The notes beneath the pieces were generated by a model that worked only from the letters and a program-made list of their open reading frames with translations, did no database searches and was not told the DNA's origin. 64,000 nt of DNA. Source: Bacteroidota bacterium (GTDB lineage: Bacteria > Bacteroidota > Bacteroidia > Bacteroidales > FEN-979). Location: assembly GCA_026391735.1 (NCBI GenBank), contig JAPLDL010000011.1:128211-192210 (forward strand), in the 5' to 3' direction. Made by a program: the position numbers and the translations under genes. This document shows positions 1 to 64,000 of this stretch, in pieces. How positions within the stretch are numbered: position 1 is the stretch's first letter; each line of letters starts with the position of its first letter.

Positions 1-1
1 C

Positions 2-796
2 TGTGTTTTTTGTGCCACGGGGAAGCTGGGGTTTACCCGTAACCTTAGTGCCGGCGAGATCTATGACCAGGCTGCATATCTCAATAAACTTGCCATTGAA
101 CGCACAAACAGTGAAGCCGGCTTGTCCAATATTGTATATATGGGCATGGGAGAGCCAATGCTGAACTACGGAAATGTGAAACGATCTATCGATTTGATCA
201 CTTCTGCGGATGGCATGGGGATGTCACCCCAAAGAATTACCATCTCAAGTGTGGGCATCCCTAAAATGATAAAGCAGATAGCGGATGATGAGATGAAATG
301 CCATTTTGCTCTTTCATTGCATTCCGCAGGGAATGAGACCAGGAACCGCCTTGTTCCTTATAACCTCCGCCACCCTGTTGAGGATCTGAGAGAAGCTTTA
401 AAGTATTATTATAAGAAGACAGGAAAGCGTTTCACAATTGAATATATCCTTTTCAGGGATGTCAATGATGATCTCGTTAATGCCAGGGAGCTGGCTGCTT
501 TCTGTAGAAATTTTCCTGTCAAGGTCAATCTCCTGGAATATAACGTGGTTGATGGAACCGGATTACAAAAGTCCTCTCCTGAAAGAATGAAGATATTTGC
601 CGAATTTCTGGAAAAGAAAAATATGGTCGTCAATATCCGTAAAAGCAGGGGCAAAGATATTGATGCTGCCTGTGGACAGCTTGCAGGAAAAATAAACAAC
701 GAGATAACGAGATATGGAAAGCAAACATTTTACAGTTTCCGGCAACATCGTGGATGTGGTGGCAAAGAGAATTTTCACAGGCAGCATTCAGGTTGA
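2..796 (+). CDS. rlmN: 23S rRNA (adenine2503-C2)-methyltransferase RlmN, 5'-truncated by window edge
   Basis: Frame open from base 2 (CVFCATGKLGFTRNLSAGEIYDQ...) through the 122..796 ORF; radical SAM and RlmN motifs NIVYMGMGEPMLNY, ALSLHSAGNETRNRLVP, RKSRGKDIDAACGQLA. Confidence 0.95.
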   Translation, partial: CVFCATGKLGFTRNLSAGEIYDQAAYLNKLAIERTNSEAGLSNIVYMGMGEPMLNYGNVKRSIDLITSADGMGMSPQRITISSVGIPKMIKQIADDEMKCHFALSLHSAGNETRNRLVPYNLRHPVEDLREALKYYYKKTGKRFTIEYILFRDVNDDLVNARELAAFCRNFPVKVNLLEYNVVDGTGLQKSSPERMKIFAEFLEKKNMVVNIRKSRGKDIDAACGQLAGKINNEITRYGKQTFYSFRQHRGCGGKENFHRQHSG

Positions 797-2351
797 AAAT
801 GGCCTCATTAAAAAGATTACTGAAGGTCAGGTCACAAAGGATCATTATATTCTTCCAGGCTTCATAGATGCCCATATCCATATCGAAAGCTCCATGCTGA
901 TCCCATCGGAGTTTGCAAGGCTGGCAGTTGTCCACGGGACCGTTGCCACTGTTTCCGATCCGCATGAGATAGCCAATGTTCTGGGTGTCCCCGGTGTAAG
1001 GTTTATGATAGCAAATGGAAGGAAAGTTCCATTTAAATTCAACTTTGGCGCCTCTTCCTGCGTCCCGGCCACACCTTTTGAAACTGCAGGAGCTTCATTG
1101 GGGCTGGAGGAACTTGAAGAGCTGCTTGCGATGGATGAAATAAAGTATCTTTCAGAAATGATGAACTATCCCGGGGTATTATTCGATGATCCCCAGGTAA
1201 AAGCAAAATTAAAACTTGCCTCTAAATTCGGGAAGCCAGTCGACGGTCATGCCCCGGGTCTGAAGGGTGATGAAGCAGCCCGGTATATCGCGGCTGGTAT
1301 TACAACCGATCACGAATGCTTCAGCATTGAGGAAGCCCTGGACAAGATCAGGTACGGGATGAAGATCCTCATAAGGGAAGGCAGTGCAGCGAAGAATTTC
1401 GAGGAATTATATCCGCTGGTTGATCAGTTTCCCGATATGGTGATGTTTTGCAGTGACGACAAGCATCCTGATGATCTTACGGAAGGACATATTAATGAAA
1501 TTGTGAAGCGAGGCGTGGCCAAGGGTCTGGATCTGTTCAATGTTCTCAGGGCTTGTACGTGGAACCCGGTCAATCACTATAAACTGGAAACCGGCCTTCT
1601 CAGGGAAGGAGATTCTGCCGATTTTATAATAGCTGATAACCTCAGGGAGTTCAATATTTTAGAAACATGGGTTAATGGAATTAAGGTCGCCGAAGCCGGT
1701 AAAACCCTGATCCCCAAAATCACCGAAACCCCTTTCAACAATTTCAATATAAGTGAGCTCTCCGCTGGGAGTCTCAGGGTGGATCAGAAGCCGGGCCGGG
1801 TCATGATACAGGAAGTGTATGACGGGCAGTTAATCACCGGTGCATTGGATGCAGATCCCAGACTTGCCGATGGGCAGGTGGTAAGCGATCCGGAAAGGGA
1901 CATCCTCAAGCTGATCGTAAAAAACAGGTATTCTGAAAGCCATGCAGGAATAGGGTTTATTAAAGGGCTTGGATTGAAGAGAGGAGCCATTGCTTCATGT
2001 GTAGCCCATGACAGCCATAATATCGTTGCTGCCGGTACTGATGACTTGTCCATTGCCAGAGCCATCAACCTGATCATCCGTAACAGGGGAGGAATATCCT
2101 GCGTAGATGGCGATACAGAAGAAGTGCTACCCTTACCGTTTGCCGGCATCATGACCGTGGAGGACGGATATTCAGTTGCTGAAAAATACCGAAGAATGGA
2201 CAAACTGGCAAAAATCCTGGGCAGCCCTCTTAAGGCACCCTTTATGACCCTTTCCTTTATGGCTTTGCTGGTTATCCCCAGTCTTAAACTCAGTGATAAA
2301 GGCTTGTTTGACGGTGAGAAGTTCGCTTTTACCGATCTGTTTAAAATTTAA
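714..2351 (+). CDS. ade: adenine deaminase
   Basis: 545 aa; GFIDAHIHIESSM, DPHEIANVLG, VDGHAPGL, SDDKHPDDL and C-terminal AHDSHNIVAAGTDD are typical of adenine deaminase. Confidence 0.95.
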   Translation: MESKHFTVSGNIVDVVAKRIFTGSIQVENGLIKKITEGQVTKDHYILPGFIDAHIHIESSMLIPSEFARLAVVHGTVATVSDPHEIANVLGVPGVRFMIANGRKVPFKFNFGASSCVPATPFETAGASLGLEELEELLAMDEIKYLSEMMNYPGVLFDDPQVKAKLKLASKFGKPVDGHAPGLKGDEAARYIAAGITTDHECFSIEEALDKIRYGMKILIREGSAAKNFEELYPLVDQFPDMVMFCSDDKHPDDLTEGHINEIVKRGVAKGLDLFNVLRACTWNPVNHYKLETGLLREGDSADFIIADNLREFNILETWVNGIKVAEAGKTLIPKITETPFNNFNISELSAGSLRVDQKPGRVMIQEVYDGQLITGALDADPRLADGQVVSDPERDILKLIVKNRYSESHAGIGFIKGLGLKRGAIASCVAHDSHNIVAAGTDDLSIARAINLIIRNRGGISCVDGDTEEVLPLPFAGIMTVEDGYSVAEKYRRMDKLAKILGSPLKAPFMTLSFMALLVIPSLKLSDKGLFDGEKFAFTDLFKI

Positions 2352-2395
2352 CAGAAAAAAACATGTACATATTTAGGAGCATAGGATATTCTTTT

Positions 2396-2403
2396 TATAT
2401 TTG
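2396..2403 (+). promoter_or_regulatory. candidate Bacteroidota -7 box (TATATTTG) for the ArsR-type regulator
   Basis: Matches the TAnnTTTG consensus 26 bp upstream of the ATG at 2430. Confidence 0.4.
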
Positions 2404-2429
2404 TCTGGAAATTTAAAATCTTGATTACC

Positions 2430-2732
2430 ATGAAGAAGAAACCCGCACTCGATCTCCAAAAGCTTGAAACGGCTGCCAGTAAACTCAGAGCTATGGCTCA
2501 CCCAATGCGTATCGCTATTATTGACCTTCTCACTGATAACAAGAAACTTACAGTGACTGAGATTTACGAGAACCTGAATATTGAACAGGCTTCTGCCTCA
2601 CACCATTTGAATATCCTTAAGAATAAAGGTATTCTGGATTCAAAAAGAGATGGGAAAATGATCTTTTACTCTTTAAAAATAATCACTCTTACCCAGGTCA
2701 TTGATTGCATCAATCAATGTGTTGAGGCATAA
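2430..2732 (+). CDS. ArsR-family winged-helix transcriptional regulator
   Basis: AMAHPMRIAIIDLL...ASASHHLNILKNKGILDSKRDGKMIFYSL is an ArsR wHTH. ORF track starts at TTG 2421; ATG 2430 preferred. Confidence 0.85.
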   Translation: MKKKPALDLQKLETAASKLRAMAHPMRIAIIDLLTDNKKLTVTEIYENLNIEQASASHHLNILKNKGILDSKRDGKMIFYSLKIITLTQVIDCINQCVEA

Positions 2733-2735
2733 CGA

Positions 2736-4553
2736 TCAGAAGGTAGCTATTGGGGACCATTTTTCTTCCACGTCCCAGTTTGCTCTGATTTCAATAATTT
2801 TCTGAAGGAAAAATACTTCCTCGGGTTGGATTTTTTTTCTCAGATTTCCTGTATCCCAACGGCCATTATGATTGCGATCGCATATGGCTTTCACTTTAAA
2901 TTTCCCCGGCGTCAGATATTCGAATTTTATCTTACCTGAGGTTTTGATTATCTTTTCACCCAGAACGGCGTCCCGTTCATTCAGCAGTTGGATAATATAA
3001 TCTCCGGGATGCAGAGAAATATCAAGGTCCAGGATAAGGTTCCCGAATTCACGGGCCTGCCGGGTTTTAAACCGGGTTTGCAGAGTGTCATTGGCAAGTC
3101 CGTTGATCCCGATAAAAACAGAATCAGGAATAAAAACAGAATAATTCTTGTCTTCCTTCCACTTTGTTTCCAGAGTGATGATCCTCTTTAAGCTGTCGGC
3201 AAAATACACTTTGGGTTTCAGGGTGTCTTTATCCTGTATAAGCTTGATACGTTTGAAATTGGCATAAGCAAGCGGATATGAAAAAATCATATTGAAGTTT
3301 CCCGCAAACTGGTTCAGCATTGCTGCTGATGTATTAGTACCGACCCCCAGGAAGCTTTTCCCCTGGTCTTTTTTCTTGGTGACAGACTTATCCTCTTTTG
3401 CATTCAGCTCAAGCTTCAGGGTGTCAAGCACCTTGTTATCCTGACAAACCCTGAGGATCAGTGAGTCCTTTCCCGGATTGGTCAGCCAGAGGTAAAGGGA
3501 ATCCTTCTGCCTTGAAAATTCCGTGAAAGCCCAGGGTTTGGACGTGTCACAGTTCAGAGGTTTAATATCCAATGACTTCGTGGGGAAACGAAAAGCGATA
3601 AGCACAAGGCCTTTTTTAACTACAACTGATTTCTGCACTCTCTGAATGGAATCTATATCATCAAACAAGAATAAAAGATGTTTTGGAAAACCCGGCTTCA
3701 GGAGGGTATCTTTTTTAGTTGTATCGATGGCAGTTTTTGGTTTGTCTGCGGATGTCCCTTTACCCGCGGCTTTGATTTTTGCGCTATCTGCCACCAGTTT
3801 CAGGCTGTCGCGACGGGCGGCTGCCGTATCGGGTTTAGGAACAGGAATGTAGTATGGTTTGACAAGGCTGTCAAGGAAAGCCACTTTTTCAGATGCCTGG
3901 TCAAAAATCAGGTTACCGTTCTGATCGGCCAGGGCTGTGAGTTTCATTGTGGATGCTTTGAGGTTGTGAAAGCGGAATTCCCCTTTTTCATTTGTTTTAG
4001 TGACATAATATGGTTTGACTTTGAAAGGCAGGGAGTCAAGGGGGATTGTATCATAAATATCGATATACAGTAAGGCGCACAAATCCTTTTGCGGGTTGAG
4101 GTCAAACGCATTTACGACCATGCCCTGGAGACTCAGTGAATCAATATAAGGGCCGGTACTAAAAACATAGGAAAATCCCGAAAGGGGATTGCTTTCAGTG
4201 ATATCAGATATGGCTTTGCCAAAATCGATTGAGTAGGTTGTATTGGGGGCCAGAGTATCTTCCAGCTTCACGATCAGGCTTTTCCCTCTCAGCCTTAAAT
4301 CGGGCAGGGTTTTCAGGGGAGGTGAAACATTCACTTCGGCCGCCTGGTTTTTTATGGCGATGAATTCATTAAAGTCAATCCTGATATTGTTTCCCGTGAA
4401 ATTTGTCGAGTAGATCGGTGGATCGAATTTCAGCACTTTTGGTGGAGTGATGTCTTTTGGCCCGCCTGTTGGCGCCACTATGTTGGCACATGCAGAAAGC
4501 AATAAACCAAGAATGGGAAAAAGAAGAAATATGTAAACACGAGAATATTTCAT
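2736..4553 (-). CDS. lipoprotein with SbsA/Big_5 Ig-like domain
   Basis: Start at MKYSRVYIFLLFPILGLLLSACANIVAPTGGPKDITPPKV (lipobox LLSAC) inside the longer ORF; IRIDFNEFIAIKNQ...TLAPNTTYSIDFGKAISD. Confidence 0.75.
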   Translation of the reverse strand: MKYSRVYIFLLFPILGLLLSACANIVAPTGGPKDITPPKVLKFDPPIYSTNFTGNNIRIDFNEFIAIKNQAAEVNVSPPLKTLPDLRLRGKSLIVKLEDTLAPNTTYSIDFGKAISDITESNPLSGFSYVFSTGPYIDSLSLQGMVVNAFDLNPQKDLCALLYIDIYDTIPLDSLPFKVKPYYVTKTNEKGEFRFHNLKASTMKLTALADQNGNLIFDQASEKVAFLDSLVKPYYIPVPKPDTAAARRDSLKLVADSAKIKAAGKGTSADKPKTAIDTTKKDTLLKPGFPKHLLFLFDDIDSIQRVQKSVVVKKGLVLIAFRFPTKSLDIKPLNCDTSKPWAFTEFSRQKDSLYLWLTNPGKDSLILRVCQDNKVLDTLKLELNAKEDKSVTKKKDQGKSFLGVGTNTSAAMLNQFAGNFNMIFSYPLAYANFKRIKLIQDKDTLKPKVYFADSLKRIITLETKWKEDKNYSVFIPDSVFIGINGLANDTLQTRFKTRQAREFGNLILDLDISLHPGDYIIQLLNERDAVLGEKIIKTSGKIKFEYLTPGKFKVKAICDRNHNGRWDTGNLRKKIQPEEVFFLQKIIEIRANWDVEEKWSPIATF

Positions 4554-4688
4554 ATGTTTTTCGCAAAAGCCTTTTGAGCTTCCAAAATTACCAATCGTTT
4601 TTGTATCATCTATGATTTTTTTATTAATTTTGAAGTGGAATTTCCGATAGATCAGATTATTCATTGTTAATTTACAAACAATTACAAT

Positions 4689-5432
4689 ATGTCAGGTCAC
4701 AATAAATGGTCTACGATAAAGCGTAAAAAGGGAGCTTTGGACGCAAAACGTTCAAAGATTTTTTCCAAGATAATTAAAGATATCACCATTGCTGTGAAAG
4801 AAGGAGGCCCAGACTCTGATGGAAATCCCAGGCTCCGGCTTGCAATTGCCAATGCCAAGGGTGCCTCCATGCCAAAGGAGACAATCCAGAGGGCCATCAA
4901 TAAGGGAACCGAAAAGGATTCCGCTACATTGCATGAGACAACATACGAAGGCAAAGGACCGCACGGGATAGCAATCTTCGTGGAATGTACGACCGATAAT
5001 CTTCAGAGAACCGTTTCCAATATCAGAGCCTATTTTAACAAACATGGCGGCGAACTGGGAACAAACGGTTCTCTGGCATACTTGTTTGACCGGAAAGGTA
5101 TTTTTGAAATACCTAAAGGAGACCTTGTGCAGGAAGAATTTGAGATGGAACTGATCGATGCAGGAGCCGAGGATATCACTCTTGATGAAGAAACATTTAC
5201 TATTACTACCGCGATGGAAGACTTCGGTTCTATGATGAAAAAGCTGGAGGCTATGCATATTGAACCTGAAAGCGCTTCTCTTCACAGGATCCCGAAATCG
5301 TTTCTTTCCCTTGAAGAAGATTCAACCCGCAAGGCCCTTAAGCTGATCGATATTCTTGAAGAAGACGAAGATGTACAAAATGTCTTTCACAACCTTCAGA
5401 TCAGTGACGAGATGGCTGATAAACTAGCATAA
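4689..5432 (+). CDS. yebC: YebC/PmpR-family protein
   Basis: MSGHNKWSTIKRKKGALDAKRSKIFSKIIKDI...GGPDSDGNPRLRLAIANAKGASMPKETIQRAINKG. Confidence 0.95.
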   Translation: MSGHNKWSTIKRKKGALDAKRSKIFSKIIKDITIAVKEGGPDSDGNPRLRLAIANAKGASMPKETIQRAINKGTEKDSATLHETTYEGKGPHGIAIFVECTTDNLQRTVSNIRAYFNKHGGELGTNGSLAYLFDRKGIFEIPKGDLVQEEFEMELIDAGAEDITLDEETFTITTAMEDFGSMMKKLEAMHIEPESASLHRIPKSFLSLEEDSTRKALKLIDILEEDEDVQNVFHNLQISDEMADKLA

Positions 5433-5435
5433 AAA

Positions 5436-5463
5436 AACCGGCTTTAAGCCGGTTTCTTTTTTC
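5436..5463. terminator. intrinsic terminator between convergent yebC and the response regulator
   Basis: AACCGGCTTTAAGCCGGTT hairpin followed by a T-rich run, starting 3 bp after the yebC stop. Confidence 0.85.
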
Positions 5464-5476
5464 CCAATAGATAGGA

Positions 5477-6448
5477 TCAGACTTCGCAAATGAACTGGGT
5501 CAGGTTAATCCCCTTGTTCAGGTTCAGCTTTTTCCTCAGCCTGATGCGTGAAATCTCGGTACTTGGCGCGGTGATTTTAAGAATATGAGCGATTTCCTTG
5601 GTATTCAGGTTCATTCTGAGCAGAGCGCACAACTTATGATCATTTGGTGTGAGTTGAGGATGGAGCTTACGAAGACGGTCGAAAAATCCCGGATGAATCT
5701 TTTCAAAATGAGCTTTGATCCTGTACCAGTCATTATCGAATTTGATATTGTCGTCGATAGTCTTCAGTACCTTGGCAATCTCGTTCCTGGTGATGATCTT
5801 TTCATTTTTCAGGAGACGGTTAATGTCTTTCTTTATCAGGCCGATGATTTTATTCTTCTGGCTGATGAAGATGGATGATGTAGCAAGTTCGCGGTTGATC
5901 AAATCAAGTTCCATCTGATGTTTCTGTTTCAGGAGCTGATTTACTTTCTGTTCGGCCCTGATTCTTTCCTGGAGCCTTTGATTGCGTTCCTTTTCGGCTT
6001 TCTTACGCTGTTCTATCTCATTCTTCAGCTCTGAAATGATGCGTTCATTTGTCATCTCAAGGCTCCTCTGGTAGTTTGCAACTTCAATGGCAGCTTTGAT
6101 CTGATCAATATCAATGGGTTTGAAGAGGTATGCATAGGGTTTCAGGGAGAAAGACTTGGTAAATACCTCGCTTTTATTCATTGAGGTCAGAAAGATAATC
6201 CCGCAATTATAATTTTCGGTGAGCACCCTGGCTGCTTCAATTCCATCCATTTTTCCGGCCAGCCTTACGTCCATGATCACAATATCAGGTTCATTATTCT
6301 GTTCTTTGAGACCTGCAATATTTTCAACAGCGTTTTCCCCTTTAGTATCGATACCCAAAACCACATACCCGAGTTCGGATAATTTAGCCTTCAGATCATG
6401 CGCAATAATTAATTCATCTTCAACGATATAAATGCTGATAGGAGCCAT
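5477..6448 (-). CDS. response regulator, REC + coiled coil + LuxR-like HTH
   Basis: ISIYIVEDELIIAHDLKAKL, DIVIMDVRLAGKMDG, LKPYAYLFKPI; C-terminal LTPNDHKLCALLRMNLNTKEIAHILKITAPSTEISRIRLRKKLNL. Confidence 0.85.
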   Translation of the reverse strand: MAPISIYIVEDELIIAHDLKAKLSELGYVVLGIDTKGENAVENIAGLKEQNNEPDIVIMDVRLAGKMDGIEAARVLTENYNCGIIFLTSMNKSEVFTKSFSLKPYAYLFKPIDIDQIKAAIEVANYQRSLEMTNERIISELKNEIEQRKKAEKERNQRLQERIRAEQKVNQLLKQKHQMELDLINRELATSSIFISQKNKIIGLIKKDINRLLKNEKIITRNEIAKVLKTIDDNIKFDNDWYRIKAHFEKIHPGFFDRLRKLHPQLTPNDHKLCALLRMNLNTKEIAHILKITAPSTEISRIRLRKKLNLNKGINLTQFICEV

Positions 6449-6465
6449 AATGCATTGTTTTAGGG

Positions 6466-7683
6466 TTAAAATTTGAAGTCAGCTTTTTCTATTATGTTAT
6501 ATGTATCAATGGCAATAACAAGTTCTTCATTTGTGGGCATTACCATCGCCATTACTTTTGAGCCGGGCTTTGTGAGAATTGCCTCACGGCCCCGGATCCC
6601 CTCGTTACGGTCGGGATCGAACTCAATCCCCAGGAATCCCAGGTCGGAAAGTATTCGCTGGCGTGAGTCGTAGTCATTCTCTCCTATTCCCCCTGTAAAA
6701 ATAATAAGGTCCACACCTCCCATAACAGCAGCATAGGCCCCGATGTATTTCTTCACCCTGTATGCATACATGTCAAGAGCCAGCTGGGCCCTTTGTATGC
6801 CCTGTGCCGCAGCCATTTCAACATCACGCATATCATAGGATATCCCTGATATCCCACACACACCACTTTGCTTATTGAACAGGTTGTTCGTGTCCTTGAT
6901 GCTCAGGTTTTCTTTTTCGGCGATAAATAACAGTACACCAACATCCACGTCACCCGTCCGTGTGCCCATCATCAATCCTTCAACAGGTGTAAATCCCATT
7001 GAAGTGTCAACTGATTTACCTTTGTTGATTGCAGCCACCGAAGAGCCATTCCCGAGATGACAAGTGATAATTCTGATGGATTTATAATCCTTGCCAAGGT
7101 ATCTGCAGGCTTTTTCAGCTACAAACTGATGGGAAGTACCGTGATAACCATACCGGCGTATCCTGTATTTCTCATAGTATTCATATGGAAGGGGATACAG
7201 GTATGCATGGGCAGGCATGGTCTGGTGAAACGATGTATCAAAAGTAGCAACCTGGGGAACATCGGGCAGGATCGCCTCCATGGATAAAATCCCTTTCAGA
7301 TTTGCAGGGTTGTGCAAAGGAGCAAGTTCTATGCAACGTTCAATTCCTTCTTTGACCTCTGTATTGATCAGAACACTGTTCTTGAACTTCTCACCTCCGT
7401 TAACCACCCTGTGCCCCACAGCCTGGATCTCATTGATATCCTTTATTACCCCATGTTGGGGATGCTTGAGTGTTTCAAGGATAAGGTAAATCCCGTCCTG
7501 ATGATCGGGAATGGGCTTGACAATTTTCACTTTTTCCTTGTCAGTAACCTGGTGAGTAAGTTCACCATTTTCCAGACCGATTCTTTCCAATAATCCCTTG
7601 GCCAATAGTTCTGCTTCAACACCAATATCAAACAGCCTGTATTTTATGGAAGAACTGCCGCAGTTTAATACGAGAATTTTCAT
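6466..7683 (-). CDS. ackA: acetate kinase
   Basis: MKILVLNCGSSSIKYRLFD...VGHRVVNGGEKF...RRYGYHGTSHQFVAEKA...HLGNGSSVAAI...GGIGEND. Confidence 0.97.
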   Translation of the reverse strand: MKILVLNCGSSSIKYRLFDIGVEAELLAKGLLERIGLENGELTHQVTDKEKVKIVKPIPDHQDGIYLILETLKHPQHGVIKDINEIQAVGHRVVNGGEKFKNSVLINTEVKEGIERCIELAPLHNPANLKGILSMEAILPDVPQVATFDTSFHQTMPAHAYLYPLPYEYYEKYRIRRYGYHGTSHQFVAEKACRYLGKDYKSIRIITCHLGNGSSVAAINKGKSVDTSMGFTPVEGLMMGTRTGDVDVGVLLFIAEKENLSIKDTNNLFNKQSGVCGISGISYDMRDVEMAAAQGIQRAQLALDMYAYRVKKYIGAYAAVMGGVDLIIFTGGIGENDYDSRQRILSDLGFLGIEFDPDRNEGIRGREAILTKPGSKVMAMVMPTNEELVIAIDTYNIIEKADFKF

Positions 7684-7931
7684 TTTTTAGTAGTTGTCTA
7701 TAGTTATTTTAGTGTGATTTTCAGATGTCAGGCATCTGAAAAGACATAAATGTTAGGGTATACAAACTTACAACTAAAATACATTATTCCAAAGGGAACA
7801 AGAAAAATAATTAAGGATTTTTTATGGTGATTGTTATATCATTATAAATCAAGATATTTTCCCTGCCGGTGCTTTTTGTCAATTAAGGTTGTATTTTTGA
7901 TACTGAATTCTTCTCAATAAATTTTCCGGTA

Positions 7932-9452
7932 ATGGCTCTGATCAATTCGGTCATTTCATGGTTGATGAAACAGCGGATCCATCAGATCGAGCTGTTCATG
8001 AAATACCCCCTGGAAGTTCAGCAGGAGTGGCTGCGAAAGCTTCTTCAATCGGCCAAGAATACCGAATGGGGCAAGCGATATGACTTTCGTTCGATATGCA
8101 CTTATGAAGAATTCAGGAACCGGCTGCCACTGAATGATTATGATTCGCTGAAACCCTTTATCGAAAGGTTAAGGCAAGGCGAACAAAATATATTGTGGCC
8201 TACCGAAATAAAATGTTTTGCAAAATCATCTGGTACCACTAATGATAAAAGCAAGTTTATCCCGGTGAGCCAGGAAGCACTTGAGGAATGCCATTTTAAA
8301 GGAGGTAAGGACCTGCTTTCGATCTATTGTAACAATCATCCCGACACCAATCTCTTTGCCGGCAAAGCGATTGCTATGGGCGGCGCACACCAGATCCTGG
8401 AAGTGAACAATGAATCATATTACCAGGGAGATCTGTCGGCTATCCTGATTCAGCATTTACCTCTTTGGGTTGAGTATTTAAGAACTCCCGGGCTTTCAAT
8501 CGCATTGATGGATGAATGGGAGGCTAAAATTGAAAAAATGGCTTTTGCCACGGTTCAGCATGACGTCACCAATATTTCGGGAGTACCTTCATGGACTTTG
8601 CTTCTTTTTAAAAAAGTTCTTGAAATAACGGGAAAAAGGAACCTGCTTGAAGTATGGCCCAATTTTGAATTATATATCCATGGCGGAGTGAATTTCATAC
8701 CCTATCAATCCCAGTTCAGCAAGTTACTGCAATCAGATACAGTAAATTATGTTGAAACTTATAATGCTTCAGAGGGATTTTTCGGGATACAGGACAGGAA
8801 GGGGGCAAAAGATATGCTTCTTATGCTCGATTACGGCATCTTCTATGAGTTTATACCTGTTGATGACAGCCTTACCGATAGTTCAAAAGCGATTTCACTG
8901 ATTGAAGTAAAGCCGGATGTGAATTATGCCATAATTATTACTACTAATGCCGGCTTATGGCGTTATATGTTGGGAGATACTGTGAAATTCACATCAGTAT
9001 CGCCATACCGTATACAAATAACAGGCCGGACAAGGTGTTTCATCAATGCTTTCGGGGAAGAGATGATCATTGATAATGCTGAGAAGGCAATTGCAATTGC
9101 CTGCTTGAAATGCAATGCCCAGGTGAATGAGTTTACTGCAGCCCCTGTGTATTATAGCGAACAAAAAGGTGCTCATGAATGGCTCATCGAATTTGCGCAT
9201 CCCCCGGTCGACCTGGGATTTTTTACTGTAACCCTTGATAATGCGCTGAAATCGCTGAATTCAGATTACGAGGCAAAGAGGTATCATGACCTTCTGCTTG
9301 GCGAGCCGCTGATCAGGGTGATGCCGGAAGACACATTTTACAAATGGTTGAAATTTAAAGGGAAACTGGGAGGGCAGAATAAAGTTCCCCGCCTGGCTAA
9401 TGAAAGGAAATATGTGGAAGAAATCCTTGACATGGTTTCAGGGAAGAAATAA
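7932..9452 (+). CDS. GH3 auxin-responsive promoter family protein
   Basis: 506 aa; CAKSSGTTNDKSKFIPVSQEAL, YNASEGFFGIQD, TTNAGLWRYMLGDTVKFTS match the GH3 fold (adenylate-forming). Confidence 0.85.
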   Translation: MALINSVISWLMKQRIHQIELFMKYPLEVQQEWLRKLLQSAKNTEWGKRYDFRSICTYEEFRNRLPLNDYDSLKPFIERLRQGEQNILWPTEIKCFAKSSGTTNDKSKFIPVSQEALEECHFKGGKDLLSIYCNNHPDTNLFAGKAIAMGGAHQILEVNNESYYQGDLSAILIQHLPLWVEYLRTPGLSIALMDEWEAKIEKMAFATVQHDVTNISGVPSWTLLLFKKVLEITGKRNLLEVWPNFELYIHGGVNFIPYQSQFSKLLQSDTVNYVETYNASEGFFGIQDRKGAKDMLLMLDYGIFYEFIPVDDSLTDSSKAISLIEVKPDVNYAIIITTNAGLWRYMLGDTVKFTSVSPYRIQITGRTRCFINAFGEEMIIDNAEKAIAIACLKCNAQVNEFTAAPVYYSEQKGAHEWLIEFAHPPVDLGFFTVTLDNALKSLNSDYEAKRYHDLLLGEPLIRVMPEDTFYKWLKFKGKLGGQNKVPRLANERKYVEEILDMVSGKK

Positions 9453-9530
9453 TAGCCTGGCTACCCTAAATTCATCAAGTATTTGCTCAGTTCATAAAAT
9501 TCATGTAGGTTTGGCAGTAAATTCCAATTT

Positions 9531-10145
9531 ATGCATATTGCCGTTGCCGGAAATATCGGCTCAGGGAAAACAACCCTCGCGGGACTGCTTGCCAAGAATC
9601 TGAAATGGGAAGCGCATTACGAGAATGTTGATACCAATCCATACCTGCATAGTTTCTATGAAGACATGCAGCGCTGGTCGTTCAATCTTCAGGTTTATTT
9701 TTTGAACAGCCGTTTCAGACATGTGATTGAAATCAGGAAATCAGGAAAGACGGTCATTCAGGACCGCACGATCTATGAGGATGCTTATATCTTTGCTCCG
9801 AACCTTCATGCCATGAACCTGATGAGCACCAGGGATTTCGAGAATTATAAATCACTTTTTGAGCTGATCAGCTCCCTGATTAAACCACCCGACCTTATCA
9901 TTTACCTCAGGGCCAGTGTTCCGACCCTTGTAAGCCAGATACAGAAGCGCGGAAGGGAATACGAGAGTGCCATCCGCATTGATTACCTCAAAAATCTGAA
10001 CGACATGTACGAGGATTGGGTTGAAAGTTATAAACTTTCCAAGATCCTGTTTATTGATGTCGACAACTTAAAATTCAGCGAAAACACCGAGCATCTTGGA
10101 GTCGTTATCGATAAAGTCAATGCCGAACTTCATGGTCTGTTTTAG
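9531..10145 (+). CDS. deoxynucleoside kinase family protein
   Basis: P-loop GNIGSGKTTL; QDRTIYEDAYIFAPNL; REYESAIRIDYLKNLNDMYEDW. Confidence 0.9.
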   Translation: MHIAVAGNIGSGKTTLAGLLAKNLKWEAHYENVDTNPYLHSFYEDMQRWSFNLQVYFLNSRFRHVIEIRKSGKTVIQDRTIYEDAYIFAPNLHAMNLMSTRDFENYKSLFELISSLIKPPDLIIYLRASVPTLVSQIQKRGREYESAIRIDYLKNLNDMYEDWVESYKLSKILFIDVDNLKFSENTEHLGVVIDKVNAELHGLF

Positions 10146-10151
10146 CCACGT

Positions 10152-10904
10152 ATGCCTGTGAAAGTCCTTGGAGTAATACCGGCACGATATTCTTCTACCA
10201 GATTCCCGGGCAAACCCCTTGTTGTCATTGACGGGAAAAGCATGATCAGGAGGGTCTTTGAACAGTCCATTTTATGCAGAGGGCTTTCTGATGTCATTGT
10301 GGCCACAGATGACATCAGTATAGAAAAACATGTTGCTGGTTTCGGTGGAAAAGCCATGATGACTTCCGCCAGGCATAAGAGCGGTACGGAAAGGTGTGGA
10401 GAAGTTTCTATGAAACTCAGGCAAGACGGACTTCATTTTGATGTGATTGTGAACATCCAGGGGGATGAACCCTATATACAGCCCGGTCAGATAGATCAGC
10501 TCATCAGTTGTTTCCTGAGGGAAGAAACCATGATCGCTACCCTTATGAAAAAGATCGACACAGTTGAGGATCTTAATAATCCCAATGTTGTTAAGGTTCT
10601 TTCCGGCAAGAATGGAAGGGCATTGTGTTTCAGCCGGGCAGCCATCCCTTATATCAGGGATAAAGGCAGGGAAAACTGGTTTGAAGAGCATAGTTTTTAC
10701 AAGCATATTGGAATTTACGGCTACAGACCGGGAATACTGGAAAAGCTTGTTAATTTACCTTCTTCTCCATTAGAGATTGCAGAATCCCTCGAACAGCTGA
10801 GGTGGCTTGACAACGGCTATGAGATCAGCCTGAAAGAAACAACTTTTGAAAGCATAGCCATTGACAGTCCGGCCGACTTATTAAAACTTACTAACAGGCA
10901 GTAA
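10152..10904 (+). CDS. kdsB: 3-deoxy-manno-octulosonate cytidylyltransferase
   Basis: VLGVIPARYSSTRFPGKPL...IVNIQGDEPYIQP...HIGIYGYRPGIL...AESLEQLRWLDNGYEI. Confidence 0.96.
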   Translation: MPVKVLGVIPARYSSTRFPGKPLVVIDGKSMIRRVFEQSILCRGLSDVIVATDDISIEKHVAGFGGKAMMTSARHKSGTERCGEVSMKLRQDGLHFDVIVNIQGDEPYIQPGQIDQLISCFLREETMIATLMKKIDTVEDLNNPNVVKVLSGKNGRALCFSRAAIPYIRDKGRENWFEEHSFYKHIGIYGYRPGILEKLVNLPSSPLEIAESLEQLRWLDNGYEISLKETTFESIAIDSPADLLKLTNRQ

Positions 10905-10924
10905 GCCCCATACCTTCAATTCCG

Positions 10925-10932
10925 TATCTTCG
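10925..10932 (+). promoter_or_regulatory. candidate -7 box (TATCTTCG) for the HU-CCDC81/SPOR gene
   Basis: TAnnTTTG-like element (one mismatch) about 20 bp upstream of ATG 10953. Confidence 0.3.
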
Positions 10933-10952
10933 CAGCAAGCATTTTTGGCATT

Positions 10953-12131
10953 ATGGATGTGCGAATTACAATTGCCAGTTTATTGGAGGAACACGATTGC
11001 GTTATACTTCCGGGTTTCGGAGGCTTTATCGGCAATTATGCCCCGGCACGTATTGATGCCGTGAGCCATACATTTGTTCCTCCTTCCAAGAAAATTCTTT
11101 TCAATATCAACCTGAAACAAAATGACGGCCTGTTATGTAACCGCCTGGTGACTGATAAAGGAATATCCTATTCCGATGCACTGGCTATGGTAAACGGGTT
11201 GGTGACCAGCATCAGGTATAACCTGAAAAGTGGGAAGTCGTTTATTATTCCGCAGGTTGGCAGGCTCTTTTCAGGCAGGGAAGGCACCTTGCAGTTTGAG
11301 CAGGAAAAAGGGTCAAATCTTTTGCCTGATGCCTTTGGTTTACAAACATTTGTCTCTCCTCCTGTAAGCAGGAATTCATACTCTGACCGTTTTGAAAAAG
11401 TTCTCATTCCGCAGCAGAGGGATATATCATCACCTAAAAAGCAATTTCCAAGATCCATAAAGTGGGCCGCGATGCTGGCCATCCCGATCGGGGCAGCAGC
11501 CATTATCGGCATTACCCAGTACGACAAACTCAGGAATCCTTCAGTAAACAACGCAGGTATTCTGAGCTCTGTTTTTTCACGTTTTTCTGCATCTTCCCTG
11601 GTTGAAAAAAAGGATGCTCCTGCCCATGGTCCTCAGATCAATTATGATTTCGGAGAGATCCCTTCAATGTTTAATGATCCGGCACCTTCCGGATCAGGTG
11701 CTGCAGGAAAATCTGAAGCAGACCCCGATATGGATCAGCTGCTTGATGCTGCTCAGGATGCAGCTAACAAGATATCGGAAAACAACACGATCACAAGAGA
11801 TCAGACTCCCCGGAAACAAACTGTGAAAACCGATGTTGAGGAAACCTCTCCGGCCTTGATCTCCGGAACAGAATCCCCGCAAGACGCTCAGGGGATCAGT
11901 AAATCGGATAATTTCGCTATTATCATAGGTGCTTTCAAGGTCAGGGAGAATGCGTTGAAATGTATACAGGATGCAGATTCAAAAGGCCTTAACGCAGGTA
12001 TCTATGATCGTTCCAAGGGTGGGTTGTACAGGGTTTCACTTTCAACAACCAACCGTCAAAAAGAAGCTGAAAACCTCCTCAGTGACGCCAGATCCAAAGG
12101 ATTTTCGGGCGCCTGGCTGCTAGCCAAATAA
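10953..12131 (+). CDS. HU-CCDC81 and SPOR domain-containing protein
   Basis: N-terminal LLEEHDCVILPGFGGFIGNYAPA (CCDC81-like HU); single TM region; C-terminal SPOR-like FAIIIGAFKVRENALKCIQDADSKG. Confidence 0.85.
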   Translation: MDVRITIASLLEEHDCVILPGFGGFIGNYAPARIDAVSHTFVPPSKKILFNINLKQNDGLLCNRLVTDKGISYSDALAMVNGLVTSIRYNLKSGKSFIIPQVGRLFSGREGTLQFEQEKGSNLLPDAFGLQTFVSPPVSRNSYSDRFEKVLIPQQRDISSPKKQFPRSIKWAAMLAIPIGAAAIIGITQYDKLRNPSVNNAGILSSVFSRFSASSLVEKKDAPAHGPQINYDFGEIPSMFNDPAPSGSGAAGKSEADPDMDQLLDAAQDAANKISENNTITRDQTPRKQTVKTDVEETSPALISGTESPQDAQGISKSDNFAIIIGAFKVRENALKCIQDADSKGLNAGIYDRSKGGLYRVSLSTTNRQKEAENLLSDARSKGFSGAWLLAK

Positions 12132-12139
12132 TTTTCTAC

Positions 12140-12808
12140 GTGCCAAAGAAAAAGCTTCTACATTTTAAGGAAAACCTCACGTTTCCTTTCCTTTTTCAAA
12201 TCAGGTATCACGAACTTAATGCTCCATTCCCTCTCAGAGGATCCTGGAATGAAAATTTTTTCGGCAATTCCAACCCGATCATACTGGAACTTGGATGCGG
12301 GAAAGGAGAATACACCGTGGGGCTTGCAAAGGCATACCCGGATAAGAATTTCATTGGAATCGATGTGAAAGGCGCCCGGCTCTGGTCTGGTTGCCGCAGC
12401 GTTACAAAGGAAAGACTGGGAAATGTTGCCTTTATCAGGAGCCAGGTCGACTATATCGAATATTTCTTTGCCGGTGGAGAGGTTTCGGATATCTGGATTA
12501 CCTTTCCCGATCCTCAACCCAAAAAAGAAAACCACCGCCTCACTTCCGCCCGTTTCATAGACAAATTTCAAAAAATCATGAAGCCGGGAGGAGAGATTTA
12601 CCTTAAGACCGATGACACTGATTTCTATAATTTTACTCTAATGGTAATCAAGAAACATGGATTCAGTTCCGGATTTGCAACTGATGATCTCTACCATTCC
12701 GGAACCGATGAAGATGTTATTAAATTCCAGACTTTTTACGAACAGAGGTGGCTTGGCCTGGGGAAAAAGATCTGCTACCTCAGGTTCAGCCTTCAGAAAA
12801 ACATATAA
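12140..12808 (+). CDS. trmB: tRNA (guanine-N7-)-methyltransferase
   Basis: LELGCGKGEYTVGLA, NFIGIDVKGARLW, DIWITFPDPQPKKENHRLTS; GTG start. Confidence 0.93.
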   Translation: MPKKKLLHFKENLTFPFLFQIRYHELNAPFPLRGSWNENFFGNSNPIILELGCGKGEYTVGLAKAYPDKNFIGIDVKGARLWSGCRSVTKERLGNVAFIRSQVDYIEYFFAGGEVSDIWITFPDPQPKKENHRLTSARFIDKFQKIMKPGGEIYLKTDDTDFYNFTLMVIKKHGFSSGFATDDLYHSGTDEDVIKFQTFYEQRWLGLGKKICYLRFSLQKNI

Positions 12809-12815
12809 AACATTT

Positions 12816-14981
12816 ATGAAAAACCGTTTGATTTTTTTTCTGATCATCCTGAATTTAATCTCATTTCACGGGATTGCAGAAGAAGGCATGTGGCCCCCGA
12901 TTTTACTTGGGAAGAGGATCAGCGATATGCAGAAACTTGGTTTGAATATTGGGGCGGATGACATTTACAGTATTAATCATTCTTCCCTGAAAGATGCCAT
13001 TGTGCAATTCGGAGGGGGATGTACCGGAGTTCTCGTATCGGAAAACGGATTACTGCTTACAAACCATCATTGCGGTTTTGGATCTGTTCAGAGACATAGC
13101 AGTATTGAACATGATTATTTAACGAATGGTTTCTGGGCCAGGTCTATGGAAGAAGAATTGCCGAATCAGGGCCTTTCCGTTACTTTCCTGATCAGGATGG
13201 AAGATGTCACTTCCAGAGTCCTCGTAGGAGTCAACCCTGTCATGAACGAAAAAGACCGGGCTACGGTCATAAAAAAGAATACCGAAGCATTAGAAAAAGA
13301 GTCAGTAAAAGGAACCTGCTTTGAAGCAAAAGTCAAACCTTTTTATTACGGAAACCAGTATTTCCTCTATATCACCGAAGTGTTTAAAGATGTCAGGCTG
13401 GTAGGAGCCCCACCTTCTGATATAGGCAGCTTCGGCGGAGATACAGATAACTGGGTCTGGCCCAGACATACGGGAGATTTTTCTGTGTTCAGGATCTATG
13501 CTTCGAAAGATAACAATCCGGCCGAATATTCAAAGGATAATGTTCCTTACAGGCCGGTCAAATATCTTTCCATTTCGCTCATGGGAGTTGAAAAAGGTGA
13601 TTTTACAATGGTTTTCGGATTCCCGGGAACCACCAGGGAATATTTGACTTCGTATGGCGCGGAACTTATTGCGTTCAAGGAAAATCCGCTTAAAGTAGAT
13701 TTCAGGCAGAAGCGATTGGACATCATTGAAACTGCCATGAATTCAGATGCCGGGATTAGGATACAATATGCTTCGAAACGTGCAGGTATTGCAAACGGAT
13801 GGAAAAAAATGAAAGGCGAAAGTATCGGGGTAAAACGCCTCAACACTTTGGGAACCAAGCGTGAGCAGGAAAAGGTGTTCGCAGCTTGGGTGAATGCCGA
13901 CCCTGAGAGGATCAACAAATATGGAAAACTTTTTCAGTCAGCAGAAAGTACCTATAAAAGTTTAACTACCCCTGACCTGGCGGGAATTTATATCGCGGAA
14001 GGCTTCCAGGGAATAGAGCTGCTTAAATTCGCAGGTAGTTTCAAGACAATTATCAGTCAATCGGAACAAAAAGATTGTAAAGAAGCTGATCTTGAAAAAA
14101 GCGGCCAAAAACTCAAATCAGCTGCGCGCGCATTTTTCAAAGACTATCAGCAAAAGATCGACTGTCAGGTCGCAATCGTACTGTTTGACAAGATTTCAAA
14201 GGAAATGGAATCTTCCTTTAAACCAGCCTGCTTCTCAGATATTGAAAAGAAACATAAAGGAGGACTGGCAGGATTTGTCAACGGGCTTTTTACAACTTCT
14301 GTTTTTGCCGACAGTTCGAAGCTCCTGAAAATACTTTCAGACCACCGGTCTAAAATGATCAGGCAACTTGGCAAAGATCAGGTGTACCTGCTTGCAGCCT
14401 CAGCAGCGGGGGTAATGGATTCACTCGTAACACCGGTAATAGTCAGATGCAACAGGGCCATTGACAGTATTCAACGCATTTATCTTGAGGGACTGATGCA
14501 CTTCAGGAGCGATAAGCAATGGTATCCCGACGCCAATTCAACCTTGCGAGTCGCTTATGGAAAGGTTGATGATTACAGCCCCGCCGATGCGATCAGATAC
14601 AATTACTTCACTACAGCAAAAGGGATCCTTCAGAAGGAAAATCCCGACATTTATGATTATGTCGTTGAGCCCAAGCTGAAAACTCTTATCCTGACTAATG
14701 ATTTTGGGCAGTATGCAGATAAGGACGGAACCATGCATGTGGCTTTTATAGCTTCAAACCATACCACAGGAGGCAATTCGGGTAGCCCTGTGCTGGACGG
14801 CAATGGCAGGCTCATCGGATTGAATTTTGACAGGAACTGGGAAGGGACTATGAGTGATCTGCAATATGATCCCGGGCAATGCAGGAATATCGTCCTGGAT
14901 ATCCGTTATTGCTTGTTTATTATTGACCGTTTTGCAGGTGCCCAAAGGCTAATCGATGAAATGAAGCTTGTGAGAGAGTGA
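12816..14981 (+). CDS. S46 family dipeptidyl-peptidase (DPP7/DPP11 type)
   Basis: Signal peptide MKNRLIFFLIILNLISFHGIAEEG; GLLLTNHHCGFGSVQRHS and HTTGGNSGSPVLDGNGRLIGLNFDRNWEGTMSD. The ORF-track start at 12657 lies inside trmB. Confidence 0.92.
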   Translation: MKNRLIFFLIILNLISFHGIAEEGMWPPILLGKRISDMQKLGLNIGADDIYSINHSSLKDAIVQFGGGCTGVLVSENGLLLTNHHCGFGSVQRHSSIEHDYLTNGFWARSMEEELPNQGLSVTFLIRMEDVTSRVLVGVNPVMNEKDRATVIKKNTEALEKESVKGTCFEAKVKPFYYGNQYFLYITEVFKDVRLVGAPPSDIGSFGGDTDNWVWPRHTGDFSVFRIYASKDNNPAEYSKDNVPYRPVKYLSISLMGVEKGDFTMVFGFPGTTREYLTSYGAELIAFKENPLKVDFRQKRLDIIETAMNSDAGIRIQYASKRAGIANGWKKMKGESIGVKRLNTLGTKREQEKVFAAWVNADPERINKYGKLFQSAESTYKSLTTPDLAGIYIAEGFQGIELLKFAGSFKTIISQSEQKDCKEADLEKSGQKLKSAARAFFKDYQQKIDCQVAIVLFDKISKEMESSFKPACFSDIEKKHKGGLAGFVNGLFTTSVFADSSKLLKILSDHRSKMIRQLGKDQVYLLAASAAGVMDSLVTPVIVRCNRAIDSIQRIYLEGLMHFRSDKQWYPDANSTLRVAYGKVDDYSPADAIRYNYFTTAKGILQKENPDIYDYVVEPKLKTLILTNDFGQYADKDGTMHVAFIASNHTTGGNSGSPVLDGNGRLIGLNFDRNWEGTMSDLQYDPGQCRNIVLDIRYCLFIIDRFAGAQRLIDEMKLVRE

Positions 14982-14993
14982 TCATTACCATCT

Positions 14994-15851
14994 TTATCCG
15001 AACAGGTTTACCAGGGTGTTTGTGATCGTTGGATACCTGAATGTAAATCCCATTCTGGTAAGTTTCCCGGGAAGTACCTTATGCCCTTCAAGCAATAACA
15101 CCGCCCCTTCCCCGTAAACAAATTTCAGGATACCGGCAGGAACAGAAAGAAACACAGGTTGTTTCAGCACTTTACCAAAAATTGAACTAAATTCCGAATT
15201 GGTAACAGGGTAAGGGCTTACAAAATTGACCGGACCTTTCAATGCTTCATTTTCAATAATAAATATGAAGGCACTGACAAGATCTTTGATATGAATAAAA
15301 GAAACCCATTGGTCGCCTTTCCCGATTTTTGCGCCAAGTCCAATGCTGAAAAGCGGGTACATTTTGCTCATTGCCCCTCCGTTATCACCCAGCACCATAC
15401 CCATTCTCGGGATTACAACCCTCGTATAAACTTCAGCCAGATTAGCTTCCTTTTCCCAATCCCTGCAAACCTCACCTAAAAAACTGCTGGAATAGGAGCA
15501 ACTGTCCTCATCATGTGTTCCTGTGATGTCATAGATATCAATTCCCGAGACTGAAATCAGAAGTCGCGGCTTTACAGAACACTCACTGATAGAACTCACA
15601 ATTTTTTTAGTGGTCTCGATCCGGCTGGTGTAGATCTCTTTTTTATACGCGTCGTTCCATCTGTTGGAGACGTTGGCACCGGCAAGGTTGATCACTACAT
15701 CGCAACCTTCAATTTTTGCCTTTCTGAATTCATCACCCGGTATGCCGAGTGATTCCCTGTTGATGGATTTTATATCCCAGCCTTTTTCGTGAAAGGCCCT
15801 GGTCAGCGCTTTCCCTATAAAGCCCCCAGCACCGCTTATGGCAACAATCAT
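14994..15851 (-). CDS. TIGR01777-type NAD-dependent epimerase/oxidoreductase
   Basis: ISGAGGFIGKALTRAFHEKGW, VVINLAGANVSNRWNDAYKKEIYTSRIETT, PGKLTRMGFTFRYPTI. Confidence 0.88.
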   Translation of the reverse strand: MIVAISGAGGFIGKALTRAFHEKGWDIKSINRESLGIPGDEFRKAKIEGCDVVINLAGANVSNRWNDAYKKEIYTSRIETTKKIVSSISECSVKPRLLISVSGIDIYDITGTHDEDSCSYSSSFLGEVCRDWEKEANLAEVYTRVVIPRMGMVLGDNGGAMSKMYPLFSIGLGAKIGKGDQWVSFIHIKDLVSAFIFIIENEALKGPVNFVSPYPVTNSEFSSIFGKVLKQPVFLSVPAGILKFVYGEGAVLLLEGHKVLPGKLTRMGFTFRYPTITNTLVNLFG

Positions 15852-16001
15852 ATTTTTTTGGTAAAGTTACTAAAGAATCAAACTTCACGACCGTCTTAAT
15901 ATTTTTCAGGCGGATATGTAAACTTATAATAATTATCTAAATTTGCTTACCTTTACTATGTATATAACCCATCAAACGGGAAACTGAACAGACTTGAATA
16001 C

Positions 16002-17891
16002 ATGAGAATACACGACGAGAACGAAAAATTCTTCAGCGAGTTTACACCCATACCCACCTCCGAATGGGAAAAGAAAATCATTGCCGATCTTAAAGGAGCT
16101 GATTATAACAGGAAGCTGATCTGGAATACTGAGGAGGGATTTCAGGTAAGGCCCTATTACAGGGCAGCTGATCTGGAAGGTCTTGAATACATTGAGAATT
16201 TAAAAACAGACCAGCCTCAGTGTTTTAATACAGGGGCAGCTAATGACTGGCTTATCCGGCAGAACATCCAAACTTCAGACCTTCAGGAAGCAAATCGAAT
16301 GGCCCGGGAAGACGTGAAACGTGGAGCCGGGGCTCTTGGCCTGAATGCCAGGGAAATAACCACTCATAAGCAAATGTCAACCTTGCTTGAGGGAATCGAT
16401 CTGGAAAAAACCTGGGTGTATTTTATCAGTTCAAAGTCGTATCCTCTCACGCTTGAACTTTTCTTCTATGAGATAAGCGGCAGAGGGTTGAATAATGAAC
16501 TGATCAATGGCGGGATCAACTTCGACCCGATTTCGTATTTAATGCTTCACGGAGATTTTTATGTAAACTACAATAGCAACCTGGAAGAAAGTGAATATCT
16601 GCTCAATACAATCGGTAAACGCCTGCCGAAATACAGGTGTCTAAGTATTAACGGTCAGTTTTTTCAAAATTCAGGCTCGACCCTTAGCCAGGAGTTAGGT
16701 TTCAGCCTCGCTTTAGCGAACGAATATCTTGCCTCCCTTACAGCAAAAGGATTTACAATAGACTTTCTGGCTCCTAAGATGTTGTTTCATTTTGCCTGCG
16801 GTTCAAATTATTTTATGGAAATCGCGAAGTTGAGGGCCGCCAGGATTTTATGGGCTAAGATCATTGAGTGTTATAAACCAGGGAATCCTGATTCAATGAG
16901 AATGTTCATTCATGTATCCACGGCCTTGTGGAATAAAACCATTTACGACCCGTATGTGAACATGCTCAGAACGACCACCGAAGGGATGTCGGCTGCTCTT
17001 GGACAAGCTGATTCTCTGGATATTGGTCCTTTTGATTCGGCATTCAGGCAGCCCGATGATTTCTCAAACAGAATATCCAGGAATCAGCAGCTTATCTTCA
17101 AAGAAGAATCTTACCTTAACAAAATCAATGATCCGGCTGCCGGAGCATATTACATTGAAACTCTCACCGACAACCTGGCCCGCCATGCCTGGGACCTTTT
17201 CAAGGAAGTCGAAGGAATGGGAGGAATGCTGGAAGCTGTCAAGGCTGGTTTTGTTCAGGACGAAATTGAAAAGAGCCGTGAACTGAAGGAATCAGATTTT
17301 TCCAGTCGCAAATCAGTCCTTATCGGGACAAACCAGTTCCCTGAACTCAAGGAAATGATGAGTGGAAAAGTACAAGACTTATCAGTCAATACGCAAGGCG
17401 GTGAAGGGACCTATAAAAAACTGCGTCCGCTCCGACTATCTTCCTCTTTTGAAGAGCTCAGACTTTCAACGGAGAAGTTTATAAGAAATGGTAACGCCAG
17501 GCCTGAAGTGTTTCTGTTCACTTATGGGAACCTGGCAATGATGAGGGCAAGAGCCGGTTTTGCAACAAATTTCTTTGGATGTGCAGGCTTGTCGGTTACA
17601 GATAACCTCGGTTTCGATACAATAGAGGAAGGCATTGAGTCAGCGATTCTGAAAAAACCAGAGATATTGGTGTTTTGCAGTTCTGATGAAGAATACGTTG
17701 AACTTGTTGCAAAAGCAGCTCCTGTATTGAAATCTGCCTTGCCGGGGCTTCTGGTAATCGTAGCAGGGTACCCAAAAGATTCAATTGATCTGTTGAAGAT
17801 GGCCGGAGTGGATGATTTTATACATATGCGCAGCAACCTGCTTGACAGCCTGAGAAAGTTTTGCAAACAAATTGGTATTCCCTTAACATAA
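16002..17891 (+). CDS. mutA: methylmalonyl-CoA mutase small (beta) subunit
   Basis: 629 aa with MCM fold (WEKKIIADLKGADY, FHFACGSNYFMEIAKLRAARILWAKI, DPAAGAYYIETLTD) and no DxHxxG cobalamin motif at the C-terminus, as expected for the small subunit. Confidence 0.92.
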   Translation: MRIHDENEKFFSEFTPIPTSEWEKKIIADLKGADYNRKLIWNTEEGFQVRPYYRAADLEGLEYIENLKTDQPQCFNTGAANDWLIRQNIQTSDLQEANRMAREDVKRGAGALGLNAREITTHKQMSTLLEGIDLEKTWVYFISSKSYPLTLELFFYEISGRGLNNELINGGINFDPISYLMLHGDFYVNYNSNLEESEYLLNTIGKRLPKYRCLSINGQFFQNSGSTLSQELGFSLALANEYLASLTAKGFTIDFLAPKMLFHFACGSNYFMEIAKLRAARILWAKIIECYKPGNPDSMRMFIHVSTALWNKTIYDPYVNMLRTTTEGMSAALGQADSLDIGPFDSAFRQPDDFSNRISRNQQLIFKEESYLNKINDPAAGAYYIETLTDNLARHAWDLFKEVEGMGGMLEAVKAGFVQDEIEKSRELKESDFSSRKSVLIGTNQFPELKEMMSGKVQDLSVNTQGGEGTYKKLRPLRLSSSFEELRLSTEKFIRNGNARPEVFLFTYGNLAMMRARAGFATNFFGCAGLSVTDNLGFDTIEEGIESAILKKPEILVFCSSDEEYVELVAKAAPVLKSALPGLLVIVAGYPKDSIDLLKMAGVDDFIHMRSNLLDSLRKFCKQIGIPLT

Positions 17892-17914
17892 ACACTAATT
17901 AATTATCTGAATTT

Positions 17915-18334
17915 ATGGATCCGAACCAGACAATGAGCGGGAGCAACCCAAGACAGGAGAAGAAACTGGCGATTCTTGTTGTAGAAGATAATGCAATAAA
18001 CCTGAGGCTTATTACCGCTGCTCTGAGGAGAGCCGGCCACAGTGTTGATACAGCAACCGATGGTCAGATTGCATTGGATAAATTCAAGATAAATACCTAT
18101 GACGCTATTTTGATGGATATCATGATGCCGGTTATGGACGGGCTCACCGCAACAAGGGAAATAAGAAAAGAAGAATCGGCCAGAGGTTTAGCACAGGGTG
18201 AGCGGGTGAAGATCATTGCAATTACCGCCAATGCGTTTGAGGATGACCGGAATAAATTTTTCGAGAGTGGAATGGATTTTTATATGAATAAACCAATTGA
18301 GATCGAGGAGTTGAACAGGATACTTCAGTTATAA
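17915..18334 (+). CDS. stand-alone receiver (REC) domain response regulator
   Basis: ILVVEDNAINLRLITAALRRAGH, AILMDIMMPVMDGL, IIAITANAFEDDRNKFFESGMDFYMNKPI; no output domain. Confidence 0.92.
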   Translation: MDPNQTMSGSNPRQEKKLAILVVEDNAINLRLITAALRRAGHSVDTATDGQIALDKFKINTYDAILMDIMMPVMDGLTATREIRKEESARGLAQGERVKIIAITANAFEDDRNKFFESGMDFYMNKPIEIEELNRILQL

Positions 18335-18362
18335 CATGAATTTTCCCGGGAAGGGGGTTTGA

Positions 18363-20720
18363 GTGAACAGAAATTATTTATTAAAGGTTATTATAATTCC
18401 ATCGGCAGTCTACTTTATCATGGTAGCGCTTTACATTGTGTTTACCAGTTATTCTGAGCGGAACAGGATCATTAAGGAAGTAGACCACAGGCTGGTCATT
18501 GCAGCCTCAAATATCCAAAAGGTTCTGGACCCCACTTTCTTTGACAGGGCGACTGATTCAGGAAAGATCAGTGCCGAAGAACATCTCAGGAATATACTGG
18601 AACTTTCAAAGAATACCAAAACATCTGGACTGACTTATCTGTATGCAACGGTAATCAGAGATGGCAAGGTATATTTCATTGCTTCCAGTGCCAAGGATGA
18701 AGAGTTTGTGAAACATAAGCTTCCGACATACTGGCAGACGTACCCGGAGGCTACGCCTGAGTTTATTCAGACAATAAATTCAGGAGAGCCAACATTTGAG
18801 ACCTCCGAAGATCGTTGGGGAAAGTTTGAAAGTGCCATCGTTTCGCAGTCTTCACCGGGAGGTAACCGCTATCTTGTAGGTGCCGACATGGATATCACCT
18901 ATATTAACGAGCATATTCTTGCGCGCATTCCTTATATCATTATGCATGCTTTCTTCTTTCTGATAATCGTTTTCCCTTTTTTCTATTTTCTTACAAAATA
19001 TTATAGAAAAAATACAGTAGTGCTTGAAGCTGAAATCCAGGAAAGAAGACATGCCGAAAAGCAGCTTGAGGACTATAAAGCACATCTTGAAGAGATCGTA
19101 CAATCAAGGACCGAACAGCTTCAGCAGGAAGTGAGGGAAAGAAAGATCATGTCGGAGGAGTTGCAGTCTGCCAAAGAACTTGCTGTTAAAGAGAGCCGCG
19201 CTAAATCCATATTCCTTGCTAATATGAGCCATGAGATCAGGACTCCGATGAATGGCGTGATCGGCATGACGAATATTTTGAAGGAAACCGACCTTACTGA
19301 TGAGCAGAAAGAATATCTTGAAATCATTGAGATATCAGGGAACAATCTTTTGTCGATTATAAATGACATCCTGGATTTTTCCAAGATCGAGGCCGGCCAG
19401 GTTGAGTTGGAGAATATCGGGTTCAACCTCAGGCATAATCTGGAGGAAGTAGTCAAAATGCTCCATGTGAGAGCAGAAGGAAAGGGGCTGAAGCTTTTTC
19501 TCACAATTTCATCCGACCTGCCTGACCTTATAAAAGGAGATCCGGTAAGGTTAAAGCAGATTGTGATGAACCTGGCTAACAATGCGATTAAGTTCACTAC
19601 TGAAGGAAGCATCAGCATCGTGATTGAAACAGCATGGCAGAATGAGGTCCAGTTAATGGTAAAATGCCGGGTAATTGACACCGGCCTCGGGATATCGGAG
19701 AAAGGGAGGGAAAAACTTTTCAAAGAATTTTCTCAAACCGATGTGTCAACAACCAGGAAATATGGCGGCACGGGACTTGGGTTGAAAATAGCCTATGATC
19801 TTGTTAGGCTAATGGGGGGCGAGATAGGTGTTGAAAGCGAAGAAGGGAAGGGATCTACTTTCTGGTTTACTGCAGTATTCGGCAAAATGCTTAAAGCCGA
19901 ACTCGAAAAGCTGGAACAGGAAAAGCAGAAGGACGATGTGAAGAACATTCCTATCCTTCTGGTGGAGGACAATTATATCAGCCAGAGGGTAGCGCGCACT
20001 TCTCTGGAAAAAGACGGGTTTAACAACCTGGAAATAGCCGAGAATGGCAGGGTGGCTTTAAGGTTGTTTGAAAAGAAGGAGTATGAGATCATCCTGATGG
20101 ATATCAGGATGCCTGTAATGGATGGCCTGGAGGCAACGGAAAAGATACGCGAAATGGAACGAGGCTTGCCCCAGAGGAGGCCTTCTTATATCGTTGCGTT
20201 TACAGCCTATGCCGTCGAGGGCGACAAGGAACGCTTCCTGGAAGCTGGAATGGATGACTATGTTGCAAAACCCTTCCAGCCGGAGGAATTGGTCAGAATT
20301 ATTACAAAATATGCCGGGAAGAGAGAATACCGTAAGCAAAAGGCATTGAATATCCTGCTGGCCGAAGATAATAAGATCAACCAGAAAGTTGCCATCAAGA
20401 CCCTTGAAAGTTTCGGGCATAAAGTTGATCTGGCTGAAACAGGTATCCAGGCCCTTGATAAATTCAAAGCCGGGGAATATGATATTATCCTTATGGATGT
20501 GGAAATGCCCGAGATGGATGGTATTGAGGCAACCAGGATTATACGGAAGATGGAGAGGGAGGAGATCCTGGTCGGAGTGCCGAAGAAAAGGATTAAAATA
20601 GTTGCACTCACAGCATCAACAACAAAAGAGGACAGGGAAAAATGTATTGCTTCAGGCATGGATGATTATATCAGCAAACCTTTCCGCCAGTCGGAACTTG
20701 TACGTGCATTAAGCGTTTAA
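18363..20720 (+). CDS. hybrid sensor histidine kinase with two C-terminal receiver domains
   Basis: Two N-terminal TM stretches flanking a sensor region; H-box FLANMSHEIRTPMNGVIGMTNIL; HATPase NAIKFT...GTGLGLKIAYDLV; two REC domains (LLVEDNYISQRVAR, ILLAEDNKINQKVA). GTG start. Confidence 0.93.
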   Translation: MNRNYLLKVIIIPSAVYFIMVALYIVFTSYSERNRIIKEVDHRLVIAASNIQKVLDPTFFDRATDSGKISAEEHLRNILELSKNTKTSGLTYLYATVIRDGKVYFIASSAKDEEFVKHKLPTYWQTYPEATPEFIQTINSGEPTFETSEDRWGKFESAIVSQSSPGGNRYLVGADMDITYINEHILARIPYIIMHAFFFLIIVFPFFYFLTKYYRKNTVVLEAEIQERRHAEKQLEDYKAHLEEIVQSRTEQLQQEVRERKIMSEELQSAKELAVKESRAKSIFLANMSHEIRTPMNGVIGMTNILKETDLTDEQKEYLEIIEISGNNLLSIINDILDFSKIEAGQVELENIGFNLRHNLEEVVKMLHVRAEGKGLKLFLTISSDLPDLIKGDPVRLKQIVMNLANNAIKFTTEGSISIVIETAWQNEVQLMVKCRVIDTGLGISEKGREKLFKEFSQTDVSTTRKYGGTGLGLKIAYDLVRLMGGEIGVESEEGKGSTFWFTAVFGKMLKAELEKLEQEKQKDDVKNIPILLVEDNYISQRVARTSLEKDGFNNLEIAENGRVALRLFEKKEYEIILMDIRMPVMDGLEATEKIREMERGLPQRRPSYIVAFTAYAVEGDKERFLEAGMDDYVAKPFQPEELVRIITKYAGKREYRKQKALNILLAEDNKINQKVAIKTLESFGHKVDLAETGIQALDKFKAGEYDIILMDVEMPEMDGIEATRIIRKMEREEILVGVPKKRIKIVALTASTTKEDREKCIASGMDDYISKPFRQSELVRALSV

Positions 20721-20729
20721 AACTATCAT

Positions 20730-21563
20730 ATGAAGAAGTTATACTTGTCATTCCTCTTTATTTTATTCTCGTTAACCTGCCTTTATGCCCAGGATGAACA
20801 GGCGCTCAAAGAGGCCGAAGAAGCTACAAACGATAAATCAGCCACCCTGAATTTTGGTGCCGATGTCCTGAGCCGTTACATCTGGAGAGGGTTTGATTTC
20901 GGGAATTCCCCGGCCATTCAGCCAACTATTTATTTCAGCTGGAGAGGCCTGAATCTTGGTGCATGGGGGTCTTATTCATTCGCACCATACAGAGCCATGA
21001 TCAATGACACAGTTTCGGTGAATATGGGAAACTATACCGAAATGGATTTGTATGTTTCTTATACTTTCAAATGGTTTACCCTGATGTTTTTTGATTATTT
21101 CGTACCGAACGGCCTGGATCCAAATTACACCGGGCTTCAGGAGTACCAGTATTTCAATTACGATAAGAAGACCACGGGGCATACATTTGAAGTCTCTCTC
21201 ACTTTTGCCGGGCCTGATGCATTTCCTATAAAATTCTATGCAGGTACCCTTGTTTATGGTAATGATAAAGCCAAGGATTCTTTAGGAATATACGGGGATG
21301 TGAATAAAAATAATTTCTCAACATATCTGGAATTGGCTTATCCCGTTTCCTTACGTAAGATTAAAATGGATTTGAACTTTTTTGCCGGGGGCACTCCTTT
21401 TGGAGGAAGCTGGTATGGCCCGAAAGCTGGATTTACAAACGTGGGGATGACAGCAAAAAAGATAATTCCTATAACCAAAAGCTATGGATTACCCGTTCAG
21501 GCCTCACTAATAACCAATCCCGCGGCTCAAAAGATATTTCTGGTCTTTGGGATATCATTTTAA
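20730..21563 (+). CDS. putative outer-membrane beta-barrel protein
   Basis: Signal peptide, ADVLSRYIWRGFDFGNSPAIQPTIYFSWRGLNLGAWGSYSF, alternating amphipathic strands, C-terminal aromatic residue (FLVFGISF). Confidence 0.65.
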   Translation: MKKLYLSFLFILFSLTCLYAQDEQALKEAEEATNDKSATLNFGADVLSRYIWRGFDFGNSPAIQPTIYFSWRGLNLGAWGSYSFAPYRAMINDTVSVNMGNYTEMDLYVSYTFKWFTLMFFDYFVPNGLDPNYTGLQEYQYFNYDKKTTGHTFEVSLTFAGPDAFPIKFYAGTLVYGNDKAKDSLGIYGDVNKNNFSTYLELAYPVSLRKIKMDLNFFAGGTPFGGSWYGPKAGFTNVGMTAKKIIPITKSYGLPVQASLITNPAAQKIFLVFGISF

Positions 21564-21588
21564 AACTAAATAAACTACACGAACTACG

Positions 21589-23739
21589 ATGAGAATTGAT
21601 TTTAAGGACATTGACTTCAGAACAAGGCTGAATACCGCAGGAAATCAGGCTGAGAAAAGGGAACAAAGTCCAGATTCAGCATGGATGAGCGCGGAACAGA
21701 TCCCGGTCAAGACCGATTACATAAGGGACGATCTCGAACATATGGAGCATCTGGATTATGCTGCGGGCCTTCCTCCTTTCCTGAGAGGACCTTATTCCAC
21801 CATGTATGTTATGAGTCCGTGGACAATCAGGCAATATGCCGGTTTTTCCACTGCCGAGGAATCGAATGCTTTTTACAGGAGAAACCTGGCCGCAGGGCAA
21901 AAAGGGTTGTCGGTCGCTTTTGACCTGGCTACTCACCGAGGATATGACTCTGATCATCCAAGGGTAGTCGGGGATGTGGGTAAGGCCGGCGTTGCCATCG
22001 ACAGCATTGAGGATATGAAGATCCTGTTTGACCAGATCCCGTTAGGTAAAATGTCTGTTTCCATGACCATGAACGGGGCCGTATTGCCTGTTCTGGCATT
22101 CTATATCATTGCTGCTGAAGAGCAGGGTGTTCCTTTGGCGGAGCTAAATGGCACGATTCAGAATGATATCCTTAAGGAGTTTATGGTCCGCAATACCTAC
22201 ATTTATCCGCCGACCCCTTCTATGAGGATCATTGCCGATATTTTTAAGTTCTCATCGGCGAACATGCCCAAATTCAATTCCATTTCCATCAGCGGGTATC
22301 ATATGCAGGAAGCAGGTGCGACCTGTGACATTGAGCTGGCATATACACTTGCCGACGGACTTGAATACCTGAGGACAGGAATCAATGCGGGGATGGATAT
22401 CGATACGTTTGCGCCAAGGCTTTCGTTCTTCTGGGCAGCCGGAATGAACCATTTTATGGAAATTGCCAAAATGCGGGCTGGGAGAATGTTATGGGCTAAA
22501 CTTGTGAAGCAATTCAACCCGAAGAATCCCAAGTCAATGGCATTACGCACACATACCCAGACTTCTGGTTGGAGCCTTACCGAGCAGGATCCGTTCAATA
22601 ATGTAGCCAGAACCTGTATTGAAGCCCTGGCAGCGGCTTTAGGTCATACCCAGTCATTGCATACCAATTCACTGGATGAAGCGATTGCCCTGCCTACCGA
22701 TTTTTCGGCACGTATTGCGCGGAACACTCAGCTGTATATCCAGGAGGAGACCCAGGTATGCAGATCCTTAGACCCCTGGGCCGGATCATTTTATGTGGAG
22801 TCTCTGACCAATGAAATTGCTCATAAAGCCTGGCATCTGATCTGTGAAGTCGAGGAATTGGGAGGTATGGCTAAAGCTATTGAGACTGGAATTCCAAAAA
22901 TGAGGATCGAAGAGGCTTCTGCAAGAAAGCAGGCACGTATTGACGCAGGCAAGGATAAGATCATCGGGGTCAATATGAACCGCCTCGACAAGGAAGATCC
23001 CATTGAGATCCTTGATATTGATAATTCGGCTGTAAGGGAATCCCAGATCAGGAGGCTTGATCAGCTGAAGGCATCGAGAAATAGCGATGATGTTGAGAAT
23101 GCTCTTGATGCACTTACAAGAAGCGCCGAAACCGGCGAAGGTAACTTACTGGCGCTGTCGGTGGATGCAGCCCGCAAGCGTGCGACACTGGGAGAGATTT
23201 CATTTGCATTAGAAAAAGTTTTCGGGAGGTATAAAGCTGTGATCCGTAGTATTTCAGGAGTATATTCTTCGGAGTCGGGCGATAATGAGTCGTTCAGAAA
23301 TGCCCGTGCCCTGGCCGATAAATTCGCCGAGCTGGAAGGCAGGCGGCCGAGGATCATGATTGCTAAAATGGGCCAGGACGGTCATGACCGGGGGGCCAAA
23401 GTCGTTTCAACCGGTTATGCCGATATTGGCTTTGATGTTGATATCGGGCCCTTGTTCCAGACCCCGGCAGAAGCCGCAAAACAGGCCGTGGAAAATGATG
23501 TCCATATTCTTGGCGTTTCCAGCCTTGCCGCCGGGCATAAGACCCTTGTACCTCAGGTTATCCAGGAACTTTCAAAACTTGGACGTGAAGATATCCTGGT
23601 CATCGTAGGAGGAGTTATCCCGCCCCAGGATTATGAATTCTTATACAAGGCCGGAGCTGCCGCGATTTTCGGACCCGGAACCGTGATCTCTGAAGCGGCT
23701 ATCAGGCTGCTTGACATCCTGATAGAAAGCAGGAAATAA
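21589..23739 (+). CDS. mutB: methylmalonyl-CoA mutase large (alpha) subunit
   Basis: [56 protein letters not shown]; cobalamin-binding [26 protein letters not shown]. Confidence 0.97.
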
Positions 23740-23750
23740 CTATCCGATTC

Positions 23751-24377
23751 ATGATACCCGAAGAAATTGAACGGTATTGCGAGCTCCATTCAAGCCCTGA
23801 ATCCCAATTCCTGGCCGACCTGAACCGAGAAACCCATCTTACTCAAGTCTATCCCCGTATGATATCGGGACCGATGCAGGGAACATTACTTCGTTTAATC
23901 TGCAGCATGATTCGTCCGGCGAAGGTTCTTGAGATCGGGACCTTTACTGGCTATTCCACAATTAACTTTGCCCTGGGATCCGAAGCGGTTATTCATTCCA
24001 TCGAAGTCAATCCGGAACTGGAAAATATCATCCGCAGGTACCTTAAAGAAGCAGCTATCGAAAACCGGGTCAGACTTCATTTTGGTGAAGCATTGAAGGT
24101 CATACCTGAATTACATGAAACCTGGGACCTGGTCTATATCGATGCGGATAAACCAAATTACCTCAATTATTATCAACTGGTCTTTCCCATGGTGCGTCAG
24201 GGGGGGTGGATCATTGCCGATAATGCCTTATGGGACGGGAAAGTCTTATCGGCAAACTCTGCAGATAAAGACACCCTGGGGATAATATCATATAATGAGT
24301 TTGTTCAGAAGGACAAAAGGGTGGAGAACCTTCTTCTTCCTTTTCGAGACGGGTTGATGATCGCCCGAAAACTTTAA
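23751..24377 (+). CDS. class I SAM-dependent O-methyltransferase
   Basis: AKVLEIGTFTGYSTINFA, WDLVYIDADKPNYLNYY, GGWIIADNALWDGKV. Confidence 0.9.
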   Translation: MIPEEIERYCELHSSPESQFLADLNRETHLTQVYPRMISGPMQGTLLRLICSMIRPAKVLEIGTFTGYSTINFALGSEAVIHSIEVNPELENIIRRYLKEAAIENRVRLHFGEALKVIPELHETWDLVYIDADKPNYLNYYQLVFPMVRQGGWIIADNALWDGKVLSANSADKDTLGIISYNEFVQKDKRVENLLLPFRDGLMIARKL

Positions 24378-24880
24378 CCGACCTTAAAATCATACTTTAC
24401 CTGGGCCAGGTCTTCATTGGCCTTGACGATCTTCTTTTTAAGATCCTCTTTGAATTTCACGAGCTTCTGGTATAAGGCAGGGTCGGACCCTGCAAGTATT
24501 TCCACGGCTAGAATTGCGGAATTCATCGAAGCGTTGATACCCACCGTTGCAACCGGGATCCCCGGAGGCATCTGAACAATGGCAAGGAGGGAGTCGAGGC
24601 CTTCAAGGGTAGCTTTTATTGGCACACCGATCACCGGCACCGAAGTCATCGAGGCGATCACACCCGGCAGATGAGCTGCCATCCCCGCCGCAGCAATAAT
24701 AACCCGGATACCCCGCCCGTGGACGGCTTTTGCAAACTCTTCAACTTTTTCAGGAGTGCGGTGAGCCGATAAAGCGTTTATCTCGAAGGGCACCTGCATA
24801 TCGTCAAGGAACCTGGCTGCTGCTTCCATCACAGGAAGATCGGAAGTGCTTCCCATGATAATACTTACCATTGCTTGCAT
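24374..24880 (-). CDS. purE: 5-(carboxyamino)imidazole ribonucleotide mutase
   Basis: VSIIMGSTSDLPVMEAAARFLDDMQVPFEINALSAHRTPEKVEEF...AAGMAAHLPGVIAS. Confidence 0.96.
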   Translation of the reverse strand: MQAMVSIIMGSTSDLPVMEAAARFLDDMQVPFEINALSAHRTPEKVEEFAKAVHGRGIRVIIAAAGMAAHLPGVIASMTSVPVIGVPIKATLEGLDSLLAIVQMPPGIPVATVGINASMNSAILAVEILAGSDPALYQKLVKFKEDLKKKIVKANEDLAQVKYDFKVG

Positions 24881-24897
24881 AATTTTTCGTTTTTTTG

Positions 24898-24905
24898 CAA
24901 AAGTA
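24898..24905 (-). promoter_or_regulatory. candidate -7 box (TACTTTTG) for purE
   Basis: Reverse strand TACTTTTGCA, matching TAnnTTTG, about 18 bp upstream of the start. Confidence 0.45.
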
Positions 24906-24939
24906 GCCAGAAAAACAGATTTCCTTTAAATAAAAAACT

Positions 24940-25410
24940 ATGAAAAAACACATGACTCTTATCACACTCACCCTGATCCTGGGACTTGGGATGAATGGGT
25001 TTGCCGCTCCGATCAACGATTTTGCTTCACTCATGAATGCCCTCAGGAACGGCGAAACGGTAAAAATCGTGATGATGTATGCAAGATGCAAATTCATTTC
25101 CGATGGGGTTGAACAGGAAAAATCACCCGATGCCACGGGCGGGATGGCAATAGAAGCCTGGGAATATTTTGAAACTGGAGCGGTTCATAATAAACAGCCT
25201 TTTGTCACATTTTCCGTCTCTTCACTGATCCAGAATCCCAAAGGCAAGGGTTATGTTTATGACTATGTTAAGGTGAGGATCAATGCCGACAATTCAGTTA
25301 AAATTCTGGCTCAGTATATCAATCCTAAAAATTATAAAACGTTGATGGATGAAACGTTCACCGGGATTATAAATGACGGAAAAAACGAAGGGGGAGTTTT
25401 TCTTTATTAA
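24940..25410 (+). CDS. VirK-like secreted protein
   Basis: Signal peptide; SLMNALRNGETVKIVMMYARCKFISDG...GGMAIEAWEYF...GYVYDYVKVRINADNSVKILAQYINPKNYKTLMDETFTGIINDGKNEGGVFLY resembles the VirK family. Confidence 0.65.
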   Translation: MKKHMTLITLTLILGLGMNGFAAPINDFASLMNALRNGETVKIVMMYARCKFISDGVEQEKSPDATGGMAIEAWEYFETGAVHNKQPFVTFSVSSLIQNPKGKGYVYDYVKVRINADNSVKILAQYINPKNYKTLMDETFTGIINDGKNEGGVFLY

Positions 25411-25419
25411 CTTTGCTCA

Positions 25420-25983
25420 ATGCTTGAGTTATATGACAACCCTTCCCGGATCAGGGTCAGGGATAAATTTTTCAGGCTTTACCTGTCACGGGATCAGATC
25501 GATGAAATAGTAAGCGGGATAGCCGGCCGCATTGACCATGATTATTCCGGAAAGACCCCGCTCTTCCTGGGAATTCTCAACGGGGCGTTTATTTTTGCTT
25601 CGGATCTCCTTAGGAAATTGCAGGTCCAAAGCGAAATTTCTTTTGTGAAATATTCTTCGTACCATGGGATGGCAAGTGCTGAAACGGTGAACCGCCTCAT
25701 CGGTCTTAACGAGAAAGTAAATGGTCGCGACGTGATTATTCTGGAGGATATCGTGGATACAGGGTTAACGATGGCAAAGCTGCTCGAAGACCTGAAGGAA
25801 TATAGCCCGACAAGTGTAAAGATTGCCTGTTTTTGCTTTAAAAAGGCAGCGTTCAGGGAAAATTTCAGTATTGATTACTGCGGATTAGAGATCCCTAAGC
25901 TCTTTGTTGTGGGTTATGGCCTTGACTATAACGGAGCGGGCCGGAATTTTCCTGATATTTACCAGTTGGATGAAACTGTTTGA
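25420..25983 (+). CDS. hpt: hypoxanthine phosphoribosyltransferase
   Basis: LFLGILNGAFIFASDLLR; DVIILEDIVDTGLTMAKLLEDL; VVGYGLDYN. Confidence 0.93.
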   Translation: MLELYDNPSRIRVRDKFFRLYLSRDQIDEIVSGIAGRIDHDYSGKTPLFLGILNGAFIFASDLLRKLQVQSEISFVKYSSYHGMASAETVNRLIGLNEKVNGRDVIILEDIVDTGLTMAKLLEDLKEYSPTSVKIACFCFKKAAFRENFSIDYCGLEIPKLFVVGYGLDYNGAGRNFPDIYQLDETV

Positions 25984-26008
25984 TTAACTTATATAACTCA
26001 AAGGAAAA

Positions 26009-26575
26009 ATGTATAATCTTATTTTATTTGGTCCTCCGGGAGCAGGAAAAGGGACCCAGGCAATAAAGATTGCCCAAAGATACAGCTGGAAACATATTTC
26101 GACAGGCGACATTCTTCGCTCCGAAGTCAGCCAGGGAACAGCTTTAGGGTTACAGGTAAAAGCCGTAATGGAGGGAGGGCATCTTGTTTCTGATGAACTT
26201 CTGATCGAAATTATAAACTCGGTTTTCCTCAAAAATGTGGATGCTGCAGGTTTTGTATTTGACGGATTTCCGCGCACACTGAATCAGGCTCATGAACTTG
26301 ACAAGTTGTTAGTCAGTTTGAATCATTCGGTTAACCAGGTCCTCTCCCTTGAAGTGGACGAAGGCGAACTTGTAAAACGACTGTTAAATAGGGCTCAGGA
26401 GCAGGGACGTGTAGATGATACGGAGGAAGTCATTAAAAACAGGCTGGTCCAGTATCATACACATACCAAGCCCCTGCAGCAATATTACATGGACAAGGGC
26501 CTTTACACCGAAGTATACGGAGTAGGCGGGATTGACGATATTTTTGAAAGCCTTTGCAAGGCGATCAAACAATAA
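26009..26575 (+). CDS. adk: adenylate kinase
   Basis: NLILFGPPGAGKGTQAIKIAQRYSWKHISTGDILRSEV...FDGFPRTLNQA. Confidence 0.97.
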   Translation: MYNLILFGPPGAGKGTQAIKIAQRYSWKHISTGDILRSEVSQGTALGLQVKAVMEGGHLVSDELLIEIINSVFLKNVDAAGFVFDGFPRTLNQAHELDKLLVSLNHSVNQVLSLEVDEGELVKRLLNRAQEQGRVDDTEEVIKNRLVQYHTHTKPLQQYYMDKGLYTEVYGVGGIDDIFESLCKAIKQ

Positions 26576-26597
26576 ATTTCACAAATAAGAAAATTTC

Positions 26598-27590
26598 ATG
26601 GCCGAATCAAACTTTGTCGATTATGTAAAGATCTTCTGTGCTTCCGGGAACGGAGGAGCGGGGTCGAAACACTTCCTGAGGACCCGGCTCACTGCCAGGG
26701 GAGGCCCTGATGGAGGTGACGGGGGCAGGGGAGGCCATGTTATTCTTAAAGGCAACACCCAGCTGTGGACCCTGCTGCACCTGAAATTCACCAAGCATAT
26801 CCGTGCAGGCCATGGGGTGAATGGGGCAAAAAGCCTTCAGACCGGCGCATTTGGTAAAGACGTTACCATTGAAGTTCCTTTGGGCACTGTAGCAAGGGAT
26901 GCCGAAACGTTAGCTTTCGAATGCGAGATAACCGAGGACGGGCAAACCCATATCCTCGTCCCGGGAGGCCGGGGAGGCCTTGGAAATGATCATTTCAAAT
27001 CGGCTACACACCAGGCTCCCAGGTATGCCCAGCCGGGAGAACCCGGAATTGAGAGCTGGAAGATCCTTGAACTGAAACTGCTTGCCGATGTCGGGCTGGT
27101 CGGTTTCCCAAACGCCGGGAAATCCACCTTGCTTTCGGTTATTTCTGCAGCAAAACCCGAAATAGCTGATTATCCTTTTACAACCCTTGTCCCCAACCTT
27201 GGAATAGTTAAATATCACGACAACAGGTCGTTTATCATGGCCGATATACCCGGGATCATCGAAGGGGCCCACGAAGGAAAAGGGATAGGACTGAGGTTCC
27301 TGAGGCATATTGAACGAAATTCAGTGTTATTATTCATGATCCCGGCCGACAGTAACGATATACGCCATGAATACCAGGTGCTGCTCAGGGAACTTGAAAT
27401 GTATAATCCCGAATTGCTTGATAAATCAAGGCTTCTGGCGATAACCAAATCCGATCTCGCCGATGAAGAGATTGTTGGCGAACTCAAAAAGGAACTTCCG
27501 CCGGATATTCCTTATGTATTTATTTCATCGCATAAGAAAACCGGCTTGCTCAAACTGAAGGGTATGCTTTGGGAGGCACTGAATATCTGA
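26598..27590 (+). CDS. obgE: Obg family GTPase
   Basis: [82 protein letters not shown]. Confidence 0.97.
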
Positions 27591-27656
27591 TATCTGACAT
27601 CTGATATCTCAGATATCGGATATCAGATATCAGATGTCAGATGTCAGATATCAGAT
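27583..27656. repeat. heptamer array, head-to-head: ATATCTG-type units then CAGATAT-type units
   Basis: atatctg|atatctg|acatctg|atatctc|agatatc|ggatatc|agatatc|agatgtc|agatgtc|agatatc|agat; 7-bp period, inverted in the middle, overlaps the obgE stop codon. Confidence 0.85.
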
Positions 27657-27674
27657 TATTTCAAACATTACTCA

Positions 27675-28256
27675 ATGCTTGAGAAACTTCTAACATTTGA
27701 CCGTTCGCTTTTCATGACCCTAAACGGGCTTCATACATCTTTCCTTGACCCGTTGATGTACTGGGCTACAAATCCCCTTGTATGGCTTCCTCTTTTCATG
27801 GGCCTCATAATCCTTGTTATTAAAACATTCCGATGGAAAACTCTAACCGTCCTGGCTGCCGTGACAATAATGATCACTGTTTCGGATCAGTTATCGAACG
27901 TAGTAAAAGATGACACCAAAAGATTGCGGCCTTCGCATGAACCTGCCCTGGCACGAAGTATCCATATTGTTAATGAATACAGGGGTGGCGAGTATGGATA
28001 CTACTCGGCGCATGCCTCAAATACCTTCGCCCTTACCCTTTTTCTGGTCATGCTGTTTCAAAAGCGTTACAGATACCTATATCTTTTTTTGTTCTTCTGG
28101 GCGGCCCTGATGAGCTACACGAGGATCTACCTTGGGGTTCATTATCCGCTGGATGTCCTTAGCGGGGCGGCTATTGGTTGCCTCCTGGGCTGGTTCTCGG
28201 GCCGAGTAACGGTCTATTTATTATCCTTACAGGGGCAAGGGGTTAATCCAGTTTAA
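27675..28256 (+). CDS. PAP2-family membrane phosphatase
   Basis: KDDTKRLRPSHEP...GEYGYYSAHASNTFAL...YTRIYLGVHYPLDVLSGAAIG, the three PAP2 signature motifs. Confidence 0.92.
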   Translation: MLEKLLTFDRSLFMTLNGLHTSFLDPLMYWATNPLVWLPLFMGLIILVIKTFRWKTLTVLAAVTIMITVSDQLSNVVKDDTKRLRPSHEPALARSIHIVNEYRGGEYGYYSAHASNTFALTLFLVMLFQKRYRYLYLFLFFWAALMSYTRIYLGVHYPLDVLSGAAIGCLLGWFSGRVTVYLLSLQGQGVNPV

Positions 28257-28815
28257 AGACAAGGCCTATATTAGCGTAAGTTGAATTGTACCCGAACTCT
28301 CCATAAACGCCAAGTTCAGGAGTGAAGAAGTATGATGCCCCGAAAAAGATCCCGAAATACGGATAGAACGGGGTAGAGGAATGATATCCTTCATTGGCAT
28401 CATGACTGTTCATGCAAAGCCCAAAGCCCAGAGGGACACCGGCATACGTATCGAGGCCTTTCACTTCCCATCCGTAATGATAGGCGCTTCTGGCACCTAA
28501 AATAAAATTGAACCAGTTTTCATGCCAGCTGTTGCCATAACTATGCCAGAAATATGAAAAAGTAGCTTCAGCTCCCAGGGTGATCACACCCGGGCCCACT
28601 GTCCACATTCCTTTTTCAAAAGAAAATTTTGCTGCAGGGCCAAACCCCGATCCGTTGCCGAAGAAAGGTGTGCCGGCTCCAAACCCGGCATTCAAAAGCC
28701 AGGTGTCTTCCTTCATGGTGTTCATGGGGCCATTCTGGGCACGAACGGGAAGATCTGAAATAAATAAAACAACAACGATAAATGCAATTCGAGGAATGAG
28801 GTTTTTGCTGTTCAT
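28243..28815 (-). CDS. putative outer-membrane beta-barrel protein
   Basis: Signal peptide-like N-terminus; glycine/aromatic-rich beta pattern (GVITLGAEATFSYFWHSYG, PYFGIFFGASYFFTPELGVYGEFGYNSTYANIGLVFKLD). Confidence 0.6.
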   Translation of the reverse strand: MNSKNLIPRIAFIVVVLFISDLPVRAQNGPMNTMKEDTWLLNAGFGAGTPFFGNGSGFGPAAKFSFEKGMWTVGPGVITLGAEATFSYFWHSYGNSWHENWFNFILGARSAYHYGWEVKGLDTYAGVPLGFGLCMNSHDANEGYHSSTPFYPYFGIFFGASYFFTPELGVYGEFGYNSTYANIGLVFKLD

Positions 28816-28893
28816 GAGGAGAAAAGATTAGCTGTTCGTTTTTTATTTATCAAATCAAAAACGACGTAAGGAAGGAAAAAGTATATGCTGATT

Positions 28894-29838
28894 TTATGGC
28901 CTCAGTTCAGCCAGCTGTTTGAAAAGTTCTGTCTCCCTGGAGCTGAGGTTCTGGGGTAAGTCGATAATGATCTTCAGATATAGATCACCAAATTCATTTT
29001 TCTTTCTGTAAACAGGCATTCCCAGGCCTTTCATACGAAGAACCTTGCCATTCTGGGTCTCCCTGGGAATTTTCATGGTGAAGCTGCCTTTTAAAGCCTG
29101 CACCGAGACCTCTCCACCGAGAACTGCCTGGTATAAGGAGATATGCTGGTCAAGATAAAGGTCATTGTCCTTTATTTCGAAGGCGGGATCTGGTAACATG
29201 CTTACATGCAGATAAATATCACCGGGTTCACCCCCTCTTCGTCCCGATGCTCCTTTCCCTTTTACACGTAATACCTGGCCATTGTAAACACCGGCAGGAA
29301 TGGTAACGCTGATCTTCTCTTCATTGATGGTTAGGACACGTTTGGAACCATGATAGGATTCCTGCAGGTTCAGTTCCAAGGTAGTTTCATAATCCTGGCC
29401 TTTCACCGGCCTCCCTCCCGAACGTCCCCTTCCCTGACTGCCATAAGCTCCTCCAAGATCCTGGCCATAAGCTCCTCCGAAAAAAGAGTTAAAGAAATCA
29501 GAGAAATCAGATCCTCCAAAGTCTTCAGCACTATATGTTCGTGAATAACCCTTGCCTCCTCCCTGTCTTGCCCATTGGCTGAAATCAGCTCCACTGCCAG
29601 AGGTCTGCTCATATTGTTTCCAGTTAGACCCAAGCGTATCATATTTTTTTCTTTTCTCCGGGTCTTTCAGCACCTCGTAGGCTTCTCCCATCTCCTTGAA
29701 TTTCTCTTCAGCCTGTTTGTTGCCGGGGTTCTTATCGGGATGGTATTTTACTGCAAGTTTACGGTAGGCCTTTTTTATTTCGGCCTCAGTTGCGGTTTTT
29801 GAAACACCTAAAAGGCTGTAATAATCCTTAAAATCCAT
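28894..29838 (-). CDS. DnaJ/CbpA-type co-chaperone (J domain + DnaJ C-terminal domain)
   Basis: [40 protein letters not shown]; Gly-rich linker; no CXXCXGXG zinc fingers. Confidence 0.92.
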
Positions 29839-29848
29839 TATTTAATGT

Positions 29849-31852
29849 TTAATCAGTCGTTGTTAATTTAACAGGGATCTGAACCATAATAAACCCTTTA
29901 TGGGCAAGACGGTTTTGCAAAGTTAACTGAGTCTGGCTATGAAGCATCCGTGTAAGGGATGACGGGCGCGAAAAAATTGCATTTCCGATGAAGAAGATCA
30001 CCCTGTTGTATTTATGGACTACTTTTTTCGATAGTTCTTTCACTTCGTCGGCTATATCAGTGCCTATTGCATAATAGCTGTCGGCATAGCAACCGTAGGC
30101 CCGGGCCAGGTCCTCATACTTTTTCAAATTATATCTGACGTTTTCTTCCAGGTTCTGTAGTTCAGCTTCACCTTTAAAAGATCCTGAATCCACCATACCC
30201 ACCGAGATGAAAACAAAGTTCCTGTATCTCTCAAAATCTTCCCTGATCTTCAGGAAAGTATGGATCCCGATCCCGTTAAAATCATTTACACATATGCATG
30301 CTGTATGCAAAGCCGGAAAAAATTCGGGGGCTTCCCTGTGGGATTTCTCATATCCCTGCATAGCTCCTTCAACCTGACGGAACATCTTTTGGTCAAGCTG
30401 GCTGATCAGTTTGGCTGCTTTATCATAATGACTTCTTACTTTCACTACAAAAAGGATCAGGCTCGATGTTATTAATATAGTAAGCCAGCCACCTTCCCCG
30501 AATTTTATAAAGAGCACGGTGAGCAGAATGCTCAATGTAAGGAACAAACCAAGCCCGTTGATCATAAGTTTCGGGAGCCAGCCTCCTTCCTTTTGCTTGA
30601 CCTGCCACCAATGTCGCACCATACCGGCCTGGGAAAGGGAAAAGGTTACAAACACATTGATACTGTATAGTACGATCAGGGTATTCACACTTCCTCCGGT
30701 GACCAGGAGAATAAACGAAGCGGAAACCGCCATAAGGATAAGTCCGTTCTGGGTTACAAGCCGGTCGGAAAGCACCGAAAATCTCCTTGGGAACCAGTTA
30801 TCCTGGGCCATGTTTGAAATTACCCTGGGTCCGTCCAGGAAACCGGTTTGTGCTCCAACGAACAATAAAGCCGCTTCAGAGAGCAGGGTGATCACGACAA
30901 AGGGTTCACCTACCCATCTGTACCATCCGGCCGTCATGGCTTCGAGAAGGTTAGCATTCATGGTCTTGCCAGGAACATGTTTCAGGTGAAACAAGGAATA
31001 CGCAGCAAGTAATCCAAGGACGGTAATTCCCAGGGAAAATGCCATAAGCCTCATAGTAGCAATACCTGTTTTAACCCTGGGTTCCTTAAGTATTACCATG
31101 GAATTCGACACGGCTTCTATCCCTGTATAGGTTCCGGCTCCCATGCTGTATGCTCTTGCCAGAATGATAAGGACTGCGAAAGTCCCGATGGAATGGCTTG
31201 CCTGATGGAATTCCCTCGTCGCATCCGGGACCAGGTTGATGAAATCCCTGGTATGGAAGAAGATAGGATATATAATTGTAAAGGCATGTGTAAGCAGGAA
31301 GACGATAAAAATGGGTAACAAGGAAAATACAGACTCCTTTATTCCCCTCAGGTTTACAAGCAGCAGCAGGAGGATGATGGTTAATGTTACGGTCAGTTTC
31401 AAATGCTGGTAAACCGGTGGGAAATTGCTGAAAATTGCATCCACCCCACTGGCAACACTAATGGAAATCGTAAGAACGTAGTCGACAATAAGCGAACATC
31501 CTGATATCATGCCAAGTCGGGGGTTCAGGAGTTTTGTAGCTACTTTATAACCGCCGCCGCCTGAGGGAAAAAGCTTGATGATCTGGGAATAACTGCTGCT
31601 TATGATCGAAATGGTAAGCACAACAGCGAGGGCAATAAATATGGTCATTCCATGGTAATGACCCAGGGCGTTGTAAGATTCTTCAGGACCGTAGCAGGAG
31701 GAAGAAAGCCCGTCGGAACCCAGGCCTACCCATGCAAGGATAGCAACCAAGGTGACTTTTTCAAAAATATTCTGATCTTTAAGGTCCCTGGCGTTACCAA
31801 CAAAGAGCCTACGTGCTCTTTCGGTTGTGCTTAACCTTTCTCTTTGTTTCAT
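29849..31852 (-). CDS. APC-superfamily permease with C-terminal soluble domain, copy 1
   Basis: 667 aa, multiple TM segments; WVGLGSDGLSSSCYGPEE, FPSGGGGYKVATKLLNPRLG, AGTYTGIEAVSNSM. Confidence 0.85.
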   Translation of the reverse strand: MKQRERLSTTERARRLFVGNARDLKDQNIFEKVTLVAILAWVGLGSDGLSSSCYGPEESYNALGHYHGMTIFIALAVVLTISIISSSYSQIIKLFPSGGGGYKVATKLLNPRLGMISGCSLIVDYVLTISISVASGVDAIFSNFPPVYQHLKLTVTLTIILLLLLVNLRGIKESVFSLLPIFIVFLLTHAFTIIYPIFFHTRDFINLVPDATREFHQASHSIGTFAVLIILARAYSMGAGTYTGIEAVSNSMVILKEPRVKTGIATMRLMAFSLGITVLGLLAAYSLFHLKHVPGKTMNANLLEAMTAGWYRWVGEPFVVITLLSEAALLFVGAQTGFLDGPRVISNMAQDNWFPRRFSVLSDRLVTQNGLILMAVSASFILLVTGGSVNTLIVLYSINVFVTFSLSQAGMVRHWWQVKQKEGGWLPKLMINGLGLFLTLSILLTVLFIKFGEGGWLTILITSSLILFVVKVRSHYDKAAKLISQLDQKMFRQVEGAMQGYEKSHREAPEFFPALHTACICVNDFNGIGIHTFLKIREDFERYRNFVFISVGMVDSGSFKGEAELQNLEENVRYNLKKYEDLARAYGCYADSYYAIGTDIADEVKELSKKVVHKYNRVIFFIGNAIFSRPSSLTRMLHSQTQLTLQNRLAHKGFIMVQIPVKLTTTD

Positions 31853-31871
31853 CAGAACAGAAATTAGCGGG

Positions 31872-31879
31872 CAAAAGTA
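31872..31879 (-). promoter_or_regulatory. candidate -7 box (TACTTTTG) for APC permease copy 1
   Basis: Reverse strand GTACTTTTGCC 20 bp upstream of the start. Confidence 0.4.
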
Positions 31880-31902
31880 CGATGTTTCGGTATTCGAAAA
31901 AC

Positions 31903-33906
31903 CTAATCGGTAAGAGTGAGTTTTACAGGGATCAGCACCATCATGAATCCTTTATGGGCAAGACGGTTCTGTAAGGTGATCTGGGTCTGGTTATGGAGCA
32001 TTCGTGTAAGGGATGAGGGTCTTGCAAAAATTGCATTGCCTACGAAGAAAATAACCCTGTGGTATTTATGGACCACTTTCTTTGACAATTCCTTTACTTC
32101 ATCGGCCACATCAGTACCTATTGCAAAATAGCTGTCGGCAAAACATCCATAAGAGTGTGCAAGTTCTTCATACTTTTTAAGATTGAATTTCACGCTGTCT
32201 TCAAGGTTCTGAAGTTCCTCTTCCCCCTTGAAAGTCCCGGTATCAACCATCCCCACGGAAATGAATATAAAGTTTTTATAATTTTCGAAATCCTCCCTTA
32301 TTTTCAGGAAAGTATTGATGCCAACCCCGTTGAAATCGTTCACACAAATGCAGGCTGTGTGTGATTCCTGGTCAAATTCCGGTAAGGCCCTTTCTGCTTT
32401 TTCCCAGCTAAGCATTGCTCCTTCCACCTGGCGGAACATTTTATTATCCAGTCGGCGGATTAGTTTTGCCGCACGGTCATAATGACTTCGAACCCTTACA
32501 ACAAAGAAAATAAGGCTGGATGTTATAAGAACGGTAAGCCATCCGCCTTCAGTAAATTTTACAAAAAGAACGGTACAAAGGATACTGACTGTAAGGATCA
32601 GGCCAAGTCCATTAATGAGGAGCTTGGGGATCCAGCTCCCTTCTTTTTTCTTTACCTGCCACCAATGCCGCACCATACCTGCCTGTGAAAGGGTAAAAGT
32701 AACAAACACGTTGATACTATACAGAACTACCAGGGTGGTTACTTTCCCTCCTGTTACAAGCAACACAAAGGAAGCAGCAATGGCCATCAGAATAAGCCCA
32801 TTCTGGGTCACAAGCCGGTCGGAAAGCACTGAAAAACGCCTGGGGAACCAGCTGTCCTGGGCCATGTTCGAGATAACCCGCGGGCCACCCAGAAAACCCG
32901 TTTGAGCGCCAACAAACAGCAGGGCGGCTTCTGAAAGCAGGGTAATGATAACAAAGGTTTGGCCTATCCACCTGTTCCAGCCGGCTGTCATAGCTTCAAG
33001 CAGGTTGGCGTTCATAGTTTTTCCGGGGATATGTCTGAGGTGAAAGAGAGAGTAAGCTGCCATTAATCCGAGTACTGTGATCCCAAGGGAAAAAGCCATC
33101 AGTCGCATGGTATGAATGCCGGTTTTTACCCTGGGTTCTTTAAGGATCACCATGGAGTTTGAAACGGCTTCTATCCCTGTATAGGTTCCGGCACCCATAC
33201 TGTAAGCTCTTGCAAGAATGAGCAAAACGGCAAAAGTCCCCATGCTGTTACTTGCATGTTTGAATTCCCTTGTTGCATCAGGAACCAGGTTGACAAACTC
33301 CCTGGTATGGAACATAATGGGGTAGACAATGGCAAATGCATGGGTCAGCAGGAAGACGATGAATATCGGCATCAGGGATAATACAGATTCTTTTACTCCC
33401 CTGAGGTTCAGAAGTAAAAGGATAAGGATAATACCTAAGGTTGTATACAGTTTATAAACCTGGAAAGAATCTGGAAAATTGCTGAATATTGCATCAACTC
33501 CGGAGGCAACGCTGATAGAAATTGTTAAAATGTAGTCTACGATTAGGGAGCAGCCCGATACCATACCCAGGCGGGGAGAGAGCAGTTTGGAAGCAACCTG
33601 GTAACCGCCTCCGCCTGAAGGAAACAGTTTTATGATCTGTGAGTAGCTGCTGCTGATGATTGCTATGGTAAGCACCACTGCCAGGGCAATGAAAATGGTC
33701 ATTCCATGGTAATTCCCCAGGGCGCGGTATGCTTCTTCAGGACCGTAACAGGATGATGACAACCCGTCGGAACCCAGGCCAATCCAGGCCATGATGGCAA
33801 CAAGGGTGACTTTCTCAAAAATGTTTTCATCCTTGAGATCCCTGGCGTTGCCAACGAATACCTTTCTGATCCTTTCGGTTGTACTAAGCCTCTCGCGGGG
33901 TTTCAT
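31903..33906 (-). CDS. APC-superfamily permease with C-terminal soluble domain, copy 2
   Basis: Also 667 aa; co-linear with copy 1, with clearly high identity across the whole length. Confidence 0.85.
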   Translation of the reverse strand: MKPRERLSTTERIRKVFVGNARDLKDENIFEKVTLVAIMAWIGLGSDGLSSSCYGPEEAYRALGNYHGMTIFIALAVVLTIAIISSSYSQIIKLFPSGGGGYQVASKLLSPRLGMVSGCSLIVDYILTISISVASGVDAIFSNFPDSFQVYKLYTTLGIILILLLLNLRGVKESVLSLMPIFIVFLLTHAFAIVYPIMFHTREFVNLVPDATREFKHASNSMGTFAVLLILARAYSMGAGTYTGIEAVSNSMVILKEPRVKTGIHTMRLMAFSLGITVLGLMAAYSLFHLRHIPGKTMNANLLEAMTAGWNRWIGQTFVIITLLSEAALLFVGAQTGFLGGPRVISNMAQDSWFPRRFSVLSDRLVTQNGLILMAIAASFVLLVTGGKVTTLVVLYSINVFVTFTLSQAGMVRHWWQVKKKEGSWIPKLLINGLGLILTVSILCTVLFVKFTEGGWLTVLITSSLIFFVVRVRSHYDRAAKLIRRLDNKMFRQVEGAMLSWEKAERALPEFDQESHTACICVNDFNGVGINTFLKIREDFENYKNFIFISVGMVDTGTFKGEEELQNLEDSVKFNLKKYEELAHSYGCFADSYFAIGTDVADEVKELSKKVVHKYHRVIFFVGNAIFARPSSLTRMLHNQTQITLQNRLAHKGFMMVLIPVKLTLTD

Positions 33907-33925
33907 CAGGATTTAAATTGACTGG

Positions 33926-33933
33926 CAAAAGTA
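33926..33933 (-). promoter_or_regulatory. candidate -7 box (TACTTTTG) for APC permease copy 2
   Basis: Reverse strand TTACTTTTGCC 20 bp upstream of the start, same spacing as copy 1. Confidence 0.4.
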
Positions 33934-33970
33934 ATATGTTTAATCAAATAACAAACATTATTAACAACAG

Positions 33971-34432
33971 CTAATATCCGAAAGCCCGGCCTTCAATTTT
34001 ATCAATTTTAATCTTCCAAACAGTCACCTCCCTTATAGAAGGAGGGTTGAACTTAAACTCTTTATTACTGTATTGCCCCATGATGATGTTGAATGCTGCA
34101 ATTTTCTCATCAGGATCCATGATGAATTCAGCTTTGCCATAAGCCAGGACGGAACGGAATTTCATACTCCATGAGCAGGCCACTTCCTCGTTCTGGTAGC
34201 GGAGAAGATGATCTGTGCTGAAGTTGATGCAGACAGTTGAATTCTGTTGCAGTATGCTGATCTTTTTCCCGTGTTGAGCGCCGTGCATGTAAATAATTCC
34301 GTCTTTATATCCAAAGTTCATCGGGATCACATACGGATTCCCCTGGAGATCAACCATCGCCAGGTGGCACCATTGGCAACGACTGATGATTTCGAGTAAT
34401 TCTTCGTTATTGCTGATATCGCGTCGGCGCAT
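33971..34432 (-). CDS. pyridoxamine 5'-phosphate oxidase-like / NimA-type FMN-binding protein
   Basis: MRRRDISNNEELLEIISRCQWCHLAMVDLQGNPYVIPMNFGYKDGIIYMHGAQHGKKI. Confidence 0.85.
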   Translation of the reverse strand: MRRRDISNNEELLEIISRCQWCHLAMVDLQGNPYVIPMNFGYKDGIIYMHGAQHGKKISILQQNSTVCINFSTDHLLRYQNEEVACSWSMKFRSVLAYGKAEFIMDPDEKIAAFNIIMGQYSNKEFKFNPPSIREVTVWKIKIDKIEGRAFGY

Positions 34433-34444
34433 GATGTTTCTGTT

Positions 34445-35809
34445 TTACCGGAATAAGGCCTTATAAACTTCCTGCACTTTGCTAACCTGAACGATCTCGA
34501 TGGCATATCGGCTTTTATCGAGGGCCCGGGAATTATATTTAGATATAAAGATACGTTCAAATCCAAGTTTCTCGGCTTCGGAGACCCGCTGTTCTATTCT
34601 GTTGATAGGGCGGATCTCACCGCTAAGTCCTACTTCAGCGGCAAAACAGGTTTTGGTGTCAATAGGCTCATCCTGGTTCGAAGAAAGAATCGCAGCAACA
34701 ATAGCCAGGTCGATTGCAGGGTCGTCAACTTCTATCCCACCGGCGATATTCAGAAATACATCTTTATGGCCAAGCCTGAAACCGCTTCGTTTTTCAAGGA
34801 CCGCCAGAAGCATGTTCAGGCGCCGTACATTAAATCCGGTTGTGGAACGCTGGGGGGTGCCGTACACGGCCGATGATACGAGGGCCTGAGTCTCGATGAG
34901 CATGGGGCGCAAGCCTTCGACCATCGCGGCGATGGCGATCCCGCTCACTTTTTCATCGTGCTGGCTAAGAAGGATCTCCGACGGGTTGGATACTTCGCGC
35001 ATTCCTGCGTCATGCATTTCATAGATCCCCAGTTCAGAAGTCGAACCGAACCGGTTCTTGAGAGATCTCAGAATGCGATAACCGTAATTACGGTCACCTT
35101 CAAACTGCAGAACGGCGTCGACCATATGCTCCAGTATCTTTGGTCCGGCAAGGCTGCCGTCTTTGGTGATATGTCCGATAAGAAACACGGGCGTATGGGT
35201 GATCTTGGCATATTTCTGCATCTCCCCTGCACATTCCTTGATCTGGCTTATGCTTCCTGCCGACGATTCAATGCTGTCGGTCTGAAGCGTCTGGATGGAA
35301 TCAATTATCACGATGCCGGGCCGGACCTGTTCCAGGTGCTGGAATATAGCCTGGGTGTTGGTCTCAGTGAGAACAAAACAATCATCATTTTGTATTCCAA
35401 GCCTGTCGGCTCTCATCCTGAGCTGCTGGTCGCTTTCCTCTCCGCTGATATAAAGTGTTTTCAGGCCGTTGCATTTTAAAGCAACCTGGAGCATGAGGGT
35501 GGATTTCCCTATTCCCGGTTCCCCACCGATAAGAACAAGCGAACCCGCAACAAGTCCTCCTCCCAACACGCGGTTAAGTTCAGCATCCCTGGTATCTATG
35601 CGTTGCTCGTGTTCAAAACTGACATCCGATATTTTTTTTGGAACAGGCCTTTGCCCATCAGGTCTTGCTATCCCGCTGCGTTTCTCCTCACGTTGAATGA
35701 CTTCTTCAACAAGGGTGTTCCATTCCCCGCAGGCAGGGCATTTTCCCATCCATTTACTCTGCTGGGCACCACAGCTTGTGCAGAAAAATGCAGTTTTGAC
35801 TTTCGGCAT
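34445..35809 (-). CDS. radA: DNA repair protein RadA
   Basis: FFCTSCGAQQSKWMGKCPACGEWNT zinc finger; IGGEPGIGKSTLMLQ; KNRFGSTSELGIYEM; LNIAGGIEVDDPAIDLAIVAAI. Confidence 0.97.
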   Translation of the reverse strand: MPKVKTAFFCTSCGAQQSKWMGKCPACGEWNTLVEEVIQREEKRSGIARPDGQRPVPKKISDVSFEHEQRIDTRDAELNRVLGGGLVAGSLVLIGGEPGIGKSTLMLQVALKCNGLKTLYISGEESDQQLRMRADRLGIQNDDCFVLTETNTQAIFQHLEQVRPGIVIIDSIQTLQTDSIESSAGSISQIKECAGEMQKYAKITHTPVFLIGHITKDGSLAGPKILEHMVDAVLQFEGDRNYGYRILRSLKNRFGSTSELGIYEMHDAGMREVSNPSEILLSQHDEKVSGIAIAAMVEGLRPMLIETQALVSSAVYGTPQRSTTGFNVRRLNMLLAVLEKRSGFRLGHKDVFLNIAGGIEVDDPAIDLAIVAAILSSNQDEPIDTKTCFAAEVGLSGEIRPINRIEQRVSEAEKLGFERIFISKYNSRALDKSRYAIEIVQVSKVQEVYKALFR

Positions 35810-35818
35810 AACAGGATC

Positions 35819-36316
35819 TTAGAGGTGAACCTTATGCGCCTTTTCTATAACATGAGTAGTGGAATATCCCCGGGTAAGTTCAATGGTAACAACTTCACCA
35901 CCTCTTGCCTTAACAATATCGCTTCCTACAATTTCCTTGCCGTCGTAATCTTTGCCTTTAACCAGGACGTCGGGTTGAATGAATTTGATCAATTCATAGG
36001 GGGTGTCTTCTTCAAACATGACCACGGCATCAACGAAAAGCAGGGATGCCAGGGTAAATGCGCGGGCATGATGGCTGTTTACCGGACGGTGGCTTCCCTT
36101 GATGCGGTGAATGCTCTCATCGGAGTTCATACCCACGATCAGAATATTTCCCAGGGCCCTTGCTTTACCCAGGAGTTCAACATGTCCCAGGTGAAGTATG
36201 TCAAAGCAGCCGTTGGTAAATACAATTTTTTTATCCTGGAACCTCCATATGGCCAGTTGCCGCTGAATGGCTTCCCAGGTAAATATTTTGTCTTTGACAA
36301 TTTTAAGCTTTCCCAT
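35819..36316 (-). CDS. rfaE2: D-glycero-beta-D-manno-heptose 1-phosphate adenylyltransferase (RfaE domain II)
   Basis: KIVFTNGCFDILHLGHVELLGKARALG...VGMNSDESIHRIKG...VLVKGKDYDGKEIVGSDIV; start taken at MGKLKIVKDK. Confidence 0.92.
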   Translation of the reverse strand: MGKLKIVKDKIFTWEAIQRQLAIWRFQDKKIVFTNGCFDILHLGHVELLGKARALGNILIVGMNSDESIHRIKGSHRPVNSHHARAFTLASLLFVDAVVMFEEDTPYELIKFIQPDVLVKGKDYDGKEIVGSDIVKARGGEVVTIELTRGYSTTHVIEKAHKVHL

Positions 36317-37346
36317 CTTCTGATCGTTTAATCGATAAAAGTAATAAAGAAATTCCACCCACAATAAGGATCATCAGCGTTTGAGCCGTCCATGCGATCC
36401 AGCCCAGGGCCAGGCCTGTTGGCTTGGCTATACCGTAAAGAAGCAGTGTTTCCTGGATAATGGCCGGGTATAAACCGATCCCTCCGGGGGTGATCATGAT
36501 CCCCACACTGCCAAGAACCAGGGACGAAAGGCCTGCACCTGGTCCGAGGACCGAGGTTTCGGTAAAACAAAAGAAAATAACATACAGCATAAAAAAGTAA
36601 AGCACCCAGATCATAACTGAATAGAATACAAAAAGACCCGGTTTCTTAACCTGGCTGAGAGATTTAAATCCTTCCCAAAAACCAATTATAAGGGTTTTTA
36701 ATTTATGGTAAGCCTTTGATGCCAGTAACTTTTTCCTCAAGGCGAACCATAATAAAATCAAGAAGAGAGCCAACCCGCCTAGTGAAAGAAAAATCATCCG
36801 TGAATAATGCAGTGTTCCGAATTTTTCTACCAGCTTAGGATATATATTCTGATTGAGATAATCTTTAATTGTTCCCAGCTGCGTGAAAAACATCAGCAGG
36901 AACAATAGGAAAAAAATAAGCATGTCAATAGCCCTTTCGGTCACCACTGTTCCAAATGCTTTCTGGAAGGGCACCTTTTCATATTTAGACATGATACCGC
37001 AACGGGTCACCTCTCCAAGTCTTGGAAAAGCCATATTGGCAAAATAGCCGACCATGACCGCGTAAAATGTAGTTTTAAGTTTGGGTTTAAATCCCATGGG
37101 CTCAAAAAACAATATCCAGCGCGCCGAACGAAGTAGATGACTGAAAATACCTAATACAATGGCCAGGACTACCCAGTAATAGTTTGCAGTGCGGAAGGAA
37201 TGAAGGATCTGGGCCCGTTCAGTGGCTGTAAGGTCTTTGAGGGAAAGCCATATAATCAATAACCCCAGGCCGAGAAAAAAAGAAAATTTTAATGCGGTAA
37301 TTATCTTCTTCGCCGGGGAGGAAGCCTCAGTCACAGTCTTCGTCAT
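36303..37346 (-). CDS. lysylphosphatidylglycerol synthase TM region / flippase-like (UPF0104) membrane protein
   Basis: YYWVVLAIVLGIFSHLLRSARWILFFEPMGFKP...VGYFANMAFPRLGEVTRCGIMSKYEKVPFQKAFGTVVTERAIDM. Confidence 0.88.
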   Translation of the reverse strand: MTKTVTEASSPAKKIITALKFSFFLGLGLLIIWLSLKDLTATERAQILHSFRTANYYWVVLAIVLGIFSHLLRSARWILFFEPMGFKPKLKTTFYAVMVGYFANMAFPRLGEVTRCGIMSKYEKVPFQKAFGTVVTERAIDMLIFFLLFLLMFFTQLGTIKDYLNQNIYPKLVEKFGTLHYSRMIFLSLGGLALFLILLWFALRKKLLASKAYHKLKTLIIGFWEGFKSLSQVKKPGLFVFYSVMIWVLYFFMLYVIFFCFTETSVLGPGAGLSSLVLGSVGIMITPGGIGLYPAIIQETLLLYGIAKPTGLALGWIAWTAQTLMILIVGGISLLLLSIKRSEDGKA

Positions 37347-37349
37347 TTA

Positions 37350-37715
37350 TTATTCCTTTTTTCTTGAAGAAAGTCTGTTCTTCTCGTCAGGAAACGCCAT
37401 GGAAGGTTTGAATTTTTTTGCCTGATCAAAATCCATGGTAGCGTATGACACGATAATAACCATGTCACTTTTCAGGAATTTGCGGGCAGCAGCACCGTTC
37501 AGACAAATTACCCCACTGCCTTTTCTGCCTTTAATGACGTATGTTTCAATTCGCTCACCATTGTTTATATTCAGCACCTGAACTTTTTCAAACTCAATCA
37601 GGTTGGCCTCCTTCATCAAATTTTCATCGATGGTAATGCTGCCAACATAATTGATGTTAGCATCAGTAACCGTGGCGCGATGAATTTTGGATTTAAGTAC
37701 TTCAATCTGCATCAT
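37350..37715 (-). CDS. panD: aspartate 1-decarboxylase
   Basis: [29 protein letters not shown]...[23 protein letters not shown]. Confidence 0.97.
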
Positions 37716-37724
37716 GCTGCAAAA

Positions 37725-38576
37725 TTACGAAAAAAGTTCAACATTATCGATCAGCCTCACATCCCCGAGGAAAACAGCCGTAAGGGCAACAACCTGGTTT
37801 TTATGTCCCCAGCTTTCAACCGGCATCAGGGTCTCACGGTCGGCAATTTCAAAATATTCGACCCTGAAGCTGGAGTCTTCCTGGATCTTTTTAATTGCCC
37901 ATTCCCTGAGTTCCCAAACGGGGGTTTTGGTTCCTTTTTCCCTCACTTTACAAAGAACTTCAAAGATCCTCCGGGCAACCTGCCGCTCACCGATGGTAAG
38001 CCTCAGATTTCTGGAACTCATTGCCAGTCCGTCATCTTCCCTCACGGTCTCGCAGGCAACAATTTTAACCTTATGGCCAAGAAGTTCATTCATACGCCTG
38101 ATGACCATCAGTTGCTGGTAGTCTTTTTTTCCGAAATAGGCGTGAGTCGGGGCAATAATATTAAAAAGTTTTCTGACCACGATCACCACACCTTTGAAGT
38201 GACCCGGACGGAACTTCCCTTCCATGACTTTATCCAGCATCCCGAAATCCATCTCGAGGTTTTCCTGCTTGTCGCCAGGGTACATCTCCTCAACGGTTGG
38301 AGAAAACAGCATATCGCAGCCGCTGTTCTTCAGCAGCCGGGCATCCTGGGCTACATTCCGCGGGTACTTGGCAAGGTCTTCGGGGTTATTGAACTGGATT
38401 GGATTCACAAAGATGCTGCAAATGGTGATGTCATTTTCGGCCCTTGACTGGCTGATGAGCCTGAGATGCCCTTCATGCAAAGCTCCCATAGTGGGGACAA
38501 ACCCGATCTTAAGGCTCTTTTTCTGATAGGATTTAAGCCATTGTTTTGCTTCTTTGATCGTGGTGATTTGTTTCAT
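37725..38576 (-). CDS. panC: pantoate--beta-alanine ligase
   Basis: IGFVPTMGALHEGHLRLI...SIFVNPIQFN...AYFGKKDYQQL...GLAMSSRNLRL. Confidence 0.97.
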   Translation of the reverse strand: MKQITTIKEAKQWLKSYQKKSLKIGFVPTMGALHEGHLRLISQSRAENDITICSIFVNPIQFNNPEDLAKYPRNVAQDARLLKNSGCDMLFSPTVEEMYPGDKQENLEMDFGMLDKVMEGKFRPGHFKGVVIVVRKLFNIIAPTHAYFGKKDYQQLMVIRRMNELLGHKVKIVACETVREDDGLAMSSRNLRLTIGERQVARRIFEVLCKVREKGTKTPVWELREWAIKKIQEDSSFRVEYFEIADRETLMPVESWGHKNQVVALTAVFLGDVRLIDNVELFS

Positions 38577-38585
38577 CTTCAGCCG

Positions 38586-39245
38586 TTAGAGATTAATTAT
38601 TTTATTGCGGATGGCAAATTTCACCATTTCAACCGGGGACCTGATCCCGAGTTTTTTCATGATATGATTTTTATGAGTCTCAACCGTACGAACTGAGATG
38701 TTCAGTTTTACACCGATCTCTTTGTTGTTAAATCCCTCGGCATATTGTTTTAAAATTTCAAGTTCCCTGGAAGAAAGATTATACGCCGGCTTTTCTTCCT
38801 GTTCACCCTGCTCCACCGCAGTCCGTATAAAACTTTTCAGCAGGATCTTGGAGATTGTTTCACCGAAGAACTCCTCCCCCCTGAAGATCGCATAAATGGC
38901 TTTCACCAGTTCATCCCTGGAGGTGTTCTTGGGAAGGTATCCTTTGGCCCCTGACCTTATAGCGCCTGTTACAAAATCTTCATGAGTATACATCGATAAA
39001 ATAAGGACCCTGATCTGGGGATACTCATGCCGAAGCCTTTTTGTGATCTCGATACCTGAGATATCGGGCAGCGAGATATCCAACACAATGATATCAGGCT
39101 GTACTATTCTCAGCTTCTCGAAAAGGCTCTTTCCTGTTGAGGCTTCTCCAATGATGGCGATATCAGGGATGGAAGTCAGCAGAGCTTTGAGCCCGTCACG
39201 CACCAGGTCATGATCTTCAACAAGAAATATTTTAATCGTTTCCAT
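38586..39245 (-). CDS. NarL/FixJ-type response regulator
   Basis: IFLVEDHDLVRDGLKALL, IIVLDISLPDISG, LSSRELEILKQYAEGFNNKEIGVKLNISVRTVETHKNHIMKKLGIRS. Confidence 0.95.
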   Translation of the reverse strand: METIKIFLVEDHDLVRDGLKALLTSIPDIAIIGEASTGKSLFEKLRIVQPDIIVLDISLPDISGIEITKRLRHEYPQIRVLILSMYTHEDFVTGAIRSGAKGYLPKNTSRDELVKAIYAIFRGEEFFGETISKILLKSFIRTAVEQGEQEEKPAYNLSSRELEILKQYAEGFNNKEIGVKLNISVRTVETHKNHIMKKLGIRSPVEMVKFAIRNKIINL

Positions 39246-39910
39246 TACAGATACCTTGGCACTTTAATCTGTATAAGGGTCCCTTTACCCGTGGCGGAAT
39301 TCAGATCGATGAGCCCACCCAGCAGTTTAACCCTTTCCTGCATATTATGAAGCCCGTGACCTCCCTGGCTCCCCGAGTCGTGAGGCCTGAACCCTTTTCC
39401 GTTATCCTGAATGCTGAGGTAGATGAAGTCATTGTCGTTCATCAGTTTGATATAAGCCTGGTCGGCATTTGAATGTTTAATGATATTGTTAAGGGCTTCC
39501 TGAACTATTCTGTAAAGATACGTTTGTATTTTTTTATTCCATTCATCGGTGCTCACTTTATGTTCAAATTTGATCCTTACCGATGAATGCCTTCCTGTAT
39601 CCTCGCATAAGTTGAACAAAGCGATGACGAGTCCGAACTCTTCCAGCACAGGAGGCATCAGGTCGGTAGTGATCCTCCGTATCTCGTCAATGATCTGGTC
39701 GAACTGCCTTTTAATGCCTTCAAGCTGGGGCTTTATTTCCTTTTCGGGGATATAGCTGAGACTTTCCAGTTTCATTTTGATCGCAACCATCGACTGCCCA
39801 ATGCCGTCGTGCAGCTCTCGCGACAGCCTCTGCCGTTCCAGTTCCTGTCCGTCGATTACCGACAGGATGTGTGACATCCTTGACTTTTTATTACTTTTGG
39901 GGTTGGCCAT
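39245..39910 (-). CDS. cytoplasmic NarX-type sensor histidine kinase lacking a sensor domain
   Basis: HisKA_3 ELERQRLSRELHDGIGQSMVAIKMKLE; HATPase EALNNIIKHSNADQ, DNGKGF, GGHGLHNMQERVKLLGG. Start taken at MANPKSNKK (39910). Confidence 0.88.
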   Translation of the reverse strand: MANPKSNKKSRMSHILSVIDGQELERQRLSRELHDGIGQSMVAIKMKLESLSYIPEKEIKPQLEGIKRQFDQIIDEIRRITTDLMPPVLEEFGLVIALFNLCEDTGRHSSVRIKFEHKVSTDEWNKKIQTYLYRIVQEALNNIIKHSNADQAYIKLMNDNDFIYLSIQDNGKGFRPHDSGSQGGHGLHNMQERVKLLGGLIDLNSATGKGTLIQIKVPRYL

Positions 39911-39932
39911 ATAATTAGAAACATATGCGCCA

Positions 39933-39940
39933 CAAAGGTA
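39933..39940 (-). promoter_or_regulatory. candidate -7 box (TACCTTTG) for the histidine kinase/NarL operon
   Basis: Reverse strand TTTACCTTTGTGG upstream of ATG 39910. Confidence 0.45.
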
Positions 39941-39956
39941 AAAAAAACAGTATCTC

Positions 39957-42350
39957 ATGAATTTGCGAAAATATTCCCTTCTTCTTGCATTGATCCTGCC
40001 AGGTCTTCAGCTACTTTCACAGGAAAAGACAGTGACCTATTACCAGGATCCTGCATCCATTCCTTCCAATCTGATGGTTACCCTGAAATACGTTAATGCC
40101 AAAGTCAGTTTTAAACCAGCAGAGAACCTGGTGATTGGGAATGCCGAACTTGCAGTGACAGCGAACCGTTATGTTACCGATTCCATCAGCGTAAACACTC
40201 CCGATTTCGTGATCAGTAAGGTCATTTTGATGACTGCGGATGAAGGATCTCAAAAACCAAATACAGGAAGCTCGGGCAAGAAGCAATCCGCCCTCATCCC
40301 GGTAACCTGGAAACTTTCAGGCCCTAACCTGGTGATAAAACCCTGTGCGGGAGCTGCATTCCTGACCAAAGGAAAATCCTATGTCATCAGTATTTCTTAT
40401 GAAGCCAGGCCAACTTCCGGGCCTATTTATTTCATCGGCTGGAAACCCGAAGAAGAAGGGAAACGAAAGATCATCTGGGCCCATCGTCCGAATAACTGGT
40501 TGCCCTATATGGAAGCCAGGGTCACAACCGACATGTTCTTTACGTTTGACGGCAGGTATAAAATATTCTCAAACGGAGAACGTATCGGAGTTGTTTCCAA
40601 TCCCGACGGGACAAAGACCTGGCATTACGCGATGAGAAAGGATCATCCGTATTTCTCGACTTCATTGGTTATAGGGGATTACGAGTACAAAACTTCGGTA
40701 ACAAAAAGAGGAACTCCGCTTGAGTACTGGTATTATTCAGGCATGGCCGACAGGGTTCCGGTGACCTATAAATACACTGAAAAGATGTTTGATTTCCTGG
40801 AACAGGAAATCGGGGTGAATTATCCTTACGCCCAATACCGTGAAGCTCCGCTTATCGATTATATGTACGGGGGCATGGAAACGACCACTTCAACCGTTTT
40901 CGGGGACTATATGCTAATAGACCCCCATGCCTGGTGGCAAAGGAATTATGTAAACGTGAATGCGCATGAACTGGCCCATCAATGGTTTGGCGACGGGATC
41001 GCACACCTGGTAAACAGGGACGTTTGGCTTACCGAAAGTTTCGGGACCTATTTTGCCAAGATGTTTGAGCGCTCGGTGTACGGCGAAGAATACTATGAGA
41101 ACATCAGAAACGACGAGATGAGCATGGCTTTTGAAGCGGCAAAGAAAAACGATTATCCGGTTGGCGGCAGCCAGGGCGGGGTCCAGAGGATTTACCAGAA
41201 AGGTTCGCTTGTTCTGGATATGCTCAGGGACGTAATGGGAGAGAAGGAATTTCATGACGCAGTTAAACTATATGCCTCACGGTATATGTATCATTATGCC
41301 CAAACCTGTGATTTTATCCGATGCGTGTACGATGCGACAGGTGAATCCTATACCTGGTTTTTCGATGAATGGATTTTGAGGGGAGGGGAACCTGCGTACA
41401 AGGTGAGATATGCCTCCCGGGAGGATTCGGTGGGCAGGGCCGTCACTGAAGTCAGTGTTGAACAAACCCAGGAAGTGACCGACCTCAGGCCTTTTTTCAG
41501 GATGCCTGTGGGCATTAAGGTTTTTTATAAAAACGGGTATTATGACAGTGTTACATCCTGGGTTGAGAAAAAGGAGCAGAAGATCATTATTCCTAATCAA
41601 AATGCTGCGGAAGTTGATTTTGTCCTTTTTGACCCTGGCCGGAAGATATTAAAGAAGCTGAGCTTTGAGCGCTCTTATGAAGAACTTGCTTCCCAGCTGA
41701 TGAAAGCCCCTTTCATGATCGACAGGTATGACGCACTTCAGGCCTTACGAATGGTTCCTGTTGCGAAAAAGAAGGACTTGCTTATAACTTCGTACAGGAA
41801 AAACCAATTCCATCTTATCCGTTCGGCTATTCTGGACCAGTTGTCAAAAGACCGGTCGGAAGAGACTTTGGCGCTCTTTAAAGAAGCGCTTCACGACAAG
41901 GATGCGAATGTAAGGAAGTCGGCCCTTGTATTGCTTGATACGATACCATTGTCACTTAAGCATGACGTTGAAAACTGTCTTTCCGATTCTTCCTATCTCA
42001 ATATACAGTTTGCCCTTGAACGGCTTTGCCCGTCTTTCGCTGCCGAGATCAGTCATTATCTTGACCTGACCAAAGATTTGGAAGGCTGGAGGGGGAAGAA
42101 TATCCGTATGGCATGGCTGGGGATTGCCATCCGCAGTGGACAGCATGAATATTTGCAGGAGCTTATCCCATACAGCGGTCCCAGGTATGAATTTGAGACC
42201 CGTATGAATGCTTTTACAACTCTCCAGAAACTGAACTATTCAGACCCGGTGACCATAGAAAATGCAAAAGCAGCTTCAAAGCACTGGAATTTCAAACTGG
42301 CAAATGCGGGGAAAGCATACCTTGATTTCTTCAAACTAGAGCAGAAATGA
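39957..42350 (+). CDS. M1 family metallopeptidase
   Basis: Signal peptide; GGMETTTSTVFGD; zinc motif NAHELAHQWFGDGIAHLVNRDVWLTESFGTYFAKMFE; C-terminal HEAT-like region. Confidence 0.92.
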   Translation: MNLRKYSLLLALILPGLQLLSQEKTVTYYQDPASIPSNLMVTLKYVNAKVSFKPAENLVIGNAELAVTANRYVTDSISVNTPDFVISKVILMTADEGSQKPNTGSSGKKQSALIPVTWKLSGPNLVIKPCAGAAFLTKGKSYVISISYEARPTSGPIYFIGWKPEEEGKRKIIWAHRPNNWLPYMEARVTTDMFFTFDGRYKIFSNGERIGVVSNPDGTKTWHYAMRKDHPYFSTSLVIGDYEYKTSVTKRGTPLEYWYYSGMADRVPVTYKYTEKMFDFLEQEIGVNYPYAQYREAPLIDYMYGGMETTTSTVFGDYMLIDPHAWWQRNYVNVNAHELAHQWFGDGIAHLVNRDVWLTESFGTYFAKMFERSVYGEEYYENIRNDEMSMAFEAAKKNDYPVGGSQGGVQRIYQKGSLVLDMLRDVMGEKEFHDAVKLYASRYMYHYAQTCDFIRCVYDATGESYTWFFDEWILRGGEPAYKVRYASREDSVGRAVTEVSVEQTQEVTDLRPFFRMPVGIKVFYKNGYYDSVTSWVEKKEQKIIIPNQNAAEVDFVLFDPGRKILKKLSFERSYEELASQLMKAPFMIDRYDALQALRMVPVAKKKDLLITSYRKNQFHLIRSAILDQLSKDRSEETLALFKEALHDKDANVRKSALVLLDTIPLSLKHDVENCLSDSSYLNIQFALERLCPSFAAEISHYLDLTKDLEGWRGKNIRMAWLGIAIRSGQHEYLQELIPYSGPRYEFETRMNAFTTLQKLNYSDPVTIENAKAASKHWNFKLANAGKAYLDFFKLEQK

Positions 42351-43522
42351 AAGCCCGGATTATAACCGGCACAATTTTATTGGTTTCGCTGGTCAGTCTT
42401 TTCACTGATGTGGCTTCGGAGATGCTTTACCCGGTCATGCCTGTATATCTGAGGTCAATCGGGTTTTCGGTAATGCTTATTGGCATCCTCGAAGGGATTG
42501 CCGAGGCAGTTGCCGGATTAAGCAAGGGCTATTTCGGCCAAAGTTCGGATGCCCTGAATAAGAGGGTTCCCTTCGTTAGGGCAGGATACACGCTGAGTGC
42601 TCTTTCAAAACCAATGATGGCTCTGCTGACCTGGCCCTGGTGGATCTTCCTGGCCCGCACGATGGACAGGCTTGGGAAAGGGATACGCACAGGTGCAAGG
42701 GATGCCATTCTGAGTGATGAAACCACCCCTGAACATAAGGGAAAGGTTTTCGGGTTTCACAGGAGCATGGATACGGTTGGAGCTGCAATCGGGCCAATCC
42801 TGGCTCTCATTTACCTTTGGATCTATCCCGGGCAGTATAAAATGCTGTTTTTTCTTGCATTTTTCCCGGGACTAGTCGCTATCGGGCTAACTTTCTTCCT
42901 GAAAGAGAAAAAACCAGGGACTTTGGCTTCAGTATCCCGGCCGGGCTTCCTTTCATACCTGAAATACTGGAAACGTTCTGCAGTTTCTTACCGTTACCTT
43001 GTTGCAGGATTGTTGCTATTTACCCTGTTTAATAGTTCTGATGCCTTTCTTTTACTTGCAATTAAGGATAAGCAGGTTTCCGACACCGGGATGATCTCCA
43101 TGTACATCTTTTACAACCTGGTATATGCTTTGGCTTCTTATCCCCTGGGGATCCTTGCCGACCGGATTGGGTTGAAAACCATGTTGATCTGCGGATTATT
43201 TTTATTTGCAGGTGTTTACCTGAGTTTTGGTTTTACTGCAACCCTTGGCGGATTTCTTGTGCTGTTCTTTGTTTACGGGCTTTACGCTGCCAGCACTGAA
43301 GGAATATCCAAGGCCCTTATCAGTAATCTTGCTGCCAAGGCAGATACCGCAACAGCCATTGGATTTTACACCAGTTTCGCCAGTATTTTTTCCCTATTGG
43401 CCAGCAGTATAGCAGGGGTTTTATGGTTTACCCTCGGGATGAAGCCGATGTTTATAATTTCGGGGGTGGGAGTTCTGATAGCAGGAGTCTATTTTCTCTT
43501 GATCTTCAAAAAACTAAAATAA
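42347..43522 (+). CDS. MFS transporter
   Basis: LVSLFTDVASEMLYPVMPVYLRSIG...MDRLGKGIRTGARDAILSDETTPEHKGKVFGFHRSMDTVGAAIGP. Confidence 0.9.
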   Translation: MKARIITGTILLVSLVSLFTDVASEMLYPVMPVYLRSIGFSVMLIGILEGIAEAVAGLSKGYFGQSSDALNKRVPFVRAGYTLSALSKPMMALLTWPWWIFLARTMDRLGKGIRTGARDAILSDETTPEHKGKVFGFHRSMDTVGAAIGPILALIYLWIYPGQYKMLFFLAFFPGLVAIGLTFFLKEKKPGTLASVSRPGFLSYLKYWKRSAVSYRYLVAGLLLFTLFNSSDAFLLLAIKDKQVSDTGMISMYIFYNLVYALASYPLGILADRIGLKTMLICGLFLFAGVYLSFGFTATLGGFLVLFFVYGLYAASTEGISKALISNLAAKADTATAIGFYTSFASIFSLLASSIAGVLWFTLGMKPMFIISGVGVLIAGVYFLLIFKKLK

Positions 43523-43523
43523 T

Positions 43524-43579
43524 CATCCTATATCTCGCATCCCGTATCTCGGATCCCGAGTCCCGGCTCCCGGTTCACG
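43524..43579. repeat. heptamer array, unit NATCYCG (reverse CGRGATN)
   Basis: catccta|tatctcg|catcccg|tatctcg|gatcccg|agtcccg|gctcccg|gttcacg: 8 consecutive 7-bp units beginning 1 bp after the MFS stop codon. Confidence 0.85.
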
Positions 43580-43608
43580 AAAAAAGCCGTCCTTTCGAAC
43601 GGCTTTTT
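43580..43608. terminator. bidirectional intrinsic terminator
   Basis: AAAAAAGCCGTCCTTTCGAACGGCTTTTT between the convergent MFS and LruC genes. Confidence 0.88.
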
Positions 43609-43629
43609 AATTTACCATGAAACCAAGAA

Positions 43630-46600
43630 TCAATAAATATTCACTGCATTTCGGTAGCCCGACTTGTCCATGTACCAGTCAGTGTATGAAACGCCAGATG
43701 ATTGAGCCCATTCTGCAAAGTGCAGGTAGGTTTGAAGGATATCGGCTTTTTCGACAGGATAGTTGAAATCAACCGGGATTTCAAAGGCCCATGGTAATCC
43801 GCTTGTCGACCGGTAATATAACCCCTGGGCCGGGACTGATCCGTCATTCAAAGAACCGAAATATACAGGATTGTTAAGTTCGGTAGGAACATGGTCTTTC
43901 AGATGAACCTCATGACCGCGGTCCTGGTTCACAAAGATGAACGGGTTATAAGGCGGTGTTCCGATGCTGGCCTGGGGTGTCGAGAGGTGCATAGTGACCG
44001 TTTGAGTTTGGGTTTGCACTGTATAGCCTCCATGAACGGTATTGATTATAATACCTCCCAGCAGGGTGTTTACTGCATCAACAGGGATGATTACAGTTTC
44101 ATTGGCATGACCTGCTTCATATCCCTTGGGGTCATTAATAACCACACTTCCGACCTTGATGCAGCCTGTTACGCTCGCAACGGTCGACGGGGCCATAGTA
44201 AAGGCAACACCAAAACCATTGTTATAATAGGCTCCGGCTGCCTTGATTTTGAACGTTGCAATAAGGTCCACCACTTTATTCTGGGCATTGGTGACGATCT
44301 TATAATTGAAGTTCACTACCAGGTCATTGCAGTCATAGTCGCCGTAGGCAGGCCAGAGGTCTTCAAAGGCATAAGTAGCGAGATCGGTCTGGTTGGGGTA
44401 ATACGAGTTGAAAGCGCGGGTAGGATCCAGTGGGTAAGCATCCAGGTTATCGGGTACACCGTCCCCGTCGGTATCAGTAGGAGAAGGATTGGATATGGTA
44501 ATGACCAGGGTTTTACTATCGGTGCCTCCGCCATTGCCTGCTGTGAGCGGGACATTGGTTATTCCTGCTGCGGTAGGGATCCCCGAGATCACCTGAGTTG
44601 ATGGGTCGAAGGTGAGTCCGGCAGGAAGATTGGTGGCAGTGTATGTTATAGGTGTGGTTCCGGTTGCGGTGACTGTATAACTGAATGACTGGTTCACAGT
44701 TCCTACTGCAGTGAGTGGACTCGTGATCACCGGGGGTTGTGTGCCGGCGTTGATCGTGATGACCAGGATCTTTGAGTCGCTGCCATATGCATTGTTAGCC
44801 GTAAGGGTGACATTGGTTACCCCTTGTGATGAAGGTGTACCGTTAATGGTATTGCTTGAGGCATTAAAACTCAATCCTGCCGGCAGGTTGGTCGCATTAT
44901 ATGTAATAGGGGTTGAACCGCTGGCGGTCACAGTGTACGTTGAAAACTGCTGTCCAACCGTACCTGTCGCTGTAAGAGCACTGTTGATTGTTGGAGGAGT
45001 TCCCACAGTGAGGACCAGTGTTTTATTGTCTGAACCCCAGCTGTTGGTAGCTGATATCGGGATATTATAAATACCTGCTGCTGTCGGCGACCCGCTGATT
45101 GTATGTGTGGATGCATTGTAGGTCAGTCCTGCAGGAAGGCTGGATGCATTATAGGTAATGGTACCGGTTCCGCTTGCAGTGATAATATACGAGAATGCCT
45201 GGTTAACCGTGGCGCTTGCAGTCAGTGAACTTGTAATAACAGGTGGTGAACCGGGTGCTGTAATCGTGTAAACCAAAGTCTTGGTGTCGGTCCCTACATT
45301 GTTATCGGCGGTGAGTGTAACATTAACAACTCCAACAGCAGTCGGAGTTCCACTGATAGTATGGGTGGATGAGTTATAAGATAAGCCTGCAGGAAGGTTT
45401 GTAGCATTATATGTAATAGGATCTGTTCCTGTCGCGGTGATTACATAAGGTGTCACGGCAGTGCCTACGATTCCTGCAGCGGTAAGTGAGCTGGTGATCA
45501 CCGGAGGCTGAGGAGCGCTGCAATCCTGAACAGGGATAGTATATCCTGGATTATGGAACGTGATATTAGGACCATATGTACCATTGCTTGGATTTATTGA
45601 AGAAGCCCACAGGTCAATATAGCCTGTAAGGCTTGCTGCTCCGGAAATCGAACTATGTGACGAAGAGGTAGCATGGATCTGCGAACCCTGTGAACCAGGC
45701 CCTGTGACTGTTCCCTGTATACTGAAAGTCCCCGTAACGATAAGGCTTTGCAATCCCATTGAGCCATATCCCTGTCCGGTAAAATGCGTGACCCCTGCAA
45801 CATACAGATAAGCGTTTGGACCATTTACAAAGCCGGGAGCTGAAGAAGTCCCGGTAACAATCTGCAATGCCGTGTTCCCGTTATCGTTCACAAACATCTG
45901 GCAGTTATTGATAATGCGCCCGTTCACCTGGGTCTGCATATCCTCAACTGTAGTGCAATGGTATTCGTTGATAAGCTGACCCTTGACATTCAGACCATTG
46001 GAGAAAGTAAGCGTACCGTAATTGTGTATGATTGAAACATCATTGATATTAAAGGTTTTATTATTACCCGATTGAGCAAAATTGGCTGTGCCGTAATTGT
46101 CAATATCAGCAGAAGTATTATCAGCAGGAACGGTAAGCGCTCCTGTGGGAGATACGATAAGTTGACCGTTGCCGTCCAGTTCAGTAATATTAGCCGTGCC
46201 GCAGATCCTCAGGAGTCCACCCGTATTGACCGTGATATTTAAACTGGAAAGGCTGACGCCTTGCTTTACAACATAAACCTGGCCCGAATTGATCGTATAG
46301 GTTCCGTTAGTGGTAATGGGTGTACCTGTATTGCAATCATTGGATTCGGTTCCTTCGGATGACTTGGTCGCAGTGCTTCCGAAAGTATAGTTAAACGTTG
46401 TTCCGCTGATCGGTACGGCTTTGTATTCATTGATACCTGTTTGTGAAATCTTTCCGACCCACAGCTCTTTCAAGCGTGAGGGAACCCTGAGTTTTGTCTT
46501 GTATTGCAGGGTGTTGTCGGTTGCACCGGTTGCAATAAGTTTACCGTCGAGAGAAGGATCTCCCTGGAAAACCTGGATCACAAAAAGGGTTTGCTGTCCG

Positions 46601-46800
46601 GGATTCCCGACCTTAATCGTAGCGTCAAGATTGATGAAGTTATCGAACTGGAATGCCGGATCGACTTTCAGATCGGTAAAATGGGTCGGAGTGGTCACAG
46701 GAGTATCGTATGTGCGCTTGCAACCTGAAAGAATGCTCATCGATCCTGTGAACAGGATCAAAGCAATCAAATAAAGGGTAAGCCTTGAAAATGCTTTCAT
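43630..46800 (-). CDS. LruC domain-containing lipoprotein with four putative-Ig (He_PIG-like) repeats
   Basis: Lipobox SMSILSGCKRT; repeated PPVITSSLTA..G.V...ITYNATNLPAGLSYN..T.TISGTPTA.G; DTDGDGVPDNLDAYPLDPTRAFNSYYPNQTDLATYAFEDLWPAYGDYDCNDLVVNFNYK (LruC). Confidence 0.85.
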   Translation of the reverse strand: MKAFSRLTLYLIALILFTGSMSILSGCKRTYDTPVTTPTHFTDLKVDPAFQFDNFINLDATIKVGNPGQQTLFVIQVFQGDPSLDGKLIATGATDNTLQYKTKLRVPSRLKELWVGKISQTGINEYKAVPISGTTFNYTFGSTATKSSEGTESNDCNTGTPITTNGTYTINSGQVYVVKQGVSLSSLNITVNTGGLLRICGTANITELDGNGQLIVSPTGALTVPADNTSADIDNYGTANFAQSGNNKTFNINDVSIIHNYGTLTFSNGLNVKGQLINEYHCTTVEDMQTQVNGRIINNCQMFVNDNGNTALQIVTGTSSAPGFVNGPNAYLYVAGVTHFTGQGYGSMGLQSLIVTGTFSIQGTVTGPGSQGSQIHATSSSHSSISGAASLTGYIDLWASSINPSNGTYGPNITFHNPGYTIPVQDCSAPQPPVITSSLTAAGIVGTAVTPYVITATGTDPITYNATNLPAGLSYNSSTHTISGTPTAVGVVNVTLTADNNVGTDTKTLVYTITAPGSPPVITSSLTASATVNQAFSYIITASGTGTITYNASSLPAGLTYNASTHTISGSPTAAGIYNIPISATNSWGSDNKTLVLTVGTPPTINSALTATGTVGQQFSTYTVTASGSTPITYNATNLPAGLSFNASSNTINGTPSSQGVTNVTLTANNAYGSDSKILVITINAGTQPPVITSPLTAVGTVNQSFSYTVTATGTTPITYTATNLPAGLTFDPSTQVISGIPTAAGITNVPLTAGNGGGTDSKTLVITISNPSPTDTDGDGVPDNLDAYPLDPTRAFNSYYPNQTDLATYAFEDLWPAYGDYDCNDLVVNFNYKIVTNAQNKVVDLIATFKIKAAGAYYNNGFGVAFTMAPSTVASVTGCIKVGSVVINDPKGYEAGHANETVIIPVDAVNTLLGGIIINTVHGGYTVQTQTQTVTMHLSTPQASIGTPPYNPFIFVNQDRGHEVHLKDHVPTELNNPVYFGSLNDGSVPAQGLYYRSTSGLPWAFEIPVDFNYPVEKADILQTYLHFAEWAQSSGVSYTDWYMDKSGYRNAVNIY
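44500..45507 (-). repeat. four in-frame Ig-like repeats of about 84 codons within the LruC protein gene
   Basis: Repeats start at PPVITSSLTAAGIV, PPVITSSLTASATV, PPTINSALTATGTV and PPVITSPLTAVGTV. Confidence 0.85.
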
Positions 46801-47047
46801 GGGTTCAGGGTTTTATCAAATTTAAGCAAATATACCATAGGTATGAAGATAATTCAAGCAGGAATTGGTAAATGTCAGATGTAATTTCGTAATCGTCATG
46901 CTTTCAAATGTAAACGGATCCATTAAAGAAAATAATAAAATCTGTTGATATGATTTCTTGCATGCAATAAATATAAGAATTTTTTTGTGAATTACCTGAT
47001 TTTATGCAGGATTTTTTTTAAATTCGTTTCTCATCAATAAACCTTTT

Positions 47048-49291
47048 ATGAAAACCTTCATAATTTCATGTTTTACTGTTTTTCTTCTGGTGACAGTTGC
47101 CCAGGCCCAGTCTTATATCCCCATTACCAATAATATGCAGATCACAAGTTATTCCAATATTAAATTCATCCCGAATAACTATGTGTTTTCAGACCCCGAT
47201 TCAAACGGGGTCATCCAGATCAACGGGCAGCATAATATTATTCTTGACGGAGACAGCTGCAGGGTGAACGGGCAGATCTTCAAAGGATACATGATCAAGA
47301 TAAATAACTCCCATTACATCACGATTAAGAACTTCGATTCGGTCTTTAATTATAAATATGCCGTTTACATTACCAATTCAGATCATATAACCATCGACAG
47401 TAATACCTTTTGCCATAACCGTGTTGATTCGGCAGGATGGATCGATGTGTGGGCCGAATATACCAAAGCACTCGGGGGAGGTGTCATGATGTACCAGAGC
47501 AGAGCCGCTCACATCCATCACAACCTCATGAACATGCAGAACGACGGAGTAGCCCTGTATCATTGCGATTCAATAAAAATTCACGACAATGATTTTTCAT
47601 GGAATACCTCATACGGTATCAGGATGTTCTGGTCCGACACATGCAATATATATCAGAATAACTGTTCCCATGTAAACCGGCCTAAAACCGATCCCAGTGA
47701 TTGCGGGGCTTTGCTGATGATCATCTCCAATAATAACTCGGTCACAAACAACGATCTGTCCTGGTCGGGCGACGGAGTATTTCTGGGCCAGTACCAGCAT
47801 TCCGCCACTCCGAACAACAATTATTTCGCATACAATGAATGTTCATATTCCCCGCATAATGCCATTGAAGCGACTTTTGCCAAGGGCAATGTTTACAAGC
47901 ACAATAAATGCAACTACAGCGATTACGGCATGTGGCTGGGGTATTCCTTCCAGTCGGTGGTCGACAGCAATGAGATCAACGGAAATTATGAGGATGGAAT
48001 TGCAATTGACAGGGGATATGGCAATCAGATCACAAATAACCATATTGGTGATAATCCCACAGGTATTGCACTCTGGGAAGGCAGCCCGATCAGCGGCTAT
48101 ACGACTCAGTATTCCAAGGATTACGACATCCATTCGAATACCTTTGATGGCAACTCACTTGCTGTTTCACTCTCCAAAACCGAGCATACCCATATGACCG
48201 GAAATAATTTTCTTTTCAGCCAGAGCGCCTCCCTATATTTTGACGGGCAGTCGAGCCTGGATACCATTACCGGGAATACTTTTACCGAACCAACCGCCTA
48301 TCATTTTCAGAATAACTCGAGTTATGGAATTTATGCCCCGGATAATATGTTTTTACCTTCCGACAGCCTCATGATCCTCGATAAAGTGTATGATAAGCAC
48401 AGGAGTTCTTCACTCGGAGAGGTTCAGTGGTGGCCATATTCACCCGGCCCTCAGCCCGCTGTACAATCGAACCTGCCCTGTGATATGGCCGAACCTCCGT
48501 CGGTATGGTATGCGTATCCCGAAACAGGGTACCCGGCAGTTAACCGGTTCGGGGATTCGGTATACTTTGATACGGTGATAAAAAAAGTTGGAATAGCTTC
48601 TGTAAAGATGGTGACCAGCAGGGGTTATGACCTGGCTTTGAATTACAGGCCTTCGTCTGATTCAGTGTCAAGATGGACCTTGTCATCCAGCGATACATTG
48701 TTTTTCTGGGTAAGAACTATAAAGAACCCGCATAATTTTCAATATTTTTCAGTCAGGATTGGTAATTCAAAAGGAGCTTATTACAAGTATACGGCATCGC
48801 CGGTTTTGCTGAACAACGCCAATCTTAACTGGAAGCTGCTGAAATGCCCTGTCGCCGGTGGAAATGGTTTTTCAAGAACTGTTAACGGGAGCATGGGTAC
48901 CGACTCGGTCAGTTATGTTGAGATCCATGCCGACTGCTGGGACTATGGTTATACATTATGGGTCGATGGTGTTCAGTTCGCCCCCTGCACCCCCCTGACA
49001 GGGATCTCAGGTAACATATCATCCGCCGAAAAAACATTATACAGCTATCCGAATCCTTTCAGGGATGAAACGACCATAGCCTATGAACTTGCACAACCGG
49101 GTTCCGTGAAGCTTGAGATATTCAGCATTGAAGGTAAGTTGCTGGAAACAATAGTGAACGGCAATCAGCTATCAGGGCTCCATGAAGTCACCTTAAACAG
49201 AGGGACCCTCCCTAACGCAGCGGGCATCCTTATTGTAAGGCTTACCGCTTCGGATTTCACCAGGACCATCAGGATAATCCAAGCCAAATAA
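47048..49291 (+). CDS. secreted right-handed parallel beta-helix (NosD-like) protein with T9SS C-terminal sorting domain
   Basis: Signal peptide; many N/D-rich beta-helix rungs (HITIDSNTF, SIKIHDNDFSWNTSYGIRMFWSDTCNIYQNN); C-terminal SYPNPFRDETTIAYELAQPGSVKLEIFSIEGKLLETI...IRIIQAK. Confidence 0.85.
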   Translation: MKTFIISCFTVFLLVTVAQAQSYIPITNNMQITSYSNIKFIPNNYVFSDPDSNGVIQINGQHNIILDGDSCRVNGQIFKGYMIKINNSHYITIKNFDSVFNYKYAVYITNSDHITIDSNTFCHNRVDSAGWIDVWAEYTKALGGGVMMYQSRAAHIHHNLMNMQNDGVALYHCDSIKIHDNDFSWNTSYGIRMFWSDTCNIYQNNCSHVNRPKTDPSDCGALLMIISNNNSVTNNDLSWSGDGVFLGQYQHSATPNNNYFAYNECSYSPHNAIEATFAKGNVYKHNKCNYSDYGMWLGYSFQSVVDSNEINGNYEDGIAIDRGYGNQITNNHIGDNPTGIALWEGSPISGYTTQYSKDYDIHSNTFDGNSLAVSLSKTEHTHMTGNNFLFSQSASLYFDGQSSLDTITGNTFTEPTAYHFQNNSSYGIYAPDNMFLPSDSLMILDKVYDKHRSSSLGEVQWWPYSPGPQPAVQSNLPCDMAEPPSVWYAYPETGYPAVNRFGDSVYFDTVIKKVGIASVKMVTSRGYDLALNYRPSSDSVSRWTLSSSDTLFFWVRTIKNPHNFQYFSVRIGNSKGAYYKYTASPVLLNNANLNWKLLKCPVAGGNGFSRTVNGSMGTDSVSYVEIHADCWDYGYTLWVDGVQFAPCTPLTGISGNISSAEKTLYSYPNPFRDETTIAYELAQPGSVKLEIFSIEGKLLETIVNGNQLSGLHEVTLNRGTLPNAAGILIVRLTASDFTRTIRIIQAK

Positions 49292-49293
49292 CT

Positions 49294-49301
49294 TACCTTT
49301 G
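49294..49301 (+). promoter_or_regulatory. candidate -7 box (TACCTTTG) for mnmA
   Basis: TTACCTTTGCAGC 29 bp upstream of the TTG start. Confidence 0.45.
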
Positions 49302-49329
49302 CAGCCGGAATTTTCTTATTGATCTGGAT

Positions 49330-50421
49330 TTGAATAAAGATAAAACGGTACTTGTAGGATTGAGCGGAGGAGTTGATTCTTCCGTAGCTGCCTTTTTGTT
49401 AAAGCAGGAAGGGTATAAAGTCATTGGTGTGACGATGGCTATCTGGGATGGAAAAAAATTACCCCCGACTTCCGGTGGTAAACATGCATGTTACGGTCCT
49501 GATGAGGAAGAAGAGATCAGGGAAGCCAGGGAAATAGCCGGGCTCCTGAACATCCCGTTTGAGGTTTTTGATTGTTCGGGGGAATATAAAACAGCGGTCC
49601 TGGATTACTTCAGAAATGAATATTATGCAGGAAGGACACCGAATCCTTGTATCCAGTGCAATCAGCATATAAAATTCGGTCTGCTTCCTGCAATGGCTGA
49701 GAAGCAGGGATTTGCCTATGATTTTTTTGCTACCGGGCATTATGCCAGGGTTGAGAGGGAAACCGCCACAGGCAGGTTTTTATTAAAAAAGGGAGTGGAT
49801 CAGAAAAAGGACCAGACCTATTTTATTTACCGTCTTACCCAGCAGCAGTTGGCCAAGGCGTTGCTCCCGATCGGTAATTACACCAAAACGAAGATCAAGG
49901 AAATTGCAAAGGAAGCGGGATTGCCTGTATATGATAAGGAAGAGAGCCAGGATTTTTACAGTGGAAATTATAAAGACCTCCTGGAACAGGAAGCCGCTGA
50001 GGGAAACATCGTTCACACCAGCGGTAAGGTTCTCGGAAAGCATAACGGGATCTGGAATTACACTATTGGGCAGAGGAAAGGCATGGGTATAGCCTGGTCG
50101 GAGCCACTGTATGTGATCAGGATTGAAAAAGAAACAAATACCGTCGTGGTGGGAAACCGTGAGGAGACGTTCAATACCAGTTTTCTCGTGAATGACCTGA
50201 ACTGGATCGGGATTGAAGGACTCAAGGACCCAATAGATGTGAGCATTAAGATCCGTTCGGCCCAAAAGGAAAAAGATGCACTCATTGAACCCTTGGGTGA
50301 AGGTATGATCAAAGCCACATTTTTTCATCCGAATGATTCCATAACTCCCGGCCAGAGCGCTGTGTTTTACAAAGGGGATATAGTGCTTGGCGGGGGGATA
50401 ATAAAAAACGTGATAGCGTGA
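49330..50421 (+). CDS. mnmA: tRNA 2-thiouridine(34) synthase
   Basis: VLVGLSGGVDSSVAAFLLKQEGYKVIGVTM; GRTPNPCIQCNQHIKFG; FFATGHYARV; TSGKVLGKHNGIWNYTIGQRKGMGI; TTG start. Confidence 0.96.
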   Translation: MNKDKTVLVGLSGGVDSSVAAFLLKQEGYKVIGVTMAIWDGKKLPPTSGGKHACYGPDEEEEIREAREIAGLLNIPFEVFDCSGEYKTAVLDYFRNEYYAGRTPNPCIQCNQHIKFGLLPAMAEKQGFAYDFFATGHYARVERETATGRFLLKKGVDQKKDQTYFIYRLTQQQLAKALLPIGNYTKTKIKEIAKEAGLPVYDKEESQDFYSGNYKDLLEQEAAEGNIVHTSGKVLGKHNGIWNYTIGQRKGMGIAWSEPLYVIRIEKETNTVVVGNREETFNTSFLVNDLNWIGIEGLKDPIDVSIKIRSAQKEKDALIEPLGEGMIKATFFHPNDSITPGQSAVFYKGDIVLGGGIIKNVIA

Positions 50422-50445
50422 TGAACATCTAAAAAAATTAAACAA

Positions 50446-52227
50446 ATGATAAAGCGAGTTCTGATTTATGCAGTATTGGTAGGTATTACTCTTCCCGGGT
50501 TTGCGCAGAAGGGTGGAGTGACTGCCAGGGATCTGAAGGATTATGTTTATTTTCTGGCTTCTGATTCTCTGAAAGGAAGGAAACCCGGCACTCCTGAGAT
50601 GAATGTGGCGGCAAAATATATCCTTGAACATTTTAAGGCAGCCGGGCTTAAACCTATGGCTGATAACGGGTTTCAGTATTTTGACATTGTCACCGACGTT
50701 ACCCTTGGAACCGAAAACAAGATATCTCTCGATGGTTATGATGCGTCATTCAGGAAGGAATTCATCCCGCTGGCATACTCTTCCAGCGGAGAAGTAAAGG
50801 CTGATGTGGTTTTTGCCGGATATGGTTTCGACCTGGATCTCGACAGCCTGAAATGGAGCGATTATTCAGGGATTGACGTGAAAGGCAAGTGGGTGATGGT
50901 TTTCAGGGCCGATCCTGAGCTCGATAAAACCGACAGCAAATTCATCCCGTTCAGTGATGCCCGCAGCAAAGTTCTTACAGCAAAGGACAAAGGAGCTGCC
51001 GGGGTCCTGCTTGTCACACCCAGAGGGCTCGACAAGGATGATAAGCTAATGGCTGTTGTCGTGGAGAACAACGAAGTAACCAGCGGCATCCCGGTGATCA
51101 ATATAAAGCATGAGCTTGCCGACCGCATTCTGGCTGCAAAAGGGTTTTCGGCCGACAGCCTGGAACGCCTGATCAATGCAAAACAAAAACCGCATAGTTT
51201 TGAAACCGGCACCCTTGTCAATGGAAAGGTTGATGTGGTTCAGAAGCATGCAAAAACTGCCAATGTGGTTGCCTTGCTTGAAGGCAGCGACCCTGTTTTA
51301 AAAGACGAATATCTCGTGATCGGAGGCCATTACGATCATCTGGGTTTCGGCGGACCGGGTTCGGGTTCAAGGGTGCCTGATACGAATGCCATTCATAACG
51401 GGGCCGACGATAACGCTTCGGGAACTGCGATGGTGATGGAACTTGCAAAGGCCCTGGGTCCCCAGAAAACAAAACTCAAACGAAGCATTTTATTTATCGC
51501 ATTCTCGGGTGAAGAAATGGGACTGCTCGGATCCAAATATTTCGTGAACAACCCGGTTGCTGACCTTAAAAAGATCAAAGCCATGTTCAATTTCGATATG
51601 GTGGGCCGCTTTGATAAGGAAAAGAACTCCATTTCGATCAGCGGGACAGGGACATCCGCAGAAGGAGACAGTATTTTAAGGGTTTTTGAAAAAGGACTCA
51701 CGTTTATGGTAACCCATTCCCCCGATGGTTATGGTCCTTCGGATCATGCTTCATTTTATTCCTCAAACATACCGGTATTCTTCTTTACAACCGGGGTTCA
51801 CATGGATTACCACACGCCTGCCGATGATGCTGGGAAGCTGGATTACAACGCTGAAAAGAAGATCTGTGATTTCAGTGTTAACCTCATCTCGGATATTGAC
51901 AACCTGAAGAAAGACCTTACGTTTAAGGAATCAGGTAAAAAGGAAAACGCCGGCCGAAGCGGCCGCCGGCTTAAAGTGACTCTTGGCATCATGCCCGATT
52001 TTGCCGGGTCTGAGAAAAAAGGACTGAGGGTTGACGGGGTCACAAAAGACGGACCGGCCTATAAGGGAGGAATGCTCAAAGGTGATATAATCATTTCGGT
52101 CCACGGCATGAAAGTCGAAAATATCTACGACTACATGGCACGCCTGAATAAACTGAAACAGGGCATGACAGTAAACGTGGAAGTACTCAGGAACGGGAAA
52201 GTCGAGATATTGATAATACAGTTGTAA
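50446..52227 (+). CDS. M28 family aminopeptidase with PA and C-terminal PDZ domains
   Basis: LVIGGHYDHLGFGGPGSGSR...NGADDNASGTAMVMELA...LFIAFSGEEMGLLGSKYFV...FNFDMVGR...PSDHASFY; C-terminal GLRVDGVTKDGPAYKGGMLKGDIIISVHG. Confidence 0.93.
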   Translation: MIKRVLIYAVLVGITLPGFAQKGGVTARDLKDYVYFLASDSLKGRKPGTPEMNVAAKYILEHFKAAGLKPMADNGFQYFDIVTDVTLGTENKISLDGYDASFRKEFIPLAYSSSGEVKADVVFAGYGFDLDLDSLKWSDYSGIDVKGKWVMVFRADPELDKTDSKFIPFSDARSKVLTAKDKGAAGVLLVTPRGLDKDDKLMAVVVENNEVTSGIPVINIKHELADRILAAKGFSADSLERLINAKQKPHSFETGTLVNGKVDVVQKHAKTANVVALLEGSDPVLKDEYLVIGGHYDHLGFGGPGSGSRVPDTNAIHNGADDNASGTAMVMELAKALGPQKTKLKRSILFIAFSGEEMGLLGSKYFVNNPVADLKKIKAMFNFDMVGRFDKEKNSISISGTGTSAEGDSILRVFEKGLTFMVTHSPDGYGPSDHASFYSSNIPVFFFTTGVHMDYHTPADDAGKLDYNAEKKICDFSVNLISDIDNLKKDLTFKESGKKENAGRSGRRLKVTLGIMPDFAGSEKKGLRVDGVTKDGPAYKGGMLKGDIIISVHGMKVENIYDYMARLNKLKQGMTVNVEVLRNGKVEILIIQL

Positions 52228-52229
52228 CC

Positions 52230-52354
52230 AGTGATAAGTGAATAGTGAAGGTTATCAGTGAACGGTATCCAGTTATCCAGTTATCCAGTCATCCAGTCAT
52301 CCAGTCATCCAGTTATCCAGTCATCCAGTCATCCAGTCATCCAGTCATCCAGTT
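52230..52354. repeat. degenerate AGTGANN heptamers followed by 11 copies of the 8-mer ATCCAGTY
   Basis: agtgata|agtgaat|agtgaag|gttatc|agtgaac|ggt then ATCCAGTY x11 at 52267-52354 (Y = T,T,C,C,C,T,C,C,C,C,T). Confidence 0.97.
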
Positions 52355-52370
52355 ACTTAAAGACTAAATT

Positions 52371-52772
52371 ATGGACTACGAACAGATCTTTAACGAAGCC
52401 TTCGCACTGAAGTTCATCAAATTCTGCATGGTTGGCTTTTCAGGAGTTTTCGTTGATTTCGGGATCACTTTCATCTGCAAGGAATTTCTGAAGATTCAGA
52501 AATATATCTCCAATGCGATAGGGTTTACCATTGCCGCCACAACGAATTATTTTATGAACCGGATGTGGACCTTTCATAGTCATAATCCTGAAATAGGGCT
52601 GGAATTCACCAGGTTTTTCCTAATCGCACTCATCGGACTGGGGATTAACCTGGTTATCATATGGACCCTGACGGGAAAATTCAGGGTGAACTTTTATGTT
52701 TCCAAGCTGGCAGCCACTATTCTGGTGACTATCTGGAACTTTATGATCAATGCTTATTTTACTTTTGCCTGA
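52371..52772 (+). CDS. GtrA-family membrane protein
   Basis: FIKFCMVGFSGVFVDFGITFICKEFL...ISNAIGFTIAATTNYFMNRMWTFHSH...FRVNFYVSKLAATILVTIWNFMINAYFTF. Confidence 0.88.
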   Translation: MDYEQIFNEAFALKFIKFCMVGFSGVFVDFGITFICKEFLKIQKYISNAIGFTIAATTNYFMNRMWTFHSHNPEIGLEFTRFFLIALIGLGINLVIIWTLTGKFRVNFYVSKLAATILVTIWNFMINAYFTFA

Positions 52773-52775
52773 GAT

Positions 52776-53783
52776 CTATTCATCGTCGTCATCATCGGCA
52801 ACGACTTCTTTCTGATCTGGTTTAGGTTTTGCTTCCTGGTCTTTTTTATTGTCAGCGGATGGCTTCGCCGGTGCAGCAAACATCGGGTCAGAAGCGTAGG
52901 TTTTTGTCATATCTGACGGGATGACGATGATAAAGTCGGCTTTCCCCTCATTGGATTTTTGAAGTTCCGACAGGTCTTCCTGTTCGACGCAGGTTACTGT
53001 AATCATTACAGGTGTGGAAGAGCCACGTTTCAGGTATTGCTGGGCCATCCAAAAAATGCCTTCATGATTTTCACTGTGGTACGAGCCGTTAAAATGCAGG
53101 AAGATCGTGCTGTCGACCAGGGCGTTTTTAAGCATAAACCAAGCCATGGTGGCATCTTTAAGCGCCTGTGCCCTGGCCAGGTTGTCGCCCATATGGGCCA
53201 TGCCCTGGGCAGCCTGGGTAATGTTTTTATAACAGTTTAAGGATGAATCATAGGGTATTGGCAGAGGGGCAATCAGCCCTCGCTCATTAGCCATTATATT
53301 GTCAAGCCCTTCAAATCCTTTGATATTGACAACTGCGGCAAACCTCCGGGGAACACTGGTTGCAACAAACCTTATCCGGTTCTCCCTTGCAAATTCAACC
53401 AGTGGCGAATAATCCGTTTTATAATTAGACCACAATTTTGCTTCTGCATCAAAATCTTTTTTCCGGATGATCTGTCTTGTAACATACTCATTAAGCAACA
53501 ACTGGTTGTCGGTTTCAAACATTTCGGCGCCCAGGACAAGCCTCTTCCCCTGTACATTGAGCAGATCCTTGGCAAGCTGCAGTTCCAGCCAATGGCATAT
53601 CGGATTATCATGCAATTCCCCGAATAAGACAAAATCGGAAGTTCTGGCTGCTTTGACAATGTCTTGATAACCTGCCGAACGGCCTTTTGATGTGAATACT
53701 TTATATGCAGGTTTGCCGGAACCAAATGTCGATGCAAAGACCCCGGTAAGCAATATGCAGATGATGATGAATGATTTTTTCAT
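52776..53783 (-). CDS. ChaN-family protein
   Basis: SDFVLFGELHDNPICHWLELQLAKDLL...RLVLGAEMFETDNQLLLNEY; start at MKKSFIIICILLTGVF; acidic tail VVADDDDDE. Confidence 0.85.
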   Translation of the reverse strand: MKKSFIIICILLTGVFASTFGSGKPAYKVFTSKGRSAGYQDIVKAARTSDFVLFGELHDNPICHWLELQLAKDLLNVQGKRLVLGAEMFETDNQLLLNEYVTRQIIRKKDFDAEAKLWSNYKTDYSPLVEFARENRIRFVATSVPRRFAAVVNIKGFEGLDNIMANERGLIAPLPIPYDSSLNCYKNITQAAQGMAHMGDNLARAQALKDATMAWFMLKNALVDSTIFLHFNGSYHSENHEGIFWMAQQYLKRGSSTPVMITVTCVEQEDLSELQKSNEGKADFIIVIPSDMTKTYASDPMFAAPAKPSADNKKDQEAKPKPDQKEVVADDDDDE

Positions 53784-53805
53784 GCCTGGTTTAAATTTGT
53801 TTCTG

Positions 53806-55539
53806 TCAGTCATTTGAATGCAGCTCTTCCTCCACTGATCCGGGGAGGCTATTGTCGGGCTGGGAATATTTCCCGGCAAGGATCCCGGCATACTTTTCCG
53901 TGTCCTTCAGTACACCAACAGCATCATTAAGCACGGGATCAGTTTTCAGTGAGCCGATGATCTTTCCTTTTTGAAAATAATACCTTGCAAGAATATCCAT
54001 TTTCAGCAATTCGTGAACCTGGTCCCTGTATTTATTAAGGTCACCCTTTTTATCATTATCCATGCTGGTTTGTAGAAGGTCGAGTTCCCCTTTGATGGCA
54101 TCGTAATACTTTTCCTTTTTAGCTTCCTTTCTTAGTTTCTCCAATGCGATTTCACTGCGGGTAATATATTTGAATTCCTTGTCTTTTAAAAAATTAAGAA
54201 AGTCGCTATAGATGCTGTCGGTGATCTCGAACTGGTCGGGAGGCAAAATAGCCGGGTGTGAACGTTCAAACAGTGTACCGTAATCGAAAATCAGGAATTT
54301 GTTATATAATGCGAGGGCAATGTTGCTGATCTTACGTTCGCTGGCTTTTACATCGGGACTTATACCTCCCCCGTCATAGACTTTACGTCCGTGTTTCGTT
54401 TTGAATTCTCTGATAAGGGAATCGGGGATCTTGTCAAAGGAACCCTGTTTGTTTTTATGAGAATAGTCAATAGCCTGGATACAGCGGCCGCTCGGGATAT
54501 AATATTTGGCCACAGTGATCTTCATCTGTGCATTGTAGCTCAGGGGTACAACATTTTGCACCAGGCCTTTTCCAAAGGTACGCTGACCCAAAACAACTCC
54601 GCGGTCCAGATCCTGGATGGAGCCTGCCAGGATCTCCGAAGCAGAAGCGCTCTGGCTGTCGACCAGGATCACGATCGGGATTTCAAGGTCAAGAGGGGCG
54701 GAAGAAGTATAATGCACCTGGTTCTTGTCGGCTTTCTGCCCTTTGGTAGAGACGATCTCCAGTCCTTTCTCAACAAATAGGTTGGCTATGTCCACTGCTT
54801 CATTAAGAAGGCCCCCGCCGTTTCCTCTGATGTCGATGATCAGCCCTTTAAGTTTGTTGTTTTCCTTAAGCGTAATGAATGATTGTCGGAACTCCCTGGA
54901 GGCGTTCTGGGTGAAGCCGGTAAGTTTGATGTAGGCAATACCATCCGTCAAGGTTCCTGCGTAGGGAACATTGTCAATTTTAATGTTTTCACGGACAATT
55001 GTTTTAATCAGGGTATCCGAAAGATTTTTGCGTTCAATAACCAGGTTAACCTGTGTGCCGGCCTGGCCTTTAAGAACGGTGCTGACCTCGTCATAAGTCT
55101 TGTTAATGGCAGCCTGTCCATTGATCCTGATGATCTTATCGCCTGCTTTCAGTCCGGCTTTTTGGGCCGGTGAACCTTCATAGGGTTCCGAAATTACCAC
55201 GTATTTCCCCTGCTGGTGAATTAATGCCCCTATCCCTCCATATTGTCCGGTTGTTATAAACCTGTAATCTTCAACCTGGTTTTCGGGAATGAAATTAGTG
55301 TATGGGTCAAGTGATTCAAGCATTGCATCAATACCCGTCTGGGTAAGCTGTCCGGGATTGATCACATCAACATAATCGGTACTGAGCTCCTTTATCAAGC
55401 TGGAATAAATATCCAGATTTTTCAAAAGTTCAAACCCGATGCCCGGGGTATTTTCACCTGACTGGGCTTTTTCCTGGGCAAATACAGAAAAACTTATTCC
55501 CGTTAAAACTATTAGAATAAAAACTTTCAATCTTGTCAT
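53806..55539 (-). CDS. S41 family C-terminal processing peptidase
   Basis: Signal peptide; PDZ (SPAQKAGLKAGDKIIRINGQ); GNGGGLLNEAVDIANLFV; VDSQSASASEILAGSIQDLDRGVVLGQRTFGKGLVQ. Confidence 0.94.
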   Translation of the reverse strand: MTRLKVFILIVLTGISFSVFAQEKAQSGENTPGIGFELLKNLDIYSSLIKELSTDYVDVINPGQLTQTGIDAMLESLDPYTNFIPENQVEDYRFITTGQYGGIGALIHQQGKYVVISEPYEGSPAQKAGLKAGDKIIRINGQAAINKTYDEVSTVLKGQAGTQVNLVIERKNLSDTLIKTIVRENIKIDNVPYAGTLTDGIAYIKLTGFTQNASREFRQSFITLKENNKLKGLIIDIRGNGGGLLNEAVDIANLFVEKGLEIVSTKGQKADKNQVHYTSSAPLDLEIPIVILVDSQSASASEILAGSIQDLDRGVVLGQRTFGKGLVQNVVPLSYNAQMKITVAKYYIPSGRCIQAIDYSHKNKQGSFDKIPDSLIREFKTKHGRKVYDGGGISPDVKASERKISNIALALYNKFLIFDYGTLFERSHPAILPPDQFEITDSIYSDFLNFLKDKEFKYITRSEIALEKLRKEAKKEKYYDAIKGELDLLQTSMDNDKKGDLNKYRDQVHELLKMDILARYYFQKGKIIGSLKTDPVLNDAVGVLKDTEKYAGILAGKYSQPDNSLPGSVEEELHSND

Positions 55540-55574
55540 AATTTACTTTTTCTTTTCTCTTAATGCTTTCTTTA

Positions 55575-55623
55575 CACCGATCACCGGTTCCCGGCTCCCT
55601 GTTCCCGGTTTAAGGTACCGGAT
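55575..55623. repeat. heptamer array, minus-strand unit CGGGANN
   Basis: Reverse strand CCGGTAC|CTTAAAC|CGGGAAC|AGGGAGC|CGGGAAC|CGGTGAT|CGGTG; runs across the yidD stop codon (minus strand). Confidence 0.7.
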
Positions 55624-55831
55624 CATAACCTTGTCCTCCCCAGGGATGACAACGGCCCAAACGGCGCAAGGTCATCCATCCTCCTTTAAAAGGTCCGTGC
55701 TTACGAATAGCTTCTATTCCATATTCAGAGCAGCTTGGCGTAAAACGGCAGGAGGGCATAAGGTAGGGTGAAATCGCTCCCTGGTAAAACCTTATAAGAA
55801 GAATGAAAAATCCGCTAACAATCCTTTTCAC
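55610..55831 (-). CDS. yidD: membrane protein insertion efficiency factor
   Basis: [63 protein letters not shown]. Confidence 0.95.
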
Positions 55832-56204
55832 ACTCTTCTTTTAAACGGCGTAAAAGTAAGATTATTTTATCATGTATTGACCTGTAAGTCAGGATTTCTT
55901 TAGATGTATAGGTAAGGCAGAACACAAGGTTTGGCAAACCGGGCGGCGGATCAGTATAAAGGATGGATTTGTTTAGACGGTATGCTTCCCTGAGCCGGCG
56001 CCGGATTATATTACGGTTGACCGATTTCCTTTGGACGGCTTTCGGGACGCTAATCATAACCTGGCAAAATGGCCCGGTCTTTTCATGAATTTTCATCCAG
56101 GTAATTTTCAATGGCTGATTTGAGAAAACCCTGCCCCTCTCGAACAGGCTCCTGATAAACCTTAATTCATGCAGCCGTTCGTTTTTTGAGAATGTAAGAG
56201 GCAT
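55815..56204 (-). CDS. rnpA: ribonuclease P protein component
   Basis: [33 protein letters not shown]...[31 protein letters not shown]. Confidence 0.93.
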
Positions 56205-56226
56205 GTTCCGGAGGGTTTATCAGAAA

Positions 56227-56257
56227 ACCGGCAGTCGGCAATCTGCTGTCGGCATCT
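56227..56257. repeat. short heptamer array, minus-strand unit GCCGANN
   Basis: Reverse strand GCCGACA|GCAGATT|GCCGACT|GCCGGTT, just 3' of the hemD stop codon. Confidence 0.6.
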
Positions 56258-56267
56258 TTTTAAAGCA

Positions 56268-57059
56268 CTATTTTTTCCTGGCTTCTTTGGTAAGGAATTG
56301 TTCAATTGCGCTGGTAATGGAAGGAGCTTCTTTTGTTGGTGCTTCAATATCCAGTTGAAGCCCGGCTTCTTTCACAGCTTTGGCAACACTGGGACCCAGG
56401 GCGGCAATGATCATATTATCCTGTTTGAAATCGGGATAGTTTTTAAACAGGGATTTAATCCCTGAAGGGCTGAAAAAAACAATCATGTCGAATTTAGTGA
56501 TGTCCGTATCGGACATGTCACGGGCCAGGGTGCGGTAAATAATGGCTTTTTTATAAACGACTTTGCTTTCTTCAAGCATTTTGGGTACATCCTGCTTGTG
56601 GACATCTGAACAGGGAAGGAGGAATTTTTCGTTTTTGTGCTTCTTGATCAGGTCGACAAATAAGGAAAAATTTTCCTTGCTGTGGAAAATCTTTCTCTTC
56701 CTGAACTGGACATATTTCTGAAGATAATACGCAGTTGATTCTGAAATACTGAAATATTTCATTGTTTCAGGAACCTCGATACGCATTTCCTTGCAGATCC
56801 GGAAGAAATGATCCACGGCATTTTTTGATGTGAAGATAATTGCCGAATAATCAAGGATGTTGATCCTGTCTTTCCTGAATTCTTTTGCAGGAACTCCTTC
56901 AATCCGGATTAATTGACGGAAAGTAAAGTTGACACAAAATTTTCGTCCAATCTCTCCATACGGAGATTTTTCAAAATCGGAGGGCTGGGGCTGAGAAACA
57001 AGGATATTCCTGATCTTCAATTTCAAAGGTGTGTTTAGTCTGACAATCAATGAAATCAA
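56268..57059 (-). CDS. hemD: uroporphyrinogen-III synthase
   Basis: ILVSQPQPSDFEKSPYGEI; DYSAIIFTSKNAVDHFFRIC; MIVFFSPSGIKSLFKNYPDFKQDNMIIAALGPSVAKAVKEAGLQLDIEAPTKEAPSITSAIEQFL. Confidence 0.88.
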   Translation of the reverse strand: MISLIVRLNTPLKLKIRNILVSQPQPSDFEKSPYGEIGRKFCVNFTFRQLIRIEGVPAKEFRKDRINILDYSAIIFTSKNAVDHFFRICKEMRIEVPETMKYFSISESTAYYLQKYVQFRKRKIFHSKENFSLFVDLIKKHKNEKFLLPCSDVHKQDVPKMLEESKVVYKKAIIYRTLARDMSDTDITKFDMIVFFSPSGIKSLFKNYPDFKQDNMIIAALGPSVAKAVKEAGLQLDIEAPTKEAPSITSAIEQFLTKEARKK

Positions 57060-57844
57060 AAGCCCTTGTTGAAAAGGTAAAGCCCTTTAAGGATTACCAA
57101 GAGGGGCAGGATTTCGAGGCTGCAAAGATACACAAATAAAAATAAATAGGAAAACTTCTTCAATGAAATTCCGATAAAAAAACCTCTCATCACCCTAAAA
57201 AGGTATAATAATCCTGTCATAATCAATGTAATATACAATAGGATTTCTGACTGCAGGAATACAGTCAGGATTAAAAACGGTAGGAGCAGGAGACCGGTTA
57301 TAAATGAAAACGAAAGTATATTCTGAACGTAATCCTGGGTTACAGGCATCGTTTGAAATACCAGTCCGAGAACCCTGATGGCAGATATTTTCAAGGACCA
57401 GAAAACGATGTTCCCGGCAGCGCATGCTAGAAAAACCTGGTAGTGGGGGAAACGTGAAAGGATATCCGGGAACAGCAGTTTCAGCAAAAGGCTCAGAAGA
57501 AAGCTGAATGTAACGATATAAATAATTGAAAGCGCTATTGTGATACGTTCTTTAAAGAGGAGTCCTTCCTTGGTAAGGATATTCAGAAAGCGCTGGGAAA
57601 GAGGAGCATGGAAAATCTGTCTGAGCCGTTTGAAATAAAAGAAATGTGACCAGGCTGCAAGGATAAAGCAGGCAATAAATGAGAGGATGATCCAGTCGGA
57701 AGGGTAATGCTGATGTTCAATATTGCGGTTGCTGATCGCGTGCAGCTGGTGTTTGCTGAAAACAGAATTTGAGTATTGCAGACAAGGCCTGGATATACTT
57801 TGCAGGGTAAGTGTGGTATCCGTTGAATAAGTGGTGGATTTCAA
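57056..57844 (-). CDS. DUF4271-type membrane protein
   Basis: Multi-TM protein between hemD and a pseudouridine synthase; SDWIILSFIACFILAAWSHFFYFKRLRQIFHAPLSQRFLNILTKEGLLFKER; context typical for Bacteroidota. Confidence 0.75.
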   Translation of the reverse strand: MKSTTYSTDTTLTLQSISRPCLQYSNSVFSKHQLHAISNRNIEHQHYPSDWIILSFIACFILAAWSHFFYFKRLRQIFHAPLSQRFLNILTKEGLLFKERITIALSIIYIVTFSFLLSLLLKLLFPDILSRFPHYQVFLACAAGNIVFWSLKISAIRVLGLVFQTMPVTQDYVQNILSFSFITGLLLLPFLILTVFLQSEILLYITLIMTGLLYLFRVMRGFFIGISLKKFSYLFLFVYLCSLEILPLLVILKGLYLFNKGF

Positions 57845-58551
57845 TGCTCCGAAGTGTTGAACAGGTTTGTAAAATGATTCCAGAGCGTGTCGCCGGGCGG
57901 AGGTGCAATGATCTTTAGGGGTATTTGTTTTACAGGATGGAGAAAGGAGATAGACCTGGAATGCAGATGTATGGAACCGTCCTGATTTGACCTGGAATAC
58001 CCGTATTTAAGGTCGCCCCGAATTGGACATCCGATATAGGAAAGCTGAGCTCTGATCTGGTGGTGCCTGCCTGTGATCAGGTCGACCTCCAGAAGATAGT
58101 AATCTTTACTTTTGCCTATCACTGCATAGGAGAGTTCGGCAAGTTGTGTTTGTTTGTCAGCTTCTTTTCTGACAAAAGATTTGTTCTTTGATTCATCTCT
58201 CCACAGGTAATTGACAAGGTGGTCGTGTTGCTGAGGCGGCTGGGTTTTAACGACAGCCCAGTAGCTTTTATGAATTTTACCTGTCTTGAGCATTTCATTG
58301 AGGCGGCTCAGTGATTTTGAGGTTCTTGCGAAGATCACTGCCCCGCTTACCGGCCTGTCGATCCGATGCACAACACCCAGGAAAACGTCCCCGGGCTTGT
58401 CATACTTCAACTTAATATATGCCTTGATCTCCTCACTGAGTGGCTTATCACCGGTTTTATCCCCCTGCACGATCTCCGAAGGAAGTTTATTGACGACCAG
58501 GAGATGATTGTCTTCATACAATATGCGGTTCTCAATACTGCTCGCGTTCAT
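57841..58551 (-). CDS. RluA-family pseudouridine synthase
   Basis: [78 protein letters not shown]. Confidence 0.93.
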
Positions 58552-59377
58552 TCGGGAAATTGAGCGATTTTATATCGTTAATGTATGAATCCACTGCCCC
58601 TTTGATTTCTTCCGAAAGATTATGATACCTCCTGAGGAACCTGGGTGAGAATTCCATTGTAATCCCAAGCATGTCGTGAAGCACCAGTACCTGTCCGTCA
58701 ACTTCAGCCCCTGCACCAATCCCTATCAGAGGGATCTTCAGCTCTCTGGAAACCCTGCCACCGAGTTTGGCAGGGATCTTTTCAAGGACGATTGCAAAGC
58801 AGCCTGCATTTTCAAGAAGATGGGCGTCGGCAACCAGTTTTGCCGCTTCCGGTTCATTCGTGGCACGCACTACGTAGGTACCGAATTTATGTATAGACTG
58901 AGGCGTAAGTCCCAGGTGTCCCATGACAGGGATCCCTGCCGAAAGTATCCTGTCGACCGATTCAATGATCTCCTTGCCACCTTCCATTTTTACTGCATCG
59001 GCACCACTTTCTTTCATGATCCTGATCGCCGAATTCAGGGCTTCCTTGGAATTGCCCTGGTAGGTTCCGAAGGGCAGGTCCACAACCACAAGGGCCCTTT
59101 TTACCGCTCTTACCACCGATGAAGCGTGGTATATCATTTCGTTCAGAGTAATGGGCAGGGTGGATGAATATCCCGCCATTACGTTTGAGGCGGAATCCCC
59201 GACCAGGATGATATCGATACCAGTACTTTCAAGGATCTTCGCAAAAGAAAAATCATATGCCGTCAGCATGGCAATTTTTTCTCCTTTTACTTTCATCTCC
59301 TGCAAGACATGGGTGGTCACCTTAGTGACATTGCGAAAGGAATACGAAGCCGACATAAGCTCTGAATTTGAATGCAA
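58532..59377 (-). CDS. panB: 3-methyl-2-oxobutanoate hydroxymethyltransferase
   Basis: [48 protein letters not shown]...[14 protein letters not shown]...[20 protein letters not shown]. The 281-aa ORF opens at [11 protein letters not shown]. Confidence 0.96.
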
Positions 59378-59442
59378 AGGTATTACAATAAAATATGTTT
59401 CCCACGGTCTCGTTTAATATCATATATATTCTGCAGAATAAT

Positions 59443-59450
59443 TATATTTG
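59443..59450 (+). promoter_or_regulatory. candidate -7 box (TATATTTG) for the lipoprotein at 59476
   Basis: TTATATTTGCAAC 25 bp upstream of ATG 59476. Confidence 0.45.
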
Positions 59451-59475
59451 CAACTCTATTATCATCCTGCCATAC

Positions 59476-60465
59476 ATGAAAAAGTATTATTCCTTACTGA
59501 TTATTACTGCCGCTCTGATTCTACTGGCTTCCTGCAAAAAAAATCTTGTTGTAAATGCCGACTGGAAAGATGTTACCGTCGTTTACGGGCTTCTTGACCA
59601 GACTGAATCCGTGCATTATGTCAAGGTGACCAAAGCGTTTCTGGGGGAGGGTGATGCCCTGGTTTTTGCCAAACAGCCTGATTCCAGCGAATATGCTCAC
59701 CGGCTCCAGGTTACTATGGATGAACTTAACGGTTCAACTCTTCTTCGTACGATTACTCTGCATTACGACACGATCTCAAACAAAGATACCGGGGTGTTTT
59801 ACTGCCCAACACAACATGTTTATTCCACCACCGCCACCCTTTCTCCCGACCTGACATACCATCTTGTCATAAAAGACACAGTGACAAATAAAGTCGTTGA
59901 AGGGACCGCCACCCTGGTCAGCGATTTTGATATTGACAAACCATCGCTTTTCACGCGGGCTACTTTCCAGTCGGGGAAAAGTTCTGAAGTGAAATGGACC
60001 TCGGCCAAATCAGGCAAACGTTACCAGGTCAATATCAGGATACGGTATGCCGAGGCAACGATAGGAGTCCCCAATTCCACAGTCATAAAAAGCCTTGACT
60101 GGCTGGCTCTCACCGATATGTCGTCGCTCAATGTTAATGGCGGGCAAACGATGGATTATTTCATCAACGGAGATGCTTTTTATATATTTATGGGTTCCCA
60201 TATACCGGTTGACCCAACGGTCACACGGGCTCTCCGTGACTGTGATTATATTTTTACTGTTGGGTCGGAAGATCTAAGTACATATATGGACGTTACCGCA
60301 CCCTCGAATACCATCATCCAGGAAAGGCCTGCCTTTACTGATATCATCAACGGAATTGGACTGTTTACAGCTAGGGTTGTGAAATCGGTCGACACCCTGC
60401 GCTTCAGCACCTTTACCCTTGACGAGATCAAAACCAACCAATATACCAAGGACCTGGGCTTTTAA
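59476..60465 (+). CDS. putative lipoprotein (DUF4249-like)
   Basis: Start MKKYYSLLIITAALILLASCKKNLVVNADWKDVTVVYGLLDQTESVHYVKVTKAFLGEGDALVFA; lipobox LLASC. Confidence 0.65.
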   Translation: MKKYYSLLIITAALILLASCKKNLVVNADWKDVTVVYGLLDQTESVHYVKVTKAFLGEGDALVFAKQPDSSEYAHRLQVTMDELNGSTLLRTITLHYDTISNKDTGVFYCPTQHVYSTTATLSPDLTYHLVIKDTVTNKVVEGTATLVSDFDIDKPSLFTRATFQSGKSSEVKWTSAKSGKRYQVNIRIRYAEATIGVPNSTVIKSLDWLALTDMSSLNVNGGQTMDYFINGDAFYIFMGSHIPVDPTVTRALRDCDYIFTVGSEDLSTYMDVTAPSNTIIQERPAFTDIINGIGLFTARVVKSVDTLRFSTFTLDEIKTNQYTKDLGF

Positions 60466-60518
60466 CCTTCTTTACAAGTTTTCTGTCTTTTTGTCATTTT
60501 TTGTCATGAATTTTTCTT

Positions 60519-60535
60519 TTGGCACAATGATTGAC
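60519..60535 (+). promoter_or_regulatory. sigma-54-like -24/-12 element upstream of dnaK
   Basis: TTGGCACAATGATTGAC resembles TGGCAC-N5-TTGC with GG-N10-G spacing retained; the -12 C is replaced by A. Confidence 0.35.
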
Positions 60536-60582
60536 AATTCTCTGTTACTTCTCAAAATTTACTATGAAAGGAGATAATTAAT

Positions 60583-62517
60583 ATGGGAAAAATAATTGGA
60601 ATTGATCTTGGAACTACTAATTCCTGCGTCGCAGTGATGGAAGGCAATGAGCCTGTAGTAATTGCAAACAGTGAAGGAAGAAGAACAACCCCTTCTATCG
60701 TTGCTTTTACCGACAACGGCGAAAGGAAAGTGGGTGATCCGGCAAAACGCCAGGCAATCACCAACCCGAAGAACACAGTGTCTTCAATAAAACGTTTCAT
60801 GGGTGAAACATATGACCAGGTTCAGGTTGAAATAAAACGTGTACCATATAAGGTCGCTAAGGGCGAAAACAATACGCCCAGGGTAGATATCAACGGGAAA
60901 CTATATACGCCACAGGAAATCTCGGCTATGGTCCTTCAGAAAATGAAGAAGACCGCCGAAGACTATCTCGGACAGGAGATCAAAGATGCTGTGATCACGG
61001 TTCCTGCCTATTTCAGTGATTCTCAGAGGCAGGCAACGAAAGAAGCAGGTGAAATAGCCGGTCTTAATGTCAAACGTATCATTAATGAACCTACCGCTGC
61101 AGCCCTGGCTTACGGGCTCGACAAAAAGCATAAGGATATCAAGGTTGCAGTGTATGATCTTGGAGGAGGTACTTTCGATATTTCAATCCTTGAACTCGGG
61201 GATGGGGTGTTCGAAGTGAAATCCACCAATGGGAATACACATCTTGGCGGTGATGATTTCGACCAGATCGTGATCGACTGGCTTGCCGATGAATTCCTGA
61301 AAGACGAAGGTCTTGATCTGAGGAAGGACCCAATGGCCCTGCAGCGTTTGAAAGAAGCTTCCGAAAAGGCCAAGATAGAACTTTCAAGTTCTGCCGAAAC
61401 CGAGATCAACCTGCCCTATATCATGCCGGTCGACGGAGTTCCCAAGCACCTTGTAAAGAAGCTTTCCAGAGCAAAATTTGAACAACTAGTAGACCGCCTC
61501 ATGCAATCAACAATCCCTCCATGCCAGCAGGCATTGAAAGATGCAGGCATGAATCCTTCGGATGTTGACGAGGTAATCCTGGTTGGAGGATCCACAAGAA
61601 TTCCTGCAATTCAGAAAATCGTCAAGGATTTCTTCGGTAAAGAACCTTCAAAAGGAGTTAACCCGGATGAAGTGGTTGCAGTTGGAGCCGCAATTCAGGG
61701 AGGTGTTCTTACAGGTGAGGTCAAAGACGTCTTGTTGCTTGATGTTACCCCGCTTTCACTGGGTATTGAAACCCTCGGTGGTGTTATGACAAGGCTCATC
61801 GAATCAAATACAACGATCCCTACAAAGAAATCGGAAGTCTTTTCAACTGCAGCCGACAGCCAGACCTCTGTTGAGATCCATGTTTTGCAGGGCGAGCGTC
61901 CAATGGCGAACCAGAACAAGAGCATCGGGAAGTTCCATCTCGACGGCATTCCGCCAGCTCCCAGGGGCATACCCCAGGTCGAAGTCATCTTTGACATCGA
62001 CGCCAACGGCATACTGCACGTGACCGCCAAGGACAAAGCCACGGGCAAGTCACAGCAGATCAGGATAGAGGCTTCATCGGGGCTTTCCGACGACGATATC
62101 AAAAAGATGAAGGAAGAAGCCCAGCGCAATGCCGACGTCGACAAGAAAATGAAGGAAGAAGTCGACAAGATCAACCAGGCCGACACCATGATCTTCCAAA
62201 CCGAAAAGCAGCTGAAAGAATTCGGCGATAAAATTCCGGCCGATAAAAAAGGCGGTATTGAAAAAGCTCTCGAAGAGCTCAAAAACGCCCATAAGAACCG
62301 GGATGTGGCAGCTATTGACAAAGCTCTTGCCAACCTGAATGACATTTGGCAAACAGCCAGCGAGGAAATGTACAAGAACACCCAGGGTGCCCAGCAGGGT
62401 CCTCAGGGAGGTCCCCAGGGAGAACCCCAGCCGGGCCAGGACCAGGGTGGAAACTCTAAAAGTTCGGGAAACGACGAAGTGACCGATGTTGACTTCGAGG
62501 AAGTCAAGGATAAATAA
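60583..62517 (+). CDS. dnaK: molecular chaperone DnaK (Hsp70)
   Basis: [42 protein letters not shown]...[13 protein letters not shown]...; C-terminal [12 protein letters not shown]. Confidence 0.99.
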
Positions 62518-62540
62518 TCAGATTAAAAGGAGCGATCCTG

Positions 62541-62571
62541 AGCCGTCATGCAGTATGACGGCTTTTTTTTT
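62541..62571 (+). terminator. intrinsic terminator after dnaK
   Basis: AGCCGTCATGCAGTATGACGGCT hairpin followed by a run of T. Confidence 0.9.
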
Positions 62572-62640
62572 GAAAAAATCCTGAAAGTTGTATCACTTTT
62601 CCGGTTTCGGCGGATAAAGCATTACCGAAACTCAAACGTA

Positions 62641-63420
62641 ATGAAATCAGCCGGAATCATGTTGTGCTCTGTCATGGTATCAGTTTCCCTTGCCTTGGGA
62701 CAGGGTTATGAGACCTTTCAGAATTTTCCTGTAAACTCGGGAAGTTATCTTAACGGAACGTTCCCCGGATCAGACGGATCAGAATGGACATTTATTCAGT
62801 GCCGGGGTGATAAGGCAATCGAACTTCCTACCCCATGCCTCGGCAGAAAAAGAAACCCCCTGTCCAGATTGCAGTCAGGCGCGATTCAGAACGGATGCGG
62901 AACTATCATTTTCTCTTACCGCCAGGCTTTTTCAACAGCTGTGAATTTAAATCTGCTGGTAAACGGAGAACTTGTAAAAAATGCACTCAGTGCAGGCGGG
63001 AGTGCTGATACTGGGATTATATATTCTTCAGACAGTATTGTGGTTAACATGCCGGGAGAGTTCACTCTGGAATTCAGGCAGGCCGACAGCCTTAATTCGG
63101 GCCAGGTATGTATCGACAATGTTTTCTGGACTTCCTGCAACAGAGGTGTTGGTTACAGAGAAAAGGAAGCTGCCGGAATTCAGTCAGCTGTCATGAAATT
63201 TCTGTGGATCCAAGGCAGAGGCATCACTGTCAGGACCCAGGCAGAAGGAGAAAAAAGCCTCCTGATCTATTCCATATCTGGTGTCCCTGTCAAAGAAATC
63301 AGATTCCCATTGAGAGAGGCCGACTTGCCAATGAACGGTTGCCCGGAAGGCATGTACTTTGCCATCCTACGTGATAAAAATATGAACATGATACGCAACG
63401 TGAAATTGGTTATACATTGA
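62641..63420 (+). CDS. small secreted protein with probable T9SS C-terminal domain
   Basis: Start MKSAGIMLCSVMVSVSLALGQGYETFQNFPVNSGSYLNGTFPGSDGSEWTFIQCRGD; C-terminal ITVRTQAEGEKSLLIYSISGVPVKEIRFPL...GMYFAILRDKNMNMIRNVKLVIH resembles a type A sorting domain. Confidence 0.65.
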   Translation: MKSAGIMLCSVMVSVSLALGQGYETFQNFPVNSGSYLNGTFPGSDGSEWTFIQCRGDKAIELPTPCLGRKRNPLSRLQSGAIQNGCGTIIFSYRQAFSTAVNLNLLVNGELVKNALSAGGSADTGIIYSSDSIVVNMPGEFTLEFRQADSLNSGQVCIDNVFWTSCNRGVGYREKEAAGIQSAVMKFLWIQGRGITVRTQAEGEKSLLIYSISGVPVKEIRFPLREADLPMNGCPEGMYFAILRDKNMNMIRNVKLVIH

Positions 63421-63460
63421 GGACGCTTTTTCGCTATTTTTGCGACGTAAACATTCCCCG

Positions 63461-64000
63461 ATGCGAAGACTTGTCATACTTGCCCTGTCGATATTCCTTG
63501 TTTGTCCACGCATTACCGCCCAGAAAAGCAATGAATCAAAGGAAGAAGAAGCAGCCAGGATAGAAATCACGGCCCGGAACGATCAGGAGTCATACCGTGC
63601 TATTGCATGCGGCCATGAAGGGGCGCTGATTTTTTTTAAAAGCGTTGAGATTGCCGATAACCAAAAAGTCAAATGGTATTTTTCATTTTACGACCGGGAC
63701 CTTAAACAGAAATGGGTGAAAAGCCTTCCTGTGCTATCCGATCTAGATTACAGGTTTATGGCTTTTACAGGAGATACCCTGATGCTGGCTTTTATCTACA
63801 AAGGTAAACTAAAAAGCGAAGACCAACCCCTTGAAATTGTGAGGATTGCATTGAAAACCGGGACTTTCATCCCAAATCTTGCAAAAGTGCCGGCAAACTC
63901 TGAACCGGTTTTTTTCGCTGCAGGCAATCGCAATGCTTACCTGGCTCTGAACCACAAAAACGGACAATCCGCAGTTCAGATACTTGACCTGAAATCGAAC
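63461..64000 (+). CDS. secreted protein of unknown function, 3'-truncated by window edge
   Basis: Open for 180 codons to the window end: MRRLVILALSIFLVCPRITAQKSNESKEEEAARIEITARNDQESYRAIACGHEGALIFFKSVEIADNQKVKWYFSFYDRDLKQKW; preceded by TATTTTTG (TAnnTTTG). Confidence 0.7.
   Translation, partial: MRRLVILALSIFLVCPRITAQKSNESKEEEAARIEITARNDQESYRAIACGHEGALIFFKSVEIADNQKVKWYFSFYDRDLKQKWVKSLPVLSDLDYRFMAFTGDTLMLAFIYKGKLKSEDQPLEIVRIALKTGTFIPNLAKVPANSEPVFFAAGNRNAYLALNHKNGQSAVQILDLKSN

Follow-up and report, generated by a model that had tools for sequence, protein, structure and literature searches.

We characterized the array of eleven ATCCAGTY octamers upstream of gtrA as belonging to a family of slippage-prone, fast-turnover intergenic filler that is dispersed through the genome and specific to the lineage, a reading to which we assign a probability of about 0.72. 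The array lies in a window of 64 000 nt (the whole stretch of DNA that was analysed), which is the end of contig C14 in the 2.81-Mb MAG of an uncultured freshwater (lake) Bacteroidales. Fast-changing spacer DNA is more likely here than an on/off switch for gtrA, because the genome has ∼50 copies of such arrays and the same gap of relatives holds different repeats. The host genome (G000) was compared with the other genomes of its genus (G001–G007; eight in all) and with more distant relatives, one genome per species; ∼464 kb of the host genome were sampled as stretches.

The array is part of a wider habit of this clade, whose gaps carry arrays of 7- or 8-bp units, with the unit differing by gap and by species. 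The arrays may grow and shrink by slipped-strand replication, as differences in unit number at orthologous loci suggest. They would persist where insertion is harmless, mostly downstream of stop codons and in convergent or operon gaps and less in promoter gaps (a placement seen statistically in the sample). Over species time other arrays replace them or grow over them, as observed at three gaps. The octamer unit was presumably copied between loci, since one unit recurs at many unrelated loci. The gtrA array itself would most likely lie inside an M28–gtrA transcript, and affect gtrA little or only incidentally. One could also think of an active process that repeatedly writes and replaces 7–8-bp arrays in Bacteroidales gaps, ATCCAGYY with a covarying hairpin (see below) perhaps being one mobile form of it; we consider this unlikely.

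The gap between the M28 peptidase gene and gtrA

The gene upstream of the array (50446–52227, + strand; stop codon TAA at 52225–52227) is an open reading frame for an M28-family peptidase with PA and PDZ domains (Pfam; E-value 7e-44 for M28). Its orthologues are present in 8 of 8 genomes of the genus, with protein identity of 85–92% and, where compared, DNA identity of ∼78–84%. The downstream gene, gtrA (52371–52772, + strand; ATG at 52371), codes for a small membrane protein of 133 aa, and its assignment to the GtrA type in the first-pass annotation is borne out by a Pfam GtrA/DPMS match (PF04138, 5.7e-29). In nearly all close relatives gtrA follows the M28 gene. The neighbourhood consists of mnmA, the M28 peptidase gene, ChaN and an S41 protease gene, which do not make up a polysaccharide or serotype-conversion operon.

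The octamers occupy positions 52267–52354 (+ strand) without interruption and, as first described, end 16 bp before the ATG. Only base 8 varies (C or T): two copies of ATCCAGTT are followed by three units ending in TC, one in TT, four in TC and one in TT. TRF reported 10.9 copies with 96% matches and a score of 153; no other array in the window came close. As TRF found 43 arrays in the 464 kb of host DNA versus 1 in shuffled sequence, a chance origin of the octamer array is excluded.

Right after the M28 stop codon, where AGTGANN heptamers had been noted, we saw degenerate heptamers at 52230–52263 (+ strand): AGTGATA, AGTGAAT and AGTGAAG at 52230–52250 and, after 6 bp, AGTGAAC at 52257–52263. 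They are probably left over from an earlier array of another kind, as judged from the letters themselves and from the CTCATCA heptamers in the same gap of G001 and G004; as reverse complement, the latter read AGTGATG, which is similar to AGTGANN. Given this similarity, a newer, unrelated array has probably grown over an older one at the transition from 7- to 8-bp units. Two unrelated abutting units thus fit better than one array changing its period, which had been proposed as a record of array evolution.

Between the array and gtrA lies an AT-rich leader of 16 bp (52355–52370, + strand), which contains no promoter-like site. In the M28–gtrA gap as a whole, a sigma-70 scan gave no sigma-70-like site on the + strand, nor was there a promoter of the TAnnTTTG type, the Bacteroidetes consensus. 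The RNA fold of the array was no better than that of shuffles (z = 0.59), with no hairpin. Outside the genus the order mnmA–M28–gtrA is kept and the M28–gtrA gap is often <20 bp (spacing in bp: 1 in L032, −4 in L033, where the genes overlap, 9 in L037 and 13 in L035), which suggests that M28 and gtrA may form an operon. The array is probably situated in a transcribed leader or an intercistronic stretch; of the earlier idea that it affects the 5′ region of gtrA, the position in a leader or intercistronic stretch therefore probably stands, while the promoter-spacing part lacks a promoter-like site in the gap.

In the other genomes of the genus this gap is filled differently. CTCATCA heptamers were found in G001 and G004, CCCAGTC/CCCAGAA units in G005, AACGCCAT/AACGCAA units in G006 and CACCATTT units in G007; no clear array was present in the gap of G002 or G003. 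The ATCCAGYY octamer was at gtrA in no same-genus relative examined. The G001 assembly breaks inside its CTCATCA array at this gap (L205 1–60 and the end of L024).

If the array were a contingency locus, its unit number would alter transcription or translation of gtrA, in the way that ATCTTTC heptamers act at hmw1A, a proven precedent (PMC8262952). Eleven tandem units (96% identity) near a start codon agree with this, as do sister arrays: the longest runs had 9, 3 and 2 units at one set of orthologous ATCCAG loci and 4, 3, 3 and 1 units at another. Since these runs differ at orthologous loci, arrays of the family change length over species time, and the predicted variation in 8-bp steps holds to the extent that it is seen between species. 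However, the octamer occurs at ∼50 places rather than at gtrA alone, the gtrA gaps of the genus have other units or none, several relatives have almost no gap, no promoter-like site separates array and gene, and the neighbours are not surface-polysaccharide genes. Furthermore, the C/T variants leave no more than four identical units in a row, for which reason the slippage rate should be lower. Phase variation of gtrA is possible, given the differences in unit number between species at sister loci, with nothing specific pointing to it; a contingency locus at gtrA appears quite unlikely. A switch specific to gtrA, as initially suggested, disagrees with the ∼50 dispersed arrays and with the octamer being kept at gtrA in none of the same-genus relatives.

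A dispersed octamer family and the placement of arrays

A search of the host genome with three tandem ATCCAGTY units (up to three mismatches) produced 383 matches (203 and 180 on the two strands); the reversed control produced none. Eight ATCCAG arrays with at least four cores were present in the 464-kb sample, from which we estimated, by extrapolation, ∼50 arrays in the genome. In 31 fetched arrays (302 units) positions 1–6 read ATCCAG at 97–100%, a conservation somewhat inflated because exact ATCCAG cores served to select the arrays. Positions 7–8 were CT (108), TT (98), TC (46) or other (13). Sequence recognition, and not neutral slippage, could be behind the near-invariant core with variation only at YY.

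The family is distributed very unevenly. Matches were found in 16 of the 43 genomes of the taxonomic family; there were 630 in G004, 383 in G000, 163 in G001, 3 in G002 and 0 in G005. Four tandem ATCCAGYY units occurred in none of the 394 other genomes in a sample of 395 from the class. The flanks of the 31 arrays showed no insertion boundary common to all, an inverted arm and hairpin being present in a subset only. With respect to co-directional flanking genes the octamer runs in the same direction in 8 cases and in the opposite direction in 11, i.e. with no orientation preference; octamer arrays were found between convergent genes as well.

The octamer is part of a wider abundance of short-period arrays. 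Among gaps of at least 30 bp, 27–28% carried arrays in the same genus and in near relatives (0–2% after shuffling) and 13% in far relatives (3% after shuffling). The commonest period was 7 and its multiples, and most units were 7- or 8-mers. About 30 of the 43 host arrays were in intergenic DNA, which makes up 6% of the sampled DNA.

The type of gap matters. With gene calls made by a simple open-frame heuristic, arrays of 7- or 8-mers were seen in 10 of the 35 convergent gaps of the host genome, in 13 of the 104 co-directional ones and in 2 of the 51 divergent ones (convergent versus divergent, P = 0.003); arrays are thus depleted in divergent, promoter-bearing gaps. Autocorrelation at lags 7 and 8 was elevated in co-directional and convergent gaps of the host but not in divergent ones, and no such autocorrelation was observed in coding sequence of the relatives. 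The depletion in divergent gaps, together with the lack of orientation preference, makes a general promoter or start-codon role unfitting.

These data also bear on the notion that ATCCAGYY arrays might bind a putative DNA- or RNA-binding protein coordinating dispersed genes, by analogy with the role proposed for TAACTGA, for which translational regulation has been put forward (MacGregor 2015, PMC4679880). The constant ATCCAG core, followed by CT, TT or TC in nearly all units, would fit such a network, and the strand AACTGGAT of the octamer differs from TAACTGA by a single inserted base. On the other hand, the 8:11 orientation and the arrays in convergent gaps are unlike the forward, start-codon-proximal placement in BOGUAY, and the family is patchy within the genus (0 matches in G005, 3 in G002, 630 in G004); a housekeeping regulon is unlikely, because it should not vanish so readily within a genus. 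We regard a regulatory network as decidedly unlikely.

Array turnover and a composite hairpin element

The reading of the octamers as fast-turnover filler can be followed at other gaps. In the host, the S41–yidD gap has GGGAGCC-like units; most relatives have different heptamers there, including GGGAACA (L021), GCGAAAR (L023), TGGTGAAA (L025), CCAATGA (L035), GGGAAGA (L044) and GGACGAR (L045). At the obg–PAP2 gap G001 has a short remnant, G007 related degenerate units, G005 CCATGTA, G004 little, and G006 only 9 bp. Turnover at S41–yidD therefore matches that at M28–gtrA; at obg–PAP2 it does so partly.

Within the window, a second array at 27583–27656 consists of ATATCTG heptamers followed by inverted ATATCAG heptamers; it overlaps the end of obg and runs towards the PAP2 gene. 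A third, weak array of CCGGTTC heptamers is at 55584–55610, between yidD and the S41 protease gene. Elsewhere on the contig, G000:C14:90661–90859 holds longer intergenic repeats (two copies of 37 bp and two of 23 bp) with GCTTCGCTACC motifs; they lie between convergent genes, and GCTTCGC-like words recur in further gaps and in relatives.

We also observed a composite dispersed element, in which an inverted arm (AACTGGAT)n, a hairpin NNNGC-TTC-GCNNN and GATAACTGGAT are joined to (ATCCAGYY)n (L175–L204). There are ∼14 such sites in G000, ∼13 in G001 and ∼15 in G004, with single cases in G003 and G005. In the hairpin stem 131 of 140 cells were Watson–Crick pairs, in comparison with a mean of 110 and a maximum of 122 in 2000 shuffles; the stem is kept by compensatory changes. 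Several species retain the element at orthologous loci, with differing unit numbers.

One could speculate that the gtrA array is half of a mobile inverted-repeat element, MITE- or REP-like, that has lost its other arm and hairpin. The arm–hairpin–arm sites in three genomes (G000, G001 and G004) and the preserved stem pairing would be in line with that. However, the gtrA array has neither inverted arm nor hairpin (fold z = 0.59), the full module is missing from most fetched arrays, and the copy number of the Y1 transposase PF01797 does not track array load; we find this origin very improbable. PF01797 is present in a single copy in 8 of 8 genomes of the genus, whatever their array load, and is absent from the octamer-bearing genomes G036 and G039–G041. 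As it is uncoupled from load and no octamer array was found in the flanks of its G000 copy, a RAYT/REP origin was rejected; the palindromic element is not linked to a Y1 (RAYT) transposase, as REP elements are.

Titration of DnaA by the TTATCCA part of the array, which resembles the DnaA box (TTATCCACA), was rejected because the bases preceding ATCCAG vary (CT, TT or TC) and GT instead of CA stands at the last two box positions.

The case of gtrA is a caution that arrays should be counted genome-wide before a single array beside a gene is called a phase switch. It also draws attention to a clade where about one in four gaps of at least 30 bp contains 7–8-bp arrays, with turnover between sister species; comparison of orthologous gaps makes the long-standing question of the origin, spread and persistence of bacterial heptamer repeats testable.

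Comparison with known repeat systems

At hmw1A of Haemophilus influenzae, the number of heptamers in the 5′ UTR/promoter region lowers expression; mapped promoters flank the tract and effects on expression were measured (PMC8262952). The gtrA locus shares with it a 7–8-bp array in what is probably a leader upstream of a gene; in contrast, the octamer is genome-wide. Contingency loci are tied to one particular gene or surface function, which is not seen for the octamer.

Heterocystous cyanobacteria have STRR, short tandem intergenic repeats of which some can form hairpins (PMC2670836). The ATCCAGYY arrays are likewise short, tandem and intergenic. STRR belong to another phylum and have other units, a distinction by description rather than by sequence.

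Intergenic TAACTGA repeats are known from Beggiatoaceae, cyanobacteria and a few Bacteroidetes (MacGregor 2015, PMC4679880). Both systems form short, dispersed intergenic arrays, with relatives that have shorter gaps lacking the repeat, and the octamer strand AACTGGAT equals TAACTGA with one inserted G. The octamer unit differs in being 8 bp long and in having no strand preference relative to start codons. Three tandem TAACTGA units had no match in G000 or in any of the eight genomes of the genus, and identity with the TAACTGA family was ruled out. Elsewhere in the taxonomic family TAACTGA does occur, in G041 and G042 (23 matches to three tandem units in G042).

As for long simple sequence repeats (LSSR), the account of Mrazek et al. 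(2007) relayed in PMC4679880 gives units of 5–11 nt, mostly heptamers, with a patchy distribution and slippage as the proposed mechanism. The ATCCAGYY arrays share this range of unit size, the patchiness and the proposed slippage. Many dispersed, mainly intergenic arrays are present in the host genome, and its tandem units of 5–11 bp extend beyond chance length, as expected of LSSR/STRR-like repeats. Set against the account as relayed, the present case differs in that units change between orthologous gaps of sister species and that one octamer family with a fixed core occupies ∼50 loci. The ATCCAGYY octamer is thus new within the kind of LSSR/TAACTGA-like repeats and stands outside the TAACTGA family itself.
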